Source: Leuconostoc palmae
GTDB taxonomy: Bacteria > Bacillota > Bacilli > Lactobacillales > Lactobacillaceae
Assembly: GCF_019656075.1 (NCBI RefSeq)
Contig: NZ_BPKZ01000008.1
Location: 1-64,000 of the forward strand
Direction of reading: 5' to 3'
Length of the DNA stretch: 64,000 nt
The notes below the pieces were generated by a model that was not told where the DNA came from, made no database searches, and saw nothing but the letters and a program-made list of their open reading frames with translations. Every line of letters begins with the position of its first letter. The stretch's first letter is position 1. The translations under genes were made by a program, and so were the position numbers. Positions 1 to 64,000 of this stretch are shown here, piece after piece.

Positions 1-151
1 TTATAATCGCAATCGTATCTCAAATGTCGCCTAATTAACTGAATAAAAATAGTCCAATTTATTGACTTCTGAGCACAAAAAAAGCTCATACAATTAGATG
101 GCATTGAGTTAACCAATTTATAACTCATCACGTAGTCTTGTAGATTTATCA

Positions 152-160
152 TGATATAAT
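152..160 (+). promoter_or_regulatory. rimM extended -10 promoter, leaderless start
   Basis: TGA plus TATAAT (155-160) forms an extended -10 box. The rimM ATG follows after 7 nt, so the expected transcription start falls on or next to the start codon and there is no ribosome binding site. No convincing -35 box is visible. The rest of 1-151 holds no coding sequence that I can support, only small dyads such as TGAGTT...AACTCA near 108-128. Confidence 0.6.
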
Positions 161-167
161 AATAGTT

Positions 168-686
168 ATGACAAAAGAAAATTATTTTAAAGTTGGCACT
201 ATTGTCAACACTCATGGTATTCGTGGCGAAGTAAAAATTATGGCGATTACAGATTTTGCTGAAGATCGTTTTAAAAAGGGTAAGGAACTCCAAATAGAAA
301 CAAAACAAGGTTTTGTTCCGGTCAAAGTTCAGTCATCACGCTTGCACAAAAACATGTGGCTTGTGTTATTTGAAGGCGTAACAAACATCAACGATATTGA
401 AAAATATAAAACTGATGACGTTTATGTTTACGGTGAACAAAGAGAAGCGCTTAATGATGGTGAGTACTATTATGATGAGATCATTGATAGTCGAGTTGTT
501 GATTTGGCACAAAATGAAATTGGCGTGGTTTCTGAAATTATGACAACAGGGGCTAATGATGTTTGGATAGTTAAGCGACCCAATCAATCAGATGCTCTGA
601 TTCCCATGATAGATGATGTTGTTAAAAACGTTGATGTTGATCATAAAGTGATTACAATAGATGCACTGGAAGGATTACTAGATTAA
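168..686 (+). CDS. rimM: 16S rRNA processing protein RimM
   Basis: RimM binds ribosomal protein S19 and helps mature the 30S head. The 172-residue length is normal. The N-terminal beta-barrel carries the family signature [15 protein letters not shown] (about residues 10-24), and the C-terminal half is a PRC-barrel ending in the typical LIPMIDDVV segment. The stop codon overlaps the start of trmD by one base, the common rimM-trmD arrangement of Firmicutes. The ATG has no Shine-Dalgarno sequence but sits 7 nt after an extended -10 box, so the mRNA is probably leaderless. Upstream rpsP-type genes are not next to it in this window. Confidence 0.95.
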
Positions 687-1417
687 TGAGAATTGATGTT
701 TTAAGTCTATTTCCAGATATGTTCACACCATTAAAGCAATCAATACTTGGTAAAGCCATTGATAAAGGGGCATTAGATTTTCACGTTACTGATTTTCGTG
801 ATTATACTGAAAACAAACATAACAATGTTGATGATTATCCCTTTGGCGGTGGTGCGGGAATGCTATTGATGGCACAACCAATTTTTGATGCAATGACAGC
901 TGTTGAACATCAAGCTGGCGATAAGGGACATGTGGTGTTATTAGATCCAGCAGGTCGAAAATTTGATCATCATGTCGCTGAAGAATTAGCTCAGAAAGAA
1001 CATTTAACATTTATTGCCGGACATTATGAAGGATATGATGAACGCATTCGTGAACTGGTTGATGATGAAATCTCTCTTGGCGATTATGTTTTAACAGGTG
1101 GCGAACTAGGAGCTATGGTCGTCATTGATGCGACAGCACGTTTTTTGCCTGATGTATTAGGAAACAATGTCAGTGCAGAGGAAGATTCTTTCCAAGATAA
1201 TTTGCTTGAATTTCCTCAATATACGCGACCAGCTGACTTCAGAGGACGTAAAGTACCGGAAGTTCTAATGAGTGGTAATCATGCAAAAATTGCCGAATGG
1301 CGTTTGAAAGAATCATTGAGGCGCACATGGTTAAGACGGCCTGATTTACTAGAAAATCGTGAATTGACTAAAAAAGAACGCGATTTACTAGATGATGTGA
1401 AACAAGAATCTGAATAA
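686..1417 (+). CDS. trmD: tRNA (guanine-N1-)-methyltransferase TrmD
   Basis: TrmD uses S-adenosylmethionine to methylate G37 of tRNAs reading CNN codons, which prevents +1 frameshifting. The 243-residue length is typical. Visible SPOUT trefoil-knot motifs are PFGGGAGM (about residue 53), [10 protein letters not shown] (about 112) and [10 protein letters not shown] (about 131). It overlaps rimM by one base and is probably translated by coupling. In many Firmicutes rplS follows, but here a hairpin and then a mobile element come next, so rplS is elsewhere or was displaced. Confidence 0.97.
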
Positions 1418-1425
1418 ACAATATG

Positions 1426-1457
1426 AACGGATTTGCAGAAATGCTACTTCGTTTTTT
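1426..1457 (+). terminator. probable terminator after trmD
   Basis: An imperfect hairpin pairs AACGGA with TTCGTT (one G-U pair) around an inner GCA-GAAA-TGC tetraloop stem and ends in seven T residues. It lies just after the trmD stop and before the transposon insertion. Confidence 0.5.
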
Positions 1458-1510
1458 TAAATCTCACATATTCTTTAAAATGATTAACGTTAAGCATTTT
1501 AAATAAATTT

Positions 1511-2537
1511 GGTAAATTGCAAGAATTAACCGAACAATGCGAACTGCTGAAAAACCTTTCGTGGTGATTGCCAATTGAGTGTTTTCATTGGTCTTGCATT
1601 AATCCAATGATTAATTTGATCTAATTCTTTGGCGCTAACCGTCTCAATTTTTCGCTCCTTTGGTATAAATCGCCGAACGTATCGGTTTAATATCTCATTA
1701 CTCCCACGTTCTTCTGGTGAGTATGGGTGCGCAAAATAGACTGAAATGCCTAGCTTTTGCTCGATTTCATCATATTTTGCAAACTCTCGTCTTCGATCAA
1801 CAGTGATTGACTTAGCATTCTTGATTCCTTGAAAAAAACGAATTAAGACTGGTATCACTGCCTGACTATTGCGACCAATAACCTGCCTCACAATATGTTG
1901 CCGGCTTAATCTTTCTGTGATTGTGACAAGCACTTCACCACGTTTCTTACCCGATTGCATCGTATCAACTTCAAAGTGACCAAAATCCAGCCGTGCTTGA
2001 ACACTTTTGGGTCTTGATTCAATTGAACGACCGTGAACAAATACTTGACGTCTGCCATCAGACTGACGTTTTTGACGAATACCTTTGTCAGGTAAATCAG
2101 CTAATGACAGTTTGATTCGGCCAGCATTGAGCCAATTATAAATCGTTTTGAAAGGTAACCCTAAAACATGAGCAGCAGTTTCTGGTGACCACTTTAAAAT
2201 ATCAATGTGCTCATTCAAAAAGGCAGCGATAGCTGGTGTTAGTGTGTGATGACGACCACGTAGATGACGTTTTTTCAATGCCAACGCATGAGTAATATCC
2301 GCTTTATAGGGCGTAACTTGATGAATTTCAACAGAGACCGTCGCAGGTGATCGGTTAATAAAACGCGCAATGGCACGAACCGAATAATTTAATTCCAGCA
2401 AAGTTTGAATGACAGTACGTTCTTGAGATGATAAACTAGTCATGAGTCGCAGTTCCTTTATGGTTGTTTTGGATAATTACCATTAAAGGCGCTACGGCTT
2501 TTTTATTCAAGTGTTCGGTTTAATTTTACAATCTACC
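1511..2537 (-). mobile_element. IS30-family insertion sequence, left copy (IS1070-like)
   Basis: The ends are imperfect 26-bp inverted repeats: GGTAAATTGCAAGAATTAAC... on the left and the complement GGTAGATTGTAAAATTAAAC... on the right, matching at 21 of 26 positions. The boundaries are set by comparison with the second copy, beyond which the flanks diverge. The length of 1027 bp and single transposase gene resemble IS1070 of Leuconostoc lactis; that name is from memory and unchecked. By eye this copy differs from the right copy at three positions (2369, 2390, 2474). Confidence 0.9.
1526..2443 (-). CDS. IS30-family transposase (left copy)
   Basis: This 305-residue DDE transposase moves the surrounding IS. 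An N-terminal helix-turn-helix (about residues 4-35, ending RFINRSPATVSVEI) is followed by an RNase-H-like catalytic core: first Asp in FEVDTMQSGKKRGE, second in ITVDRRREFA, and the Glu in the SNEILNRY segment. The second-Asp motif is unusual, since IS30 proteins generally read closer to DNGKEF. The start is the ATG after AAAGGAA on the minus strand. The protein is identical to that of the right copy, so both elements look recent and intact. Confidence 0.93.
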   Translation of the reverse strand: MTSLSSQERTVIQTLLELNYSVRAIARFINRSPATVSVEIHQVTPYKADITHALALKKRHLRGRHHTLTPAIAAFLNEHIDILKWSPETAAHVLGLPFKTIYNWLNAGRIKLSLADLPDKGIRQKRQSDGRRQVFVHGRSIESRPKSVQARLDFGHFEVDTMQSGKKRGEVLVTITERLSRQHIVRQVIGRNSQAVIPVLIRFFQGIKNAKSITVDRRREFAKYDEIEQKLGISVYFAHPYSPEERGSNEILNRYVRRFIPKERKIETVSAKELDQINHWINARPMKTLNWQSPRKVFQQFALFG

Positions 2538-2600
2538 ATATTAAAAAACGCTAAAACACTAGATACGGCTATTGCATTGGGTGTTTGGGAAATAGAATAA
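2538..2600 (+). pseudogene. C-terminal remnant of an unknown gene cut by the left IS
   Basis: From the first base after the IS the frame stays open for 20 codons and ends in TAA, giving a tail that finishes TAIALGVWEIE. The stop lies 23 nt before the glycosyltransferase start, the spacing of an operon. I infer that this is the end of the gene that preceded the glycosyltransferase before the IS took its place. It is too short to identify and the open frame could be chance. Confidence 0.35.
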
Positions 2601-2623
2601 AAAATAAGTCTTTGGAGAGATAA

Positions 2624-4114
2624 ATGTTTAAGAAAATTGATTATAGTAATGCAGTAAGAAATGACGTTTTTCAAAATAATGTGCAAAAAAGAATTGTAGC
2701 AGTTCTTCCAGCTCATAATGAAAGAGACAGTATAAAAGATACTTTAGATAGCTTACGTAATTTGATAGTTCCTAGTGGGTTAGAGCTTGATTTGTTTGTT
2801 GCTTTGGATAATTGTACTGATGATACAGAAAACGTCTTAGAAAGCAATTCAGACGGCTTAAACGTATACTATTTAACAACTGTGGATAATAAGGAACGTA
2901 AAGTTGGTGCTTTAAATCAAATTTACCGTTTGTTCTTCGGTGATATGAGTGAAACAGCAGAACCTTTAGCAAAACAACACATTGAAGCAGTCAACAATAT
3001 TGTAGCCTATCTAGGAATTGACGCTGATATTTATTTAGAAAAGCACGCATTGACTATTTTGTACGATGAAATAAACGAAAAGCATAATATTGGTGGGGTT
3101 TCTGCTAATTATACTTGTTTACTTCCAGAGTCCAAAAAGAGACTACTAAAAGATGATCCGAACGCTGATGAAAAAATCAATTCTGGAAAGTTTGGCGGAT
3201 CAATAGCTAGATTTATAACCATGCAACAAAATAAAGCGTTTTCAGAGTCGACTATACAGCAAAAGCACGATGGACACCAAGCGACTATATTAGGCGGTCA
3301 AGCTACATTGTTTAGACCTGCAGCATTAAGAGAAGTTTATGATAAGTTGCGATTAAATGGTATCTATGATAACTCAACTGATACAGAAGACTTATTATTG
3401 ACACAGCAATTACGTTCATTAGGTTGGCAATGCAAGATTAGTCGTAAAGCACGCTGCTATGTAGATAGCATGAAAACAATGAAATCTTATTCAGCACAGG
3501 CTTTAAAGTGGCGTGTTGGTAAATTAGACTACATGACTAAAGCTGGCATTTCTACTGCTTACTCACGGTTTAGTTGGATTGAAGAGTTAACGCTTTGGTC
3601 TAATGGGATCACAAGAATTGCATTAATTGTTTTAATACCAGCTGCTATATTATTAGGAAACTTCACTTATAATTGGATATTCTTATTACCTATATTATTC
3701 AGTATGATTTTAAACACAATTGTAGCTATCAAGACACCTAAAAAGCGTTTTATTGATGTACTGCTATCAGCAACAACAATATCATCTGAATTTGCTGTCT
3801 GGTTTGATTTTATAACTGATATAAAATCATGGCGTGAAATATCAAAGATTGAACGCAAAGACACATGGGCTTCACAGTACCAAGCTGAAAGCGGTGTATC
3901 TTCAAAATTAAGCGCTGATTGGTTATCGATTATCGTTATTGCTTTGTTGGTTGGATTAGGTCTATATTTCAAAGTAATAACACTAAATTCTGCATTGCAG
4001 ACCATTAAACCATATATAAACAGCGGTTTTAACATTTTGATTTATCTGGTTATATTCAACACGGTGTTAATGGTTCGCAAATTATTTAAGATTAGAGGGG
4101 GATTTAAGGCGTGA
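2624..4114 (+). CDS. membrane GT2-family glycosyltransferase (transposon passenger)
   Basis: The 496-residue protein has a cytoplasmic GT-A domain (about residues 22-270) starting VAVLPAHNERDSI, with a nucleotide-sugar DxD (GIDADIYLE), an acceptor-site TEDLLLTQQLRS and a QALKW segment resembling the QxxRW signature of processive beta-glycan synthases. Four or more hydrophobic segments follow (about 330-350, 355-378, 435-455, 468-485). This fits an enzyme that makes and exports a polysaccharide, such as a glucan or GlcNAc polymer; the sugar cannot be read from sequence. A GGAGAG site precedes the ATG. It is the only complete gene between the two IS copies, so it is probably accessory and horizontally acquired. 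Both former neighbours appear cut. Confidence 0.8.
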   Translation: MFKKIDYSNAVRNDVFQNNVQKRIVAVLPAHNERDSIKDTLDSLRNLIVPSGLELDLFVALDNCTDDTENVLESNSDGLNVYYLTTVDNKERKVGALNQIYRLFFGDMSETAEPLAKQHIEAVNNIVAYLGIDADIYLEKHALTILYDEINEKHNIGGVSANYTCLLPESKKRLLKDDPNADEKINSGKFGGSIARFITMQQNKAFSESTIQQKHDGHQATILGGQATLFRPAALREVYDKLRLNGIYDNSTDTEDLLLTQQLRSLGWQCKISRKARCYVDSMKTMKSYSAQALKWRVGKLDYMTKAGISTAYSRFSWIEELTLWSNGITRIALIVLIPAAILLGNFTYNWIFLLPILFSMILNTIVAIKTPKKRFIDVLLSATTISSEFAVWFDFITDIKSWREISKIERKDTWASQYQAESGVSSKLSADWLSIIVIALLVGLGLYFKVITLNSALQTIKPYINSGFNILIYLVIFNTVLMVRKLFKIRGGFKA

Positions 4115-4124
4115 ACATTAAACA
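4111..4124 (+). pseudogene. start of an unknown gene cut by the right IS
   Basis: A GTG overlaps the glycosyltransferase stop as GTGA and is preceded by a strong AGAGGGGG about 10 nt upstream. Only the first codons (M-N-I-K) remain before the IS begins. The good ribosome binding site and 4-nt overlap suggest a translationally coupled second gene of the same operon, lost when the IS joined here. Nothing remains to identify it. Confidence 0.4.
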
Positions 4125-5151
4125 GGTAAATTGCAAGAATTAACCGAACAATGCGAACTGCTGAAAAACCTTTCGTGGTGATTGCCAATTGAGTGTTTTC
4201 ATTGGTCTTGCATTAATCCAATGATTAATTTGATCTAATTCTTTGGCGCTAACCGTCTCAATTTTTCGCTCCTTTGGTATAAATCGCCGAACGTATCGGT
4301 TTAATATCTCATTACTCCCACGTTCTTCTGGTGAGTATGGGTGCGCAAAATAGACTGAAATGCCTAGCTTTTGCTCGATTTCATCATATTTTGCAAACTC
4401 TCGTCTTCGATCAACAGTGATTGACTTAGCATTCTTGATTCCTTGAAAAAAACGAATTAAGACTGGTATCACTGCCTGACTATTGCGACCAATAACCTGC
4501 CTCACAATATGTTGCCGGCTTAATCTTTCTGTGATTGTGACAAGCACTTCACCACGTTTCTTACCCGATTGCATCGTATCAACTTCAAAGTGACCAAAAT
4601 CCAGCCGTGCTTGAACACTTTTGGGTCTTGATTCAATTGAACGACCGTGAACAAATACTTGACGTCTGCCATCAGACTGACGTTTTTGACGAATACCTTT
4701 GTCAGGTAAATCAGCTAATGACAGTTTGATTCGGCCAGCATTGAGCCAATTATAAATCGTTTTGAAAGGTAACCCTAAAACATGAGCAGCAGTTTCTGGT
4801 GACCACTTTAAAATATCAATGTGCTCATTCAAAAAGGCAGCGATAGCTGGTGTTAGTGTGTGATGACGACCACGTAGATGACGTTTTTTCAATGCCAACG
4901 CATGAGTAATATCCGCTTTATAGGGCGTAACTTGATGAATTTCAACAGAGACCGTCGCAGGTGATCGGTTAATAAAACGCGCGATGGCACGAACCGAATA
5001 ATTCAATTCCAGCAAAGTTTGAATGACAGTACGTTCTTGAGATGATAAACTAGTCATGAGTCGCAGTTCCTTTATGGTTGTTTTGGACAATTACCATTAA
5101 AGGCGCTACGGCTTTTTTATTCAAGTGTTCGGTTTAATTTTACAATCTACC
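4125..5151 (-). mobile_element. IS30-family insertion sequence, right copy (IS1070-like)
   Basis: This is the second 1027-bp copy, in the same orientation as the left one and almost identical. It has the same 26-bp imperfect terminal inverted repeats. A T-to-C change near the outer transposase end creates a TTG in frame upstream of the normal start. Its right flank (ATTT) matches the left flank of the other copy. Confidence 0.9.
4140..5057 (-). CDS. IS30-family transposase (right copy)
   Basis: This 305-residue transposase is identical to the left copy, with the same helix-turn-helix and DDE core; the two coding-region base differences are silent. A longer 316-residue frame can be read from a TTG at 5088-5090. 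I chose the ATG at 5057 because it has the AAAGGAA ribosome binding site and because the left copy has TTA instead of TTG, so the extension cannot be general. With two intact copies, either end or the whole composite could be mobile. Confidence 0.93.
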   Translation of the reverse strand: MTSLSSQERTVIQTLLELNYSVRAIARFINRSPATVSVEIHQVTPYKADITHALALKKRHLRGRHHTLTPAIAAFLNEHIDILKWSPETAAHVLGLPFKTIYNWLNAGRIKLSLADLPDKGIRQKRQSDGRRQVFVHGRSIESRPKSVQARLDFGHFEVDTMQSGKKRGEVLVTITERLSRQHIVRQVIGRNSQAVIPVLIRFFQGIKNAKSITVDRRREFAKYDEIEQKLGISVYFAHPYSPEERGSNEILNRYVRRFIPKERKIETVSAKELDQINHWINARPMKTLNWQSPRKVFQQFALFG

Positions 5152-5252
5152 ATTTATAAACTTATTTAATATTGTATTTTGTAACATGATTGTCATTTAA
5201 TAATGATATGCTTGATTAATTGACGCACAAATATCAATTAATATGTTTATGT

Positions 5253-5280
5253 TTGAACTCAAAATATGGTAAGGTAAAAT
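5253..5280 (+). promoter_or_regulatory. promoter of the panE-like gene
   Basis: TTGAAC (5253-5258) and TAAAAT (5275-5280) are separated by 16 bp. They lie about 100 bp beyond the right end of the composite transposon, so this gene keeps its own promoter. Confidence 0.55.
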
Positions 5281-5309
5281 AATAACAATTATTTTTAATC
5301 TACTGTATC

Positions 5310-5345
5310 AGGAGGCACACAATTACAGTGTGAATAATTAATATG
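5310..5345 (+). promoter_or_regulatory. distant ribosome binding site with intervening hairpin
   Basis: AGGAGG (5310-5315) is the only Shine-Dalgarno sequence, but it lies 27 nt before the ATG. The gap contains CACAC (5316-5320), a 7-nt loop and GTGTG (5328-5332). If the stem forms, the effective distance shrinks to about 10 nt. No in-frame start lies closer to the AGGAGG. Confidence 0.45.
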
Positions 5346-6302
5346 AAGATAGCAATTGCGGGATTTGGCGCCTTAGGTGCCCGACTTGGTGTGATGTTAC
5401 AAAAAAGTGGTCATGAAGTGACTGGTATTGACGGCTGGCCAGCACACATCGCTGCAATCAATACAAATGGTTTAACTGTCATAAAAGATAATCAAGCCCC
5501 AAAAAAATACTTTGTTCCGGTCATGTCTGTTTCAGAAGTGGCTACGGCAGGGCATTTTGATTTAATTATTTTTTTGACGAAAACACCACAATTAGATCGG
5601 ATGCTCAATGATATCGAGCCAATTATTGATAGACATACAAAGTTACTTGTGTTGTCTAATGGTTTAGGAAACATTGAGGTTATGGCTAAACACGTGATAC
5701 GTGACCAAATTATTGCAGGGGTGACATTGTGGACATCATCATTGGTAAAACCGGGTGAAATTCATATTACAGGTAGCGGGTCAATTAAATTACAAGCATT
5801 AGATGGATCAGATGTTCAATTCATTGCTGATGCGTTAAATCAAGCAGGATTAAACGCAGAAATCACACCAGATGTTATGACCGCTATTTGGCATAAAGCG
5901 GGTATTAATGCTGTATTAAATCCACTTTCTGTTTTGTTAAATGCTAATATTGCTGAATTTGGTACCGCTGGGAATGCAATGGACATGGCACTTGGTATTT
6001 TAAATGAGATGAAACAAGTAGGTGCTTCACAAGGTATAAAAGTAGACATTCAGGCGATTATGGATGATTTGAGTCGTTTACTTAAACCAGAAAATGCCGG
6101 TAATCACTATCCTTCTATGTATCAAGATATCCAAAATGGGAAACGCACAGAAATTGATTTTCTTAATGGATATTTCTCAACAATAGGGCGACAAGAACAG
6201 ATTAGTACCCCGTTTAATGATATTGTCACTAAAATGATTCATGCCAAAGAAGATATCGAACGAGCCAAGATTGCTAAAAAGCATGAAAATTTTGAAATTT
6301 GA
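5343..6302 (+). CDS. 2-dehydropantoate 2-reductase / 2-hydroxyacid dehydrogenase family
   Basis: The 319-residue NAD(P)-dependent reductase begins with a Rossmann fold, IAIAGFGALGARLG (G7-x-G9-x-x-G12), and has the ketopantoate-reductase C-terminal helical domain, including WHKAGINAVLNPLS (about residues 181-194). Family members either reduce ketopantoate in pantothenate synthesis (PanE) or, as seen in several lactic acid bacteria, reduce branched 2-ketoacids to D-hydroxyacids. No other pantothenate gene is nearby, so the second role is as likely. It has its own promoter, an oddly distant ribosome binding site and a terminator, and appears monocistronic. Confidence 0.85.
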   Translation: MKIAIAGFGALGARLGVMLQKSGHEVTGIDGWPAHIAAINTNGLTVIKDNQAPKKYFVPVMSVSEVATAGHFDLIIFLTKTPQLDRMLNDIEPIIDRHTKLLVLSNGLGNIEVMAKHVIRDQIIAGVTLWTSSLVKPGEIHITGSGSIKLQALDGSDVQFIADALNQAGLNAEITPDVMTAIWHKAGINAVLNPLSVLLNANIAEFGTAGNAMDMALGILNEMKQVGASQGIKVDIQAIMDDLSRLLKPENAGNHYPSMYQDIQNGKRTEIDFLNGYFSTIGRQEQISTPFNDIVTKMIHAKEDIERAKIAKKHENFEI

Positions 6303-6321
6303 TTTTAATTATAGTATTATG

Positions 6322-6350
6322 AGAGAAACTGAGGTTTCTCTTTTTATTTT
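6322..6350 (+). terminator. terminator after the panE-like gene
   Basis: The stem AGAGAAAC-TGAG-GTTTCTCT is followed by TTTTATTTT. Confidence 0.85.
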
Positions 6351-6370
6351 AGAAAAAGGAAGTAATAATA

Positions 6371-6889
6371 ATGACACAAAATCTTGAAACAGCAATTTTT
6401 GCTGGTGGCTGCTTTTGGTGCATGGTACAGCCTTTTGACTCGTTACCTGGTATTGAAAAAGTACGTTCTGGTTATACAGGAGGACATACTGAAAATCCGA
6501 CGTATGAGGAAGTGTGCTCTCATACGACAGGACATACCGAGGCTGTCAAAATATGGTTTGATCCAACTAAACTAACTTACGCTGAATTGGTTGAAATTTA
6601 TTGGGAACAAACTGATCCAACGGATGCCATGGGACAGTTCCAAGATAGAGGGGATAATTATCGTCCAGTAATTTTTGTAGCTAACGACACTCAGCGTCAT
6701 ATAGCAGAAGCATCTAAAGCATCTCTTGAAGCATCAGGGCGATTTGACGAACCAATTGTCACAACCATTGAGGATGTAAAACCCTTCTATGAAGCAGAAG
6801 AATATCATCAAGACTTTTATAAAAAAGACCCTTCACGTGAAGCATTGACAATTGCACAAAGGAAAGCATTTCAAAAAGAAAATTGGTAA
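6371..6889 (+). CDS. msrA: peptide methionine sulfoxide reductase MsrA
   Basis: MsrA reduces methionine-S-sulfoxide in oxidised proteins with thioredoxin as electron donor. The 172-residue protein has the catalytic GCFWC motif at residues 13-17 (nucleophile Cys14) and the [13 protein letters not shown] and YHQDF segments typical of the family. The start is the ATG after AAAAGGAAG. It stands between two hairpin terminators, so it is probably transcribed alone. MsrB is not adjacent. Confidence 0.96.
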
Positions 6890-6891
6890 TC

Positions 6892-6913
6892 AAACAGCAT
6901 AGGCTGTTTTTTA
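6892..6913 (+). terminator. terminator after msrA
   Basis: AAACAGC-ATAG-GCTGTTT forms a 7-bp stem that runs into a T-tract. Confidence 0.85.
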
Positions 6914-7007
6914 TTGGCCAATTTTCAGTGTACTGATAATTTATATGGTAAAATGAATAAGTTATAGATGATTAATAATCATCCAATTGATTTAGGAGAA
7001 TGTTTAC

Positions 7008-7043
7008 TTGATTTACGATAAAATGAGTAAACGATTAAAATAA
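7008..7043 (+). CDS. 11-codon leader minicistron before rnz
   Basis: AGGAG (6994-6998) is the only good ribosome binding site here. Nine bases later a TTG opens an 11-codon frame, [11 protein letters not shown], whose TAA ends one base before the rnz ATG. The rnz start lacks its own Shine-Dalgarno sequence, so it may be translated by re-initiation after this minicistron. An ATG at 7000 is too close to the ribosome binding site. This is inference from spacing alone. Confidence 0.35.
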
Positions 7044-7044
7044 T

Positions 7045-8004
7045 ATGCAACTTGAATTTTTAGGAACTGGCTCTGGTCAACCATCTAAATTTAGAAACGT
7101 TACAAGTATCGCTTTACGTTTGTTAGAAGAACGCAATGCAATTTGGTTATTTGATGTTGGGGAAGCAACACAGCATCAAATATTAAAAACAACCTTACGT
7201 CCCAGAAAAGTTGAAAAAATATTTATCTCTCATTTACATGGCGATCATATTTTTGGATTACCTGGATTTTTAAGCTCACGTTCATTTCAGGGCGCAGACA
7301 AAAATGAACCTTTAACAATATATGGTCCAAAAGGGGTCAAAGATTTTGTGCAAACAGCTTTGCATGTTTCTGAAACACGGTTGTCTTATCCTGTTGTGTA
7401 TGTGGAGCTTACTGAAGGTGTTATATTTGAGGACAATCAATTCCGAGTTGTCACCGCAAGAATGAAACATCGTATTGAAAGCTGGGGATTTCGTGTTGAA
7501 GAAAAAGATCATCCAGGGGAATTATTAGTAGATAAATTAAAAGCAGAAAATATTCCTTCGGGTCCCTTATTCGGGCAATTAAAAGCTGGCAAACTTGTGA
7601 CATTACCAGATGGTCGCACAATAGATGGGCACGATTATGTTGGTCCAGCACAGAAAGGTCGTGTTGTAACCTTTATTTTAGATACACGACCTAATGACAA
7701 TATTGAGCGTTTAGCATACCATGCCGATGTATTAGTTCATGAGAGTACCTATGGTGCAACAGATGATGAAGCCAAGATGGCACGTGCTCATGCACATTCT
7801 ACTAGCGTAAATGCAGCCAATAGTGCTCGTCGTGCACAAGTTGATAAACTTATTTTGACACATCTATCAGCTCGATATATCGGACCTTTAGTGAAGATAT
7901 TAATCTCTGATGTTCGCAGAATTTTTAAGAACACCATTGTTGCACGAGATTTAGATTTAATAGATATACCATTTAAAAAAGAAGGTCATCATGAGCCGAA
8001 ATAA
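7045..8004 (+). CDS. rnz: ribonuclease Z
   Basis: RNase Z removes the 3' trailer of tRNA precursors that lack an encoded CCA. The 319-residue metallo-beta-lactamase-fold protein has the zinc motif HLHGDH at residues 63-68, a late His in HAHSTS (about residue 250) and the C-terminal LTHLSARY. The length matches the short bacterial form. The ATG has no ribosome binding site and follows a small leader ORF. recJ overlaps the 3' end by 14 bases, so the two form an operon. Confidence 0.95.
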
Positions 8005-9952
8005 TTGGCACTTATTGCCACAACCTTCAGAAAAGGTTGTCAGACAATTAATGTCACAACTAAATATTAGTGAATTAACGGCAACAATTGTTGCACAAAA
8101 AGGCTTCACCACGGTAGAATCAGCGTTTGATTACTTACAACCATCTATTAAGCAATTGCATGATCCTATGCAACTTCATGATATGGAAAAAGCTTTTGAG
8201 AGATTAACTGAAGCAGCTTTTGGCGGCGAAAAAATTGTTATTTATGGTGACTATGATTTAGATGGCATTACAAGTACAGCTGTTTTAGTTGAAGCACTTG
8301 AAGTTTTAGGTGCTGATGTTGAATCCTATATTCCTGATCGATTTGTAGATGGCTATGGACCAAACCTTAATCGTTATAAAAAGCTTATTGAAGATGGGGC
8401 GCAAGTTATTGTAACCGTTGATAACGGCGTGACTGGTTATGAAGCTGTTGCTTATGCAATGTCAGTGGGGGTCGATGTTATTATTACTGACCACCACGAA
8501 TTACCAGAGATACTACCGGAAGCATTTGCGATTATTCATCCTAGGCATCCCCAAAGTAACTATCCGTTTGACGATTTATCAGGTGTAGGAGTAGCTTTTA
8601 AATTAGCTCAAGCTCTATTGTCTGATGGACAACCTATTGTTGATAAAAGTGATCTGCCTATCGAGATGTTAGACTTAGTTGCTTTGGGCGAAATTGCTGA
8701 TATGGTAACATTAGCAGACGAGAATAGGACATTAGTTTCATGGGGATTAAAACAAATTAGTGATAGCCCTAGACCTGGTTTGGCAGCGCTGCTGAATAAT
8801 GCGGGGCAGACCAATAATCAACCTGTGACTTCGGAAACAGTTTCGTTCAAAATTGCCCCTAGATTAAATGCAGTTGGTCGTCTAGGAGATGCAACATTGG
8901 GATTGGAATTGTTGCTCACACAAGATGAAGATGAAGCCGTTAACATAGCAACGCAAGTGGAAGCAATCAATGCTCAGAGACAAGAAATTGTGGAAGAAGT
9001 ATTTGGGGCGGCTAAGCAAGTTGCTTTATCTGATGCACATCAAAACGATACAATATTAGTGGTTTCAGGTGAAAACTGGCATCAAGGTATTTTGGGAATC
9101 GTAGCCAGTCGGCTTGTGGAACTTTGCCACAAACCTGTAATCGTCTTGAGTCAAATTGATAATATTTATAAAGGATCAGGTCGCTCATATGGCAACATTG
9201 ATCTACATAATTTGATGGAAAACTTTCGTGATTTATTCGAGACTTTTGGTGGACATGCCAATGCGCTAGGGTTATCTATTTCACCAGAAAATTTTGAAAT
9301 ATTAAAAATTAGACTATCAGATATTGGCAAACTGAGTTTTTCTGATACAAAATTAGATATTAATACAAGTTTATCAATAAATGATTTATCAACAGATTCT
9401 TATGATGATCTATCATTGTTAGAACCTTTTGGTAATGGGAATTCACAGCCACAATTTAAGATTGAAAATCCTGAAATCAGTCAAGCAATAACAATGGGCA
9501 ATACGAGACAACATATTAAGTTGTCGTTAAAAAACAAAATTGATGCAGTGGGCTTTAATCATCCTGAGTGGGCACAAGTGACTAATCAGACAATGTCTTT
9601 GAGCTTTGTAGCAACGCTTGGTATGAACTATTTTAGAGGGCAAAAACATTTACAATTATTGATTACTGACCTTGATTTGCCAGATCAAGAAGACAACCAG
9701 GTGCATAAACAATTTTTTGCTAAAGTGTATAAGTTTATATATGCTCACCCTGACTTGAATTTTGCGCAAAACTTGGATAAAATAGCAAAGCAGCTACAAA
9801 TAACCAAAAAAGATTTAAACATCATGGTTCAAGTCTTTATTGAATTAGGATTTGTCGAAGTTAATAATGGCTTTGTGGTAATTATTCCTAATGCAGCGCA
9901 AAAGCCATTAACAACGTCAAAAACTTATCAAAAATTTTTGGCGAATCGCTAA
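7991..9952 (+). CDS. recJ: single-stranded-DNA-specific exonuclease RecJ
   Basis: RecJ degrades single-stranded DNA 5' to 3' in RecF-pathway recombination and mismatch repair. The DHH-family motifs are [13 protein letters not shown] (about residues 85-97) and ITDHHELPE, followed by the DHHA1 domain with [10 protein letters not shown]. At 653 residues it is shorter than Bacillus RecJ (about 780), mainly at the C-terminus, which I believe is normal in this group. It overlaps rnz by 14 bp; the start ATG follows AAGGT. Confidence 0.95.
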
Positions 9953-10026
9953 AAATTAAAAAGAAAGTATGAGTTTGACCAACCAATCGTATTTTAAACG
10001 ATATAGTGATTACTCAGAGAGAAAAA

Positions 10027-10560
10027 ATGACTGTAGACTTACATAATTATGTTGCCACTGTGGAAAATTTTCCAGAACCAGGTGTTAGTTTTAGAGATAT
10101 TTCACCATTAATGGGTGATGGTGTTGCGTACAAGCAAGCTGTTGATGAAATTGCAGTGTTTGCAAAACAATTAAATGTTGACCTAATTGCGGGACCTGAA
10201 TCTCGTGGCTTTATTGTGGGATCACCATTAGCTTATGCACTAAACATTGGCTTTGTTCCCGCACGTAAAGGTGGTAAATTACCAAGAAAAGCTGTTAGTG
10301 CATCATATTCATTGGAGTACGGTGGGGAAAATGTTTTAGAAATTCACGAAGATGCTATTAAGCCTGGTCAACGCGTATTGATTGTGGATGATTTACTAGC
10401 AACCGGTGGTACAATCAACGCAACGCGAGAAATTATTGAAAAGTTGGGTGGCGTAGTTGCCGGTGTGGCATTTATCATTGAATTGGAAGCCTTACATGGT
10501 CGTGATAAGATTATGCAAGGTGAACGTGAAGTACCGATGTTATCATTGATGACCTATTAA
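10027..10560 (+). CDS. apt: adenine phosphoribosyltransferase
   Basis: Apt salvages adenine to AMP with PRPP. The PRPP-binding motif [13 protein letters not shown] and the segment [11 protein letters not shown] are present. I start the protein at [19 protein letters not shown] (177 residues), which fits the family length of about 172. A GTG at 10006 in the same frame would add seven residues but has no ribosome binding site. The ATG is preceded by a weak AGAGAG. recJ next to apt is a common Firmicutes order. It ends in a shared convergent terminator. Confidence 0.95.
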
Positions 10561-10588
10561 AAAGCAAGAACAAATTTGTTCTTGCTTT
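10561..10588. terminator. bidirectional terminator between apt and the methyltransferase gene
   Basis: A perfect 28-bp palindrome (AAAGCAAGAACAAA and its complement) has A-tracts and T-tracts on both sides. It starts at the apt stop, and the convergent gene ends in its T-tract. Confidence 0.9.
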
Positions 10589-11305
10589 TTATGTGATTAA
10601 ATAAATATGATCGTCTATGGTATCAAATGAATGATAATTTTTGTTGAGTAATTCATTTTTGTTTAGTTTTGCTGATTGCCAAAATTGAGAAGAGTTAGTG
10701 TGACCAAATGGTTCACCAATAACAATGAAATCTCCAGAAAATTCGTGTTTTTTTAAATAGTTTAAAATACTGAAGTCATCATCATTAGTGTCAGGTGCCC
10801 AACTCATGATGATCACATCATACTGATATTTTTTGAGTGCCATAAGTGCCTCTTCTTGAATAACATTAGTCCATAAATTAGGGGCATTCACATCTTGACA
10901 CTGCCATTTGAAGTTATCAATAGCAGTTATAGGACAGCCTAATTGACGAAGACCAGCTGAAATAAGACCATTCCCCGCCATAATTTCAAGGGTACGACGA
11001 TTATTAATAAATTGTTTGAGGTCGTGAAGCCATAAATAATTTGGTACAAACCATACGCCAAATTCGGTAATGAGCAGTTGACGAAATTCTGATAATAAGT
11101 CATCTAAAGCCATTAATCTTGTATCAGCTAAAATCTGTTTTTCAGTGAAAAATAGATGATCTATTTTTTTGTTGGGTATACTATGTTGAGATAATCTATT
11201 GATAACAATTAAAGCATCATTGATCTTCTGCAGTGCATATTTGTTATCAGAGAGGGTAATCAAAAATTGTGTCAGTTTGTTTTGGAATGCTATTAGAGAA
11301 GACAT
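10589..11305 (-). CDS. SAM-dependent methyltransferase of unknown target
   Basis: The 238-residue protein has an N-terminal helical region (about residues 1-105) and a Rossmann methyltransferase core. Motif I is LEIMAGNGLISAGLRQLG (about 110-127), with an acidic residue at the end of strand 2 (ITAIDN) and a motif IV-like IIMSWAPDTNDD (about 165-176). The target is not evident. The ATG follows AAGGAA on the minus strand. The gene is single and convergent to apt, and I do not recognise it as any named enzyme. Confidence 0.7.
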   Translation of the reverse strand: MSSLIAFQNKLTQFLITLSDNKYALQKINDALIVINRLSQHSIPNKKIDHLFFTEKQILADTRLMALDDLLSEFRQLLITEFGVWFVPNYLWLHDLKQFINNRRTLEIMAGNGLISAGLRQLGCPITAIDNFKWQCQDVNAPNLWTNVIQEEALMALKKYQYDVIIMSWAPDTNDDDFSILNYLKKHEFSGDFIVIGEPFGHTNSSQFWQSAKLNKNELLNKNYHSFDTIDDHIYLIT

Positions 11306-11386
11306 TGGTCAATTATTCCTTAGAGTGCAGTTTTTGTTTATTAAAAGTTAATTTTACGCCTGGGTAGCATGGATGTCGATGGTAAG

Positions 11387-11416
11387 TTCAATTCTAAACT
11401 TGATATGTGTTAAAAT
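11387..11416 (+). promoter_or_regulatory. promoter of the relQ-nadK-rluD-mgtE operon
   Basis: TTCAAT (11387-11392), an 18-bp spacer and TAAAAT (11411-11416) lie about 130 bp before relQ, leaving a long AT-rich leader without an obvious hairpin. Confidence 0.45.
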
Positions 11417-11548
11417 GATAAATGTAAAATTGATTAAAATCTATGCTGTTATGTATTATTTATAATTAATATGTAGCAGCATAACTGTGTTTAATTGATA
11501 ATGTGAAAAACAAAATTGTTTTAATCACAATTAGAAAGAGGTGTCTTG

Positions 11549-12127
11549 ATGGATTGGAATCAATTTTTTGTTCCTTACCAGCAGACGGTAAAAGAACTTA
11601 AAGTGAAATTACGTGGTTTAAGAGACCAATATGAAAAAGATGGAAAAAGCTCGCCGATTGAATTCGTTACTGGGCGGGTAAAATCTAAAGATTCTATAGA
11701 AGAAAAAATAGTTCGTCGTCATCTTGAGGAATCAAGGTTAGCACTAGATCTACAGGATATTGCTGGTGTTAGGATTATGACGAAATATGTTGAAGATGTT
11801 TATAAAGTTGTTGAGTTGCTACGCGAGAGAACAGATTTTCAAATTTTAGAAGAACGTGATTATGTAATGAATGCTAAACCTTCTGGTTATCGATCATATC
11901 ACATCGTCATTGAGTATCCCGTACAAATGTACAGCGGTGAAAATCGTGTGTTAGCTGAGATTCAGGTTAGGACAATTGCTATGAATGTTTGGGCAACTAT
12001 TGAACACGATTTGAGATATAAACATGGCGAAGACTTACCTGAAGAAGTAGCACAACAATTAACTGTATTAGCTGAAGAGAATTTCGAGTGGGATCAAAGA
12101 GTCAGTGAGATTCGGGCTGCAGAATGA
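11549..12127 (+). CDS. relQ: small alarmone synthetase RelQ (GTP pyrophosphokinase)
   Basis: RelQ makes (p)ppGpp from ATP and GTP or GDP without the hydrolase half of Rel. The 192-residue protein holds only the synthetase domain: GRVKSKDSIEEKI, the DIAGVRIMTKY motif (about residue 70), GYRSYHIVIE and EIQVRTIAMNVWATIEHDL. I start at the ATG 7 nt after AAAGAGG rather than the TTG one codon upstream. It overlaps nadK by 4 bp (ATGA), the same relQ-nadK-rluD order as Bacillus yjbM-nadF-yjbO. Confidence 0.93.
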   Translation: MDWNQFFVPYQQTVKELKVKLRGLRDQYEKDGKSSPIEFVTGRVKSKDSIEEKIVRRHLEESRLALDLQDIAGVRIMTKYVEDVYKVVELLRERTDFQILEERDYVMNAKPSGYRSYHIVIEYPVQMYSGENRVLAEIQVRTIAMNVWATIEHDLRYKHGEDLPEEVAQQLTVLAEENFEWDQRVSEIRAAE

Positions 12128-12921
12128 GAATAGCTATATATAACAATGATATCGATAATTCAAATGCGATTAAACAATCTTTATGTGCATTACTTGTAGA
12201 AAATAATCTCATTATTGACAATGAAAAGCCAGATATAGTAATCACTGTTGGTGGCGATGGCACCCTTCTAGGTGCTTTCAAACACTACGTTGATAGAATT
12301 GACGACATTCGGTTTGTCGGTTTACACACTGGTCATTTAGGATTTTATACTGACTGGCTTAGTTCAGAACTTGTTGAGTTGGTTATGAGTTTAAAACATG
12401 ATAATGGTCAACGTGTGACTTATCCACTGTTAGACATGACAGTTATCTATAATACCAATGAGGCAAAGCACTTTTTAGCATTAAATGAGGCTGCGATTAA
12501 GCAACCAATGGGGACACTTGTTGCTGATATATTTTTAGGTGATAAATTGTTTGAAAGATTCCGTGGAGATGGTATTGCTGTTGCAACACCATCCGGTTCA
12601 ACTGCATATAATAAAGCTAACGGTGGCGCTGTTTTACACCCGAAATTATCTGCCATTCAAATGTCTGAAATTGCATCGATAAATAATCGTGTATTTAGAA
12701 CATTAGGCTCACCTTTAGTTGTGCCAGAGGGTCAAAAAATTATTGTCAAACCAAAAAGTGATAATTTTCTGGTGATGTATGATCAATCTGACATCAAAGA
12801 TGCATCAATAAGTGAATTGAGATTTCAAGTCGCAAAAAAGCAAGTTCATTTTGCGGCATATCGACATGTTGATTTTTGGCAACGCGTACATCGCGCTTTT
12901 ATTAACGATATCGATAACTAA
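12124..12921 (+). CDS. nadK: NAD kinase
   Basis: NadK phosphorylates NAD to NADP. The 265-residue protein shows the VGGDGTLLGAF motif (about residues 41-51), the NEAAIKQP segment and the TPSGSTAYNKANGGAVLHP signature. The ATGA overlap with relQ implies translational coupling. It sits in the alarmone/NADP operon and is one of three NAD-related genes in this window, with nadV and nudF. Confidence 0.96.
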   Translation: MRIAIYNNDIDNSNAIKQSLCALLVENNLIIDNEKPDIVITVGGDGTLLGAFKHYVDRIDDIRFVGLHTGHLGFYTDWLSSELVELVMSLKHDNGQRVTYPLLDMTVIYNTNEAKHFLALNEAAIKQPMGTLVADIFLGDKLFERFRGDGIAVATPSGSTAYNKANGGAVLHPKLSAIQMSEIASINNRVFRTLGSPLVVPEGQKIIVKPKSDNFLVMYDQSDIKDASISELRFQVAKKQVHFAAYRHVDFWQRVHRAFINDIDN

Positions 12922-12951
12922 TAAAATTTAATTTAATGAGAGGAACTCGGT

Positions 12952-12966
12952 ATGTTTTGTATATGA
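12952..12966 (+). CDS. 4-codon leader minicistron before rluD
   Basis: AGAGGAA (12939-12945) is followed after 6 nt by ATG-TTT-TGT-ATA-TGA. The stop overlaps a second ATG (12963) that opens a 20-codon frame running into rluD in another phase. The rluD ATG at 12985 has no ribosome binding site. The ribosome loaded at AGAGGAA could therefore reach rluD only after terminating here. This is a speculative reading of spacing. Confidence 0.3.
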   Translation: MFCI

Positions 12967-12984
12967 AAACATATCAAAATAGTC

Positions 12985-13887
12985 ATGCAATTTACTTGGA
13001 CATATTCTGGCAGCGAACAGCGTAAAGTCAGAACTTTTTTGCAAGCGCACGGTGTATCACATCGTATGTTTAGTCAAATGAAGCACAATGGCGGAGCCAT
13101 TTTAAAAAACAATCAACAGGTGTACACATCTGACTATCTTGAAGATGGCGATCAGGTCACAATTATTATGCCGACTGAAAAAAGCAACGACTTGGTTGTA
13201 CCTGATTATAAACCACTCAATATTATTTTTGAAAATGAGCATTGGCTGGTGGTGGACAAACCTTATGGTGTGACAACAGTACCAGGTCATGCGGATAGAT
13301 TACATACCTTGGTCAATCAAGTGAAGGGGCATTTGAAAGAAATTAATGCAGAGGATCTTGTGCCGCATGTTGTAACAAGGCTAGATCGTGACACATCGGG
13401 CATTGTACTATTAGCTAAACATCGTTTTGCTCATGCTGTTATGGATCAACAACTGCAAGAACATACAGTTGAAAAATTTTATTTAGCTTATCCTAGTGGC
13501 ATTATTTCGGATGATCATGGCGATATTAACGCACCCATTGGTCGTGTTGAAGGTGATTTCATTAAGCGTGAAGTCCGAGAGGATGGTAAGCCATCACGAA
13601 CTGAATTTTGGGTTGAACGACGTTACGATGAAAACGGCTCTAATCCGATGACTCGTGTTAAGGTACAATTACATACTGGAAGAACGCATCAAATACGTGT
13701 GCATTTCAAAAATATAGGACATCCGCTAGTTGGTGATGATTTGTATGGTGGACCACTATGGCATGGACTAAAACGCCAAGCTTTACATGCTTATCATATG
13801 AAGTTTTATGATCCATTCATAGAAGAATACCGTGAATTTAATACGAAATTACCTGAAGATTTAAAGGGACTTCGTGACCTAATCTAA
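12985..13887 (+). CDS. RluA/RluD-family 23S rRNA pseudouridine synthase
   Basis: The 300-residue enzyme isomerises uridine to pseudouridine in rRNA. An S4-like N-terminal domain (about residues 10-70) precedes the catalytic domain with VTRLDRDTSGIVLLAK (catalytic Asp in LDRDTSG) and the LHTGRTHQIRVHF motif near the C-terminus. It corresponds to Bacillus YjbO by position after nadK. The assigned ATG has no Shine-Dalgarno sequence; in-frame sequence just upstream runs into a TGA, so no better start exists. Confidence 0.9.
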   Translation: MQFTWTYSGSEQRKVRTFLQAHGVSHRMFSQMKHNGGAILKNNQQVYTSDYLEDGDQVTIIMPTEKSNDLVVPDYKPLNIIFENEHWLVVDKPYGVTTVPGHADRLHTLVNQVKGHLKEINAEDLVPHVVTRLDRDTSGIVLLAKHRFAHAVMDQQLQEHTVEKFYLAYPSGIISDDHGDINAPIGRVEGDFIKREVREDGKPSRTEFWVERRYDENGSNPMTRVKVQLHTGRTHQIRVHFKNIGHPLVGDDLYGGPLWHGLKRQALHAYHMKFYDPFIEEYREFNTKLPEDLKGLRDLI

Positions 13888-13925
13888 CTTTGACACATTT
13901 TTAAATGGGGGGGATGACGGACATC

Positions 13926-15287
13926 ATGATTGATAAAAATGAACAGTTGAATCAAACCATTCAACATCTATCAGATCTTATTCAGTCTGGACAAGACCAA
14001 GCTTTCACGGAAATTTTTGAAGCATTACACGAATTTGAAATGGCACAAGTTTATGTTGAATTGCCTGAACAATTTCGCAGTGTCGCATGGCGATTATTAT
14101 CAAATGATGTACTAGCAAGTGTTTTTGACAATTTAGACGTTGATGAAGTAGATATTGTTGCCTTGATACAAGAATTACCACCCAAACGAGGTGCTAGTAT
14201 TTTACAAGAAATGTATGCCGATAATGCTGCCGATGCTTTACAAGAAATGTCCCCCAGACTTGTCGCGACGTACTTGAGTTTGATGCCTAAATCTGAAGCT
14301 GATGCTGTTCGTAAATTGATTAACTATGAAGAGCAGACTGCGGGATCATTAATGTCAACGGAGTATTTAGGTGTTGAACAAAATCTCCATGTAGATGATG
14401 TGATGCGTTTAGTCAAAAAACAAGCACTTGAGGCTGAATCTATTAGTTATGTCTATGTTTTAGATAAGCAAGAACATTTAATGGGTGTTATTTCTTTAAG
14501 AGATTTGTTAACACATCCAGATGATTTGCCAGTTATTGACATTACAAACGAACGTATTATTAGCGTAAAAGCTGGGGATGATCAAGCCGATGTCGCTCAG
14601 ATTGTTGCAGATTATAATTTCTTATCGATACCTGTTACAGATGATAATAACCGTTTATTAGGTGTGATCACTGTTGATGATATTGTTGATGTTATTGACG
14701 AGGAAGCAGTAGAAGATTATTCTGGATTGGCTGCCGTTAACGTTAGTCAGATTAATGATTCACCGTGGCACTCAGCTATTAAACGTATTCCATGGTTAAT
14801 TGCATTGTTGCTATTGGGGATGACAACGGCTACTTTAATTAGTTCTTATGATGGTCTCGTAAGAAAAGCTTCCATTTTAGCTGCATTCATATCACTGATC
14901 ACTGGAACTGCTGGTAACGCGGGAACACAAGCCTTAGCCTTAGCGGTTCGTAGATTAGCTGTTGGAAGCGATAAAAATGGCTGGCGAAATTTTTTCAGTG
15001 AGGTCATCGCGGGTATTTTAGTGGGTCTAGCTACTGGTATCTCTGTTTTCTCAGTTGTCGCATTATGGAAACAAAATTTAATGTTAGGTATTGCGGTTGG
15101 GTTAGCCATGACAATTGCTATTATTGTAGCCAACCTAGCAGGATATTTAATTCCGGTCGTGATTGATAAAATTGGATTTGATCCTGCGGTAGCGAGTGGA
15201 CCGTTTATTACGACTTTATCTGATCTAACCTCGGTATTGATTTATTTTAATGTTGCGCAATTGTTTATCACTCATTTTATTGGTTAA
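13926..15287 (+). CDS. mgtE: magnesium transporter MgtE
   Basis: MgtE is a gated Mg2+ channel. The protein has an N-terminal helical MgtE-N domain (about residues 10-125), two CBS domains (about 130-250) and five C-terminal membrane helices starting near WLIALLLLGM, with the GTAGNAGTQ segment of the pore. The frame opens at 13905 and has ATGs at 13914 and 13926. A run of seven Gs (13907-13913) is the only ribosome binding site candidate, so I prefer 13926 (453 residues). It is the fourth gene of the relQ operon. Confidence 0.93.
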   Translation: MIDKNEQLNQTIQHLSDLIQSGQDQAFTEIFEALHEFEMAQVYVELPEQFRSVAWRLLSNDVLASVFDNLDVDEVDIVALIQELPPKRGASILQEMYADNAADALQEMSPRLVATYLSLMPKSEADAVRKLINYEEQTAGSLMSTEYLGVEQNLHVDDVMRLVKKQALEAESISYVYVLDKQEHLMGVISLRDLLTHPDDLPVIDITNERIISVKAGDDQADVAQIVADYNFLSIPVTDDNNRLLGVITVDDIVDVIDEEAVEDYSGLAAVNVSQINDSPWHSAIKRIPWLIALLLLGMTTATLISSYDGLVRKASILAAFISLITGTAGNAGTQALALAVRRLAVGSDKNGWRNFFSEVIAGILVGLATGISVFSVVALWKQNLMLGIAVGLAMTIAIIVANLAGYLIPVVIDKIGFDPAVASGPFITTLSDLTSVLIYFNVAQLFITHFIG

Positions 15288-15292
15288 ATAAA

Positions 15293-15322
15293 TCAACAGT
15301 GAGCAAAATAAAATGTTATGAT
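15293..15322 (+). promoter_or_regulatory. promoter of the LCP gene
   Basis: TCAACA (15293-15298), an 18-bp spacer and TATGAT (15317-15322) precede the AGAGG ribosome binding site of the LCP gene. Confidence 0.4.
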
Positions 15323-15354
15323 AATAAAAGTTGAATAAGGATAGAGGTAATATA

Positions 15355-16338
15355 ATGGCTTCAAGAGAAGATTTACACCGCCATAACAAATAACCGAAGC
15401 AACGTAAAAAGCATCCGATTCGTGTGACCATTTTAGTATTAATTGGATTGTTAGCATGCGCTGGTGTTGCAACAGCATCTTATGGTTATTATAAAATGAA
15501 TCGTACCATAAGTAAGATGCAAAAAACTTCTGCAATGACTAAGAAGGTAGATAAAATCACTGCTTCTAAATCACCTGTATCATATTTATTGTTAGGTACA
15601 GATACTGGTGATTTAGGTCGTGATTATAAGGGTCGTACAGATACAATGATGATTATAACGATCAACCCTGATAAGAAAACAACGACTATGACATCTGTTG
15701 CTCGAGACACATTAGTTACAGTCAATGGACAGCAAATGAAGATCAATGCTGCTTATGCTTATGGCAATGCAGACTCTGCTATGGAAGCAGTTGAAAATCT
15801 ATTGAATGTTAAGATTAACGGTGGTTATGTATTAGCAAACATGGGTGGGCTAATTAAAATGGTTGATGCCGTTGGTGGTGTTGATGTCGTGTCGCCATTA
15901 ACATTTACAACAGAAGGTGATGATACACAAGCTGACTCTAAAAGCCAGTACAGTTTTTTCAAAGGGCAAACTTACCATATGGATGGTAGTGAGGCTTTGG
16001 CATTTTCAAGAATGCGCCATGAAGATCCTGATGGTGATTATGGACGTCAAAGGCGTCAACAATTGATCATTCAAGCTGTTCTAAAGCATTCTGCTAGTGT
16101 TGGGACGCTATTTAATGACACGTTATTAAATACTTTGTCGAACAACATTCAAACAGATGTTTCAACTAGTTCAATGAAAAACTTGGCGCTTAATTACCGT
16201 GATGCGTTCGGAAATGTGAAGCAAGATCAATTACATGGAACAACGCAAGATATGGGAGATTTAGGTTCTGTTGAAGTTATGAGTCAATCTGAAATCAATC
16301 GTGTGCATAATGCAATAACAGATGAAATGTCAAAGTAA
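15355..16338 (+). pseudogene. LytR-CpsA-Psr family ligase with premature stop at codon 13
   Basis: LCP proteins attach teichoic acid or capsule polymers to peptidoglycan outside the cell. The natural start appears to be the ATG at 15355, 7 nt after AGAGG. Codon 13 (15391-15393) is TAA, after which the same frame continues P-K-Q-R-K-K-H-P-I-R into the membrane anchor and LCP domain. The anchor is followed by the conserved LLLGTD, GRTDTMMI, SVARDT, AFSRMRHEDPDGDYGR and RRQQLI segments, all intact. The change is probably CAA to TAA. A GTG at 15424 could restart a 304-residue protein lacking the basic cytoplasmic tail, but no ribosome binding site precedes it. The gene may be inactive, poorly expressed, or a sequencing error. 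Confidence 0.75.
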
Positions 16339-16371
16339 AAAGATAACATTTAGATGTTATCTTTTTATTTG
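16337..16371 (+). terminator. terminator after the LCP gene
   Basis: A 13-bp stem AAAAAGATAACAT-TTAG-ATGTTATCTTTTT begins at the stop codon and ends in a T-rich tract. Confidence 0.9.
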
Positions 16372-16431
16372 CAAAAATATACATTAAAATAAGTTATATA
16401 CAGTAAAAAAGCGTATATAAACACTATATTA

Positions 16432-16467
16432 TTGAATAAATAGTCATCAGATTGTATTATAAATGCA
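16432..16467 (+). promoter_or_regulatory. argG promoter overlapped by ArgR-type boxes
   Basis: TTGAAT (16432-16437), a 17-bp spacer and TATTAT (16455-16460) form a good promoter. TGAATAAATAGTCA (16433-16446) matches the ARG-box consensus TGAATWWWWATTCA at all but one position and covers the -35. A second, weaker dyad, TGTATTATAAATGCA (16453-16467), covers the -10. ArgR/AhrC with arginine bound would block transcription here. Confidence 0.6.
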
Positions 16468-16496
16468 TAGACAAACAGGTAACGGAGGTTGATAAC

Positions 16497-17726
16497 ATGA
16501 CAGAAAAATTAGTACTAGCTTATTCAGGTGGACTAGATACATCAGTAGCAATTCCTTGGTTAAAAGATAAAGGGTATGATGTGATAGCAGTTGTTCTTGA
16601 TGTTGGGCAGCACGGTAAGGATATGAAAGCCATTCAGGATAAAGCACTCAAAGTAGGTGCTAGTCAATCGATTGTTATTGATGCTAAAGCAGAATTTGCT
16701 GAACAATATGTTGCACCAGTGATTAAGGCAAATATGATGTATGAAGGTGAGTATCCAATGGTATCTGCGTTATCGCGTCCTTTGATCATAAAAAAATTAG
16801 TTGACATCGCACACGAAAACGAAGCTGTAGCAATTGCACATGGATCAACAGGGCATGGTAATGATCAAGTACGATTTGAAGCAGCAATACATGCCTTAGA
16901 TCCTGAAATGAAAATTGAAGCACCTATTCGTGATTTCCAATGGTCTCGTGAAGAAGAAATTGAATATGCACACACGCATGATGTTCCAGTGCCAATAGAT
17001 CTTGACTCACCTTATTCTATTGATGAAAACCTTTGGGGTCGTGCTAATGAAGCAGGTATTTTGGAAAACCCTTGGAACCAAGCACCTGAAGAAGCTTATG
17101 CTATAACAACAGCTATTGAAAATACACCAGATGATCCATCATTTGTTGATGTAACGTATAGTAAGGGAGTACCAGTAGCCTTAGACGGCGAAGAGATGTC
17201 ATTGGCCGATCTTATTATTAAAATGAATATGATTGCTGGTTCACACGGTATTGGACGTATTGACCATATTGAAAATCGTCTAGTAGGAATTAAATCACGT
17301 GAAATATATGAAGCACCAGCAGCTGCTGTCTTAATGACCGCTCATAAAGATCTGGAAGATTTGACACTCGAACGGGATGTTGCTCATTTTAAGCCTATGA
17401 TAGAACAACAACTAGCTAATCTTGTTTATGAAGCAAAATGGGTTTCACCATTATTTGATAGTCTAATGGCGTTTATTGACGACACACAAAAGAATGTTAA
17501 TGGTGTGGTCAAAATGAAATTATTTAAAGGAAATGCAATTGCAGTTGCGCGTCAGTCAGACAATAACTCATTATATGATGAAGATTTAGCAACTTATACT
17601 AGTTCATCATCATTTGATCAAGAAGCAGCAGTTGGATTTATTAAATTATGGACATTAAGCAATACAGTTTACGAACAAGTGAACCATGTGCATAGTCAAA
17701 AACCAGTCAAAAAAGTTAATATATGA
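16497..17726 (+). CDS. argG: argininosuccinate synthase
   Basis: ArgG joins citrulline and aspartate with ATP to give argininosuccinate. The 409-residue protein opens with the PP-loop [16 protein letters not shown] (about residues 6-21) and has [13 protein letters not shown] (about 117-129). I start at the ATG 8 nt after CGGAGG; an upstream ATG in frame at 16452 lies before that ribosome binding site. It leads argG-argH-argF and is preceded by an ArgR-type operator. Confidence 0.97.
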
Positions 17727-17734
17727 CAATAAAA

Positions 17735-17748
17735 GTGGCAAATGCCAC
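17735..17748 (+). repeat. small hairpin in the argG-argH spacer
   Basis: GTGGC-AAAT-GCCAC is a perfect 5-bp stem without a following T-tract, so it is not an intrinsic terminator. It may be an mRNA processing or stability element. Confidence 0.35.
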
Positions 17749-17811
17749 TGTACATAGTGTGGAAGGGTATGTGTAGGTTCGTCAGAATAGATACACAATG
17801 GGATAAATATC

Positions 17812-19197
17812 ATGACAACAACAAAACTATGGGGCGGACGGTTTACCGCTAAAGCAGAAGAGTGGGTTGATGAATTTGGTGCGTCAATTCATTTTGATCA
17901 ACAGATGGCAGCCGAAGATATTGAAGGATCAATTGCGCATGCTAAGATGCTTGGTAAACAAGGCATTATAGCTTCATCTGAATCAGAACAGATTATTGCT
18001 GGACTAAAAGCGTTACAAAAAGAACTCGAACAGGGAGACCTAATATTCGATGTTAAAAATGAAGACATTCATATGAACATTGAATCATTGTTAACTAAAA
18101 AAATTGGTACAGTAGCTGGTAAGTTGCATACCGCACGATCGAGAAATGATCAAGTGGCGACTGATTTTCATTTATGGGTAAAGCATAGATTACCAGAAGT
18201 GCTTAACGTATTAACGGAATTACAACAAACGCTATTAGCATTAGCTACTAAGCACGCAGGGACTATTATGTCCGGATACACTCACTTACAGCATGCACAG
18301 CCTATTACGTATGGACACTATCTTTTAGCTTATTTTGAAATGATTCAAAGAGATTATGAACGTTTCCAATTTAATCAAAAGCATACTGATTTATCACCAT
18401 TAGGTTCTGCCGCCCTAGCTGGGACAACTTTTCCTATCGATAGAGAGTTTGTAGCCGAAGAATTAGGTTTTTCAGATATTTACCATAACTCACTAGATGC
18501 TGTATCAGATCGTGACTTTGCACTAGAATTCTTATCTAATGCGTCGATATTGATGATGCATTTATCTAGAATGGCAGAGGAAATGATTTTATGGTCTACT
18601 TATGAGTTCAACTACATTGAGTTATCGGATGATTTTTCAACTGGTTCATCAATTATGCCTCAAAAGAAGAATGCTGATTTTGCTGAGCTTGTTCGCGGTA
18701 AAACAGGTCGAACTTATGGTTCACTGATGGCACTTTTAACAACTATGAAATCATTACCTCTTGCATACAATAAAGATATGCAAGAAGATAAAGAACAAGT
18801 ATTTGATGTTATGGATACAGTGATTGCATCGATTAAAATTTTTTCGGGTATGCTTAGTGGATTGACCGTTCATGAAGCGCGTATGTTGGCAAGTACACAA
18901 GACGATTTTTCAAATGCAACAGAATTAGCTGATTATTTAGCAACAAAAGGGGTACCTTTTCGTCAAGCACATGCTATTGTTGGGCAACTTGTGCTAGAGG
19001 GTATTCAACAGCATGTCCCATTACAAAAAATGTCGTTAGCGGTTCTTCAAAGCGCAGCACCAGAAATTGAGGACGATATTTATCAAGTCTTGCAATCAGA
19101 AACAGCTGTCAATCGCCGTACGTCTATTAGTGGTACCGCAGTTGAAAATGTTAAAAAAGAAATTTTACGACATAAAGCAATGTTGGAGGTGCGCTAA
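17812..19197 (+). CDS. argH: argininosuccinate lyase
   Basis: ArgH splits argininosuccinate into arginine and fumarate. The 461-residue protein has the superfamily signature [15 protein letters not shown] (about residues 281-295), the substrate-binding [13 protein letters not shown] (about 110-122) and the TSISGTA tail. The ribosome binding site is weak (GGGAT). The stop overlaps the argF start (TAATG), so argH and argF are coupled. Confidence 0.97.
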
Positions 19198-20204
19198 TGA
19201 AATCTCATTTTCAAGGTAAGTCGTTTTTAAAGGAGAGTGATTTCAATCAAACTGAATTAGAAACATTAATTGACTTAGCCGCTCATTTTAAGTATTTAAA
19301 AAAGCAAAATATACCGCATCCGTACTTGCAAGGTAAAAATATTGCTTTGTTATTTGAAAAAACATCAACTCGTACTCGATCAAGTTTTACTATAGCAGCT
19401 AATGATCTTGGTGCGCATGCTGAATTTTTAGGACAACATGACATTCAATTTGGAAAGAAGGAGTCATTAGAAGATACTGCGAAGGTGTTTGGCCGCTTGT
19501 ATGATGCGATAGAGTATCGAGGTTTTTCTCAAAATACGGTTGAAAAATTAGCTGAATTTTCAGGTGTACCAGTTTGGAATGGGTTGACAGATGATTGGCA
19601 CCCTACACAGATGTTAGCTGATTTTCTAACAATTAAAGAGCATTTTGGAAACTTTAAAGGTTTGACATTAGCTTATTTGGGAGATGGTAGAAATAATGTT
19701 GCTAATTCATTATTGGTGACAGGAGCAATTTTAGGCGTCAATATTAACATTGTGTCCCCAACAGATTTACAACCAACAAATGATATTCAAAGCATTGCTA
19801 ATGATCGGGCATTGAAATCAGGTGCTAAGTTGCTAATCACTGATAATATCCAAAAGGGTGTTGAGGGAGTCGATGTGTTATATACTGATGTTTGGGCTTC
19901 AATGGGTGAAGAAAGTAGTTTTGAAGAGCGAATAAAGTTGTTATTACCTTATCAAATTAATCAACAAATTGTTGATATGACAAAAAATAACAATACTATT
20001 GTCTTACATGATTTACCAGCATTTCATGACCTCAATACGACAATGTCACAAGAAATATATAATCAATTTGGTATTACTGAAATGGAAATTACTGATGAAG
20101 TGTTTAATGCAAACTATGCTCACCAGTTTGATCAAGCAGAGAATCGCCTGCACACAATTAAAGCTGTGATGGCTGCTACTCTTGGTCATCTATTTATTCT
20201 TTAA
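19197..20204 (+). CDS. argF: ornithine carbamoyltransferase
   Basis: This enzyme makes citrulline from ornithine and carbamoyl phosphate. The 335-residue protein has the carbamoyl-phosphate motif [11 protein letters not shown] (about residues 54-64), the [11 protein letters not shown] motif and the D-W-A-S-M-G loop. The C-terminal HCLP motif of most members reads HDLPAFHD here, so the usual Cys is replaced by Asp. With argG and argH it gives citrulline-to-arginine synthesis; the location under ArgR control argues for the anabolic role over the arc deiminase pathway. GGAGG lies inside the end of argH. Confidence 0.9.
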
Positions 20205-20238
20205 AAAAGCGAGTTAACTTTAAGTTAGCTCGCTTTTT
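20203..20238. terminator. bidirectional terminator between argF and the MFS gene
   Basis: AAAAAAGCGAG and CTCGCTTTTT enclose a second paired block, TAACTT/AAGTTA, with one mismatch. The stop codon of the convergent MFS gene lies inside the hairpin. Confidence 0.85.
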
Positions 20239-21572
20239 CGTTGATATTGACTGTAAAGTGTAAATAATATTAATGCCAAAATAGAGAAAGTTGTCAAACA
20301 GATGATACCAATTCTAGAACCTATAACAATACCATCAGCAGAATTTCGATTAATTGATTGTGTTAAAATTTGCGCAGCAGTAGCAGTGGCAGCAGCACCA
20401 ATAAATTGTTGTGTTGTATTTAAAATACTATTGCCATCTGCTGTTTGACTGAGTGGCAATGCACCCAAGGAAACTGTCATTAAGTTAGCGTATGCTAAAC
20501 CAACACCTATCATCAGGAACATATGTAACAACAATAGTGTCCAAAATGTTAAGTGATTAAACACAATAATTAATAACACTAAAGCAACAGTTGAAATAGC
20601 CAAACCTATAAAGATGGGATAAAATTTACCCAATTTATCGAGTAAACTACCTGCAATAGGGGCCAACAGTGCACTGATTAAGGCACCAGGTAGCATAAAT
20701 AACCCTGAAACTGTTGCATCTTCTTGCAAATGAAGTTGAATGTAGTTGGGCAATATAAAAGACAAGCCTAATAAAATAGCTTGATAAACTAGAAACCCAT
20801 ACATATATATATTAAATGCATTGTTTTTAAATAAATTGAGTTGCACAATTTTATGTTGACGATTAAATTTATAAAAAACCAAAAGTGCTAGAAAACTAAT
20901 TAACAAAAGTATAAGAGAAGATTGTTCAATGGAAAGTAGCAGTGACCCCAATCCAATAGTTAGTAGTATAAATGTGGCACTGGGAAATTTTTCTTGAATA
21001 GGAACTGATTCACTAGGAATACTAATGGTTCCAAGAATAAATGAAATGATAATAATCATAACTAGAAACCAAAAAATTGAACGCCAGCCTAATGTATTGA
21101 GCAAAATACCACCGTAAGTTGGACCAATCGCCGGTGCTAACGAGGTGATCATACTACCGATTCCCATCATCATACCACGTTTGTCTTTTGGCGAACGTGT
21201 CAAAATAATATGAAACATCAGAGGTAAAGCAATTCCTGTACCAATGCCTTGAAGTATACGACCACCAAGTAGCATACTTAGTGAAAAAGATAAACCGTTT
21301 AAAATGACACCTAATAAGAATAAAATATTAGCCGTAATAAAAAGTTTGCGAGTGGAAATATTTCGAATTAAGTAGGCTGAAATGGGCACGATAACAGCAA
21401 TTGCTAACAAATACCCCGTAGTAACCCATTGAATACCATTGGCATTGGTATGAAATTCAATCATTAGTTTGGGAAAGGTCACATTCATTGCAGTTTCAAT
21501 TAAAACACCGCTAAAACTTAAAATACCAGAAGCTATTATTGCGGGAATAACATGCCATTGTTTGTTGTTCAT
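20220..21572 (-). CDS. DHA2-type MFS multidrug efflux transporter
   Basis: The 450-residue protein is almost entirely hydrophobic, with 12-14 predicted membrane helices starting at about residue 8. It carries MFS/DHA2 features: WVTTGYLLAIAVIVPISAYL (helix 2 region), the R-K loop after it, the GRILQGIGTGIALPL motif and the antiporter segment APAIGPTYGGIL. Such proteins export drugs or toxic metabolites using proton motive force; the substrate cannot be read. The ATG follows AAGGAG directly behind a terminator-like hairpin, so expression may depend on readthrough of that hairpin. Confidence 0.85.
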   Translation of the reverse strand: MNNKQWHVIPAIIASGILSFSGVLIETAMNVTFPKLMIEFHTNANGIQWVTTGYLLAIAVIVPISAYLIRNISTRKLFITANILFLLGVILNGLSFSLSMLLGGRILQGIGTGIALPLMFHIILTRSPKDKRGMMMGIGSMITSLAPAIGPTYGGILLNTLGWRSIFWFLVMIIIISFILGTISIPSESVPIQEKFPSATFILLTIGLGSLLLSIEQSSLILLLISFLALLVFYKFNRQHKIVQLNLFKNNAFNIYMYGFLVYQAILLGLSFILPNYIQLHLQEDATVSGLFMLPGALISALLAPIAGSLLDKLGKFYPIFIGLAISTVALVLLIIVFNHLTFWTLLLLHMFLMIGVGLAYANLMTVSLGALPLSQTADGNSILNTTQQFIGAAATATAAQILTQSINRNSADGIVIGSRIGIICLTTFSILALILFTLYSQYQRKSELT

Positions 21573-21594
21573 AAGTGTAACTCCTTAAAAAATA

Positions 21595-21660
21595 AAAAGA
21601 GGTGTGACATTATCTTAAGATAATGTCACGCCTCTTTTATCGGCACATACTTATATGTGC
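21595..21660 (-). promoter_or_regulatory. attenuator-like leader of the MFS gene
   Basis: Read on the minus strand, a 7-bp hairpin (GCACATA/TATGTGC, 21643-21660) is followed by a 44-nt near-perfect palindrome (21595-21638, one wobble pair). That hairpin is followed directly by TTATTTTTT and the AAGGAG of the MFS gene. No promoter fits between the hairpin and the ribosome binding site, so transcripts must pass the terminator. It may equally act as the terminator of rqcH. Confidence 0.55.
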
Positions 21661-21723
21661 TATCTGTACGAAATCATTAATTATAACTTAACAAACAATA
21701 AGATAGGTTGTCAAGTTTCAGTT

Positions 21724-23415
21724 TTATATTTTTAATTGAGAGACTAAATCAGCTTCAGGTGTGACATATATTGTTTGTTGTCCTTCAAAAATAACAAAAC
21801 CTGGTTTTGAACCGTTTGGTTTTCTTAGTTTACCGACTGGTAAATAATCTACTGGAACATTGGCAGAGTCACGTGCCTTGCTATAATAAGCGGCTAATTT
21901 AGCTGCTTGCATCAACGTTTCATCAGATGGGTTATCATTGTGAATGATAACGTGAGAGCCTGGTAATTTTTGGACGTGTAACCAGATGAACCGTTTATCA
22001 GGTTGTTTCAAAGATAAGCGTTCATTTTGTAGATTATTTTTTCCTACTTCGATAATAGTGCCGTCTGTACTTTGAAACTTATCTGGTTTAGATATTTTTG
22101 GTTTTTGTTTATTCTTTTTATTCGCACGGATATATCCGCCGGTTGTTAATTCTAGTCGTATGTCTTCAACGTCTTTTGGTGAAGCGACTTCTAATTGGGA
22201 GACAATGGTATTAAAATAATCAATTTCACTATCTGTAATGGCGAGCTGTTCATTAACGTAATCGACAGCTGTTCGTAATTTACGATATTTATTGAAATAC
22301 TTTTCGGCATTTTTTAAACCATTTAATTTTGGATCTACAGGTATCGTTAATAGGTTATTGTTATCGTAATAGTTTTCAATATCAACTGAAGTCATACCTT
22401 TACTCACAAGGTGAGGGTAGGTAATGAGTAAATCACCCATTACTTTCAAAGCGTTGGCATTTTCTGCATCATCTAATGTAGCTAATAATTTTTTACGTTT
22501 CGAAGTATTTTTTTTCAGTTCATTTTTAACAATACGGACAAGAGAACCAGCTTGTTGATTAACACGTTCACGTTCTGCCTTACCGATATAGTAAGCATCT
22601 AGCATATCACCCAATGTTTTAAAGTACTGTTTTGAATCTTCGGATTGTTCCCAGTCAATTGCTGAATAACGTAATTGGCCATTTTTTGATGTGAATAATG
22701 TTGGCTTCGGATGGTTAAAACTACTTAACCAATTTTGAGCATTAATCATTCGATCACCAGTATTTTGTAAAACAGAGGATAGTGATGCAGCAGACTCTCT
22801 ACTAAATCCTTGGTAAGTTGTTTGTATATACTTTAACCAATCGCTAGTTGGGCGATCTAGAATCATGGGAGCTAGAAGGTCGAGGCTGTTTGAGAAAGGA
22901 TTAATATTATATTGCTTAGGAGGTAAGGTGTAAGTGGCACCAGGCATTAATGATCTGACACGATTTTGATCAGCAGGAACATGTTTAATAAGTTCTAAAA
23001 TACGTGAATCATTTTCTCTAACTAAAAATAAATTAGAGTGGCGCCCCATCATTTCTAGTGTGAGTCGAATTTCTTGTATATCACCTAATTCATCTCTAGA
23101 ATTAACGTAGAAATTAATAATTCTATCATTTTCTACTTGAACTACTTTTTGAAGTATTGCCCCTTCTAGATAGCGTCGCAAAAACATGACAAAGTTGGGT
23201 GCTGTCTGTGGGTTTTCGTATGGAATATGAGTAATCTGAGCACGAGCATAAGTAGGATGCGCACTTAATAATACAGGGTAATTGATACTGTTCTTTCGAA
23301 TGACCAAAACAATTTCATTTGGATAGGGTTGATGAACTTTTGTAATGCGTCCGCCAACAATATGTTCGTTGAACTCATGAACAAGTGCATGAGTGAATAA
23401 GCCGTCTAATGGCAT
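21724..23415 (-). CDS. rqcH: ribosome quality control protein RqcH (NFACT/FbpA family)
   Basis: RqcH binds stalled 50S subunits with peptidyl-tRNA and adds C-terminal alanine tails that mark the nascent chain for degradation. The 563-residue protein begins MPLDGLFTHALVHEFN, has the NFACT-N domain (about residues 1-200), a coiled-coil middle (about 275-420) and the NFACT-R domain with FIWLHVQKLPGSHVII (about 475-490). Older annotations call it fibronectin-binding protein. The ATG follows AGAGG. It lies downstream of cutC on the same strand, separated by a terminator. Confidence 0.93.
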   Translation of the reverse strand: MPLDGLFTHALVHEFNEHIVGGRITKVHQPYPNEIVLVIRKNSINYPVLLSAHPTYARAQITHIPYENPQTAPNFVMFLRRYLEGAILQKVVQVENDRIINFYVNSRDELGDIQEIRLTLEMMGRHSNLFLVRENDSRILELIKHVPADQNRVRSLMPGATYTLPPKQYNINPFSNSLDLLAPMILDRPTSDWLKYIQTTYQGFSRESAASLSSVLQNTGDRMINAQNWLSSFNHPKPTLFTSKNGQLRYSAIDWEQSEDSKQYFKTLGDMLDAYYIGKAERERVNQQAGSLVRIVKNELKKNTSKRKKLLATLDDAENANALKVMGDLLITYPHLVSKGMTSVDIENYYDNNNLLTIPVDPKLNGLKNAEKYFNKYRKLRTAVDYVNEQLAITDSEIDYFNTIVSQLEVASPKDVEDIRLELTTGGYIRANKKNKQKPKISKPDKFQSTDGTIIEVGKNNLQNERLSLKQPDKRFIWLHVQKLPGSHVIIHNDNPSDETLMQAAKLAAYYSKARDSANVPVDYLPVGKLRKPNGSKPGFVIFEGQQTIYVTPEADLVSQLKI

Positions 23416-23444
23416 AACTTTTTACCTCTTTTTATGTAAATAAT

Positions 23445-23474
23445 AAAAAAGTCACTTTAAACAATAAAAGTGAC
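23445..23474 (-). terminator. terminator after cutC
   Basis: On the minus strand GTCACTTT and AAAGTGAC pair (23451-23474) and a run of six T residues follows. Confidence 0.8.
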
Positions 23475-23488
23475 CAAGATCATGATGA

Positions 23489-24124
23489 TTAAATTATTTT
23501 GGATCCGTGAACTTCATTGACACCTAAAGTATCTGCTATCATTTGAGCATTTTTTGAGGTAATACCGCCACCTGGTAAGATAGTTATATTTGCAGGTGCT
23601 GAATTAACCAGTGTTTGAATTTTTGGTAGGTAGTCTGTAATAGGATTTTCTAATGTACCACCATGCATTAGAATACGTTTAACATTATGATCTGCTAACC
23701 ATTGAATTGCCGTGAGTTGTAATTCGTCATCGATGTCGTCAAAAGCCATATGCATAATAACTTCCAAGTTAAGATTATGCGCATGGTTTATTAGTGTTGT
23801 CATAGCTTCATAATCTAATTGATGATCTCTAACGACACCAAATGTGACAAATTGACCACCTAGGTCAGCAATTTGTTGTAAATTTTCTTGCATTTGCTGA
23901 AGTTCTTCTTCAGAATATGCAAAATCACCGCTCCGAGGGCGTACCATAATTACAACTGGAACGTCTTCTATGGCAATTAATGTATCAATAATTGTACGGG
24001 TATCAGGTGTTAGACCACCCAAATCTAATTGGCTGTTTAATTCAATTCGGTTGGCGCCTTTTAGGCGCGCCTGTTTGGCAGCTTCAACAGAGTCAACAGC
24101 TACTTCTCTAATTGTAATTGTCAT
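23489..24124 (-). CDS. cutC: CutC-family TIM-barrel protein
   Basis: CutC proteins were named for copper homeostasis, but their biochemical role is unsettled. The 211-residue sequence shows the family motifs RIELNSQLDLGGLTPD (about residues 26-41), VVIMVRPRSGDFAYSEEEL (about 56-74) and the closing ILPGGGITSKN (about 181-191). No copper transporter or metal regulator is adjacent. No clear ribosome binding site precedes the ATG. Confidence 0.9.
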   Translation of the reverse strand: MTITIREVAVDSVEAAKQARLKGANRIELNSQLDLGGLTPDTRTIIDTLIAIEDVPVVIMVRPRSGDFAYSEEELQQMQENLQQIADLGGQFVTFGVVRDHQLDYEAMTTLINHAHNLNLEVIMHMAFDDIDDELQLTAIQWLADHNVKRILMHGGTLENPITDYLPKIQTLVNSAPANITILPGGGITSKNAQMIADTLGVNEVHGSKII

Positions 24125-24204
24125 ATTACTATTTTACCACAAAAATGACAAAAATATTTTTTTATCATGTATATCCTATTTTTAAGAATAAATTTGTATA
24201 ACAG

Positions 24205-24235
24205 AAAAACCACTCCTAGAGTAGAAGTGGTTTTT
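24205..24235 (-). terminator. terminator after rpmF
   Basis: On the minus strand AAAAACCACT pairs with AGTGGTTTTT, ending in T residues. Read from the plus strand it also ends in a T-tract, so it may work in both directions. Confidence 0.8.
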
Positions 24236-24242
24236 ATTGAAA

Positions 24243-24413
24243 TTACTTTTCAATAACTTGCTTTCCGTTATAAACACCAGAAGGTGATACACGATGAGCA
24301 ACACGGTATTCACCAGTTGTCTTGTCCAAAACAATGTTAGGAACATTCAAACCGATGTGTCCGCGGCGGTTACGCTTATGAGACTTTGAGTTCTTGTTTG
24401 ATGGGGTAGCCAT
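24243..24413 (-). CDS. rpmF: 50S ribosomal protein L32
   Basis: The 56-residue basic protein begins [19 protein letters not shown] and ends [11 protein letters not shown], as expected of L32 in lactic acid bacteria. It has no cysteines, so it is the zinc-free form. A strong AAAGGAGGTG lies 7 nt before the ATG. It has its own promoter and terminator. Confidence 0.95.
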
Positions 24414-24451
24414 AATGGCACCTCCTTTCGTTTCAATTTATCAACTAGTCA

Positions 24452-24480
24452 AGTTTATCTAAATTTAAGAAGTTTGTCAA
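24452..24480 (-). promoter_or_regulatory. rpmF promoter
   Basis: On the minus strand TTGACA (24475-24480), a 17-bp spacer and TAAACT (24452-24457) form a near-consensus promoter. Confidence 0.7.
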
Positions 24481-24495
24481 TAGTTTTTTTAAATT

Positions 24496-24521
24496 AATGT
24501 CAAGTGTATCTACTTGACATT
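24496..24521. repeat. perfect 10-bp inverted repeat between ntd-like gene and rpmF
   Basis: AATGTCAAGT-GTATCT-ACTTGACATT is a perfect dyad. No T-tract follows it on the minus strand (the sequence is AATTTAAAAAAA), so it is a poor terminator for the deoxyribosyltransferase gene. Its position just upstream of the rpmF promoter makes an operator plausible. Confidence 0.45.
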
Positions 24522-24555
24522 ATCCTATTAAGTGGACTAAGTGTAGTAAGGTGGA

Positions 24556-25092
24556 CTAAATCATTTTGCCCATGTATCTGTTTGGTGTAATATCAAAGAA
24601 ATCATAGGTTGCTAATTCACTAGCTGATAGCACGTGTGCATCAGTACCAAATGAGAGCATTAAGTTAATAGGATGTGCATTAATGTCTCCAGCAAAGACA
24701 GAAACAACTGGCGTATTAGAAGCAACTGAGTAACCCAGTTCCATTGCTGTACCTGAATCTGGATTCTCTGCTTCAAAAATTGCGACAGTTAAGTCTGAAT
24801 TATCTATTGCTTTAATATCTGACTTATAAGTCATGGCACCCCATTCAAAATCAGGTTCGTTATTTGATTCGCTTAAGGCAACGCCACCATATTGATGCAA
24901 TAATGGTACATGGATATGGGCAATCGAAGGGTTTTTGCTGAGATTAATAAAAGCATCCTTTAGTAATTGTTCTTGCTTATCAGAAAACCAACCAGCAGCT
25001 AAATAAATATTTTTGGCACCTGGTAATTTCTTAGTATGATCAATCGTGCGATTGATTTTTTCGAGTTCTGTAATGAGTTGTACTTCGTTCAT
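24556..25092 (-). CDS. nucleoside 2-deoxyribosyltransferase
   Basis: These enzymes exchange the base of deoxyribonucleosides for nucleotide salvage. The 178-residue protein has the N-terminal IYLAAGWFSDKQEQLL (about residues 29-44), similar to lactobacillar N-deoxyribosyltransferase, and the catalytic-Glu motif SGTAMELGYS (about 112-121). The ATG follows AAGGAG with an 8-nt gap. Base preference (purine only or all bases) cannot be told. The gene stands alone, divergent from the DedA gene. Confidence 0.88.
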   Translation of the reverse strand: MNEVQLITELEKINRTIDHTKKLPGAKNIYLAAGWFSDKQEQLLKDAFINLSKNPSIAHIHVPLLHQYGGVALSESNNEPDFEWGAMTYKSDIKAIDNSDLTVAIFEAENPDSGTAMELGYSVASNTPVVSVFAGDINAHPINLMLSFGTDAHVLSASELATYDFFDITPNRYMGKMI

Positions 25093-25285
25093 GTCAAGCT
25101 CCTTAATGGTGTAGTGTAGCTAATGATGCCTTATTATTTCAGATATAAAAGACAATATTAACCAAATATAAACTGTCTATAAACCATTTTATCTTATTAA
25201 GATCAATTTTAAAAACATACAATAGAATTAGTGATTGCTAACTATTCTATGATACACTTAAATTACTATAATAATGAGGAGTAAC

Positions 25286-25993
25286 GTGTTTTTTATTTTA
25301 AAACACAACAAAGACATGTTTTTAATCGATTTCATTCTTCATATTGACGCTCACATTGCAACGCTTGTGACACAGTTTGGACCATGGACCTACTTGATCT
25401 TATTTGCGATTATCTTTATTGAAACTGGTATTGTCATTATGCCGTTTCTTCCTGGAGATTCTTTACTTTTTGCAGCAGGTGCTGTTGCTGCGACACCAGC
25501 AGGGATAGCTGCTGGATTGAATCATTGGGTTTTTATGGTTTTATTTTTTGTCGCAGCCGTTGCGGGAGATGTACTCAATTTTTGGATTGGGCGTACTGGT
25601 GGATATCAATTGGTCAAGCACCCACTTATTGGTCGTTTTATCAAAGAATCACACATACGTGAAGCAGAAGGTTTTTTTGAAAAACATGGCGCAATGGCAA
25701 TTATTATTGGTCGATACATGCCAATTGTGCGTACATTTGTACCGTTTGTTGCTGGTATCAGTCAATTCTCTTTTACTCACTTTTTAAGAAATAATATTAT
25801 TGCTGCTTTTTCTTGGAGTCTCATTGCGACTGGAGCAGGATATATGTTTGGTAATATACCGTTTGTTAAAGAACACTTTTCCATTATTATTCTTGGCATT
25901 GCTTTTGTCACGTTATTACCTACAATCATTGGTGTTATTCGTTCAATTTTGTTAAACCATCGTGAAAAAAAAATTAAAGAAAATAATAAGTAA
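25286..25993 (+). CDS. DedA-family membrane protein
   Basis: DedA proteins are integral membrane proteins, some of which flip undecaprenyl phosphate or phospholipids. This one has the conserved FIETGIVIMPFLPGDSLLFAAG (read in two parts, about residues 44-65) and the GRYMPIVRTFVPFVAG motif (about 145-160), with about five membrane segments and a basic tail. The frame opens with an ATG at 25274, but the only AGGAG (25277-25281) lies after it, so I start at the GTG at 25286. An ATG at 25316 is another option. It is monocistronic with a terminator. Confidence 0.88.
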   Translation: MFFILKHNKDMFLIDFILHIDAHIATLVTQFGPWTYLILFAIIFIETGIVIMPFLPGDSLLFAAGAVAATPAGIAAGLNHWVFMVLFFVAAVAGDVLNFWIGRTGGYQLVKHPLIGRFIKESHIREAEGFFEKHGAMAIIIGRYMPIVRTFVPFVAGISQFSFTHFLRNNIIAAFSWSLIATGAGYMFGNIPFVKEHFSIIILGIAFVTLLPTIIGVIRSILLNHREKKIKENNK

Positions 25994-26019
25994 AGCTGCC
26001 GTAGGGTAGCTTTTTTTAG
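25993..26019 (+). terminator. terminator after the DedA gene
   Basis: AAGCTGCC-GTAG-GGTAGCTT (one G-U pair) is followed by seven T residues. Confidence 0.85.
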
Positions 26020-26025
26020 TATAAT
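26020..26025 (+). promoter_or_regulatory. -10 box of the gene before nadV, leaderless start
   Basis: TATAAT lies 7 nt before the ATG, placing the transcription start at the codon. It directly follows the T-tract of the DedA terminator. Confidence 0.55.
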
Positions 26026-26032
26026 AGGAACT

Positions 26033-26584
26033 ATGAATAACTTAAAAAAATTACAAAAAATAACTCAAATTTCATCAGAAGAGATTGTTGATGCGCTTGA
26101 CATTAACCTTGAATTACTACAAGAGTGGCAACGAGATGGTAGTGTACCAACTGTTGCGGAATTAGAAGCTTTGATTGGTATTTTTTCTAGTCAGTTAGAT
26201 GCACGAGGCATTGAGCTACAAACGGCAAACCATCCCATCCACATACGATTATCTATCGATTATCTATTAAATCTAGGCATTACCATGTCTGATTGGATTA
26301 CTTTAAAGTGGGCATTTGAAGGTGATTGGAATAATGCCAAATTAGCCGTTGGTTTTTTCGATCAAGGTAAATTAACACGTATTGTCAGTTCAAATCAGGA
26401 ATTTGTTGAAGCTTTTGCAGGCTATTTAATCTTACAAACTGAAGGTGAATTTGAACCTTACATAGATGAATTTGATAATGATAAGATCTATGACTGGCGA
26501 TTACTTAAAGTATCAAGTGATGAGTATTTTGAAGATGTGACGCAACAAATCATTACAACTGATATGCAGGAGATAAGCATGTGA
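26033..26584 (+). CDS. unknown protein with possible helix-turn-helix, upstream of nadV
   Basis: I do not recognise this 183-residue protein. Its N-terminus (about residues 1-60) reads like an XRE-type helix-turn-helix, with ISSEEIVDALDINLELLQEW and then VPTVAELEALIGIF. The rest is acidic and ends SDEYFEDVTQQIITT. The stop overlaps the nadV start as GTGA, and AGGAG for nadV lies inside it, so the two are co-translated. A regulator or accessory protein of nicotinamide salvage is possible. The mRNA is probably leaderless. Confidence 0.6.
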   Translation: MNNLKKLQKITQISSEEIVDALDINLELLQEWQRDGSVPTVAELEALIGIFSSQLDARGIELQTANHPIHIRLSIDYLLNLGITMSDWITLKWAFEGDWNNAKLAVGFFDQGKLTRIVSSNQEFVEAFAGYLILQTEGEFEPYIDEFDNDKIYDWRLLKVSSDEYFEDVTQQIITTDMQEISM

Positions 26585-27960
26585 CTGAAAATATTATATT
26601 AGCAACTGACGCTTATAAATTAACGCACCATTTACAATATCCTGAGAATATTACAAAACTTTATTCATATGGAGAAGCTAGAATTGGTAGTTTTTTTGAT
26701 ACTGTGAGTTGGTTTGGCATGTCCATGATTTTAAACGATTATTTTACCACACCAGTCACTACTCAAATGATAGATGATGCCGAAAAAGTAGCATTTGAAA
26801 CTTTTGGTACCAATACATATTTTAATCGTACGGTTTGGGAAAAGGTACGTGATTTAGGTTACTTCCCTGTCAAAATTAAAGCGCTACCAGAAGGCATGGT
26901 AGTACCAGTTGGTAATGCTTTATTTACGATTGAATCCACCGAGCCTTGGTTTGCTACTAGTTTGAATGCTCTAGAAGTTGTTTTGATGCATGTTTGGTAT
27001 CCAACTACTATTGCTACAAACTCAATGTATATCAAAAAGGAACTAATGCCTTTATATGAAAAAAGTGGTTCTTTAGAAAATATTTTGCTTGCAGTAAATG
27101 ATTTTGGTCTACGAGGAGCAGCATCACTTGAATCTGGTAAAAGGGGTGGTGCTGCTCATTTATTACATTTTTTAGGGTCAGATAATTTAGCTGCATCTAG
27201 ATATTTTGAAACAGTTTATGCGGTTCCAGGAAGAGCATTATCTGTTTGGGCAACAGAACATTCAGTTGCAACATCATATGGTTCAGGAAAGGGCGAGTTT
27301 GACTATGTTAATGCACAGTTAGATCGTGCACCAGATGATGCTATATTATCGATTGTGATTGATTCGTATGATGCTTTGAATTTTATAGACAAAGTTATTG
27401 GTTCAGACAGCATTAAAGAACGTATTATTAAACGTGCAGGACGTGTTGTATTGAGACCAGATTCTGGGGATCCTGAAACAATTGATTTAGCTGTTTTGGA
27501 GAAACTAGCTGACATATTTGGTACGCATCTAAACAGTAAAGGGTATCGGTTGCTAAACCATAACGTTGGCATTATTCAAGGTGATGGTATGAAGGCTGAC
27601 ACAATTATTAATCTATACCAAACCTTAGTTGACAATGGTTGGTCTGCCGATAATTTAGTTGTCGGATCTGGGGGTGGTTTGTTACAAGAAGGATTTACAC
27701 GTGATACACAAAGATTTGCCATTAAAGCTTCTTATGCTGAAACAGAGACTGGTAAATCAATTGCTATTCAAAAAAATCCCAAAACGGATCAAACAAAAGT
27801 TTCCAAGTCAGGACTGTTAAAAGTCATTGAAAAAGACGGTCAAATTATTACGGTGTCACAAGATGAACCAGGGCATAACTTGTTAGAAACTGTTTATGAC
27901 AATGGTGTTTTATCAGAAATTGATGGTAGAAACATCATTGAACGTGCGTCACATCTATAG
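26581..27960 (+). CDS. nadV: nicotinamide phosphoribosyltransferase NadV
   Basis: NadV converts nicotinamide and PRPP to NMN, one step before NAD. The 459-residue protein matches the Nampt branch rather than PncB: NDFGLRGAASLESGKRGGAA (about residues 169-188), ATEHSVATSYGSG (about 222-234), RPDSGDPETID (about 299-309) and IIQGDGMKAD followed by VGSGGGLLQ. The start is the GTG 7 nt after AGGAG. A small possible DNA-binding protein follows after 15 nt. Together with nadK and nudF it indicates salvage-based NAD supply. Confidence 0.93.
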   Translation: MTENIILATDAYKLTHHLQYPENITKLYSYGEARIGSFFDTVSWFGMSMILNDYFTTPVTTQMIDDAEKVAFETFGTNTYFNRTVWEKVRDLGYFPVKIKALPEGMVVPVGNALFTIESTEPWFATSLNALEVVLMHVWYPTTIATNSMYIKKELMPLYEKSGSLENILLAVNDFGLRGAASLESGKRGGAAHLLHFLGSDNLAASRYFETVYAVPGRALSVWATEHSVATSYGSGKGEFDYVNAQLDRAPDDAILSIVIDSYDALNFIDKVIGSDSIKERIIKRAGRVVLRPDSGDPETIDLAVLEKLADIFGTHLNSKGYRLLNHNVGIIQGDGMKADTIINLYQTLVDNGWSADNLVVGSGGGLLQEGFTRDTQRFAIKASYAETETGKSIAIQKNPKTDQTKVSKSGLLKVIEKDGQIITVSQDEPGHNLLETVYDNGVLSEIDGRNIIERASHL

Positions 27961-27975
27961 AAAAGGAACGTTTAA

Positions 27976-28311
27976 ATGCATTATCAGTTCAAAAAAGAAA
28001 GTGAAATTAATCAAGACGTAACGATTGACAAGTTAGACGTTAAGTCTGCTGCCCAAGCATATCGAGAACTTGAAATCAGAGAGCATAAACCTAAAAGTGT
28101 TGAAGATAGAACAATTGTTGGTAAAGGAGTGCAGGCTCTGGCAACTGAGTCCGCTATTGGCAAAGATGAGCGTAAAATTAAAGTGCAATCTTTGTTCAAT
28201 CAAGGGATGACAAGTTATATTGATTTAGCCTTTGAGATGAACCTTTCGGAAACCACAATTCGTCAATATGGGAAAGAATTAGGATTAAATTTTATTGATA
28301 CAGAATATTAA
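27976..28311 (+). CDS. small unknown protein with C-terminal helix-turn-helix, downstream of nadV
   Basis: This 111-residue protein is not recognised. The C-terminal third (about residues 70-108), from QSLFNQGMTSYIDLAFEM to ETTIRQYGKELGLNF, looks like a helix-turn-helix that reads as a DNA-binding unit. The N-terminal part is charged and without motifs. AAAAGGAAC precedes the ATG, 15 nt after the nadV stop, so it is co-transcribed. With the gene before nadV it makes two possible DNA-binding proteins around one salvage enzyme. Confidence 0.6.
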   Translation: MHYQFKKESEINQDVTIDKLDVKSAAQAYRELEIREHKPKSVEDRTIVGKGVQALATESAIGKDERKIKVQSLFNQGMTSYIDLAFEMNLSETTIRQYGKELGLNFIDTEY

Positions 28312-28315
28312 AAAA

Positions 28316-28344
28316 TTGACATTTTATTCAAAGTAAGTTATTAT
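28316..28344 (+). promoter_or_regulatory. lysine operon promoter
   Basis: TTGACA (28316-28321), a 17-bp spacer and TATTAT (28339-28344) form a near-consensus promoter immediately upstream of the riboswitch. Confidence 0.75.
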
Positions 28345-28371
28345 AAAAACATAATAAAATTAAAATTTCAC

Positions 28372-28604
28372 ATAGAGGTCGCGATTGACATAAGTATCTA
28401 AACTATACTGATCTATTAGAGTACAGTTGAGAAAAAGGGGATATCGCCGAAATAGGTAATTTCTTAAGATTTTGCCTATTGGGCTAACAATTAATAGTTG
28501 TTAGACTGTCGTTAGGTACTAACGGTGAGCTATGGAAACTGTCAAAAATGCTAAATTATAAAAAGCCTTTTGTACGTGATCATGTCTCGAACAGAAGGCT
28601 TTTT
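28372..28604 (+). promoter_or_regulatory. lysine riboswitch (L box) with terminator
   Basis: This RNA binds lysine and stops transcription of the operon when lysine is plentiful. Recognisable aptamer parts are ATAGAGGTCGCGATTG (28373-28388), AGTATC, GGGGATATCGCCGAA (28437-28451), the GGGCTAACA arm and the closing GGTGAGCTATGG (28524-28535), which pairs with the 5' end. The expression platform is a 14-bp terminator, AAAAAGCCTTTTGT (28560-28573) with ACAGAAGGCTTTTT (28591-28604). This accounts for most of the 336-bp gap between the preceding gene and lysA. Confidence 0.9.
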
Positions 28605-28647
28605 ATTGTGTTTTGGGGTTGATTATAGAACCTGTCTGGGAGGGCAT

Positions 28648-29934
28648 ATGAATTATCCAACAAATGACCAAGGACATTTAACTATTGAGGGTGTTGATGC
28701 TGTTGAGTTAGCTAAAGAATATGGAACACCACTTTATGTTTATGATGTATCACATATCAGGCGCACAATGCGTGCTTTCAAGGCGATTTTTGAAAAAGAA
28801 AATGTACCTTATGTTGTTAGCTATGCTTCTAAATCCTTTGCTACAAAAGCTATTTATCAAGTGGCGCAGCAAGAAGGAATTCATGCGGATATTGTTTCGG
28901 GGGGAGAGTTATATACGGCCTTGAAGGCAAGGTTTAATCCAAAACATCTAAGTTTTAATGGCAACAACAAAAGTTTAGAAGAACTTAAATTTGCATTAGA
29001 AAGTGGTGTCGGGACAATTATTGTTGATAATTTTCTAGAATTAAATTTACTTTCTGAATTAGCACAAGAATATAATCTTGTTCAAGACATTTTGCTACGT
29101 ATTTCGCCAGGAATTTCAGCCCATACTCATGAGTTTATTAGCACTGGTCAACAAGATTCTAAGTTTGGCTTTGATTTGTTAACTGGTCAAGCTAAAGAAG
29201 CTTATGATATAGCTATTGCAGATGCCAATCTTAATTTAAAGGGTGTGCATGCACATATTGGTTCACAAATATTTGATGTCACTGGTTTTGAAAAAAATGC
29301 TGCCTTACTAGCCGAAACAGCGTACAGTTGGGGATGGCAACCAAATATTATTAATGTGGGTGGTGGGTTTGGTATTCGGTATACCAATACTGATTCACCA
29401 TTACCTGAAAGTGACTATGTGAGTGCCATTATTCAAACTTTGAAAAAGAAGTCGGAAGAATACAAGTGGTCTATGCCTGAAATATGGATTGAACCTGGAC
29501 GTTCTGTTGTTGGAACGGCTGGACAAACGTTATATACAATTGGTTCTCGCAAAGATATTCCTGATTTGCGCCATTATTTATCGGTTGACGGTGGTATGGG
29601 TGATAATATTCGTCCTGCATTATATCAAGCTGATTACGAAGCGTTATTGGCAAATAGACCCAATGATACACCAAAAGAAATAGTGCGAGTTGCAGGGAAA
29701 TATTGTGAATCTGGTGATATGTTAGTTTTGGAACAAGGATTACCTGAAACTAAGCCTGGAGATATACTTTCAGTCCTATCTACTGGTGCATATGGCTATG
29801 CCATGGCTTCAAATTATAATCGCAACCCACGTCCCGCAGTTGTTTTTGTGGAAAATGGGCATCATCAGTTAGTCGTTGCCAGAGAGTCTTACAAGCATTT
29901 AATTGCTTTAGATTATGATTACAACATTCAGTAA
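28648..29934 (+). CDS. lysA: diaminopimelate decarboxylase
   Basis: LysA decarboxylates meso-diaminopimelate to lysine. The 428-residue PLP enzyme has the Schiff-base lysine in VSYASKSFAT (about residues 57-66), HIGSQIFDVTGF (about 200-211), the GGGFGI loop (about 236-241) and CESGDMLV. I start at the ATG after GGGAGGG (28639-28645); the longer frame begins inside the riboswitch terminator. It is the first gene of lysA-dapD-dapL-dapA-dapB. Confidence 0.97.
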   Translation: MNYPTNDQGHLTIEGVDAVELAKEYGTPLYVYDVSHIRRTMRAFKAIFEKENVPYVVSYASKSFATKAIYQVAQQEGIHADIVSGGELYTALKARFNPKHLSFNGNNKSLEELKFALESGVGTIIVDNFLELNLLSELAQEYNLVQDILLRISPGISAHTHEFISTGQQDSKFGFDLLTGQAKEAYDIAIADANLNLKGVHAHIGSQIFDVTGFEKNAALLAETAYSWGWQPNIINVGGGFGIRYTNTDSPLPESDYVSAIIQTLKKKSEEYKWSMPEIWIEPGRSVVGTAGQTLYTIGSRKDIPDLRHYLSVDGGMGDNIRPALYQADYEALLANRPNDTPKEIVRVAGKYCESGDMLVLEQGLPETKPGDILSVLSTGAYGYAMASNYNRNPRPAVVFVENGHHQLVVARESYKHLIALDYDYNIQ

Positions 29935-29975
29935 AAAAACTAAGCTGAACATATTAATTTAAATGGAGAAAAAAG

Positions 29976-30683
29976 ATGTCAACAAGTACAAATGAAGCGC
30001 AACAATTAATTGATTTTATAGCAAATGCCAAAAAAGTAACACCTATTAAAGTGACTTATAAGGGCGCATTAAGTCAAGAAGTTCCTGAAACAGTACAACA
30101 ATTTGGCGGTGTTTCATTTGGTCAATTAATTGGTGACTGGTCCGACATAAAGCCACTGATTGCTACATTGCCTGCTGAAAATATATTTATTGAAAATGAT
30201 GCTAGAAATTCTGCAGTACCATTACTAGATAAGAAAAATATAAATGCTCGTATCGAACCAGGTGCAATTATTCGTGATCAGGTAGCTATTGGTGATAATG
30301 CAGTTATTATGTTGGGTGCAGTGATCAATATTGGGGCTGAAATTGGATCGGGAACTATGATAGATATGGGTGCTATTTTAGGTGGTAGAGCGATTGTTGG
30401 TAGCAATTCTCATATTGGGGCTGGAGCAGTCTTAGCTGGTGTGATTGAGCCAGCATCAGCAGAACCAGTTCGTATTGGTGATAATGTTTTAGTTGGTGCA
30501 AATGCTGTAGTCATTGAAGGTGTTCAGGTGGGTGACGGAGCAGTCGTTGCCGCAGGTGCAATTGTAACAAAAGACGTACCGGCTAATACTGTTGTAGCTG
30601 GTGTCCCAGCAAAAGTAATTAAAAAAATTGATTCACAGACACAACAAAAGACAGCCCTAATTGATGCCTTACGAGGTTTATAA
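29976..30683 (+). CDS. dapD: tetrahydrodipicolinate N-acetyltransferase
   Basis: This enzyme acetylates tetrahydrodipicolinate in the acetylated variant of the lysine pathway. The 235-residue protein has an N-terminal cap domain and a left-handed beta-helix of hexapeptide repeats (about residues 90-200), such as [20 protein letters not shown] and [16 protein letters not shown]. The length and the following deacetylase fit the acetyl form (DapH/YkuQ) rather than the longer succinyl form. It overlaps dapL by one base. Confidence 0.94.
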
Positions 30684-31840
30684 TGAACAACGTATCATTT
30701 GAAGAGTTACAAAAATATCGTCGTGATCTACATCAAATTCCTGAACTAGCGTTAGAAGAATTTGAAACGCATCAATATCTTTTAAATGAGATAAAATCAT
30801 TTAAAACAGACTTTATGACGATTAGGACTGTAGAGGAGCTTCCGACTGCCATTTTAGTAAGATTCAAAGGTAGTAGTCCTAAAAAAACAATTGGTTATCG
30901 TACGGACATTGATGGGTTACCAATTTTAGAAGAAACAGAGTTATCGTTTAAATCAACGCACAAGGGGCATATGCATGCGTGTGGTCACGATGTGCATATG
31001 ACAATTGCTTTGGCTTTAGTGAAATATTTTAGTATAAATCAACCTAAAGACAATTTAATTGTATTTTTTCAACCGGCCGAAGAAGCAAAAAGTGGTGGTA
31101 AGTTAGCTTATGACTTAGGACTTTTTCAAGATGAATGGCGGCCAGATGAATTTTATGGTATTCATGATCAGCCATCTTTGCCAGCGGGGACTTTGAGTAC
31201 ATTAGATGGCACGTTGTTTGCTGGTACTGCTGAATTAAAAGTTGATGTTATTGGTAAAGGTGGGCATGCAGCTTATCCACATTTAGTAAAAGATCCAATC
31301 GTGACTGCGGCAGAACTTATTATACAATTACAAACGGTAGTTTCTCGTTCTGTCGATCCAATTCAAGGTGGTGTTGTAAGTATAGGTGTCATTAATGGTG
31401 GATTTGCTAACAATGTCATTCCTAATCAAGTACATTTTGAAGGAACGGTACGTAGTATGACCAAACAAGGTTTAGATCTTATGGTCAAACGTATTAATGA
31501 AATAGTCCATGGCGTTGCAATATCTAATGATGTGACGATAAATGTCGAACTAGAAAGTGGTAGTTACTTACCAGTAGAAAATAATCATTTACTTGCTGAA
31601 GAAGTGATTAATTTCATGGAAAAAAATGATGACATTGATTTTAAATTAGCACAACCAGCAATGACTGGAGAAGACTTTGGTTATTTGTTGCAACAGATTC
31701 CAGGTGTCATGCTCTGGCTTGGGGTAAATGACAATCATTCGCTTCATAGTTCAAAGTTATCAATTGATGAAGAAGCTTTATTACCAGGCTTTAATGCCCT
31801 TAAAGCGTTGTTAATTTGGCGGATGTCATCTGAATATTAG
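30683..31840 (+). CDS. dapL: N-acetyldiaminopimelate deacetylase
   Basis: This M20-family metallopeptidase removes the acetyl group to give LL-diaminopimelate. The 385-residue protein shows YRTDIDGLPILEET (about residues 72-85), the metal motif HACGHDVHMT (about 97-106), QPAEEAKSGG and the C-terminal TGEDFGYLL. It corresponds to Bacillus YkuR and follows dapD as there. The gene symbol varies between annotations. Confidence 0.93.
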   Translation: MNNVSFEELQKYRRDLHQIPELALEEFETHQYLLNEIKSFKTDFMTIRTVEELPTAILVRFKGSSPKKTIGYRTDIDGLPILEETELSFKSTHKGHMHACGHDVHMTIALALVKYFSINQPKDNLIVFFQPAEEAKSGGKLAYDLGLFQDEWRPDEFYGIHDQPSLPAGTLSTLDGTLFAGTAELKVDVIGKGGHAAYPHLVKDPIVTAAELIIQLQTVVSRSVDPIQGGVVSIGVINGGFANNVIPNQVHFEGTVRSMTKQGLDLMVKRINEIVHGVAISNDVTINVELESGSYLPVENNHLLAEEVINFMEKNDDIDFKLAQPAMTGEDFGYLLQQIPGVMLWLGVNDNHSLHSSKLSIDEEALLPGFNALKALLIWRMSSEY

Positions 31841-31849
31841 GGGAAAATC

Positions 31850-32725
31850 ATGTACGATAATACACAACTTATTACGGCAATCATTACACCTTTTGATGAT
31901 GAAAATAACGTAGATTATTTAGCGTTAACTAAAGTAATTGATTATTTACTCGATACTGGCTCGCAAGGTTTTGTTGTTGCTGGGACAACGGGTGAATCAC
32001 CAACTTTAACGCACAATGAAAAGTTAGAACTCACGAAGTATATCGCAAATTATGTTCCAAAAAATATTTTAATTATAGCTAATGCTGGTACCAATAATAC
32101 TTTGGAATCCATTAAAAATGCGCAAGAATTAAGTGACATTGAAAATGTTGATGCAATTTTAGCGGTAACCCCTTATTACAATAAGCCAAGCCAGCGTGGT
32201 ATGATTGCTCATTTTGAAGCGATTGCTAATGCATCAAGTAAACCAGTTATGTTATATAATATTCCTGGAAGATCAGCTGTGGGGTTAACTGTTGAAAGTG
32301 TGATAACTTTAGCTCAGCATCCAAACATTAATGCTATTAAAGAAACCACATCAGCAGAATTTATGGCAGCAGAAATTGAGGCTACTCAAGATCTTGATTT
32401 TGCAGTTTATACGGGTGAGGATGCTCAAACGTTAACCGCATTTGTACAAGGAGGTGCTGGCACAATTTCAGTCGCTTCTCATTTATATGGTGCTGAAATG
32501 ACAGCGCTATTTACCGCACTAGCAGTTGGAAATTGGCAAGAAGCAGGAGAATTACAGCGTTATCTGACTCCTAAAATGAATGCATTATTTGCTTTTCCAT
32601 CGCCAGCACCTGTGAAAGCTAAGTTGAGTGATAAGGGACTTATTAATAATAAAACAAGATTACCTATTTTACCTTTAAATATAGAAGAAAAAAATGAATT
32701 AAACAAGTTGTTGGAGGAATTTTAA
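31850..32725 (+). CDS. dapA: 4-hydroxy-tetrahydrodipicolinate synthase
   Basis: DapA condenses pyruvate with aspartate semialdehyde. The 291-residue TIM barrel has the GTTGESPTLTHNE motif (about residues 45-57), VTPYYNKPSQRG, YNIPGRSAVGL with the catalytic Tyr, and the Schiff-base lysine in INAIKETTS. The ribosome binding site is GGGG 8 nt before the ATG. The stop overlaps the dapB start. Confidence 0.96.
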   Translation: MYDNTQLITAIITPFDDENNVDYLALTKVIDYLLDTGSQGFVVAGTTGESPTLTHNEKLELTKYIANYVPKNILIIANAGTNNTLESIKNAQELSDIENVDAILAVTPYYNKPSQRGMIAHFEAIANASSKPVMLYNIPGRSAVGLTVESVITLAQHPNINAIKETTSAEFMAAEIEATQDLDFAVYTGEDAQTLTAFVQGGAGTISVASHLYGAEMTALFTALAVGNWQEAGELQRYLTPKMNALFAFPSPAPVKAKLSDKGLINNKTRLPILPLNIEEKNELNKLLEEF

Positions 32726-33459
32726 TGGTTGATGTTATTTTGTCAGGCGGTTTTGGAAAACTTGGGCAAGCCATTTTAAAAGGCTTTCAAGAATCAGAAT
32801 ACAAGGTTGTGGGTATCTTGAGTGGGCATGTACATGAAAATGAGAATGTGCCATGTCCTGTATGGACTAGCCTTGACGACATCAATATTAGCGCTGATAT
32901 ATTTCTAGATGTTAGTACACCTTCTACCGTATACGATAACGCTCAGTGGGCAATCAAACATAATATGGCACTAGTAGTAGGAACTACAGGTTTGCAAGAA
33001 TCTCAAATTAGGTACCTAGAGGAAAATACAAAAAAAGGTGTTGTTATAGCTCCTAACTTCAGTTTGTCTGCTGTATTATTAATGAAGTTTGCCCAGTTAG
33101 CGGCTGAATATTTTCCAGATGTTGAGATTGTAGAAGCCCATAACCCTAAAAAAGTTGATTCACCATCGGGGACTGCCATACAAACAGCCAAGCTAATTAG
33201 TCTGGGAAGATCACAAGTACCACAACAGACTAAAGATGGATTATCTCGTGGTGAAAAAGCCTTTGATGTGCCAATTCATGCACTTCGTTTACCTGGATAT
33301 ATTGCTGAACAGACCGTTTATTTTGGCGGAGTTGATGAGCAGTTAACTTTAAAACAAAGTACAACTAGTAGAACAGCTTTTGTACCTGGTGTTATTCGTG
33401 CCTTAGATGGGGTACAAAAAATTGATCATTTAGTTGTTGGTTTAGAGCATTTATTATAA
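32725..33459 (+). CDS. dapB: 4-hydroxy-tetrahydrodipicolinate reductase
   Basis: DapB reduces the DapA product with NAD(P)H. The 244-residue protein is short but complete, with a Rossmann segment LSGGFGKLGQAIL (about residues 6-18), GTTGL (about 88-92) and EAHNPKKVDSPSGTA (about 139-153). The usual HH of the E-x-HH-xx-K-x-D-x-PSGTA motif reads HN here. GGAGG lies at the end of dapA. It closes the operon; an N-acetyl-LL-diaminopimelate aminotransferase, dapF, asd and lysC are not in this window. Confidence 0.94.
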   Translation: MVDVILSGGFGKLGQAILKGFQESEYKVVGILSGHVHENENVPCPVWTSLDDINISADIFLDVSTPSTVYDNAQWAIKHNMALVVGTTGLQESQIRYLEENTKKGVVIAPNFSLSAVLLMKFAQLAAEYFPDVEIVEAHNPKKVDSPSGTAIQTAKLISLGRSQVPQQTKDGLSRGEKAFDVPIHALRLPGYIAEQTVYFGGVDEQLTLKQSTTSRTAFVPGVIRALDGVQKIDHLVVGLEHLL

Positions 33460-33500
33460 AACAGAGTACTTCAAAATTAGCGTAATGCTTTTTTTTTTCG

Positions 33501-33506
33501 TACAAT
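33501..33506 (+). promoter_or_regulatory. recX -10 box, leaderless start
   Basis: TACAAT ends 6 nt before the recX ATG, which puts the transcription start on the codon. It follows a T-tract (33489-33498) that may be the weak terminator of dapB (AGC-GTAAT-GCT stem). Confidence 0.55.
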
Positions 33507-33512
33507 AGCTTT

Positions 33513-34310
33513 ATGAAGACAATTACTAAAATTTCAACACAGAAACAAGCAGGTCGATATTCTATTGAATTAGATAAAAAATTTGCCTTTGGCGTTGCTG
33601 AAAGTGTATTGATTAAATACGGATTAGCTAAAGGTCGAGAATTAGATGAGAAACTTATTGAGCAGATCAAGCATGATGATGAAGTGGCAAAAGGCTTAAA
33701 TGTAGCACTAAATTATTTAGGTCATACACTTCGGACAAAAAAGCAGATAAAACAAAAATTACATGAAAAATCAGTTAACGATAATGTACAAGAGCAAATT
33801 ATGGACAAACTGCAATCACTAGGATATGTTGATGACAATAATTATGCGATACGATATGTGGCTACTAAAAAATTAATCACTCCTAAAGGGCCACAAGTCA
33901 TACGACTTGCTTTAAAACAGGCTGGTGTATCTGATGAAATAATTGATAGTGCATTAGCAAACTATACTGACGATGAACAACTAGAGATTGCTTCAAAAAT
34001 TGCTGAGAAAGCTTCAAGAAATTATAAGCGTGAATCAATTCAATTAAAAAAACAAAAAGTTATGCAGTATGTTGTTAGCAAAGGTTTTTCGTTTGCTATC
34101 GCTCAAGTCGTCAGTGATAATATTGAATTTAATAATTCAGTAAGCGAACAAGAGAATTTAAATCGGCAACTGTATAAACTTTGGCAAAAACATCAAACCG
34201 AAACTCCTGAACAAAGACGTTACAAGGTAAAGCGTCAATTGTATGTTAAAGGGTTTAATAGTGAGCTTATTGATAATGCTATAGCAGATTACGATACTGA
34301 TTTTTTTTGA
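33513..34310 (+). CDS. recX: regulatory protein RecX
   Basis: RecX binds the RecA filament and modulates recombination. The 265-residue protein is a long helical repeat form typical of lactic acid bacteria, with LNYLGHTLRTKKQIKQKL (about residues 66-83), LQSLGYVDDNNYAIRYV (about 99-115) and a final VKGFNSELIDNAI. No ribosome binding site precedes the ATG; a -10 box sits 6 nt upstream. recA is not adjacent. Confidence 0.9.
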   Translation: MKTITKISTQKQAGRYSIELDKKFAFGVAESVLIKYGLAKGRELDEKLIEQIKHDDEVAKGLNVALNYLGHTLRTKKQIKQKLHEKSVNDNVQEQIMDKLQSLGYVDDNNYAIRYVATKKLITPKGPQVIRLALKQAGVSDEIIDSALANYTDDEQLEIASKIAEKASRNYKRESIQLKKQKVMQYVVSKGFSFAIAQVVSDNIEFNNSVSEQENLNRQLYKLWQKHQTETPEQRRYKVKRQLYVKGFNSELIDNAIADYDTDFF

Positions 34311-34423
34311 AAAGCATGAGAACTTTAGACGTTAAATCTATAATAATTTCTGTGGTCTATCATTCAATTATTATTTTTGGTACAATGAAATAGCATTCTA
34401 TGTTTAGAAGAGTAGGTATGGTC

Positions 34424-34993
34424 ATGAGTTATGATAAATCAAATCGCGGACCACGCGAAGGTGATTTCATCACGATCAAAAGTTATAAACATGACGGATC
34501 GCTGCATCGAACGTGGCGTGATACTATGGTATTAAAAACCAGTGAAAATGCCATTATTGGTTTAAACGATCATACTTTAGTAACTGAAGATGATGGTCGA
34601 CGATGGGTAACAAGAGAACCAGCAATCGTTTATTTTCATAAAAAATATTGGTTTAATATTATTGCCATGATAAGAGAAAACGGAGTGTCATATTATTGTA
34701 ATTTAGCCTCACCATTTGTTCTTGACAAGGAAGCGTTAAAATATATTGATTATGATTTGGATGTGAAAGTTTTTCCAAATGGAGAAAAACACTTATTAGA
34801 TGCTGACGAATACGCTGCACATAGTAAAAAGTGGCACTATCCTCCAGAAATTGATAAGATTTTGAAAGCACATGTTAAGATTCTGGTAGATTGGATCAAT
34901 GATGGCACTGGGCCGTTTTCACAAGGCTATATCGATGTTTGGTACGCTAGATATCAGTATTTGATGCAGCAACGTCTTAAAGATCGTCGTTGA
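34424..34993 (+). CDS. DUF402-family protein (YgaC-like)
   Basis: DUF402 proteins include nucleoside di- and triphosphate phosphatases studied in Staphylococcus and Streptomyces. This one has the family start [19 protein letters not shown] (about residues 12-30), [20 protein letters not shown] and DADEY segments that carry conserved acidic residues. The frame has ATGs at 34400, 34418 and 34424; I chose the last because GTAGG and AGAAGAG lie upstream and homologues begin close to this point. A TACAAT at 34381-34386 is its likely -10 box. A terminator begins at its stop. Confidence 0.8.
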
Positions 34994-35024
34994 AAAAAAC
35001 ACGCTATAATTTGCGTGTTTTTTT
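34993..35024 (+). terminator. terminator after the DUF402 gene
   Basis: AAAAAAACACGC-TATAATTT-GCGTGTTTTTTT is a 12-bp perfect stem with a T-tract. Confidence 0.9.
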
Positions 35025-35074
35025 GTTGTGATAGAATAGGTTCAGATTAAGAAAAATAAGGAAAGAAGCAAATT

Positions 35075-38000
35075 ATGTCACTAACAGTTTATATGAATAC
35101 AGCAAAAGCTGATTTGCGAGATGCTTTGTTGACTGATATAAAGCAAGAACAACAATCAAAACAAAATTTGACTGTTTATTATATTGTGCCAAATCACGTT
35201 AAATTTGATAGTGAAGTCGATGTTTTAAGACGTTTTGCGATTAAAAGTGGCATTAATCCAGATAATCAATTTTATGCACAAAGTCGACTTCAAGTTTATT
35301 CGCTAACGCGTCTAACTTGGGCGTTGTTAAAAGATTGGTCCGGTACTCAACCAGATATTCTTCAAAATACTGGTTTGTTTATCATGATTTCAAACATTTT
35401 AGATGAATATGCTGACAAGCTACCAATGTTTGCGCGAATGCAAAGTAAAAATGGTTTTGTGAGTACTCTGGTAAATCAAATATTAGAATTAAGATCTAGT
35501 CATATTTCACCACAAGATTTATTGTCTATCTTAAATCATGAAACAACTGATCAGACATTTTTGAAACAGACATTGTCAGGTAAATTACGTGATTTAGCAA
35601 TTGTAGCAGATGCTTTGAATCAAAAAATAGATAACCAATATATTACGATGCAAGAAATTTTACCGTTTTTTGCAACACAATTATCTCAGCACAAACTTGA
35701 AAATGTTGCATTCTATTTTGATGGCTTTAATGGATTCACGAGTGCTGAAATGCAAGTTATGTCAGAGTTAATTAAGCATTATACGGTTAAAATAGCTCTT
35801 TTTGGTAATCTAGAACGATTAGGGAAACAGCAACCAGGAGATCTTTTTTTTAAGCCAATGACAACGGCACAACAGTTGGCTGGGCTTGCCAAAAATTCAA
35901 ATCAACCTGTTAATTTTAAACAATCACATACGACAAGACAGTTAAGTGAGTCAATCAGAAAATTGTTAACTACTTGGGAATATGTTGGTGAGTATCGGGA
36001 GTACATTCCCGATACAGTTGATCAGCCATTTCAACTGTTTTCTGCGGAAAATACAACTGTGGAAATAGAAGAAGTTGCTAGGAAAATAAGGCAACTTCTT
36101 GTAGCTGATAGTAATCTTAAATTAAGAGATATTTTAATATTGTCTCGTGATTTGACCCCCTATGTAGCGTACATTCCTGAAATATTTAAAACGTTTGGAT
36201 TACCTTATTTTTTAGATATTGATCAAAAAATGACAAATCATCCACTTGTTGAATTGATTTTTAATTTACTACGCCCGTCTAACGAACGATTTCAGTATCA
36301 ACAGATTATGTCGATTTTAAAAACTAGTTTGTTACGTCCTTTTGTTAATGATAGTTTAGTGTCTGAGGATGAATTTTTTGATATAGTCAGTTATTTGGAT
36401 AACTATGTTTATGCAAATCAACCTTATGAAAAAAAATGGCGTCAACTTGATGAACCGTTTATTTTGTTTGATATTAAAGAAACCGTTGATAACGATGATG
36501 TTAACATTTTAAAGGGTGATGCAACGGTTAATAACCGTTTAGCATTTATTAGACAATTTATTGTAGAGGCTTTTGATAAATTAGATAGCTTATTTTCTCA
36601 ATCTAAGACCATGAGACAAGCATCAACAAATCTCTTAGTTTGGTTACAGGAATTTCACGTTACTGATGCGCTATTACAGCAACGAGATCTACTAATAGAT
36701 GTTGGAGATTTATCAAACGCTAAAAAAGGTGAGGAAGTCTGGAATATGTTGACTAAGACATTAGATGATATAGTCAACATTAATGGTGAAGAGCCATTTA
36801 CTCTGGAAACATTTAAGATCATTTTAAATGCTGGCTTTGAAGGGGCGACATTTTCAGGTATTCCCAATAATCTAGATAGTATTTCAATATCTGAGGCGGG
36901 AATTGTCCAAAGTAATCGGTATCGCTATTTGTTCTTCATTGGTGGCACACGCAATAATTTACCAGCACAACTAAAATCTCGAGCATTAATTAATGATTCG
37001 GAAAGATTGTTAGTTCAACCAGAACTACAAAAGATTAGCTCACCAAAATATTTACAAAACACAGCACAACAACAGATGGCTGAGGAAAACTTATTGTTTT
37101 ATGGTGCTTTGGCATCAGTAACGGATAACGTTATCTTGTCATATCCAATCTTAGATAAGACAGGTCAAATTGCTGAGATGTCACCTTATTTTAAGAGATT
37201 AGTTACTGTTTTTGGAGTAAAGGCTAATAAGGTTATGGCAGTTCCAGAAACCAGTGATACATTGTTAAAACAGTATGTTGGATCAGTAAAAGCGACTTTA
37301 TCTGCGCTTTCGAAGTTAGCTGTTTCAGAGAGGCACACACCAGCATTTATTGCACTAAAAAATATAATTAGTCAACAAAATCAACAGCGACTTGACCTTG
37401 TTTTATCGGCGCCAAAATATAAAAATGAAACAGTCACTTTAAAGCCTGAATTTGTCAAAGCATTATTTGGTGATCAGCTTAACATATCTATTTCACAATT
37501 AGAAAGTTATTATAATAACCCCTTGCAGTATTTTTTACAGTATGGGCTTCAGTTAAAGCCACGTGAAGAAAATACATTTAATATTGCTCAAACAGGGACA
37601 TTTTATCATTCAGTTTTCGAACTTGTTTTAGAACAGATTATTCAGCAAAATCGCAGTTTACGAGATGTGACGGATGTTGATTTACAACAAATGGTGATCG
37701 ATAATGCACACTTAGTTTTAGAAAATCCGATATATCAGCTGTTAAAACAATCTGGCAAGAAACGTGCTATTGCAGACTATATAACGCAAATAAGTGTGTT
37801 ACTTGTTAAAAATATGCAAAGAGCAGCTCGAGTTAATCAGGGCAGACCCATTGCCGTCGAACAACTATTTGGGTTTCCAGATAGCACATCTTTGCCTGCT
37901 TTAAAAATGATGACGTCAAACGGAAAAATTAATTTACGAGGTAAAATAGATCGTGTCGATGTTCAAGATAAGGCATCTGAATTTGGTACGATTATCGATT

Positions 38001-38599
38001 ATAAATCAAATGGTAAAAAATTTGATTGGGCGCAGGCGTTTGATGGTCGACAAATGCAACTATTAACATATTGGCAAGCGGCACAATTAGCCACTGAAAA
38101 GCTTGGATTAGCAGCGATTGGTGGTGCTTTTTATGCCAAAATTTCTCCTGAGAAATCAACTATAAAAGAGTTCAAGGGCGATGTTGAATCTTTATTATCA
38201 GGAGAAATTCAAGCGGAAACGTTTAAATACCGTGGATTATTTATTTCAGAATCAGAATATGTTGATAGTTTACAATCAATTGAACCAGGCGAAACATCAC
38301 CGTTTTATCAATTACGTAGAAAAAAAACTGATGGACAGCTTTACGCTGATAGTGACGTTATTGATCCTGATGAGTTTGAACTATTACTCATGCGTAATGA
38401 ATTTAATATCAAACGTGCTGGTGATTTGATATTAACTGGGCAATTCCCACTATTACCTACGTTAGGTAGTTTACAATATACACCTTATCTTGACATTTTG
38501 AGATTTGATCGCGCATTGGGAGATCAATATCAAATCGCAACACCAAGAAAAAAATCTGATATTTTAAAACTGCTAAAGCAAGCAGAAGAGGCAGAATAA
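35075..38599 (+). CDS. rexB: ATP-dependent exonuclease subunit B RexB (AddB)
   Basis: RexB pairs with RexA to process double-strand breaks for recombination. The 1174-residue protein has an inactive helicase-like N-terminal part and a C-terminal RecB-type nuclease domain, with [19 protein letters not shown] (about residues 808-826) and the catalytic [14 protein letters not shown] (about 970-983). It lacks the cysteine cluster of Bacillus AddB, so it is the RexB form. The ATG follows AAGGAAAG. It overlaps rexA by one base. Confidence 0.94.
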
Positions 38600-41500
38600 T
38601 GGCAACACAACTTACTTATAATCAGCAACGTGCTGTCGAAGAAACAGGACATAATATATTAGTGGCTGCTTCGGCAGGATCTGGAAAAACTACCGTGCTT
38701 ATTGAACGCATTATTCAAAAAATATTATCAGGCGAAAGTGTCGAAAATTTTTTGATTGTGACTTTTACGAATGCAGCCGCAAAAGAAATGAGAGAGAGAC
38801 TTGAAATTGCAATTGAAAAGCGACTAAATGCAGTTGATACATCAACAAAAAAATTTTTACAAGAGCAACTATTGTTATTACCAGCCGCAAATATTTCAAC
38901 GATTGATGCTTATGCATTAAAAATAATTGAGAATTATTATCATGTTATTGGATTAGATCCTCAATTTAGATTACTTTCGGATACAGCTGAACGTGAGTTG
39001 ATGCGTCAAGATGTTTTAGAGACTGTTTTTGAAGATTTTTATGACGAAAGTCATCCTAATCATATAGAATTTTTAGCGCTAGTTAATAATTTTGGTAATC
39101 CAAATCAAGATGATTATTTGCGGCAAGCTGTTTTAAAGTTAGCAGATTTTTCAGAAGCTAGACCAGATGGTCAAAATTGGTTATCAACGTTAGATGACAA
39201 TGAATTAATTTTCAGAAATGAACTGACTGAGACTGATTTTTATCGTCAAATGATTCAACCAATGGTTAGTGAATTAATCAAGCGTTTAATTATTTCTGCT
39301 AATGTAATCAAACAGACTATTGAAGGGGTCCCTGAGTTAGCGAAAACTCAGAGTGCTTATGATGATATTTTGGATTATTTAAATCAGATAAACGATATAG
39401 CATTGCATAGTACTTGGGATACATTGCGAAATGCTATTAAATCAATGCCTAAAGTGACTTTGGAACGTAAAAATAGCAAAGGTGTCAAAGATGAGCCTGA
39501 ACTATTGGCTATTCTAGAAGAAGCTACACGTGTTAAAAATAATATCGTCGGTTCAGAGTCAGAATTAAAACAATTAGCAGAGAGTTTTTTTCAATTCTCA
39601 CAAAAACATTGGCAATTAATTGAGACAAAAGTAACACAGCAAATTTCAACATTAATTACTTTAACTCAAAGTTTTCAGCGAGCTTTTACAAAATTAAAAA
39701 GGAATGAGAAATTAGTTGATTTTCCAGATTTAGGGGCACTAGCACTAGAAGTTTTAGCTCACGATACTACTCGCCAAACAATTAGCAGTCAATTTAAAGA
39801 AATATTAGTTGATGAGTATCAAGATATTAATCAATTGCAAGAAACGCTATTAACAAAAGTATCTAACGGTCATAATATGTACATGGTTGGAGATGTTAAA
39901 CAGAGTATTTATGGTTTTCGTCAAGCTGAACCAAGTCTATTTACGAATAAATATCGTTTATTTAACACAACGAGTAATCATGATAGTCGTATTGAATTGG
40001 CGGACAATTTCCGATCACAAAATAATGTCACGCACGTTACAAATTTAATTTTTACACAGTTAATGGATGAAAAGCTAGGAGATATTGCATATATCGGGGA
40101 AGCCAAGTTAGTACCAAAAGCAGCTTATCCTGAAAGTGTTTCGCCAGTTTTTGAATTAGATATCATTACAAAGACCAGTGAAACGCTTCAACATGAGGAA
40201 GGAGAGCAAGAAACAGTAGAGTTTGAAAAAAGGCAAGCGCAGTATGCTCATATTGCTGATAAAATTATAGCTTTACGTGAAACTAAAATCTTTGATCGTA
40301 AAGCTGAACCAGAAGGTATGAGAAACGTGCAATATGGTGATATTGCTATTTTGACGCGTTCGAAATCAGGATATATTGATTTAGTATCGGCTTTACGAGA
40401 TGCTGGTATTCCAACACAAGTGGATTCAGTTGGTAATTATTTCCAGACAATGGAAGTTTATTTGATGCTAGATATATTACGTATAGTTGACAATCCACAT
40501 CAAGATATTCCTTTAGCTGCTGTATTAAGGTCTCCAATTTTTGGTTATACTGAAAATGAACTGGCTGAAATTAGATTGGCAGATAAAAAACATGATTATT
40601 GGACAGCCTTTACGGCACTAGCATCTGAAGATGAGCGTAGCAAACATATTATGGTATTATTCAAAAAATGGCATCAAATCGCTATTAGAAATGATTTAGT
40701 CGATTTGATATGGACCATTTTTAATGATACAGCATGGTTAGATTATGTTGCTGGAATGCCGGGTGGTTCTCAGAGACAGGCTAATTTACATGCCTTTTAT
40801 GATTACGCAAAAACGTATCAAGATAACACACATGCTGGACTATTTCGCTTTATTCGTTACATTGAACAGGTACAAGAAAATGATGGGCAGTTGGGTGAAG
40901 CACCGCAACAATCAGATGAACAAGCAGTTCGGATTATGACCATTCATGCATCTAAAGGACTAGAATTTCCAATTGTAATTTTGCCTGAACTAGACAAATC
41001 TTTTAACACTAAGGATTTATCAGGGAAAATGCTAATTCAAAAAAATGTTGGCATCGGATTAGAATATTTACAACCAGAGGCGATGGTATCAATGCCATCA
41101 TTAAAAAAATTAGTTGTTCAACAGGCACTAAAGCGTCAAAGTTGGTCAGAAGAAATGAGATTGTTATATGTGGCATTGACGCGAGCAGAACAACAGCTAC
41201 ATCTTATTGCAAGTGTTAACGTTGATCAGGACGATCAAAACACTCGGTTAGCTGATTTATGGCAGCAAGCCAAACAGACATCAGGGCAGTTTTTGTCAGA
41301 AGATTTGAGACTTTCAGCGAAGTCTTACTTTGAATGGTTGATCATAAGTTTTGCACGAGCAAAGAATCAGGTATTAGAGGGATGGTTGGGTGATGGTAGA
41401 TTACCCAGACTATTAGGATCCGAAACGAATTTGGATTACAATATGAGTGTGACCCTAATACCAGAGCAGCAAATTGGGCAAACAAAAAAAACTAGTTTAA

Positions 41501-42321
41501 CATCTAAAATAAGTGATCATCAACCAGTGAGGTACGGCGCAGAAGATATCAAATTAGCTAAAAAGATAATGAACTATAGTTATCCCAATATGCAATCAAC
41601 AAAAACTGTCGCATATCAGTCTGTTAGCGAAATGAAGAGATTGTTTGAAGATCCAGATCAACAAAAGTTACAAGCCTTGAAAATTTTGGAGAATGGCCAG
41701 TTTACATCGGCTAACGAGTTAGTCAAAGCAAAATTAGAATTGCCTGATTTCATGACGGATGGCTCACAAAAGCCCTCTTCTTCGGCAATTGGTACGGCAA
41801 CACATTTAATATTACAATTAATTGACTTCTCAATAGTACAAACAAGACAGTCATTAACAGCATTAATAGATCAACTTATTGCTTCAAAACGAATTAATGA
41901 CAAAGTTGGTTCTTTAATAAATGTTGATCAGATACTTTCATTTTTAGAAACCCCACTAGCTAGAAATATGATGAAGTATGCAGAGACACTAACAAAAGAA
42001 GCAACATTTGCTATGATTATGCCAGCTAATAAAATTTTTGATAATTTAGAAGATTCAAAGTCGATTCTTGTTCACGGTATTATTGATGGCTATTTCATTA
42101 ACACTGACACTAAAACAATCACAGTATTTGATTATAAAACTGATTATGTGAATCACAATCAGGTGGTTGAAGGTCTTTCAAAGTTGAAAAAACGTTATGA
42201 AGGGCAGTTAAGACTATATGTTACCGCGCTAAAACAAGAATTTCCGGAATACAAATTTGAGCCATCACAGTTAATCATTTTAAGTGTTGGACGTGTTATT
42301 AGTCTGTCAAATGAAAAATAA
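38599..42321 (+). CDS. rexA: ATP-dependent helicase/nuclease subunit A RexA (AddA)
   Basis: RexA is the helicase-nuclease motor of the complex. The 1240-residue protein has the Walker A motif [10 protein letters not shown] (about residues 22-31), [11 protein letters not shown], the DEYQD helicase motif [25 protein letters not shown] and [13 protein letters not shown], and ends in a RecB-type nuclease with VFDYKTDYV (about 1176-1184). This is the UvrD-type SF1 helicase order. It begins at the end of rexB (TAATG). Confidence 0.96.
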
Positions 42322-42339
42322 ATAATAGAAGGAAGTATT

Positions 42340-43035
42340 GTGCGTAAAATGATACTATCTTATAAAAAACAATTCAAACAGACACCTGCGATGGTTAGTT
42401 TGTTAACTTTCACTATCTTAGTTTTTATTGTGGAAATTTTAATGAGTCATAATCATACTAGTAATGGCACATTTTTAGTCAAAATGGGGGCGAAATGGGG
42501 ACCATTAATCACACAACATCATGAATATTGGCGATTTATCACAGCGATGTTTCTTCATGCTAGTGTGATGCATATTTTTAGCAATATGCTGACATTATGG
42601 TTTATTGGTATAATGGCGGAGAATATTTTTGGCTCATTCAAATTGATATGCTTATATCTATTTGGTGGTATTTTTGGCAACATTGCTTCTTATTTATTCG
42701 AACCTATGACTATTTCAGTCGGGGCATCATCTGCGTTATTTGCACTATTTGGTGGTTTAATTTTATATACATGGCATTACAAAAGTACTATCGAAATTAA
42801 AAATCAGCGTAATATCCTACTACTTTTTGTCGCATTAAATTTAATTGGCGGTTTGTTGACTTCTGGTATAGACTTATGGGGGCACGTTGGTGGATTAATT
42901 GGCGGTGTGATTTTTATTGCTATGGCTGGGTTTGAAAATGGTGATAATTATGCCCCTAGTATACGCTGGTCGTTATTAATAGTTACGATTATAATTATTG
43001 TCTTAACAATTTGTTCAAAGGATGGATTAGTATGA
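42340..43035 (+). CDS. rhomboid-family intramembrane serine protease
   Basis: Rhomboids cleave membrane proteins within the bilayer. The 231-residue protein has about seven hydrophobic segments, the HIFSNMLTLWFIG helix, the catalytic serine in GASSALFALFGG (about residues 129-140) and the catalytic His in WGHVGGLIGG (about 180-189). The start is a GTG after AGAAGGAAG. The stop overlaps the next start (TATGA), as in the rhomboid-yqgQ-glcK order of Bacillus yqgP-yqgQ-glcK. Confidence 0.93.
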   Translation: MRKMILSYKKQFKQTPAMVSLLTFTILVFIVEILMSHNHTSNGTFLVKMGAKWGPLITQHHEYWRFITAMFLHASVMHIFSNMLTLWFIGIMAENIFGSFKLICLYLFGGIFGNIASYLFEPMTISVGASSALFALFGGLILYTWHYKSTIEIKNQRNILLLFVALNLIGGLLTSGIDLWGHVGGLIGGVIFIAMAGFENGDNYAPSIRWSLLIVTIIIIVLTICSKDGLV

Positions 43036-43232
43036 AAAATTTCTATGATGTATTACAATTCTTAAAAACATTTGGTGTTTATGTTCATGTTGGTAAAAGA
43101 CTTTGGGATATTGAAGTTGCTGCATTAGAGGTAGATAATCTTTTTCGTGCGGATGTCATTAGTCAAAAAGATTATAGCAGTATAAAGTTGATTTTAGAAA
43201 ATGAACATCGTAAAGAAGAATGCCGTGCTTAA
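43032..43232 (+). CDS. YqgQ-family small protein (DUF910)
   Basis: This 66-residue protein, starting MKNFYDVLQFLKTFGVYVHV, matches the YqgQ/DUF910 family, a small helical protein of unknown function found between rhomboid and glucokinase genes in Firmicutes. A longer frame opens at 43011 inside the rhomboid gene; I use the ATG at 43032 because AAAGGATGG precedes it and it overlaps the rhomboid stop. Confidence 0.85.
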   Translation: MKNFYDVLQFLKTFGVYVHVGKRLWDIEVAALEVDNLFRADVISQKDYSSIKLILENEHRKEECRA

Positions 43233-43239
43233 AATTATG

Positions 43240-43268
43240 AAAACGCTTGCATCTTGCAAGCGTTTTTT
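43240..43268 (+). terminator. terminator after the yqgQ-like gene
   Basis: AAAACGCTTGC-ATCTT-GCAAGCGTTTT forms an 11-bp stem with a T-tract. Confidence 0.9.
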
Positions 43269-43351
43269 GTTAAAATAAAGTCGTTAAAAATTTCCAAGGA
43301 AGGAAAAATAATTAAACTTAATCTGATTTAAATGTTTAATTATTCTAAATT

Positions 43352-44311
43352 ATGGCTAAAGATAAATTAATAGGTGTGGATCTAGGTGGCACAACAATAA
43401 AGTTTGCAATTCTAACAAGTGCTGGAGAAATTCAACAAAAGTGGTCTATTAAGACAAATGTTTTTGATGATGGGGCACATATCGTGCCAGATATCATTGA
43501 TTCAATTAATCATCACTTAGATTTATACCAATTAAACAAAGATCGTATTATCGGTATAGGGATGGGGACACCAGGAACAGTTAATCGCGTTACTGGAACA
43601 GTTACAGGTGCTTTTAATTTAAATTGGAAAACTGAACAAACAGTAAAACAAGATATAGAAGCCGGAACAGGACTATCACTTAAAATTGATAACGACGCTA
43701 ATGCGGCCGCACTTGGTGAGGCGTGGAAAGGTGCCGGTGATAATGATGATGAAGTATCATTTCTTACGTTAGGAACAGGTGTTGGTGGTGGACTAGTTTC
43801 TAATGGACAATTAATCCATGGAACAGCAGGAGCAGGTGGTGAAGTAGGACATATGGTTGTCGAACCAGATGGTTATCTTTGCACGTGTGGTAATTATGGT
43901 TGCTTGGAACAGTATGCCTCTGCAACTGGCGTTGTTCGATTGGCTCAAGATACAGCAGACGAATATGTTGGGACGTCTAAACTGAAGAAAATGATTTCAG
44001 ATGGTGATGAAGTAACATCAAAGATTGTTTTTGACTTGGCAAAAGATGGTGATTTTTTGGCAAATGAAGTTGTTAACAAAGTTGCTTATTACTTAGGATA
44101 TGCAACTGGTGCTATCTCAAATATTTTAAATCCTTCTTCAATCATCATTGGTGGTGGCGTAGCAGCAGCTGGTGAATTTCTGAGGGCTAGAGTGGAAAAA
44201 AATTGGATAAAATATGCTTTCCCTACGGTTCGTGACTCGACACGAGTTAAATTAGCTGAGCTAGGAAATGATGCTGGTGTTATCGGAGCTGCATCATTAG
44301 CAAGAATTTGA
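43352..44311 (+). CDS. glcK: ROK-family glucokinase
   Basis: Glucokinase makes glucose 6-phosphate from glucose and ATP. The 319-residue protein starts with the phosphate-binding DLGGTTIKFAIL (about residues 9-20), has GMGTPGTVNR (about 70-79) and the ROK zinc motif CTCGNYGCLE (about 181-190). The ATG has no ribosome binding site; AAGGAAGG lies about 50 nt upstream, and an in-frame TAA is two codons before the start. A terminator separates it from yqgQ, so it has its own transcript. Confidence 0.93.
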   Translation: MAKDKLIGVDLGGTTIKFAILTSAGEIQQKWSIKTNVFDDGAHIVPDIIDSINHHLDLYQLNKDRIIGIGMGTPGTVNRVTGTVTGAFNLNWKTEQTVKQDIEAGTGLSLKIDNDANAAALGEAWKGAGDNDDEVSFLTLGTGVGGGLVSNGQLIHGTAGAGGEVGHMVVEPDGYLCTCGNYGCLEQYASATGVVRLAQDTADEYVGTSKLKKMISDGDEVTSKIVFDLAKDGDFLANEVVNKVAYYLGYATGAISNILNPSSIIIGGGVAAAGEFLRARVEKNWIKYAFPTVRDSTRVKLAELGNDAGVIGAASLARI

Positions 44312-44325
44312 AAATTGAAAAAGTG

Positions 44326-44349
44326 ACAACCTAAAAGGTTGTTTTTTTT
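44326..44349 (+). terminator. terminator after glcK
   Basis: ACAACC-TAAAA-GGTTGT is followed by seven T residues. Confidence 0.85.
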
Positions 44350-44457
44350 ATGAAGATTTATTAATACTTAATTAATCAAAAAAAGGTATAATGGTATTTG
44401 ATTGTTATTTAAATCGCAAATTAAATTTTCATTTTTAGTAGGAAAGAAGAAAGAACT

Positions 44458-45246
44458 ATGATTACTTTGAAGTCACCCAGAGAAATCGAAGCAATGCGTA
44501 AATCAGGTGCTATTATTGCTGGTATGCATATAATGCTACGTGATTTAATCAAGCCAGGGATTGATACTTGGGAAATAGAGACAAAATCACGTGAATATAT
44601 TGAGAGTCATGGTGGCGTTCCTTTACAAATTGGATTTGAAGGATTCAAATATGCAACAACAATTAGCATTAACAATGAAGTTGCTCATGGATTACCTCGT
44701 AAGGGTCTACATTTGAAAGATGGCGATATCGTAAAAGTAGATACAGTTGTTGGTTTAAACGGTGCAGTATCTGACTCAGCATGGTCTTATGCAGTTGGGA
44801 CTGTCTCACCTGAAATAGAAAAATTAATGGCAGTCACAAAAAAAGCAATGTATTTGGGGATTGATCAAGCCGTTGTTGGAAACCGAATTGGAGACATTGG
44901 TAATGCTATCCAACAGTTCACAGAAGTTGAAAATGGTTACGGGGATGTTAGACAATATATTGGTCATGGTGTAGGTCCAACAATGCACGAAGAACCCCAA
45001 GTACCACATTATGGTAAGCCAGGGCATGGTATTCGTTTGCGAGAAGGTATGGTTATTACCATTGAGCCCATGATTAATATAGGTGGCTGGGAAGTTGATA
45101 CTGACGATACAGAAGAAGATGGTTGGACTGTGAGAACAACCGATGGTTCATGGTCTGCTCAATATGAGCATACTTTAGCTATAACAAAAGATGGACCTAA
45201 AATTTTAACAAGTCAAGATCCTGATTTTGATGCTAAATATTTGTAA
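44458..45246 (+). CDS. map: methionine aminopeptidase
   Basis: Map removes the N-terminal Met from nascent proteins. The 262-residue protein has the metal-binding Asp in VKVDTVVGLN (about residues 95-104) and in VSDSAWSY, the His in GHGVGPTMHEEP (about 170-181), and Glu residues in ITIEPM and QYEHTLAI. The start ATG follows AGGAAAG. It stands just before the glycan cluster; the next gene begins 14 nt after it and may be co-transcribed. Confidence 0.95.
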   Translation: MITLKSPREIEAMRKSGAIIAGMHIMLRDLIKPGIDTWEIETKSREYIESHGGVPLQIGFEGFKYATTISINNEVAHGLPRKGLHLKDGDIVKVDTVVGLNGAVSDSAWSYAVGTVSPEIEKLMAVTKKAMYLGIDQAVVGNRIGDIGNAIQQFTEVENGYGDVRQYIGHGVGPTMHEEPQVPHYGKPGHGIRLREGMVITIEPMINIGGWEVDTDDTEEDGWTVRTTDGSWSAQYEHTLAITKDGPKILTSQDPDFDAKYL

Positions 45247-45260
45247 AGTGAGTTAGAAAT

Positions 45261-45896
45261 TTGAAAATTAAGCCAAAACATAAATCATATTTAATTGCGA
45301 AAAGATTTATTGATGTGGTTTTTGCGTTACTTGGATTAATCATATTATCTCCTGTATTTTTAATTATATATATTACGTTAAAGTGTGATAGTCCAAAATC
45401 ACCAGCCTTTTTTAAGCAAGAACGTGTTGGCATGAATGGACAGCCTTTTAATATTTATAAATTCAGATCAATGGTTCCTAATGCTGAGATTATTCTCAAG
45501 AAAAACCCTGAACTATATCAAAAATATGTTGAGAATGGCTATAAATTACCACCTAAAGAAGATCCGCGTATTACATCTTTAGGTAGCTTTTTACGTAAAT
45601 CAAGTTTAGATGAATTACCACAGTTTTGGAATATGTTTCGTGGGGACATGAGTTTAGTTGGACCACGTCCTATTGTTACTGAAGAATTGAAAGAATATGG
45701 AGATCGAGTGGATCTCTTTTTGTCAGTTCGTCCCGGAGCCTTAGGGTTGTGGCAAGCTAGTGGTCGGTCACTAATTGAATATCCAGAACGAACAGAAATA
45801 GAGTTAGAGTACGTTGCTAATGCAGGGTTTTGGTATGATATTAGTATTGTTTTACGAAATGTAATCGCTATTTTTAAGTCTAAAGGTGCTTACTAA
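45261..45896 (+). CDS. initiating sugar transferase (polyprenyl-phosphate sugar phosphotransferase)
   Basis: This WbaP/EpsE-type membrane enzyme transfers the first sugar phosphate to undecaprenyl phosphate. The 211-residue protein has one N-terminal membrane segment (about residues 17-38), then the family motifs FKQERVGMNGQPFNIYKFRSM (in two parts, about 51-71), SSLDELPQFWNMFRGDMSLVGPRP (in two parts, about 114-138) and ALGLWQASGRS. The start is a TTG with a weak GTGAG. It is the first gene of the glycan cluster. Confidence 0.9.
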   Translation: MKIKPKHKSYLIAKRFIDVVFALLGLIILSPVFLIIYITLKCDSPKSPAFFKQERVGMNGQPFNIYKFRSMVPNAEIILKKNPELYQKYVENGYKLPPKEDPRITSLGSFLRKSSLDELPQFWNMFRGDMSLVGPRPIVTEELKEYGDRVDLFLSVRPGALGLWQASGRSLIEYPERTEIELEYVANAGFWYDISIVLRNVIAIFKSKGAY

Positions 45897-45936
45897 TGAT
45901 TTATAAAAATTTTACTCAGTTCATTTGGTTATATCT

Positions 45937-46704
45937 ATGACAAAACAAAAGATACAGATATTTGTTGCGACGCACAAAAAAGTAACAATGCCACTTGAGC
46001 AAGTCTATTCAGCTATTCAAGTTGGATCTGCATTGAATAAGCCTTTTGAAGGATTTATTCATGATGATAGTGGAAAAAATATATCTGAAAAGAATCCTTT
46101 TTTTAACGAACTTACTGCAGTATATTGGGCAAGGTTTAATAGCGATGCTGATGTGATAGGATTAGTTCATTATCGCCGATTTTTTTCATATTCTAAGCAG
46201 AAAAATTTAAATAAAATATTAACTGCAACAGATTTAGATAGATTATTTGACAGTAATGATGTTATTTTACCCAAAAAAAGGCGTTACTGGATTGAAAGCA
46301 GTGAATCGCATTATCGTCATGCGCATCATGACTTAGGATTAGACACGGTAAGGCAGGTCATATCCGAAAAGTATCCTAGCTACTTAAAAAGTTATGACTC
46401 AAACATGTCGCGTAACTGGGCTCACATGTTTAATATGTTCATTATGAGACGTGAGTATTTTGATGCTTACACCGATTGGTTGTTTGATATTTTATTTGAA
46501 ACTGAAAAGAGAATTCAAAGTACAGTTGACTTATGGTCTCCGTATGAACAACGAGTCTATGGCTTTTTAAGTGAACGTTTACTGGATGTATGGATTGAGT
46601 ATAACCAAATTGCGTATAAAGAAATCCCTGTAACATTTATGGAAAAACAAAATTGGATACTTAAAGGTGGTAAATTTTTAGCCCGAAAATTTGGCATTAG
46701 ATAA
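45937..46704 (+). CDS. DUF4422-domain protein, probable glycosyltransferase
   Basis: DUF4422 proteins occur in capsule and exopolysaccharide clusters and are thought to be glycosyltransferases. This one shows IQIFVATHKKVTMPL (about residues 4-18), the conserved VIGLVHYRRFF (about 75-85), the NWAHMFNMFIMRREYF segment (about 156-171) and YGFLSERLLDVW. The frame opens with a TTG at 45925, but I use the ATG at 45937 by fit to the family. No ribosome binding site is visible for either. Confidence 0.8.
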   Translation: MTKQKIQIFVATHKKVTMPLEQVYSAIQVGSALNKPFEGFIHDDSGKNISEKNPFFNELTAVYWARFNSDADVIGLVHYRRFFSYSKQKNLNKILTATDLDRLFDSNDVILPKKRRYWIESSESHYRHAHHDLGLDTVRQVISEKYPSYLKSYDSNMSRNWAHMFNMFIMRREYFDAYTDWLFDILFETEKRIQSTVDLWSPYEQRVYGFLSERLLDVWIEYNQIAYKEIPVTFMEKQNWILKGGKFLARKFGIR

Positions 46705-46731
46705 TTAATCTGACGTAAAAAATGTCTTTTG

Positions 46732-46768
46732 GGTGCTAATATTTTTATACAATATACAAATTAGCACC
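46732..46768 (+). repeat. inverted repeat upstream of glf
   Basis: GGTGCTAAT (46732-46740) and ATTAGCACC (46760-46768) are perfect 9-bp arms with a 19-nt AT-rich loop. No T-tract follows the right arm. The arm ends 8 bp before the -10 box TATAAT (46777-46782) of glf, so it could be an operator or an upstream hairpin. Confidence 0.5.
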
Positions 46769-46791
46769 TTCTTAGGTATAATGGAGATACT

Positions 46792-47979
46792 ATGACTAAT
46801 AAATTTAACACAAAAAATTATGATTATTTGATTGTTGGTGCTGGCCCGTTTGGAATGGTGTTTGCCTATGAAGCCGCAAAACGTGGAAAGAAATCTTTGG
46901 TAGTTGAAAAAAGATCACATATTGCAGGTAATATGCATACGCATACTGAAAATGGTGTAACTGTACACGATTTTGGCGCACATATATTCCATACTGATAA
47001 CAAAGAGGTCTGGGACTATATTCGCCATTTCGCTGAGTTTAATGGTTATCAAAATCAAGTTATTGCTAACTATAAAGGGACATTGTATAATCTACCCTTT
47101 AATATGAACACATTTTATCAAATGTGGGGAACTAAGACGCCAGCAGAAGCTCAAGAAAAAATAGCAGAACAAAAGTCAGTGGCGTTAAAAGATATGGGCG
47201 ATCGTCAGCCTAGAAATCTAGAAGAACAGGCAATATCCTTGATTGGTACTGATATCTATGAAAAATTGATTAAAGGATATACAGAAAAGCAGTGGGGACG
47301 TAAAGCTACAGAGTTACCAGCATTTATTATTAAACGGTTACCAGTAAGATTCATTTATGATAATAATTACTTTAACCATCGATATCAAGGTATTCCTGTG
47401 GGGGGATATACTCAGATTTTTGAGCGCATGCTAGACGAATCTAATGGGTTAATTGACGTTTTGACAGATACAGATTTCTTTGATCATAAAGAAACGCTGA
47501 TGTCTGAATTTTCTCGCATTTTGTATACTGGTATGATTGATCAATTCTTTGACTACAAATTTGGTGAACTGGAATATCGTTCATTGAGATTTGAACATGA
47601 ATTGATTGATTCTGAAAATTATCAAGGAAATGCTGTTATAAATTATACTGATTCTGAAACACCGTATACACGTGTTATGGAGTGGAAGCATTTTGATGGT
47701 TTAGCGGATGAACATAAAACGATTATTACACGTGAATATCCACAAGAATGGGATCGTTCTAAAGAAGCTTATTATCCCGTAAACGATGAAAAAAATACAG
47801 CTATTTATAAGCAGTATGCCCAAGAAGCACGTAATAATCATCCGGAAATTATTTTTGGTGGCAGACTAGGTAAGTATCGTTACTTTGATATGGATCAGGT
47901 ATTTAATGATGCATTGAACACCGTTAGAGAAGAATTTAACCTACCATCAAAATTCAATTTTGCTCATGATGAGGTATAA
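46792..47979 (+). CDS. glf: UDP-galactopyranose mutase
   Basis: Glf is a flavoenzyme that converts UDP-galactopyranose to UDP-galactofuranose. The 395-residue protein has the FAD dinucleotide motif LIVGAGPFGMVFAYEAAKRG (about residues 14-33), the HDFGAHIFHTDN segment (about 58-69), YTEKQWGR and the C-terminal RLGKYRYFDMDQ. A TATAAT box lies 9 nt upstream, so the 5' leader would be only a few bases. Its presence shows that the glycan made here contains galactofuranose. Confidence 0.96.
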   Translation: MTNKFNTKNYDYLIVGAGPFGMVFAYEAAKRGKKSLVVEKRSHIAGNMHTHTENGVTVHDFGAHIFHTDNKEVWDYIRHFAEFNGYQNQVIANYKGTLYNLPFNMNTFYQMWGTKTPAEAQEKIAEQKSVALKDMGDRQPRNLEEQAISLIGTDIYEKLIKGYTEKQWGRKATELPAFIIKRLPVRFIYDNNYFNHRYQGIPVGGYTQIFERMLDESNGLIDVLTDTDFFDHKETLMSEFSRILYTGMIDQFFDYKFGELEYRSLRFEHELIDSENYQGNAVINYTDSETPYTRVMEWKHFDGLADEHKTIITREYPQEWDRSKEAYYPVNDEKNTAIYKQYAQEARNNHPEIIFGGRLGKYRYFDMDQVFNDALNTVREEFNLPSKFNFAHDEV

Positions 47980-47991
47980 AACCGACTCAAT

Positions 47992-48009
47992 ACACCTACA
48001 TTTAGGTGT
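47992..48009 (+). repeat. hairpin between glf and the GtrB-like gene
   Basis: ACACCTA-CATT-TAGGTGT is a perfect 7-bp stem without a T-tract, so termination is unlikely. Confidence 0.35.
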
Positions 48010-48033
48010 GTACATACATTAATAGGACGAACT

Positions 48034-48984
48034 ATGGCTACAGATACTTCAAAAAATCAAGAACATATTCTATCAATTATCGTTCCTGTTCATAACGAAG
48101 AGGAAACAGTTGAAATTTTTTATAACGCTATTGAATCCTTGAAAGATAAATTACAAATGGCAGTTCATTACCATTTTATAGACGATGGTTCTTCTGATAA
48201 TACGCTATCAATTATTAGACACCTCAGTCAACAGGATAAAAACATTCATTATATTAGTTTTTCTAGAAATTTTGGAAAAGAAGCTGGCTTGTATGCAGGT
48301 CTAAAACAAGCTGACGGTGATTACGTTGCTGTGATGGATGTTGACCTCCAGGATCCACCAGAATTATTACCTGAGATGTTGATGTCTGTACAAAATGGTG
48401 ATTTTGATGCTGTTGGGACACGGCGATCTAATCGTGATGGCGAGGCTAAACTGAGATCCTGGTTTTCAACACAGTTTTATGTTTGGATGAATAAAATTAG
48501 TCAGACACAATTAGTTGATGGTGCACGAGACTATCGAGTAATGACTAGGCAAATGGTTAATGCAATTTTAGAACTTAGTGAAAATCAACGCTTTAGTAAA
48601 GGAATATTTAGCTGGGTAGGTTTTAAAACTAAATATATATCTTTTGAAAATCGTGAACGTGTGGCAGGTAATACTTCATGGTCGTTTTGGTCACTTATGA
48701 AGTATGCAGTTGAAGGGATTGTGTCATTTTCAACTGTGCCATTGACTATAATTACCCTAGTAGGATTTTTATCATTTTTGATTTCAATAGTGAGTGCTGT
48801 TTTTATTGTACTGCGTGCACTTATAAGTAATAATAGTGTGGCTGGTTGGCCGTCAATGGTAACAATTATCCTGTTTATTGGTGGCATACAGTTATTAAGT
48901 CTTGGTGTTATAGGACGGTACATCGCAGCTATATTCCTAGAAACAAAACGTAGGCCAATATTTATTTCAAAAGAAGAAAAATAA
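48034..48984 (+). CDS. polyprenyl-phosphate glycosyltransferase, GtrB/CsbB type
   Basis: The 316-residue GT2 enzyme has the DPM1-like domain IIVPVHNEEETV (about residues 16-27), DDGSSDNTL, the catalytic MDVDLQDPPEL (about 105-115) and two C-terminal membrane helices (about 232-260 and 273-298). Such enzymes make a lipid-linked sugar, often undecaprenyl-P-glucose or -GlcNAc, for decorating teichoic acids or wall glycans outside the cell. AGGACG precedes the ATG. A partner flippase (GtrA) and GT-C enzyme are not adjacent. Confidence 0.88.
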   Translation: MATDTSKNQEHILSIIVPVHNEEETVEIFYNAIESLKDKLQMAVHYHFIDDGSSDNTLSIIRHLSQQDKNIHYISFSRNFGKEAGLYAGLKQADGDYVAVMDVDLQDPPELLPEMLMSVQNGDFDAVGTRRSNRDGEAKLRSWFSTQFYVWMNKISQTQLVDGARDYRVMTRQMVNAILELSENQRFSKGIFSWVGFKTKYISFENRERVAGNTSWSFWSLMKYAVEGIVSFSTVPLTIITLVGFLSFLISIVSAVFIVLRALISNNSVAGWPSMVTIILFIGGIQLLSLGVIGRYIAAIFLETKRRPIFISKEEK

Positions 48985-49002
48985 ATTACAAAGGTTACAA
49001 TA

Positions 49003-49434
49003 ATGAGAAGAGTTATAACTTATGGTACTTTTGATATGTTGCACTATGGACATATTAACTTGTTAAAACGTGCTAGAGACTTAGGTGATTATTTAATTGT
49101 TGCGCTATCAACAGATGAGTTTAATTTATTATCGAAAAATAAAAAAACTTATTTTTCGTATGAAAAACGTAAGCAGTTACTGGAAGCAATACGCTACGTC
49201 GATTTGGTGATTCCTGAAAACGCCTGGGATCAAAAGGTGTCAGATATTAAACTTTATCAAATTGATACATTCGTCATGGGAGATGATTGGACTGGTCAAT
49301 TTGACTTTATTAGTGAAGAAACAGATGCAGAAGTTGTTTATTTAGAAAGAACACCGGAAATTTCAACAACTCAAATCAAAGAAGATTTAAATGCTGAAAA
49401 TTTGGCAACGGAACATGAGTCTAAAATTCAATAG
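49003..49434 (+). CDS. tagD: glycerol-3-phosphate cytidylyltransferase
   Basis: TagD makes CDP-glycerol, the precursor of poly(glycerol phosphate) teichoic acid or glycerol-phosphate decoration. The 143-residue protein has TYGTFDMLHYGHINLL (about residues 6-21, with the HxGH motif) and the signature RTPEISTTQIK (about 115-125). It directly follows the GtrB-like gene with a good spacing. CDP-glycerol polymerase genes are not in this window. Confidence 0.93.
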   Translation: MRRVITYGTFDMLHYGHINLLKRARDLGDYLIVALSTDEFNLLSKNKKTYFSYEKRKQLLEAIRYVDLVIPENAWDQKVSDIKLYQIDTFVMGDDWTGQFDFISEETDAEVVYLERTPEISTTQIKEDLNAENLATEHESKIQ

Positions 49435-49441
49435 TTACTTT

Positions 49442-49466
49442 AAAAGACGTTAGGTCTTTTTTTAAT
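49442..49466 (+). terminator. terminator after tagD
   Basis: AAAAGAC-GTTAG-GTCTTTT is followed by TTTAAT. It is short and may be partial. Confidence 0.7.
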
Positions 49467-49495
49467 ATTTAAATAAAATAACTAGAGGAAATTTA

Positions 49496-50413
49496 ATGGT
49501 TAATAATCAAAAAGTCTCGGCAGTTATTGTGACATACAATCGACTGAATTTATTGAAAAGTGCAATTGAAAGTGTTTTAAAACAGAAAAGTAAGACTTTG
49601 AAACATCTTATAATCATAAATGGTGCGAGTACAGATGGCACTGGTGAATATTTAGATAGCATTGATGATAAGCGAATTATTATTGAACATTTACCGAAAA
49701 ATATCGGTGGTGCAGGTGGATTCAACAGAGGGATTAGATTATTTTTTGAGCAGACACAAGATGATTTTGTTTGGGTTATGGATGATGATGCATTACCGGA
49801 AGAAAATGCTTTGAGTGAATTGATGGAAATGTTCAAGAATAATGTACAAGCTGGCTGGGGAGCTAGTAAAGTTATTTGGACAGACGGTAATTGGTCCAAA
49901 ATGAATGTACCAGCAGCTCTCCAAGATGGTTCTTCAGGTATTTTAAATAATAACACTGAATGGGTGAAACTTAGAAACGCTACTTTTGTGTCAACAATTT
50001 TCAAACGAGAAGTTGTCCAGGCTATTGGATTACCTCAAAAAGAATATTTCGTTTGGGGAGATGATATTGAGTATACAGATAGAGCAGCAAGAGTAGCAGA
50101 GGGCATTTTTGTACGTAGTTCGATTGTTGTTCATGCTAGTCAAACTAATGCTAGTCCTGGAGCCATTTTTAACGAAAATAATCAGAATCGTTTACCAAGA
50201 TATTTATATGAGTATCGAAATCGTATTCTGACATCGCGTCGGCGAAAATCTGCTGTAAGACTAACTAAAACATTGGCGCATACTGGCATAGATTTTGTGA
50301 AGACACTGTTTTGGCCGAAAGTGAAATACCGTAATGAAAAACTAAAAATTATCATTAAAGGCACAATGAACGGTGCTAAATTCAATCCAAAGATTGAATA
50401 TTTGAGAAAATAG
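49496..50413 (+). CDS. GlfT-like glycosyltransferase, probable galactofuranosyltransferase
   Basis: The 305-residue GT2 enzyme has VSAVIVTYNRLNLLKSAIES (about residues 7-26), the GGAGGFNRG motif shared with mycobacterial and streptococcal galactofuranosyl and rhamnosyl transferases (about 75-83), a metal-binding VWVMDDDALPE (about 96-106) and the WGDDIEYTDRA acceptor-site motif. No membrane segment is seen. With glf nearby it probably adds galactofuranose to a wall polymer. GAGG precedes the ATG. The protein has a basic C-terminus. Confidence 0.83.
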   Translation: MVNNQKVSAVIVTYNRLNLLKSAIESVLKQKSKTLKHLIIINGASTDGTGEYLDSIDDKRIIIEHLPKNIGGAGGFNRGIRLFFEQTQDDFVWVMDDDALPEENALSELMEMFKNNVQAGWGASKVIWTDGNWSKMNVPAALQDGSSGILNNNTEWVKLRNATFVSTIFKREVVQAIGLPQKEYFVWGDDIEYTDRAARVAEGIFVRSSIVVHASQTNASPGAIFNENNQNRLPRYLYEYRNRILTSRRRKSAVRLTKTLAHTGIDFVKTLFWPKVKYRNEKLKIIIKGTMNGAKFNPKIEYLRK

Positions 50414-50468
50414 AAAGTATAAATGTTAAAATAAATAAGTAGTTAGTTGTGACTGTATCAAATTAATT

Positions 50469-50499
50469 CGTTCATCTTTGTAGATGAACGGATTTTTAT
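50469..50499 (+). terminator. hairpin before the purine permease gene (terminator or attenuator)
   Basis: CGTTCATC-TTTGTA-GATGAACG has an 8-bp stem followed by GATTTTTAT. It stands between the end of the glycan cluster and the permease ribosome binding site (GGAG at 50507-50510). A possible promoter (TTGAGA, 19-bp spacer, TAAAAT at 50427-50432) lies upstream of it. It may terminate the glycan cluster, or attenuate the permease. Confidence 0.55.
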
Positions 50500-50518
50500 A
50501 TGAAATGGAGAAAGACAC

Positions 50519-51970
50519 GTGTCTAATTTTTTTAAGTTGAAAGAGAATAAAACAACAATACGTCAAGAAGTATTGGCAGGCATTACGACATTTGTATCAA
50601 TGGCGTACATTTTCTTTTTAAATCCACAAATACTGGGACAATCTGGTATGCCAGCTCAAGCAGTATTTTTAGCAGCAATTATTGTTGCCGTTTTTGGAAC
50701 ATTATTTATGGGTCTCTTTGCAAATGTTCCTTTTGCCTTAGCACCGGGAATTGGGATGCAGGCGTATTTTACTTATACAATTGTTTTTGGATTTGGATTC
50801 AGCTGGCAACAAGCGCTTGCAATTGTCTTTTTAGTCGGTGTTGTGGATATTATTATTACTTTAACACATGGACGTAGAGCTATTGTCAAAGGAATTCCAA
50901 AAGAGTTAAAAGCAGCTATTGGCGGTGGGATTGGTATGTTTGTCACCTATATTGGCTTAAAAAATGCTGGATTTCTAAATTTTTTAATTGATGGTAATAA
51001 TATCAAATTACTAAATGATAAACCATATGATGGTAAATCTGAAGTAATAGTGCATTCAATTTTAGCCAATGGTAGCATTACACCAGAGTTGACCAAGTTT
51101 AATGATCATTCAGTTTTATTGGCCTTAATAGGGTTTATTTTATTATTAATTTTGGTTATTAGAAAAGTACCTGGAGCATTTTTAATAACGTTAATTGTTA
51201 CAACATTGGTAGGAATACCTATGGGGGTTACTAATACACATATACAATCAGGAACTTCTATTGGGTCAGCATTCTCTTCACTAGGCTCTATATTTGGTCA
51301 AGCATTAGGATCAAAAGGAATTGGCTCCTTATTTACAAACTGGCATCATGCTTCATTAGCTATCATCACTATTTTTGCCATGGGATTGACTGGTTTATTT
51401 GATGCTATTGGGACTTTAATTGGTATTGGGAATCAAACAGGTATTTTTTCTCAGGCAGATACTAAATCTTTTGAAGAGGATAAAGGATTTAATTCTAAAA
51501 TGGATCGCGCGTTAGTAGTAGACACATTTACTACTGCTTTTGCAGGAATTGCTGGGACATCAAATACAACAACCTTTATCGAATCTGCAGCAGGTGTTGC
51601 AGCAGGTGCAAGAACTGGGCTTGCCAATGTCGTCACTGCTGTCGGATTTTTGGCCATGATTATTTTTGCACCATTTGTTGGTGTTGTACCAGCTGCTGCA
51701 ACATCTCCTTTGCTTATTTTAGTTGGTATTATGATGATGGGTGAATTCAAAAAAATATCTTGGGAAAATATTGAAATCGCTATTCCTGCCTTTTTCACAT
51801 CTATTTTTATGGCATTTTCTTATTCTATTTCATATGGCATTGCTGCAGGATTTTTGTTTTTTATTATTGTTAAATTAGCTTTAGGAAAAGTAAAAGACAT
51901 CTCTCCTGTTATAATCGTTGTGTCAATATTCTTTTTAATTAATTTTGTTGTGTTAGCATTTATGTCCTGA
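50519..51970 (+). CDS. guanine/hypoxanthine permease (NCS2, AzgA type)
   Basis: This proton symporter takes up hypoxanthine, guanine or adenine. The 483-residue protein has about 12-14 membrane helices. Family motifs include EVLAGITTFVSMAYIFFLNP (about residues 18-37), GIGMQAYFTYT (about 79-89), the GLTGLFDAIGTLIGIGNQTG segment (about 286-305) and GTSNTTTFIESAAGVAAGAR (about 343-362). The start is a GTG. It is of the AzgA/PbuG type rather than PbuX/UraA. Confidence 0.92.
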   Translation: MSNFFKLKENKTTIRQEVLAGITTFVSMAYIFFLNPQILGQSGMPAQAVFLAAIIVAVFGTLFMGLFANVPFALAPGIGMQAYFTYTIVFGFGFSWQQALAIVFLVGVVDIIITLTHGRRAIVKGIPKELKAAIGGGIGMFVTYIGLKNAGFLNFLIDGNNIKLLNDKPYDGKSEVIVHSILANGSITPELTKFNDHSVLLALIGFILLLILVIRKVPGAFLITLIVTTLVGIPMGVTNTHIQSGTSIGSAFSSLGSIFGQALGSKGIGSLFTNWHHASLAIITIFAMGLTGLFDAIGTLIGIGNQTGIFSQADTKSFEEDKGFNSKMDRALVVDTFTTAFAGIAGTSNTTTFIESAAGVAAGARTGLANVVTAVGFLAMIIFAPFVGVVPAAATSPLLILVGIMMMGEFKKISWENIEIAIPAFFTSIFMAFSYSISYGIAAGFLFFIIVKLALGKVKDISPVIIVVSIFFLINFVVLAFMS

Positions 51971-51991
51971 ACTTGTGGCAAGTATATCTAC

Positions 51992-52020
51992 AAAAAAACC
52001 GCCAATGAAGCGGTTTTTTT
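51992..52020 (+). terminator. terminator after the permease gene
   Basis: AAAAAAACCGC-CAATGAA-GCGGTTTTTTT forms an 11-bp stem. Its T-tract runs into the -10 region of the next gene. Confidence 0.9.
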
Positions 52021-52029
52021 TGATACAAT
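52021..52029 (+). promoter_or_regulatory. extended -10 box of the cold-shock-like gene, leaderless start
   Basis: TGA-TACAAT (52021-52029) is an extended -10 box. The ATG begins 6 nt later and has no ribosome binding site. The box follows directly on the terminator T-tract of the permease gene. Confidence 0.6.
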
Positions 52030-52035
52030 AATATT

Positions 52036-52260
52036 ATGAAAACAGGAATAGTAAAAATTTGGCAAAAAGAACGTGGATATGGCTATATTACACCAGATGA
52101 TGGCGGTAATGATGTCTTTGTTCACTTTAATGGTATAGATGTACCAGGATTTAAGGTTTTACAACAAGGCGAAAAAGTTAGTTATGTGCTTGTTCAGGGG
52201 TTTAAAGCACCGCAAGCTGCTCAAGTTAAGCCGATTATTAAGAAAGCATATGAAGTCTGA
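52036..52260 (+). CDS. cold-shock-domain protein
   Basis: Cold-shock proteins bind single-stranded RNA and DNA. The 74-residue sequence has a divergent RNP1, KERGYGYI (residues about 11-18), and RNP2-like DVFVHF (about 27-32), so the fold is recognisable. The usual Phe residues in RNP1 are replaced by Tyr. It overlaps nudF by one base (TGATGG), an unusual pairing, and is probably translated from a leaderless mRNA. Confidence 0.85.
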   Translation: MKTGIVKIWQKERGYGYITPDDGGNDVFVHFNGIDVPGFKVLQQGEKVSYVLVQGFKAPQAAQVKPIIKKAYEV

Positions 52261-52811
52261 TGGCAGAGCGTGAAATTATAATAAGTCGTGAGTCAGTATA
52301 TCATGGTCCGATATTTAATGTTGAAAAACAGCAAGTAAAGTTGTACAGTGGAGAGCAGTCACAACGTGATGTAGTACGTCATGTTCCTGCTGTTGCTATT
52401 ATTGCGTTAACTGATGATGATTGTATTATTTTAGAAAAGCAATATCGTGCGACTATTGAAGATTTTACACTTGAAATTCCAGCTGGTAAATTAGATGAAC
52501 GGGATTTTGATAGTCCACAACACGCTGTTTTGCGAGAGTTAAATGAAGAATTAAGAATGACTTCAAATGACATCAAACAAGCGGCTAGTTTCTATGAAAC
52601 AGTTGGCTTTTCTGATGCATATATGCATTTGTATATTGCACGTGAATTAAAAGATATTGATAAAAGTGAACAATTGCCACGTGATCTTGGTGAATCAATT
52701 GATTTAGTTACGTTGTCTTTTGAGGATATGAAATTTTTGTTTGATAACGGCAAGTTAACTGATCAGAAAACGATGACCGCTTTTCTATATTGGTCATACA
52801 TAAGAGGTTAA
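52260..52811 (+). CDS. nudF: Nudix hydrolase, ADP-ribose pyrophosphatase family
   Basis: This enzyme hydrolyses ADP-ribose, a by-product of NAD turnover, to AMP and ribose 5-phosphate. The 183-residue protein has the fold of the ADPRase branch and the Nudix box spanning GKLDERDFDSPQHAVLREL and NEELRM (about residues 79-103), with the R-E-L-N-E-E core intact. The family proline and Tyr segments (PAVAIIALTDDD, ETVGFSDAYMH) are present. It is fused in operon order with a cold-shock gene upstream and mtnN downstream. Confidence 0.9.
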   Translation: MAEREIIISRESVYHGPIFNVEKQQVKLYSGEQSQRDVVRHVPAVAIIALTDDDCIILEKQYRATIEDFTLEIPAGKLDERDFDSPQHAVLRELNEELRMTSNDIKQAASFYETVGFSDAYMHLYIARELKDIDKSEQLPRDLGESIDLVTLSFEDMKFLFDNGKLTDQKTMTAFLYWSYIRG

Positions 52812-52818
52812 ATTTAAT

Positions 52819-53115
52819 ATGTCTGACGAATTATCACGTAAATCCATAAAAAAAGAGCAAAAAAAACGAGAAAAAGAACGTAAACGTGTTGAAAAAGCTT
52901 ATGCTAAAGAACATCCTTTAAACATAACAGTTGTGTCACCAGAAACAAGAGAAGAAATGAGACTGACGCGAAAAGGACGTTATCAGCTTGGCTCTGATGG
53001 TAAATTAACACCACAAGGAAAATCTAAGAGATTAACTTATCGTTATAATCTCACAATTATTTTTTTAATTGTGTTGATTATAGCAACCTACGCCTATTTT
53101 TTTCTTGTAAATTAG
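52819..53115 (+). CDS. small membrane protein of unknown function
   Basis: The 98-residue protein has a highly charged, probably coiled N-terminus (residues 5-32, mostly Lys, Arg and Glu), a middle section with RLTRKGRYQLGSDGKLTPQG and one C-terminal membrane helix (about residues 77-96, LTIIFLIVLIIATYAYFFLV). The cytoplasmic part would be on the inside. It lies between nudF and mtnN, a position I recall for unnamed proteins in related genomes. No function can be assigned. Confidence 0.7.
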   Translation: MSDELSRKSIKKEQKKREKERKRVEKAYAKEHPLNITVVSPETREEMRLTRKGRYQLGSDGKLTPQGKSKRLTYRYNLTIIFLIVLIIATYAYFFLVN

Positions 53116-53165
53116 TTTGAAAATAAACATGACATGTATAACAACTTGAAAGGCAACGAATCAAA

Positions 53166-53840
53166 ATGAAAATTGGCATTATTACTCCCATGGCTGAAGA
53201 AAAAGTAGCTTTAATAGCTGCTTTAGAAAATATTGTTACAAAACAACATGGAGGAACAGAAATCACCTCTGGAATTTATAAAAATCATGAGGTTGTACTG
53301 ACTGAATCCGGTATTGGGAAAGTTGCGGCAGCTTCAGCAACCACAGTTATGATTAATGAATTTAAACCTGAGTTAATTGTTAATACAGGATCAGCTGGAG
53401 CTTTGGATGCCACACTTAAAATTGGTGATGAGGTTATTGGCACAAAAGTTGCGTATTTCGACGTTGATGTTACTGTGTTTGGTTATGAATTTGGTCAATT
53501 ACCTAACCAACCATTATATTTTGAAGCAGATAAAAAAGTTGTCAATGATTTTAAAGCGATAACAGATGTCAAAACAGGATTAATTGTTTCTGGTGATCAG
53601 TTTGTCCAAGAACAGGCGAAGAAGCAAATTTTGTCTCATTTTCCAAAAGCGTTAGTTGCTGAAATGGAAGCGGCAGCTGTTGCACAAGTATCGCAACAAT
53701 ATAAAACACCATTCATCATCTTAAGAGGTGTTTCAGACTTAGCAAATGGTGATTCAGGTATTGTTTTTGACGACTACGTTATTGAGGCAGGACGTGCTTC
53801 TGCTAAACTGTTACTGGCTTATCTTGATTCACAAGTATAG
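53166..53840 (+). CDS. mtnN: 5'-methylthioadenosine/S-adenosylhomocysteine nucleosidase
   Basis: MtnN (Pfs) cleaves adenine from methylthioadenosine and S-adenosylhomocysteine, recycling methyl-donor waste and feeding the AI-2 pathway. The 224-residue protein starts KIGIITPMAEEK (about residues 2-13), has TESGIGKVAAAS and the catalytic ALVAEMEAAAVAQVSQQY and RGVSDLA segments. A ribosome binding site, GAAAGG, lies 11 nt before the ATG. A strong terminator follows. Confidence 0.95.
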   Translation: MKIGIITPMAEEKVALIAALENIVTKQHGGTEITSGIYKNHEVVLTESGIGKVAAASATTVMINEFKPELIVNTGSAGALDATLKIGDEVIGTKVAYFDVDVTVFGYEFGQLPNQPLYFEADKKVVNDFKAITDVKTGLIVSGDQFVQEQAKKQILSHFPKALVAEMEAAAVAQVSQQYKTPFIILRGVSDLANGDSGIVFDDYVIEAGRASAKLLLAYLDSQV

Positions 53841-53842
53841 GT

Positions 53843-53866
53843 AAGACCGCTTAAGCGGTCTTTTGT
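53843..53866 (+). terminator. terminator after mtnN
   Basis: The perfect 20-bp palindrome AAGACCGCTTAAGCGGTCTT is followed by TTTG. Confidence 0.8.
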
Positions 53867-53921
53867 ATTCTAAGCAGACGGAAAAAACAACACAAATACT
53901 GAGGAGTTTAAATAGTTTACA

Positions 53922-54578
53922 ATGATAGCAAGTTACAATCAAGAGGCATTGGGAGATGTCTTAGTCATTATTTTAAAACCAAATGCACAAAAACAATCTA
54001 TAACCTCTACCGAATCAGTCACTCGAATTCAAGATACAGATACTGATATCGCTACCGGTTTTAACTTTTTTGGTATTGGTGAATTATTAAATCTTACCAA
54101 TCAAAAAGGACAAATCACTTTAACATCCGAACAAATAAATAAACTTAATAAGGTACTATCTGAAAATGGATTTGATGATCAATTAGTTTTGGAGTCAAAT
54201 AAATTAGTCATTGGTCGTGTTGTTGAGATGACGGTTCATCCTGACTCTGATCATCTTCACATTACACAAACTGAAGTTGGACAAGGTAAGACCTTACAAA
54301 TCGTTTCTGGTTCACCAAACATGCGTGAAAATATTTTTGTTGTTGTCGCTCAACCTGGGACAATGATGCCATCTGGTGCTATTATTTGGGACGGTGCCCT
54401 AAGAGGAGTTGATTCAAGTGGGATGATTGTATCTGGACGTGAATTACACTTACCTCAAGCGCCTGATAAACCCGGTGCACTAGTGTTACCCAATGATTTC
54501 GGAAAAGTAGGCGAGGTGTTTGACTTTGAAAAAGCAAATAATCTTTATACTGATCATCTAGTTGATTTGGATTATTAA
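53922..54578 (+). CDS. ytpR: YtpR-like tRNA-binding-domain protein
   Basis: This 218-residue protein has an N-terminal DUF4479 domain (about residues 1-95) and a C-terminal OB-fold related to the EMAP II/PheT tRNA-binding domain (about 98-200), with VIGRVVEMTVHPDSDHLHIT (about 97-116) and RGVDSSGMIVSGREL (about 161-175). The role is unknown, and such proteins sit next to trigger or murC genes in many Firmicutes. AGGAG lies 15 nt before the ATG, which is far, with an in-frame TAG between. Confidence 0.85.
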   Translation: MIASYNQEALGDVLVIILKPNAQKQSITSTESVTRIQDTDTDIATGFNFFGIGELLNLTNQKGQITLTSEQINKLNKVLSENGFDDQLVLESNKLVIGRVVEMTVHPDSDHLHITQTEVGQGKTLQIVSGSPNMRENIFVVVAQPGTMMPSGAIIWDGALRGVDSSGMIVSGRELHLPQAPDKPGALVLPNDFGKVGEVFDFEKANNLYTDHLVDLDY

Positions 54579-54581
54579 ACT

Positions 54582-54722
54582 ATGTTAAGACAAAAAATGA
54601 CAAATTCACATCGTATTTATCGTACATTGAATGATGAAAATATGTATTACAAGAAAATAATATTTGAATTGCGTAAGGGTGAATTACAGTATTTTACATT
54701 TGTGTCCAGTGAGGTAAAGTAA
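54582..54722 (+). CDS. small protein between ytpR and murC
   Basis: A 46-residue frame begins ATG 3 nt after the ytpR stop and ends in TAA overlapping the murC start. The product, starting MLRQKMTNSHRIYRTLNDE, is basic and charged, with about a third hydrophobic aromatic residues near its end (LQYFTFVSSEVK). It has no ribosome binding site of its own, so it would be translated by coupling. The murC ribosome binding site (GAGG) lies inside it. I do not know a homologue. Confidence 0.55.
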   Translation: MLRQKMTNSHRIYRTLNDENMYYKKIIFELRKGELQYFTFVSSEVK

Positions 54723-56056
54723 TGACAAAAAAATATTTTTTTATCGGTATAAAAGGTACGGGTATGGGACCATTGGCTCAAATTTTGCATGATCAAGGGA
54801 ATACAGTGCTAGGGTCAGATATTGATACCTACACCTATACACAAGCACCGTTAGAAGTTGCTGGTATCAGTATTTTACCTTTTGATTCAAATAATATTGA
54901 TCAGAATAAAGATGCAATCTTTGTTAGAGGAAACGCCTTTGATGATAATCATGAAGAGGTGCATCGTGCACTAGAATTAAAGGTTAAAATGATTAGTTAT
55001 CCTGATGCCGTACAAAATCAAATTGCAAAGCATACATCGATTGCTGTTGCCGGAGCACATGGTAAAACTTCAACAACCGGATTACTTGCACATGTTGTAA
55101 AAAATATAGCACCTACTTCCTATCTGATTGGAGATGGCACAGGACGTGGTGTTCCTAATTCTCAATTTTTTGTTGTAGAGGCTGATGAATATCGTCGTCA
55201 TTTTGAAGGCTATAAACCAGATTATGCGATACTAACAAATATTGATTTTGATCATCCAGATTATTATAAAGATATTAATGATGTAACCAATGCATTTTCT
55301 GATTTTGCGGACAATGTTCAAAAAGCTATTTTTGCTTGGGGAGATGATGTCCATCTCAGAACATTACATCCACAAGCTAAAGTTTATTATTATGGAACAA
55401 ATACAGATAAGGATGATTTTGTAGCAACTAATATTCGTAAATCCACGCAGGGATCTCATTTTGAAGTGACATTTCATGAGGAATATCTTGGAGAATTTTC
55501 AGTGCCACTATTTGGGCAACATAGTATATTAAATGCTTTATCTGTAATAGCATTAGCTTATATGGAGAAAATGGATTTATCGTTAATTCGTGAACATCTG
55601 ATAAGTTATCAAGGTGTTAAAAGACGATTTAGTGAAAAGCAAATCGCAGATATCACCGTAATTGATGATTATGCGCACCATCCAACTGAAATAGACGCAA
55701 CGTTAGATGCTGCACGACAAAAGTACCCTAATAAACAAATTATAGCTATTTTTCAACCTCATACATACTCTCGCGTGATAGCCTACAAAGATGAATTTGC
55801 AAAGAGTTTAGAGGCAGCTGATAAAGTGTATTTAGCTAATATCTTTGGTTCGGCTCGTGAAAAAGCAGGTGCAGTTACTTCAGCAGAAATCGGAGCAGAA
55901 ATTACAAAATTTGGTGGTATTATTGAGGAAGAAAATCTTAGTCTTTTAATGCCATATGAAAATGCTGTGATGGTTTTTATGGGTGCTGGAGATATTGAAA
56001 AATATGAGTTCGCATATGAAAAATTGTTAGGACAATTACGAACTGATTTGCAATGA
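54722..56056 (+). CDS. murC: UDP-N-acetylmuramate--L-alanine ligase
   Basis: MurC adds the first amino acid to UDP-MurNAc in peptidoglycan synthesis. The 444-residue protein has FIGIKGTGMGPLAQIL (about residues 7-22), the ATP-binding AGAHGKTSTTG (about 112-122), EADEYRRHF and the VIDDYAHHPTEI signature. It starts with a one-base overlap to the small upstream ORF, after GAGGTAAAG. Confidence 0.96.
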   Translation: MTKKYFFIGIKGTGMGPLAQILHDQGNTVLGSDIDTYTYTQAPLEVAGISILPFDSNNIDQNKDAIFVRGNAFDDNHEEVHRALELKVKMISYPDAVQNQIAKHTSIAVAGAHGKTSTTGLLAHVVKNIAPTSYLIGDGTGRGVPNSQFFVVEADEYRRHFEGYKPDYAILTNIDFDHPDYYKDINDVTNAFSDFADNVQKAIFAWGDDVHLRTLHPQAKVYYYGTNTDKDDFVATNIRKSTQGSHFEVTFHEEYLGEFSVPLFGQHSILNALSVIALAYMEKMDLSLIREHLISYQGVKRRFSEKQIADITVIDDYAHHPTEIDATLDAARQKYPNKQIIAIFQPHTYSRVIAYKDEFAKSLEAADKVYLANIFGSAREKAGAVTSAEIGAEITKFGGIIEEENLSLLMPYENAVMVFMGAGDIEKYEFAYEKLLGQLRTDLQ

Positions 56057-56124
56057 TGACAGTTATTTTTTAATCAGTATTATTGTAGGTATAATACTTT
56101 AATTTAACTTTAATTAAAATTTGG

Positions 56125-56169
56125 TATAATTGTATAAACCAGAATTCAAAAATTGAAGCTTACTGGTTT
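56125..56169 (+). promoter_or_regulatory. promoter and 5'-terminal hairpin of the BI-1 gene
   Basis: TGG-TATAAT (56122-56130) is an extended -10 box. The expected start (about 56137) coincides with AAACCAG (56136-56142), which pairs with CTGGTTT (56163-56169) around an inner TTCAA/TTGAA stem. The mRNA would begin in a hairpin, a layout that often lengthens mRNA lifetime. A second TATAAT lies at 56091-56096. Confidence 0.45.
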
Positions 56170-56193
56170 AATTGTGATTGTGAGGAGACTCAA

Positions 56194-56913
56194 ATGGATA
56201 ATTTTAATTTCAATACACGTCGTGACGTGACGGGGATGGATGCTGGTATGCGTGCATTCTTCAAACAAACATACAGTATTATGGGCTTAGCTGTGTTAGT
56301 AACAGCGATTACTGGATTTATCGTTGAAAAATTTTTTTTAGCACAAGTAGCTAGTCTGATTGCTGGTAATTTAATTGGTACCTTGGCATTGTTTGGTATC
56401 CAACTATTAATTATTACAATGATTGGACGATCAACGTTTAAAAATCCAGCTAGAGCTTTTGGTTTATTAATGGCATTTTCGGTTGTTGAAGGTTTAACAG
56501 TTGGCATTTTGTTAGCTGTTTATACTGGTGCTTCGGTTATGATGGCTTTCGTTTCAGCAGCAGCAGTGTTTGGTGGAATGGCGCTTTATGGCGTATTTAC
56601 TAAACGCGATCTGTCTGGAATGCGTGCTGCATTATTTGGCATGTTAGTTGGTTTAATTGTAGCAATGCTCATTAATTTATTTTTTCCAAATGGTATTGTA
56701 TCGTTATTAATTTCTGTTGTTAGTGTTCTTGTGTTTTCTCTTTATACAGCATATGATAATCAATCATTAAAAGTGATGTATAGTCAATTTGCTGGTCAAG
56801 CAGATACTACAGGATTAGCTGTTAATGGTGCACTTCGATTATATCTTGACTTTGTGAACTTATTCTTTGCTCTTGTGAGAATATTTGGTGTAGCAGGTGG
56901 TTCAAGAGATTAA
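56194..56913 (+). CDS. Bax inhibitor-1/YccA-family membrane protein
   Basis: The 239-residue protein has seven predicted membrane helices from about residue 25 on and the family fold, starting FNFNTRRDVTGMDAGM and ending LRLYLDFVNLFFALVRIFG (about residues 211-229). Bacterial homologues include YetJ, a pH-sensitive calcium leak channel, and YccA, which modulates FtsH. The protein is monocistronic, with a GAGGAG ribosome binding site and a terminator. Confidence 0.9.
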   Translation: MDNFNFNTRRDVTGMDAGMRAFFKQTYSIMGLAVLVTAITGFIVEKFFLAQVASLIAGNLIGTLALFGIQLLIITMIGRSTFKNPARAFGLLMAFSVVEGLTVGILLAVYTGASVMMAFVSAAAVFGGMALYGVFTKRDLSGMRAALFGMLVGLIVAMLINLFFPNGIVSLLISVVSVLVFSLYTAYDNQSLKVMYSQFAGQADTTGLAVNGALRLYLDFVNLFFALVRIFGVAGGSRD

Positions 56914-56928
56914 CATAAATAATTATTT

Positions 56929-56954
56929 AAGGCAGCCGTAAGGCTGTCTTTTTT
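56929..56954 (+). terminator. terminator after the BI-1 gene
   Basis: AAGGCAGCC-GTAA-GGCTGTCTT (one G-U pair) is followed by a T-tract. Confidence 0.85.
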
Positions 56955-56986
56955 GTTACACTAGAAAGTAGGTAAAGGAATAAAAC

Positions 56987-59668
56987 ATGACAAAAAAATT
57001 ATTATTAATTGATGGCAATTCACTAGCGTTTAGAGCGTTTTATGCGATGTATAATCAGCTTGATCGCATGATTTCTCATAAAGGGTTACACACAAATGCA
57101 CTCGTTGCATTTAATAACTTCTTAGACCAGATTGTAGATCCTATGATGCCGGATCTCGCGCTTGTTGCGTGGGACGCAGCATCAGGCAAAGAAACTTTCC
57201 GTGGAGAATTGTTTGCTGAGTATAAAGATGGGCGATCAAAAGCACCTTCAGAGTTTAAAGAACAATTTCCTTATTTAAGAGAAATGGTTGCATTACATGG
57301 CTTACGTAATTATGAACAAGCTGGCTTGGAGGCAGATGATATTATCGGAACATTCTCGAGAATGGGAGAAAAAGCAGGTTATGAGGTAACAATTGTAACA
57401 GGAGATCAAGATTTAACACAATTAGCAACAGATAATATCACAGTTAATGTGACAAAAAAAGGCGTTACAGAAATTGAGAGTTATACACCAGATTATATTA
57501 TGGAAAAATTTGGTTTGACACCACTTCAAATTATTGAAAAAAAAGCGCTAACTGGTGATACATCAGATAATTATCCGGGTGTAACTAAGGTTGGAGAAAA
57601 AACAGCTTTGAAGTTACTAAATGACTATCACGACATTGACAATTTGTATAGAAATATTGACTATATGAAACAGTCAAAGTTAAAAGAAAATTTGATTAAT
57701 GATAAGGATTCTGCCTATATGGCTAAGCAATTAGCAGAAATAAAGACAGATGCTGTTCTTGAATTGGCCTTAGATGAAATTGAATTTCGCGGTATTGATT
57801 TTGATAAATTGGTAGATTTTTATCAAGAAATAGATTTTAAAAAGCAGTTGGCAAAAATTAAAGCCTTGCAAAAATCTGGACAACTCACAAGTAATAAAGA
57901 GGATGCCGAAGAAATTATTAACGTTACTGTCTTAGGCGAAAATCATTTAGATATTTTAGAGACACTGACTGGTAAACTCACTGTCCACATTGAACTAGCA
58001 GGGTCAAATTATCATACAGATGAAATGATTGGTTTTGTCATTGGTAATGACGAAGTAGGCTATTTTGGCAGTCGCGATACTAAGTTGTTACAGCATGAGA
58101 CATTAAAATCAATCATTGAGGATAATTCAATTACTAAAAACGTATTCAATGTTAAGGAACAACTTATTTTGTTTAAACGTTTGGGAATTAACTTAGTAGG
58201 CGTTAATTTTGACTTTCTATTAGTAGCGTATTTATTGGACACAACAGATAATGACAATGAACTAGCTACATTAGCACAGCGATTTGATGTATATTTGAGT
58301 TCTGATGAAGACTTCTATGGTAAAGGTACTAAATTTCTTATACCATCAGATGATAGCGTATTATTACAGCATTTAGCGCATAAGGCTGATACGATTATGA
58401 AAGTAGAAGAACCAGCAATAACCGCGTTAAAATTACATCAGCAAACACATTTATACACAGAAATAGAATTACCTTTAGCGCATGTATTAGCAAATATGGA
58501 GTACGAAGGTATCAAAATTAATCAAGAGAAATTACTATCAATAGGGAACAGTCTTGAAAAACGGATTACTGAGATAGAATCAAAAATATACGAAGAATCG
58601 GGTGAAAAATTCAATATTAATTCACCAAAACAACTCGGCATATTATTGTTTGAAAAGATGGGACTGCCAGTCATCAAAAAAACTAAAACAGGTTATTCAA
58701 CAGCAGTGGGCGTTTTGGAAAAATTAGCTGATGAATCACCTATCGTTGAGCATATTCTAGAATATCGTCAACTGGCTAAAATAAAGTCTACTTATGTTGT
58801 GGGGCTTCTTTCAGTTGTTAATAAAAATGACAGTAAGATTCATACTCGTTTTTTGCAAACCTTAACGCAAACTGGACGGTTATCTTCAGTTGATCCAAAC
58901 CTTCAAAATATTCCTATGCGATCAGAAGATGGGCGACAAATAAGAAAAGCTTTTGTACCAAGTCAAAAAGATTGGCAAATATTTGGAGCAGATTACTCGC
59001 AAATCGAGTTGCGAGTACTAGCACATATTACAGGTGACGAAAATATGCAACGAGCTTTCAAAAATGGCGAAGATATTCATGCAGAAACAGCGCGAGCAGT
59101 TTTTGGATTGTCAGATGATGCCATTATTGACTCTCAAATGAGACGTACAGCAAAAGCAGTTAATTTTGGTATTGTTTATGGTATTTCTGATTTTGGTCTA
59201 GCTAATAATCTTGGTATTAGTCGTTTTGAAGCAAAGCGATTTATTGATACGTATTTTAAAGAATTTCCTAAGATTCATGAGTGGATGTCAGAAATCAAAG
59301 CATCAGCACATGAACAAGGATATGTCGAAACAATTGCTAAGAGAAGACGATATTTGCCCGACATTCAATCAAAAAACTTTAATTTGAGAAGTTTTGCTGA
59401 GCGTACTGCTATGAATTCACCAATTCAAGGATCAGCTGCTGATATTATTAAAATAGCTATGATCAAGGTTGCCGAAGCACTCAGATTAAATGGTATGTCA
59501 GCCCGCATGTTACTACAAGTACATGATGAACTGATATTTGAAGCACCAAAAGCAGAAATTAATTTATTAAAAGAGATTGTAACTAGTGTGATGGATTCAG
59601 CAGTTGCCCTCGATGTCCCTTTACAAGTCGATAGCCACTTTGGCAATACTTGGTATGATGCTAAATAA
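56987..59668 (+). CDS. polA: DNA polymerase I
   Basis: PolA fills gaps and removes RNA primers. The 893-residue protein has an N-terminal 5'-3' exonuclease domain with DGNSLAFRAFYAMYN (about residues 8-22), a middle 3'-5' exonuclease-like domain, and the polymerase with DPNLQNIPMRS (about 635-645), GADYSQIELRVLAH (motif A, about 665-678), RRTAKAVNFGIVYG (motif B) and VHDELIFEAP (motif C). The D-x-E motif I of the proofreading site reads H-I-E, so that site is likely inactive, as in many Gram-positive bacteria. mutM and coaE do not follow. Confidence 0.96.
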   Translation: MTKKLLLIDGNSLAFRAFYAMYNQLDRMISHKGLHTNALVAFNNFLDQIVDPMMPDLALVAWDAASGKETFRGELFAEYKDGRSKAPSEFKEQFPYLREMVALHGLRNYEQAGLEADDIIGTFSRMGEKAGYEVTIVTGDQDLTQLATDNITVNVTKKGVTEIESYTPDYIMEKFGLTPLQIIEKKALTGDTSDNYPGVTKVGEKTALKLLNDYHDIDNLYRNIDYMKQSKLKENLINDKDSAYMAKQLAEIKTDAVLELALDEIEFRGIDFDKLVDFYQEIDFKKQLAKIKALQKSGQLTSNKEDAEEIINVTVLGENHLDILETLTGKLTVHIELAGSNYHTDEMIGFVIGNDEVGYFGSRDTKLLQHETLKSIIEDNSITKNVFNVKEQLILFKRLGINLVGVNFDFLLVAYLLDTTDNDNELATLAQRFDVYLSSDEDFYGKGTKFLIPSDDSVLLQHLAHKADTIMKVEEPAITALKLHQQTHLYTEIELPLAHVLANMEYEGIKINQEKLLSIGNSLEKRITEIESKIYEESGEKFNINSPKQLGILLFEKMGLPVIKKTKTGYSTAVGVLEKLADESPIVEHILEYRQLAKIKSTYVVGLLSVVNKNDSKIHTRFLQTLTQTGRLSSVDPNLQNIPMRSEDGRQIRKAFVPSQKDWQIFGADYSQIELRVLAHITGDENMQRAFKNGEDIHAETARAVFGLSDDAIIDSQMRRTAKAVNFGIVYGISDFGLANNLGISRFEAKRFIDTYFKEFPKIHEWMSEIKASAHEQGYVETIAKRRRYLPDIQSKNFNLRSFAERTAMNSPIQGSAADIIKIAMIKVAEALRLNGMSARMLLQVHDELIFEAPKAEINLLKEIVTSVMDSAVALDVPLQVDSHFGNTWYDAK

Positions 59669-59692
59669 GCGTGCGAATAGCATGCTTTTTTT
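59667..59692 (+). terminator. terminator after polA
   Basis: AAGCGTGC-GAATA-GCATGCTT (one G-U pair) is followed by a T-tract. Confidence 0.8.
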
Positions 59693-59707
59693 CTACGATT
59701 AATTTAA

Positions 59708-59758
59708 TGTTAGAAAAGCTGACATTTATTTACAAAAATATGTGATTTAAATTAAAAT
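59708..59758 (+). promoter_or_regulatory. glnRA promoter with GlnR box
   Basis: TGTTA-gaaaagc-TGACA (59708-59724) fits the GlnR/TnrA consensus TGTNAN7TNACA at every fixed base. It lies just upstream of TTTACA (59729-59734), an 18-bp spacer and TAAAAT (59753-59758). GlnR bound to this site would repress its own operon when nitrogen is plentiful. Confidence 0.75.
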
Positions 59759-59783
59759 ATAGATATGCTAGCGGAGGTGTTAA

Positions 59784-60119
59784 ATGAGTGAACGTGAACT
59801 GAGAAGAAATTTAGCAATTTTACCAATTGGTACAGTTCGCGAACTGACATTGCTGACAGATCGCCAAATTCGTTATTATGAGCAAAATAATTTAATTTCG
59901 CCTAATCGTGGTAAAGGTGGGCAGAGACGTTTTTCATTAAATGACGTTGATCGTCTACTTGAAATTAAAGATTTTTTAGATGCAGGGGATTCAATTAGAG
60001 ATATTCAGGAGATATTGGCTAAACAGCAACGCAAGGCATTGGAGAAACATGATTCGGAATCAGCACTACGTCGATCATTGCAAAAAGAATTTGCTCAAAT
60101 TGGTCGGTTTGGTCGTTGA
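59784..60119 (+). CDS. glnR: MerR-family nitrogen regulator GlnR
   Basis: GlnR represses glnRA and other nitrogen genes in response to feedback-inhibited glutamine synthetase. The 111-residue protein has the MerR-type DNA-binding domain with LTLLTDRQIRYYEQNNLISP (about residues 21-40) and GGQRRFSLNDVDRLLEI, followed by a dimer helix and a short GlnR tail (RSLQKEFAQIGRFGR). GGAGG precedes the ATG. glnA follows after 45 nt. Confidence 0.94.
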   Translation: MSERELRRNLAILPIGTVRELTLLTDRQIRYYEQNNLISPNRGKGGQRRFSLNDVDRLLEIKDFLDAGDSIRDIQEILAKQQRKALEKHDSESALRRSLQKEFAQIGRFGR

Positions 60120-60164
60120 TTGTTAACGTTTTTACTACTAAGATTGGAATAAGAAAGGGATACC

Positions 60165-61511
60165 ATGGCACGAAAGTCATTCACTAAAGAAGAAATTAAG
60201 CAAATTGTTGCTGATGAGAATGTTGAGTTTATTCGCGTAACGTTTACTGATGTTTTGGGGGCAATTAAAAACGTTGAGGTCCCAACTTCACAATTGGATA
60301 AAGTGTTAGATAATAATCTGATGTTTGATGGTTCATCCATTGAAGGATTTGTGCGTATTAATGAATCGGATATGTATCTTTATCCAGATTTATCAACTTT
60401 CATGATTTTTCCATGGGCCACTGATAGTCATGGCGGTAAAGTAGCGCGATTGATTGCTGATATTTATACAGCTGATCGTGAACCTTTTGCTGGTGACCCA
60501 CGATATGCTTTACGAAAAGTATTGGCGCAAGCTAAAGAAGCTGGTTTTTCTGCTTTCAATGTTGGTACTGAACCCGAATTTTTCCTTTTTAAATTAGATA
60601 ATAATGGGAACCCAACAACAGAATTAAATGATAAAGGCGGTTATTTTGATTTAGCACCGCTAGACATGGGTGAAAATGTTAGACGTGAAATTGTGTTGAC
60701 GCTTGAGAAGATGGGCTTTGAGATTGAAGCTGCTCATCACGAAGTTGCTGAAGGACAACATGAAGTTGACTTTAAGTATGCTTCAGCCTTGGAGGCTGCT
60801 GATAATATTCAGACTTTCAAGTTAGTGGTTAAAACAATTGCTCGAAAAAATGGTTATTTTGCTACATTCATGCCTAAACCAGTCGCAGGTATCAATGGCT
60901 CTGGTATGCACACTAACATGTCTTTGTTCAGAGATAGTAATAATGCTTTTGAAGATACAGCCGATGAAATGGGTCTATCTAAGACAGCCTATAATTTCCT
61001 AGGTGGGTTATTGACACATGCAACAGCATTTACAGCACTTGCTAATCCAACTGTTAATTCTTATAAGAGATTAACACCAGGATTTGAAGCGCCAGTATAT
61101 GTTGCTTGGTCTGCATCAAATCGTTCACCAATGGTTAGAGTACCTGCTTCAAGAGGCAAGTCAACTCGCTTAGAATTAAGGTCAGTTGATCCAACGGCTA
61201 ATCCTTATACAACATTGGCGGCCATTTTAGCAGCTGGTTTAGATGGTATCAAAAATGAACTTGAACCATTGGCTTCTGTAGACAAGAATATTTATTTAAT
61301 GGATGAAACAGAACGTTCAAAGGCTGGTATTACTGATCTACCAGATACACTTTTGGCTGCTGTTCGCGAATTAGCGATGGACGATATTATTATTTCAGCT
61401 ATTGGAAGTCATATTGCTGATAAATTTATTGAAGCTAAAAAGATCGAATATACATCTTATAGGCAGTTTGTTTCAGAATGGGAAACAGATGCTTATCTTG
61501 AAAATTACTGA
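60165..61511 (+). CDS. glnA: glutamine synthetase, type I
   Basis: GlnA makes glutamine from glutamate, ammonia and ATP, and its feedback-inhibited form activates GlnR. The 448-residue protein belongs to the GSI-alpha class and has [12 protein letters not shown] (about residues 51-62), [28 protein letters not shown]-like [17 protein letters not shown] and the final [13 protein letters not shown]. The adenylylation loop of proteobacterial forms is absent. AAAGGG lies 8 nt before the ATG. Confidence 0.97.
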
Positions 61512-61549
61512 GCAAACTATCTGAAATAATGTTTGTAATAATTAGCTTG

Positions 61550-61577
61550 AAAGCCACGACAATCGTTGGCTTTTTTG
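61550..61577 (+). terminator. terminator after glnA
   Basis: AAAGCCA with an inner CGA pairs with TCG and TGGCTTT (one bulged T), then a T-tract. Confidence 0.8.
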
Positions 61578-61617
61578 TTATGATAAATGGGGTTGTTGAA
61601 TAGTTTAGGAGCGTGTT

Positions 61618-62604
61618 GTGAACATGAAAAAAATCACCATTAATTGGCGTAAAGTTATGCTAATCAGTATTATGTTTTTAGCTAGTGCCATTGTACAAGT
61701 ACTAGCTTTGAATGCGTTTTTAATCCCAAATAAAGTTTTTTCAGGTGGATTTAACGGTATAGCTCAGTTACTTTCTCTATTTTGTATACAATTTTTTCAT
61801 ATTGATATTCAAACTGGTTTGTTTATTATGATTTTTAACATTCCAATTGGTATTATCGGTTGGAAAATGATAGGTGGACAATTTACAATATTAAGTTTTT
61901 TAAATTCAATATTTGTTTCCATCTTACAAATCGTAACTCCCACTCAAGCATTAACACATGAGCCATTGTTAGCATCTTTATTTGGTGGATTGTTAATTGG
62001 TGTTGCCATTGGATTAGCCATGAGATATGGTTTTTCAACTGGTGGATTGGATATTGTTGCTATGGTTGTACAAAAGCGTACCGGAAAATCAATTGGTGCG
62101 CTGATGAATGTCATTAATTTTTTTGTTGTTGTCATCGCAGGAGCCTTTATTGGTTGGCAAAATGCATTGTTTACTTTGATTGGTATTTACGCCACGGGGC
62201 GTGCTGTAGATGCAATATATACTGGTTATCAAAAGTTAACAGCCATGATTGTGACATCTAAAGGTGATGAAGTGATTACCGAATTACATAAAGATCTTAT
62301 TCGCGGAATAACTATCTTACCATCGAAAGGAGCTTATACAAAACGTGATTCAACCACATTAATGATGGTTTTATCGAGATATGAATTAGTTGAAATGCAA
62401 GAGATTGTTCATCGAGCTGACCCGAAAGCTTTTATCAATTTAATGAGTACAGTCAGTGTTTCAGGAGAGTTTTTTGATGCTGATCGTCAATTACAAATGA
62501 AAAAAGCCGTTACGGTTCCGAAGATGGAAACAATCAATGCTCAAATCGAAGCTGAGCAACAGTTAGAAGCACAATTAGAAAAAATAGAAGAAAAAAGTAA
62601 ATAA
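61618..62604 (+). CDS. YitT-family membrane protein
   Basis: YitT proteins have an N-terminal DUF161 membrane part and a C-terminal DUF2179 domain. Here five or so helices (about residues 13-205) include NAFLIPNKVFSGGFNGIAQL (about 29-48) and FSTGGLDIVAMVV (about 139-151), and the cytoplasmic DUF2179 part follows (about 210-290, RGITILPSKGAYTKRDSTTL). A Glu/Gln-rich coiled tail ends the protein. The start is a GTG 6 nt after AGGAG; an ATG two codons later is possible. The function is unknown. The tautomerase gene follows after 12 nt. Confidence 0.88.
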   Translation: MNMKKITINWRKVMLISIMFLASAIVQVLALNAFLIPNKVFSGGFNGIAQLLSLFCIQFFHIDIQTGLFIMIFNIPIGIIGWKMIGGQFTILSFLNSIFVSILQIVTPTQALTHEPLLASLFGGLLIGVAIGLAMRYGFSTGGLDIVAMVVQKRTGKSIGALMNVINFFVVVIAGAFIGWQNALFTLIGIYATGRAVDAIYTGYQKLTAMIVTSKGDEVITELHKDLIRGITILPSKGAYTKRDSTTLMMVLSRYELVEMQEIVHRADPKAFINLMSTVSVSGEFFDADRQLQMKKAVTVPKMETINAQIEAEQQLEAQLEKIEEKSK

Positions 62605-62616
62605 GGGAGCAAAATT

Positions 62617-62802
62617 ATGCCAATCGTACAAGTTGAACTATTAGAAGGTCGTACTCACGAACAATTAGCTAAAATGGTTAAAGATATCACAGATGTTATT
62701 GTCCAAGATGCAGGTGCTTCTCGGGAAGCGGTACATGTTATTTTACGTGAAATGCCAAAAGACCATTATGCTGTTGGTGGTGTATTAAAAAGTGATCAGT
62801 AA
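62617..62802 (+). CDS. 4-oxalocrotonate tautomerase family protein
   Basis: The 61-residue protein starts M-P-I-V-Q-V-E-L, so removal of Met exposes the catalytic Pro1 of this family. GRTHEQLAKMVKDITD (about residues 11-26) and VHVILREMPKDHYAVGG (about 39-55) fit. The substrate in vivo is unknown, as for most such short tautomerases. GGGAG precedes the ATG; it is in operon with the yitT-like gene. Confidence 0.92.
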   Translation: MPIVQVELLEGRTHEQLAKMVKDITDVIVQDAGASREAVHVILREMPKDHYAVGGVLKSDQ

Positions 62803-62803
62803 T

Positions 62804-62841
62804 AAAAAAGTAATCATTGAGAATTCAATGATTACTTTTTT
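62804..62841. terminator. bidirectional terminator between tautomerase and LacI-family genes
   Basis: A 17-bp perfect stem, AAAAAAGTAATCATTGA with TCAATGATTACTTTTTT, encloses GAAT. The TGA of the convergent gene lies at the edge of the loop. Confidence 0.9.
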
Positions 62842-63799
62842 TGGTTGATTCGCGTATGATGAGTTGTCCATTGATAACCTGACGTTGAACTGTTTTTGGT
62901 TTGTGATCACGAACTTTTACAAATAAACGATAAAGTGCTTTACCTGTTTCAAAGAAATCAAATTCAAAACTGGTTAAGTTAGGAGAAACCGTTTCACTAA
63001 AAAATGATTGACCAAAACCAATAAATTTTGGATGCTGTTTCAGAGCAAAGGCTGACTGCATTGCACCAACAACAATTCTGTCAGTAGCACCTACAACCAG
63101 ATCAAATTGCTGTTTAGACATTGCTTTATATGAATCCTTTTTTGTTAGGTGTAATTTGAAATCAGTTATAATTTCTTGATGAGGAATATGAGTTAAAGAT
63201 TCTTTTATACCAAGAAAACGATCATGACCAACGGCATAGTCAATATTACTATCAACATTAAGCAATAAAACGCGCTGAGGCGATAACGTTTTGATATATT
63301 GTCCAACAATGAGACCAGCTTCAATATCATTCATAATGACACGATGAAAATTAGGTTCATCTTGTCCTTGAATAACTATTGGCAAAGGAGATGATGTTAA
63401 AGCTTGTCTAATTTCATCTGTTAAATTTGCTGTTAAAAGTATAATGCCACCAACATTTTGCGAGTGCAACTTTTCAATAGCAGCCAACACACGATTTGAA
63501 TCTTGATAGGTATTGATGATTAAAAATGTATCTTCTTTATTAAGTTCATCGAGGCCACGTAGCATATCGGATTGAGCAATTGAGTCTAAACGTGGAACGA
63601 TGACACCAACAGTATGATTTGTCTGCTGCTTGAGACTCTGTGCGAAAGTGTTAGGTGTATAGTTATATTTTTCAACGATACGATCAATTTTTAGACGCGT
63701 ATGTTCACTGACTGATCCACCATTCAGATAGCGAGATACTGTACTTTTGGCAACATTTGCCATACTAGCTATATCGTTTATCGTGACTTTTTTATTCAT
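62825..63799 (-). CDS. LacI-family transcriptional regulator
   Basis: This 324-residue regulator has a LacI helix-turn-helix, KVTINDIASMANVAKSTVSR (about residues 4-23), a hinge segment NTFAQSL and a periplasmic-binding-type effector domain (about 60-320). The divergent gene starting at 63977 looks like a PTS sugar permease, so the effector is likely the imported sugar or its phosphate. The longer ATG at 63811 is possible, but the extended -10 box TGCTATGAT overlaps it, and MNKKVTI at 63799 starts 7 nt after that box, so the mRNA is probably leaderless. No ribosome binding site fits either. Confidence 0.9.
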   Translation of the reverse strand: MNKKVTINDIASMANVAKSTVSRYLNGGSVSEHTRLKIDRIVEKYNYTPNTFAQSLKQQTNHTVGVIVPRLDSIAQSDMLRGLDELNKEDTFLIINTYQDSNRVLAAIEKLHSQNVGGIILLTANLTDEIRQALTSSPLPIVIQGQDEPNFHRVIMNDIEAGLIVGQYIKTLSPQRVLLLNVDSNIDYAVGHDRFLGIKESLTHIPHQEIITDFKLHLTKKDSYKAMSKQQFDLVVGATDRIVVGAMQSAFALKQHPKFIGFGQSFFSETVSPNLTSFEFDFFETGKALYRLFVKVRDHKPKTVQRQVINGQLIIRESTKKSNH

Positions 63800-63806
63800 A
63801 CTGTTA

Positions 63807-63815
63807 ATCATAGCA
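63807..63815 (-). promoter_or_regulatory. extended -10 box of the LacI-family gene, leaderless start
   Basis: On the minus strand TGC-TATGAT lies 7 nt before the ATG at 63799. The expected transcription start is next to that codon. Confidence 0.55.
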
Positions 63816-63859
63816 GAAAATTAAAAAAATTTTTCACAATTTTGTAACAAAAAAAAGTA

Positions 63860-63888
63860 TTGCAAAATAACATGTAAGCGTTTACAAT
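63860..63888 (+). promoter_or_regulatory. promoter with cre site, for the divergent sugar gene
   Basis: TTGCAA (63860-63865), a 17-bp spacer and TACAAT (63883-63888) form the promoter. TGTAAGCGTTTACA (63873-63886), a close match to the CcpA cre consensus, fills the spacer and overlaps the -10. CcpA would block the promoter on rich sugar. Confidence 0.75.
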
Positions 63889-63902
63889 AAAAGTGCATTA
63901 AA

Positions 63903-63912
63903 GAACCGGTTC
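63903..63912. promoter_or_regulatory. LacI-type operator candidate
   Basis: GAACCGGTTC is a perfect 10-bp dyad with the central CCGG-like core common to LacI-family operators. It lies just past the expected transcription start of the sugar gene and is the likely target of the divergent regulator. Confidence 0.6.
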
Positions 63913-63924
63913 CACAATAACAAA

Positions 63925-63954
63925 AATCAACCCAAATAGCTGTTTGGGTTGATT
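63925..63954 (+). repeat. 12-bp hairpin in the 5' leader of the sugar gene
   Basis: AATCAACCCAAA-TAGCTG-TTTGGGTTGATT is a perfect stem. On the plus strand no T-tract follows (GAGTAGAG). On the minus strand TTTTTGTT follows, so it could stop transcription coming toward the LacI-family gene, or stabilise the sugar-gene mRNA. Confidence 0.5.
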
Positions 63955-63976
63955 GAGTAGAGTAGAGGATATTGTT

Positions 63977-64000
63977 ATGAAGCATAATGAAGTTGCTAGG
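63977..64000 (+). CDS. start of a sugar PTS permease gene, cut by the window end
   Basis: Only the first eight codons, M-K-H-N-E-V-A-R, are visible. The start follows AGAGGAT, and such openings are common in sugar-specific PTS EIIBC proteins, for example sucrose or trehalose permeases (ScrA/TreP), which begin with a short helix ahead of the EIIB domain. The divergent LacI-family regulator, cre site and operator support a carbohydrate role. The identification rests on context and little sequence. Confidence 0.35.

Follow-up and report, generated by a model that had tools for sequence, protein, structure and literature searches.

A probable recent nonsense mutation at codon 13 of a conserved LCP gene in Leuconostoc palmae

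We report that a gene of the LCP (LytR-CpsA-Psr) family, predicted to encode an ordinary LCP glycopolymer-peptidoglycan ligase, carries an in-frame stop at codon 13 in a 64,000-nucleotide stretch of the Leuconostoc palmae genome (the window). The explanation that we favor, with a probability of roughly 0.8, is a recent loss-of-function nonsense mutation, arisen in the lineage or the strain of this genome, in an LCP gene that is otherwise intact.

Results

An LCP gene interrupted after 12 codons

The ATG at 15355-15357 (plus strand) opens a frame that meets a TAA at 15391-15393, its codon 13, and that continues after this TAA without a stop until the TAA at 16336-16338 (Table 1). A preliminary description had proposed this arrangement, in which a ribosome binding site and the ATG lead into an interrupted LCP frame that is open thereafter, and both the sequence and the profile match (see below) confirm it. 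The 12 codons ahead of the stop (MASREDLHRHNK) align with M-TRESLHRQGK, the start of the intact L. citreum gene; since these codons align with intact gene starts in relatives, chance is not the issue. The gene is located between mgtE (PF01769) and a gene that we take, by its sequence, to be argG, and the order is the same in two relatives (G004 and G003). The promoter match ahead of the gene is no evidence in itself, because the region holds 5 such sites compared to a mean of 7.3 in shuffled sequences. At the other end, an AT-rich hairpin followed by a T run (window positions 16333-16370, seen as a self-complementary match) lies around and after the LCP stop codon and is likely a terminator, though it is absent from the list of the terminator scan.

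Table 1. Coordinates of the parts of the LCP locus (window positions) and of the places flagged in the ORF comparison
Feature	Position	Strand	Basis or remark
Weak sigma-70-like promoter match (TCAACA, 18 nt, TATGAT, TG ahead)	15293..15322	+	gap after mgtE
Shine-Dalgarno AGAGG of the conserved start	15343..15347	+	read in sequence; duplex -10.1 kcal/mol
LCP gene codons 1-12, MASREDLHRHNK, homologous to intact gene starts	15355..15390	+	translation, alignment
In-frame TAA, codon 13; aligned codon Gln in 10/18 other Leuconostoc, stop in 0/18	15391..15393	+
Remaining basic cytoplasmic tail PKQRKKHPIR, in frame, still basic	15394..15423	+	translation, alignment, charge
GTG, first possible in-frame restart	15424..15426	+	weak ribosome site; start codon at this column in 0/18 relatives
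Membrane anchor VTILVLIGLLACAGVATAS	15424..15480	+	hydropathy
LCP catalytic domain, uninterrupted	15634..16092	+	PF03816
LCP gene past the TAA, open up to its own stop codon	15394..16338	+	ORF list, translation
Flagged, stop upstream of shared Met	G004 50456; G003 17764, 21730, 34355, 52786; G006 7030		
Flagged, stop at very end of protein	G006 6371, 28636		
Flagged, ORF cut by window end	G004 63833		
Flagged, short fragment	G006 11045		
Flagged, reverse-strand ORF	G003 52015		

The catalytic domain that defines the LCP family was found with an E value of 2.6e-42 and 145 bits (cut-off, 24.6), the match to PF03816 covering profile positions 1-148 of 150. A hydrophobic stretch of 19 residues provides the anchor, and we infer a topology in which the domain lies outside. 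Taken from the GTG, the protein scored 205.5 of 441 bits for the NCBIfam entry TagU and 205.8 of 450 bits for LytR; because both scores are under the equivalog cut-offs, we file the protein only as a member of the LCP family. Its best solved relatives are 8qty (named a "biofilm regulatory protein"), 3okz, and 9cy9 ("biofilm regulatory protein A"), TagU (6uf6) standing further down the list. In the anchor, window positions 15445-15465 read GLLACAG, with a Cys that is absent in 19 aligned relatives; its setting is loosely lipobox-like, and the Cys is probably there by chance. Among the literature matches listed, none, judged by its title or the start of its abstract, deals with this LCP gene in Leuconostoc.

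The frame is open in other Leuconostoc genomes

Each of the 18 other Leuconostoc genomes searched (one genome per species, and not independent of each other) has the LCP gene, with 72-81% identity and no internal stop, and each of these genes can be read without interruption from an ATG that aligns with 15355. The same holds for the aligned ATG of G025, which belongs to another genus of the family. Starts were taken as the first ATG after a stop, a rule that for L016, L017, and L018 places the start upstream of the likely one. The closest match is the gene of L. citreum, at about 81-82% identity, and the genome is placed near this species within Leuconostoc. A scan of named genome contigs with the LCP gene gave ten loci, seven of them from Leuconostoc, and no relative was found in the viral contigs scanned.

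At the position aligned with codon 13, the other Leuconostoc genomes have Gln in 10 cases, another residue in 8 and a stop in none, in a column that is uncertain because the length of the tail varies among relatives (it is some 5 codons shorter in 6 of the 18, L025-L030). Three of the eight genomes without Gln in this column (L024, L031, and L032) have one two codons further on, in a Lys-Gln-Pro-Lys context like that of the window, and in L031 and L032 only two differences separate the 12 bases of this context from those of the window. A Gln codon would be the most economical ancestor of the TAA. The proposal made at the outset, a single change from a Gln codon to TAA in an otherwise intact gene, is thus supported by the open frame in 18/18 genomes and by Gln in 10/18, and the observations named at that time as speaking against it, a conserved TAA or homologues starting at the column of the GTG at 15424, were each made in 0/18. 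L033, from another genus, was excluded from the counts at codon 13 and at the GTG column and from the invariant positions used below.

Constraint on the gene and age of the lesion

Synonymous sites have reached saturation within the genus (pS about 0.65-0.80), and age was therefore gauged not by dN/dS but by departures at positions that do not vary among the other 18 genomes. The window gene departs at 4 of 157 such positions, and so do the L. citreum gene and L027 when each is considered in its own turn. Changes unique to one lineage number 26 in the window's LCP gene and 24 in that of L. citreum, a ratio lower than that of the unique amino acid changes over all 52 genes compared (1379 in the window lineage versus 906 in L. 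citreum; window positions 165-63811). In a neutral simulation (400 runs per step, without indels, all four departures being counted as having arisen after the death of the gene), the joint probability of so few departures and no new stop was 0.55, 0.138, 0.010, and 0.000 at 1, 2, 3, and 5% divergence. Since no loss of constraint is apparent elsewhere in the gene, the lesion would be recent, under about 3% neutral divergence. By these comparisons, the LCP gene appears to have been constrained until very recently, or to be constrained still: very recent death and no death look alike in this test, and the absence of a second lesion fits equally well a gene that is still used by some unseen route. 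Two marks of a recent pseudogene were found here, namely, a frame that is intact from the same start in relatives and few or no further lesions.

Other genes of the window

The genome (1.39 Mb in 28 contigs, listed as 99.59% complete with 0.12% contamination) is the smallest of the 19 searched from Leuconostoc, a food-type lactic acid bacterium. ORFs of G004, the nearest genome, matched the window at 55 places, 3 of which were flagged; the corresponding numbers were 49 and 6 for G003 and 54 and 5 for G006. Flags other than that of the LCP gene were judged by reading the alignments (Table 1), and in all three comparisons the LCP gene alone was judged to be truly stopped internally; with G004, it is the only one with a stop inside the homologous protein, and the stop behind the flag at 50456 lies upstream of a start shared with G003. 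In the reverse check, 57 window proteins (with ATG starts, the LCP gene being taken from a later ATG) were compared to the stretches of G004, G003, and G006, where 54, 51, and 53 were matched and 0, 3, and 2 were flagged. Of these flags, two come from transposases matched in part, one from a gene that runs off the end of a stretch, one from an N-terminal extension that contains a stop, and one from the window gene 10589-11305, which is covered over two thirds of its length in G006 and whose homologue there may be broken or divergent.

As only one gene in some 55 is broken, its presence is nothing unusual. A decaying stretch of the genome was rejected as an explanation, no other window gene having been judged broken, and so was hypermutation through loss of mismatch repair, as mutS and mutL are both present, with matches over their cut-offs and no internal stop.

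Elsewhere in the window, at 1490-5094, we observed two copies of an insertion sequence, 100% identical over 970 bases and encoding a 305-aa HTH_38/rve transposase, which we take to be IS30-like. They flank a gene for a 496-aa family-2 glycosyltransferase (2624-4114), which was unmatched in the compared stretches of the three relatives, and no further copy is listed in the assembly. The region looks like a composite transposon with a surface-glycan gene.

Paralogues and a deletion next to trpS

A search with PF03816 gave 3 LCP genes in this genome; the 18 other Leuconostoc genomes have 3 or 4 apiece. Three classes of LCP genes are common to all 18, and the window gene belongs to one of them; the reading frames of the two other LCP genes of this genome are open. 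In a tree drawn for a selection of the LCP genes (30 rows, 9 genomes), the three proteins of this genome join three different groups, and none joins the trpS-side LCP genes, which form two neighboring groups there, that of G004 having been missed by the motif filter. A trpS-side LCP gene was found in 18/18 of the other genomes with 70-81% identity to the query from G004, G004 itself included, and the fragmented genome G018 carries it in two pieces. In this genome, the query reaches no more than 52%, with a gene of another class, one that gives a single match of 47-54% in each of the 18.

In this genome, trpS directly adjoins a gene that we presume to be permease-like, inside a contig (G000:C7:87302-87645, equivalent to L129 4303-4646). 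In G004, four ORFs including the LCP gene lie between these two, and neither these ORFs nor any LCP remnant was found in 10 kb here. The four-ORF block is cleanly deleted in this genome. If the window gene is off as well, two LCP genes therefore remain, a smaller number than any of the 18 other genomes has.

With the PF03808 profile, a TagA-family gene was found in none of the 19 Leuconostoc genomes and in 7 of 14 control genomes, and the TagO-TagA linkage route was accordingly unseen in these 19. Because this gene is absent from them, the polymer attached by the LCP proteins would not obviously be classic wall teichoic acid.

Alternative explanations

The protein might still be made from the GTG at 15424, or from another internal start, once reading of the 12 codons ends: the GTG is in frame, 30 bases past the stop, with a complete frame from there on. 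With a presumed sequence of the 16S tail, the predicted duplex is strong at 15355 (ATG), with -10.1 kcal/mol, and very weak at 15424 (GTG), with -0.7 kcal/mol; for 30 hand-picked conserved plus-strand starts of the window, the median is -6.5 kcal/mol. Sites this weak are sometimes used, as 2 of these 30 (25316 and 43352) are weaker still, but a start codon stands at the GTG column in none of the 18 relatives. The charges also argue against such a start: ahead of the anchor, the net charge is 0 in the GTG product, compared to +6 when the full frame is read through the stop as X and +4 to +11 in the relatives (n = 19, a few of which were counted from an ATG that precedes the likely start); the first 15 residues beyond the anchor carry +4 in the GTG product. 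Since the positive-inside rule governs the orientation of membrane proteins, this pattern would favor wrong insertion. The restart at the GTG, an option in the preliminary description, thus gained no support, its ribosome site being weak and the basic tail being lost, and we rejected this start for its weak site, its lack of conservation, and its wrong charge pattern; production from any internal start appears very unlikely. Even less probable, to the point of being hardly credible, is a phase-variable switch or a read-through that is programmed or aided by a suppressor. In favor of this, the residues following the TAA keep their basic character and resemble in kind the tail of the relatives, but the relatives have no stop there (0/18). 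No stop-reading anticodon was found among 48 tRNA matches, all of them typed, and a suppressor tRNA was rejected on this ground. An RNA element at the stop was rejected as well, as there is no Rfam match in 14900-17000 and the RNA after the TAA is no more stable than shuffled sequences (z, 0.58). The repeat tract or invertible element that marks phase-variable genes was not seen at the site: no direct repeat of at least 8 bases exists in 15280-15480, where inspection by eye shows a recurrence of ATAAC alone (5 bases, at 15383 and 15390), and the single inverted repeat of this region, a short palindrome, lies at 15462-15477, beyond the TAA. The repeat-driven switch considered earlier was therefore abandoned.

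The main rival to a nonsense mutation in the lineage is an error of sequencing or of the consensus, or a mutation confined to the sequenced culture. It would account for the LCP gene being the only one judged broken among 55 orthologous places and for the absence of any other decay in the gene. The assembly is otherwise clean, however, with one lesion in 55 places and with the completeness and contamination values given above, and the lesion would be a substitution and not an indel; substitution errors, unlike indels, are uncommon in assembled contigs. We consider this rival unlikely, though less so than the two preceding ones.

Discussion

With a nonsense mutation as the preferred explanation, ribosomes would load at the conserved ATG, make a peptide of 12 residues, and stop. 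Little or no anchored enzyme would be made, because there is no good restart ahead of the membrane anchor, and the cell would presumably live on its two other LCP genes. We infer that the cells truly carry this base, that translation ends at the TAA, and that the paralogues cover the function. Such a mutation is ordinary gene decay, slightly more notable with a second LCP gene already deleted.

One deletion and one unconfirmed stop are the basis for suggesting that this lineage is losing LCP genes more widely. We tentatively raise the idea, which we think more doubtful than probable, that the lineage sheds its wall-glycopolymer ligases one by one, two LCP genes carrying all of the attachment, perhaps because the polymer or its phage and host partners have changed. 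A passage of a published account describes the LCP genes of Staphylococcus aureus as partly redundant (PMC7831098). Where several LCP genes exist, a nonsense allele in one of them amounts to a natural knock-out. If real and fixed, it would mean that Leuconostoc can dispense with this conserved LCP gene when another one has already been lost, and it would bear on the redundancy of LCP ligases in a genus in which no TagA-family gene was found. If confined to the sequenced culture, it would matter for annotation only.

An N-terminal membrane anchor precedes the catalytic domain in the LCP family, as stated in a passage of the same source (PMC7831098). The window gene resembles TagT, TagU, and TagV of Bacillus subtilis and LcpA, LcpB, and LcpC of S. 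aureus in its N-terminal anchor and uninterrupted LCP domain and differs from them in having its frame cut at codon 13. From a young single-nonsense pseudogene with paralogues it does not differ in sequence: it shares with such a pseudogene the conserved start and ribosome site, the one stop, the intact remainder, the absence of further decay, and the open paralogues.
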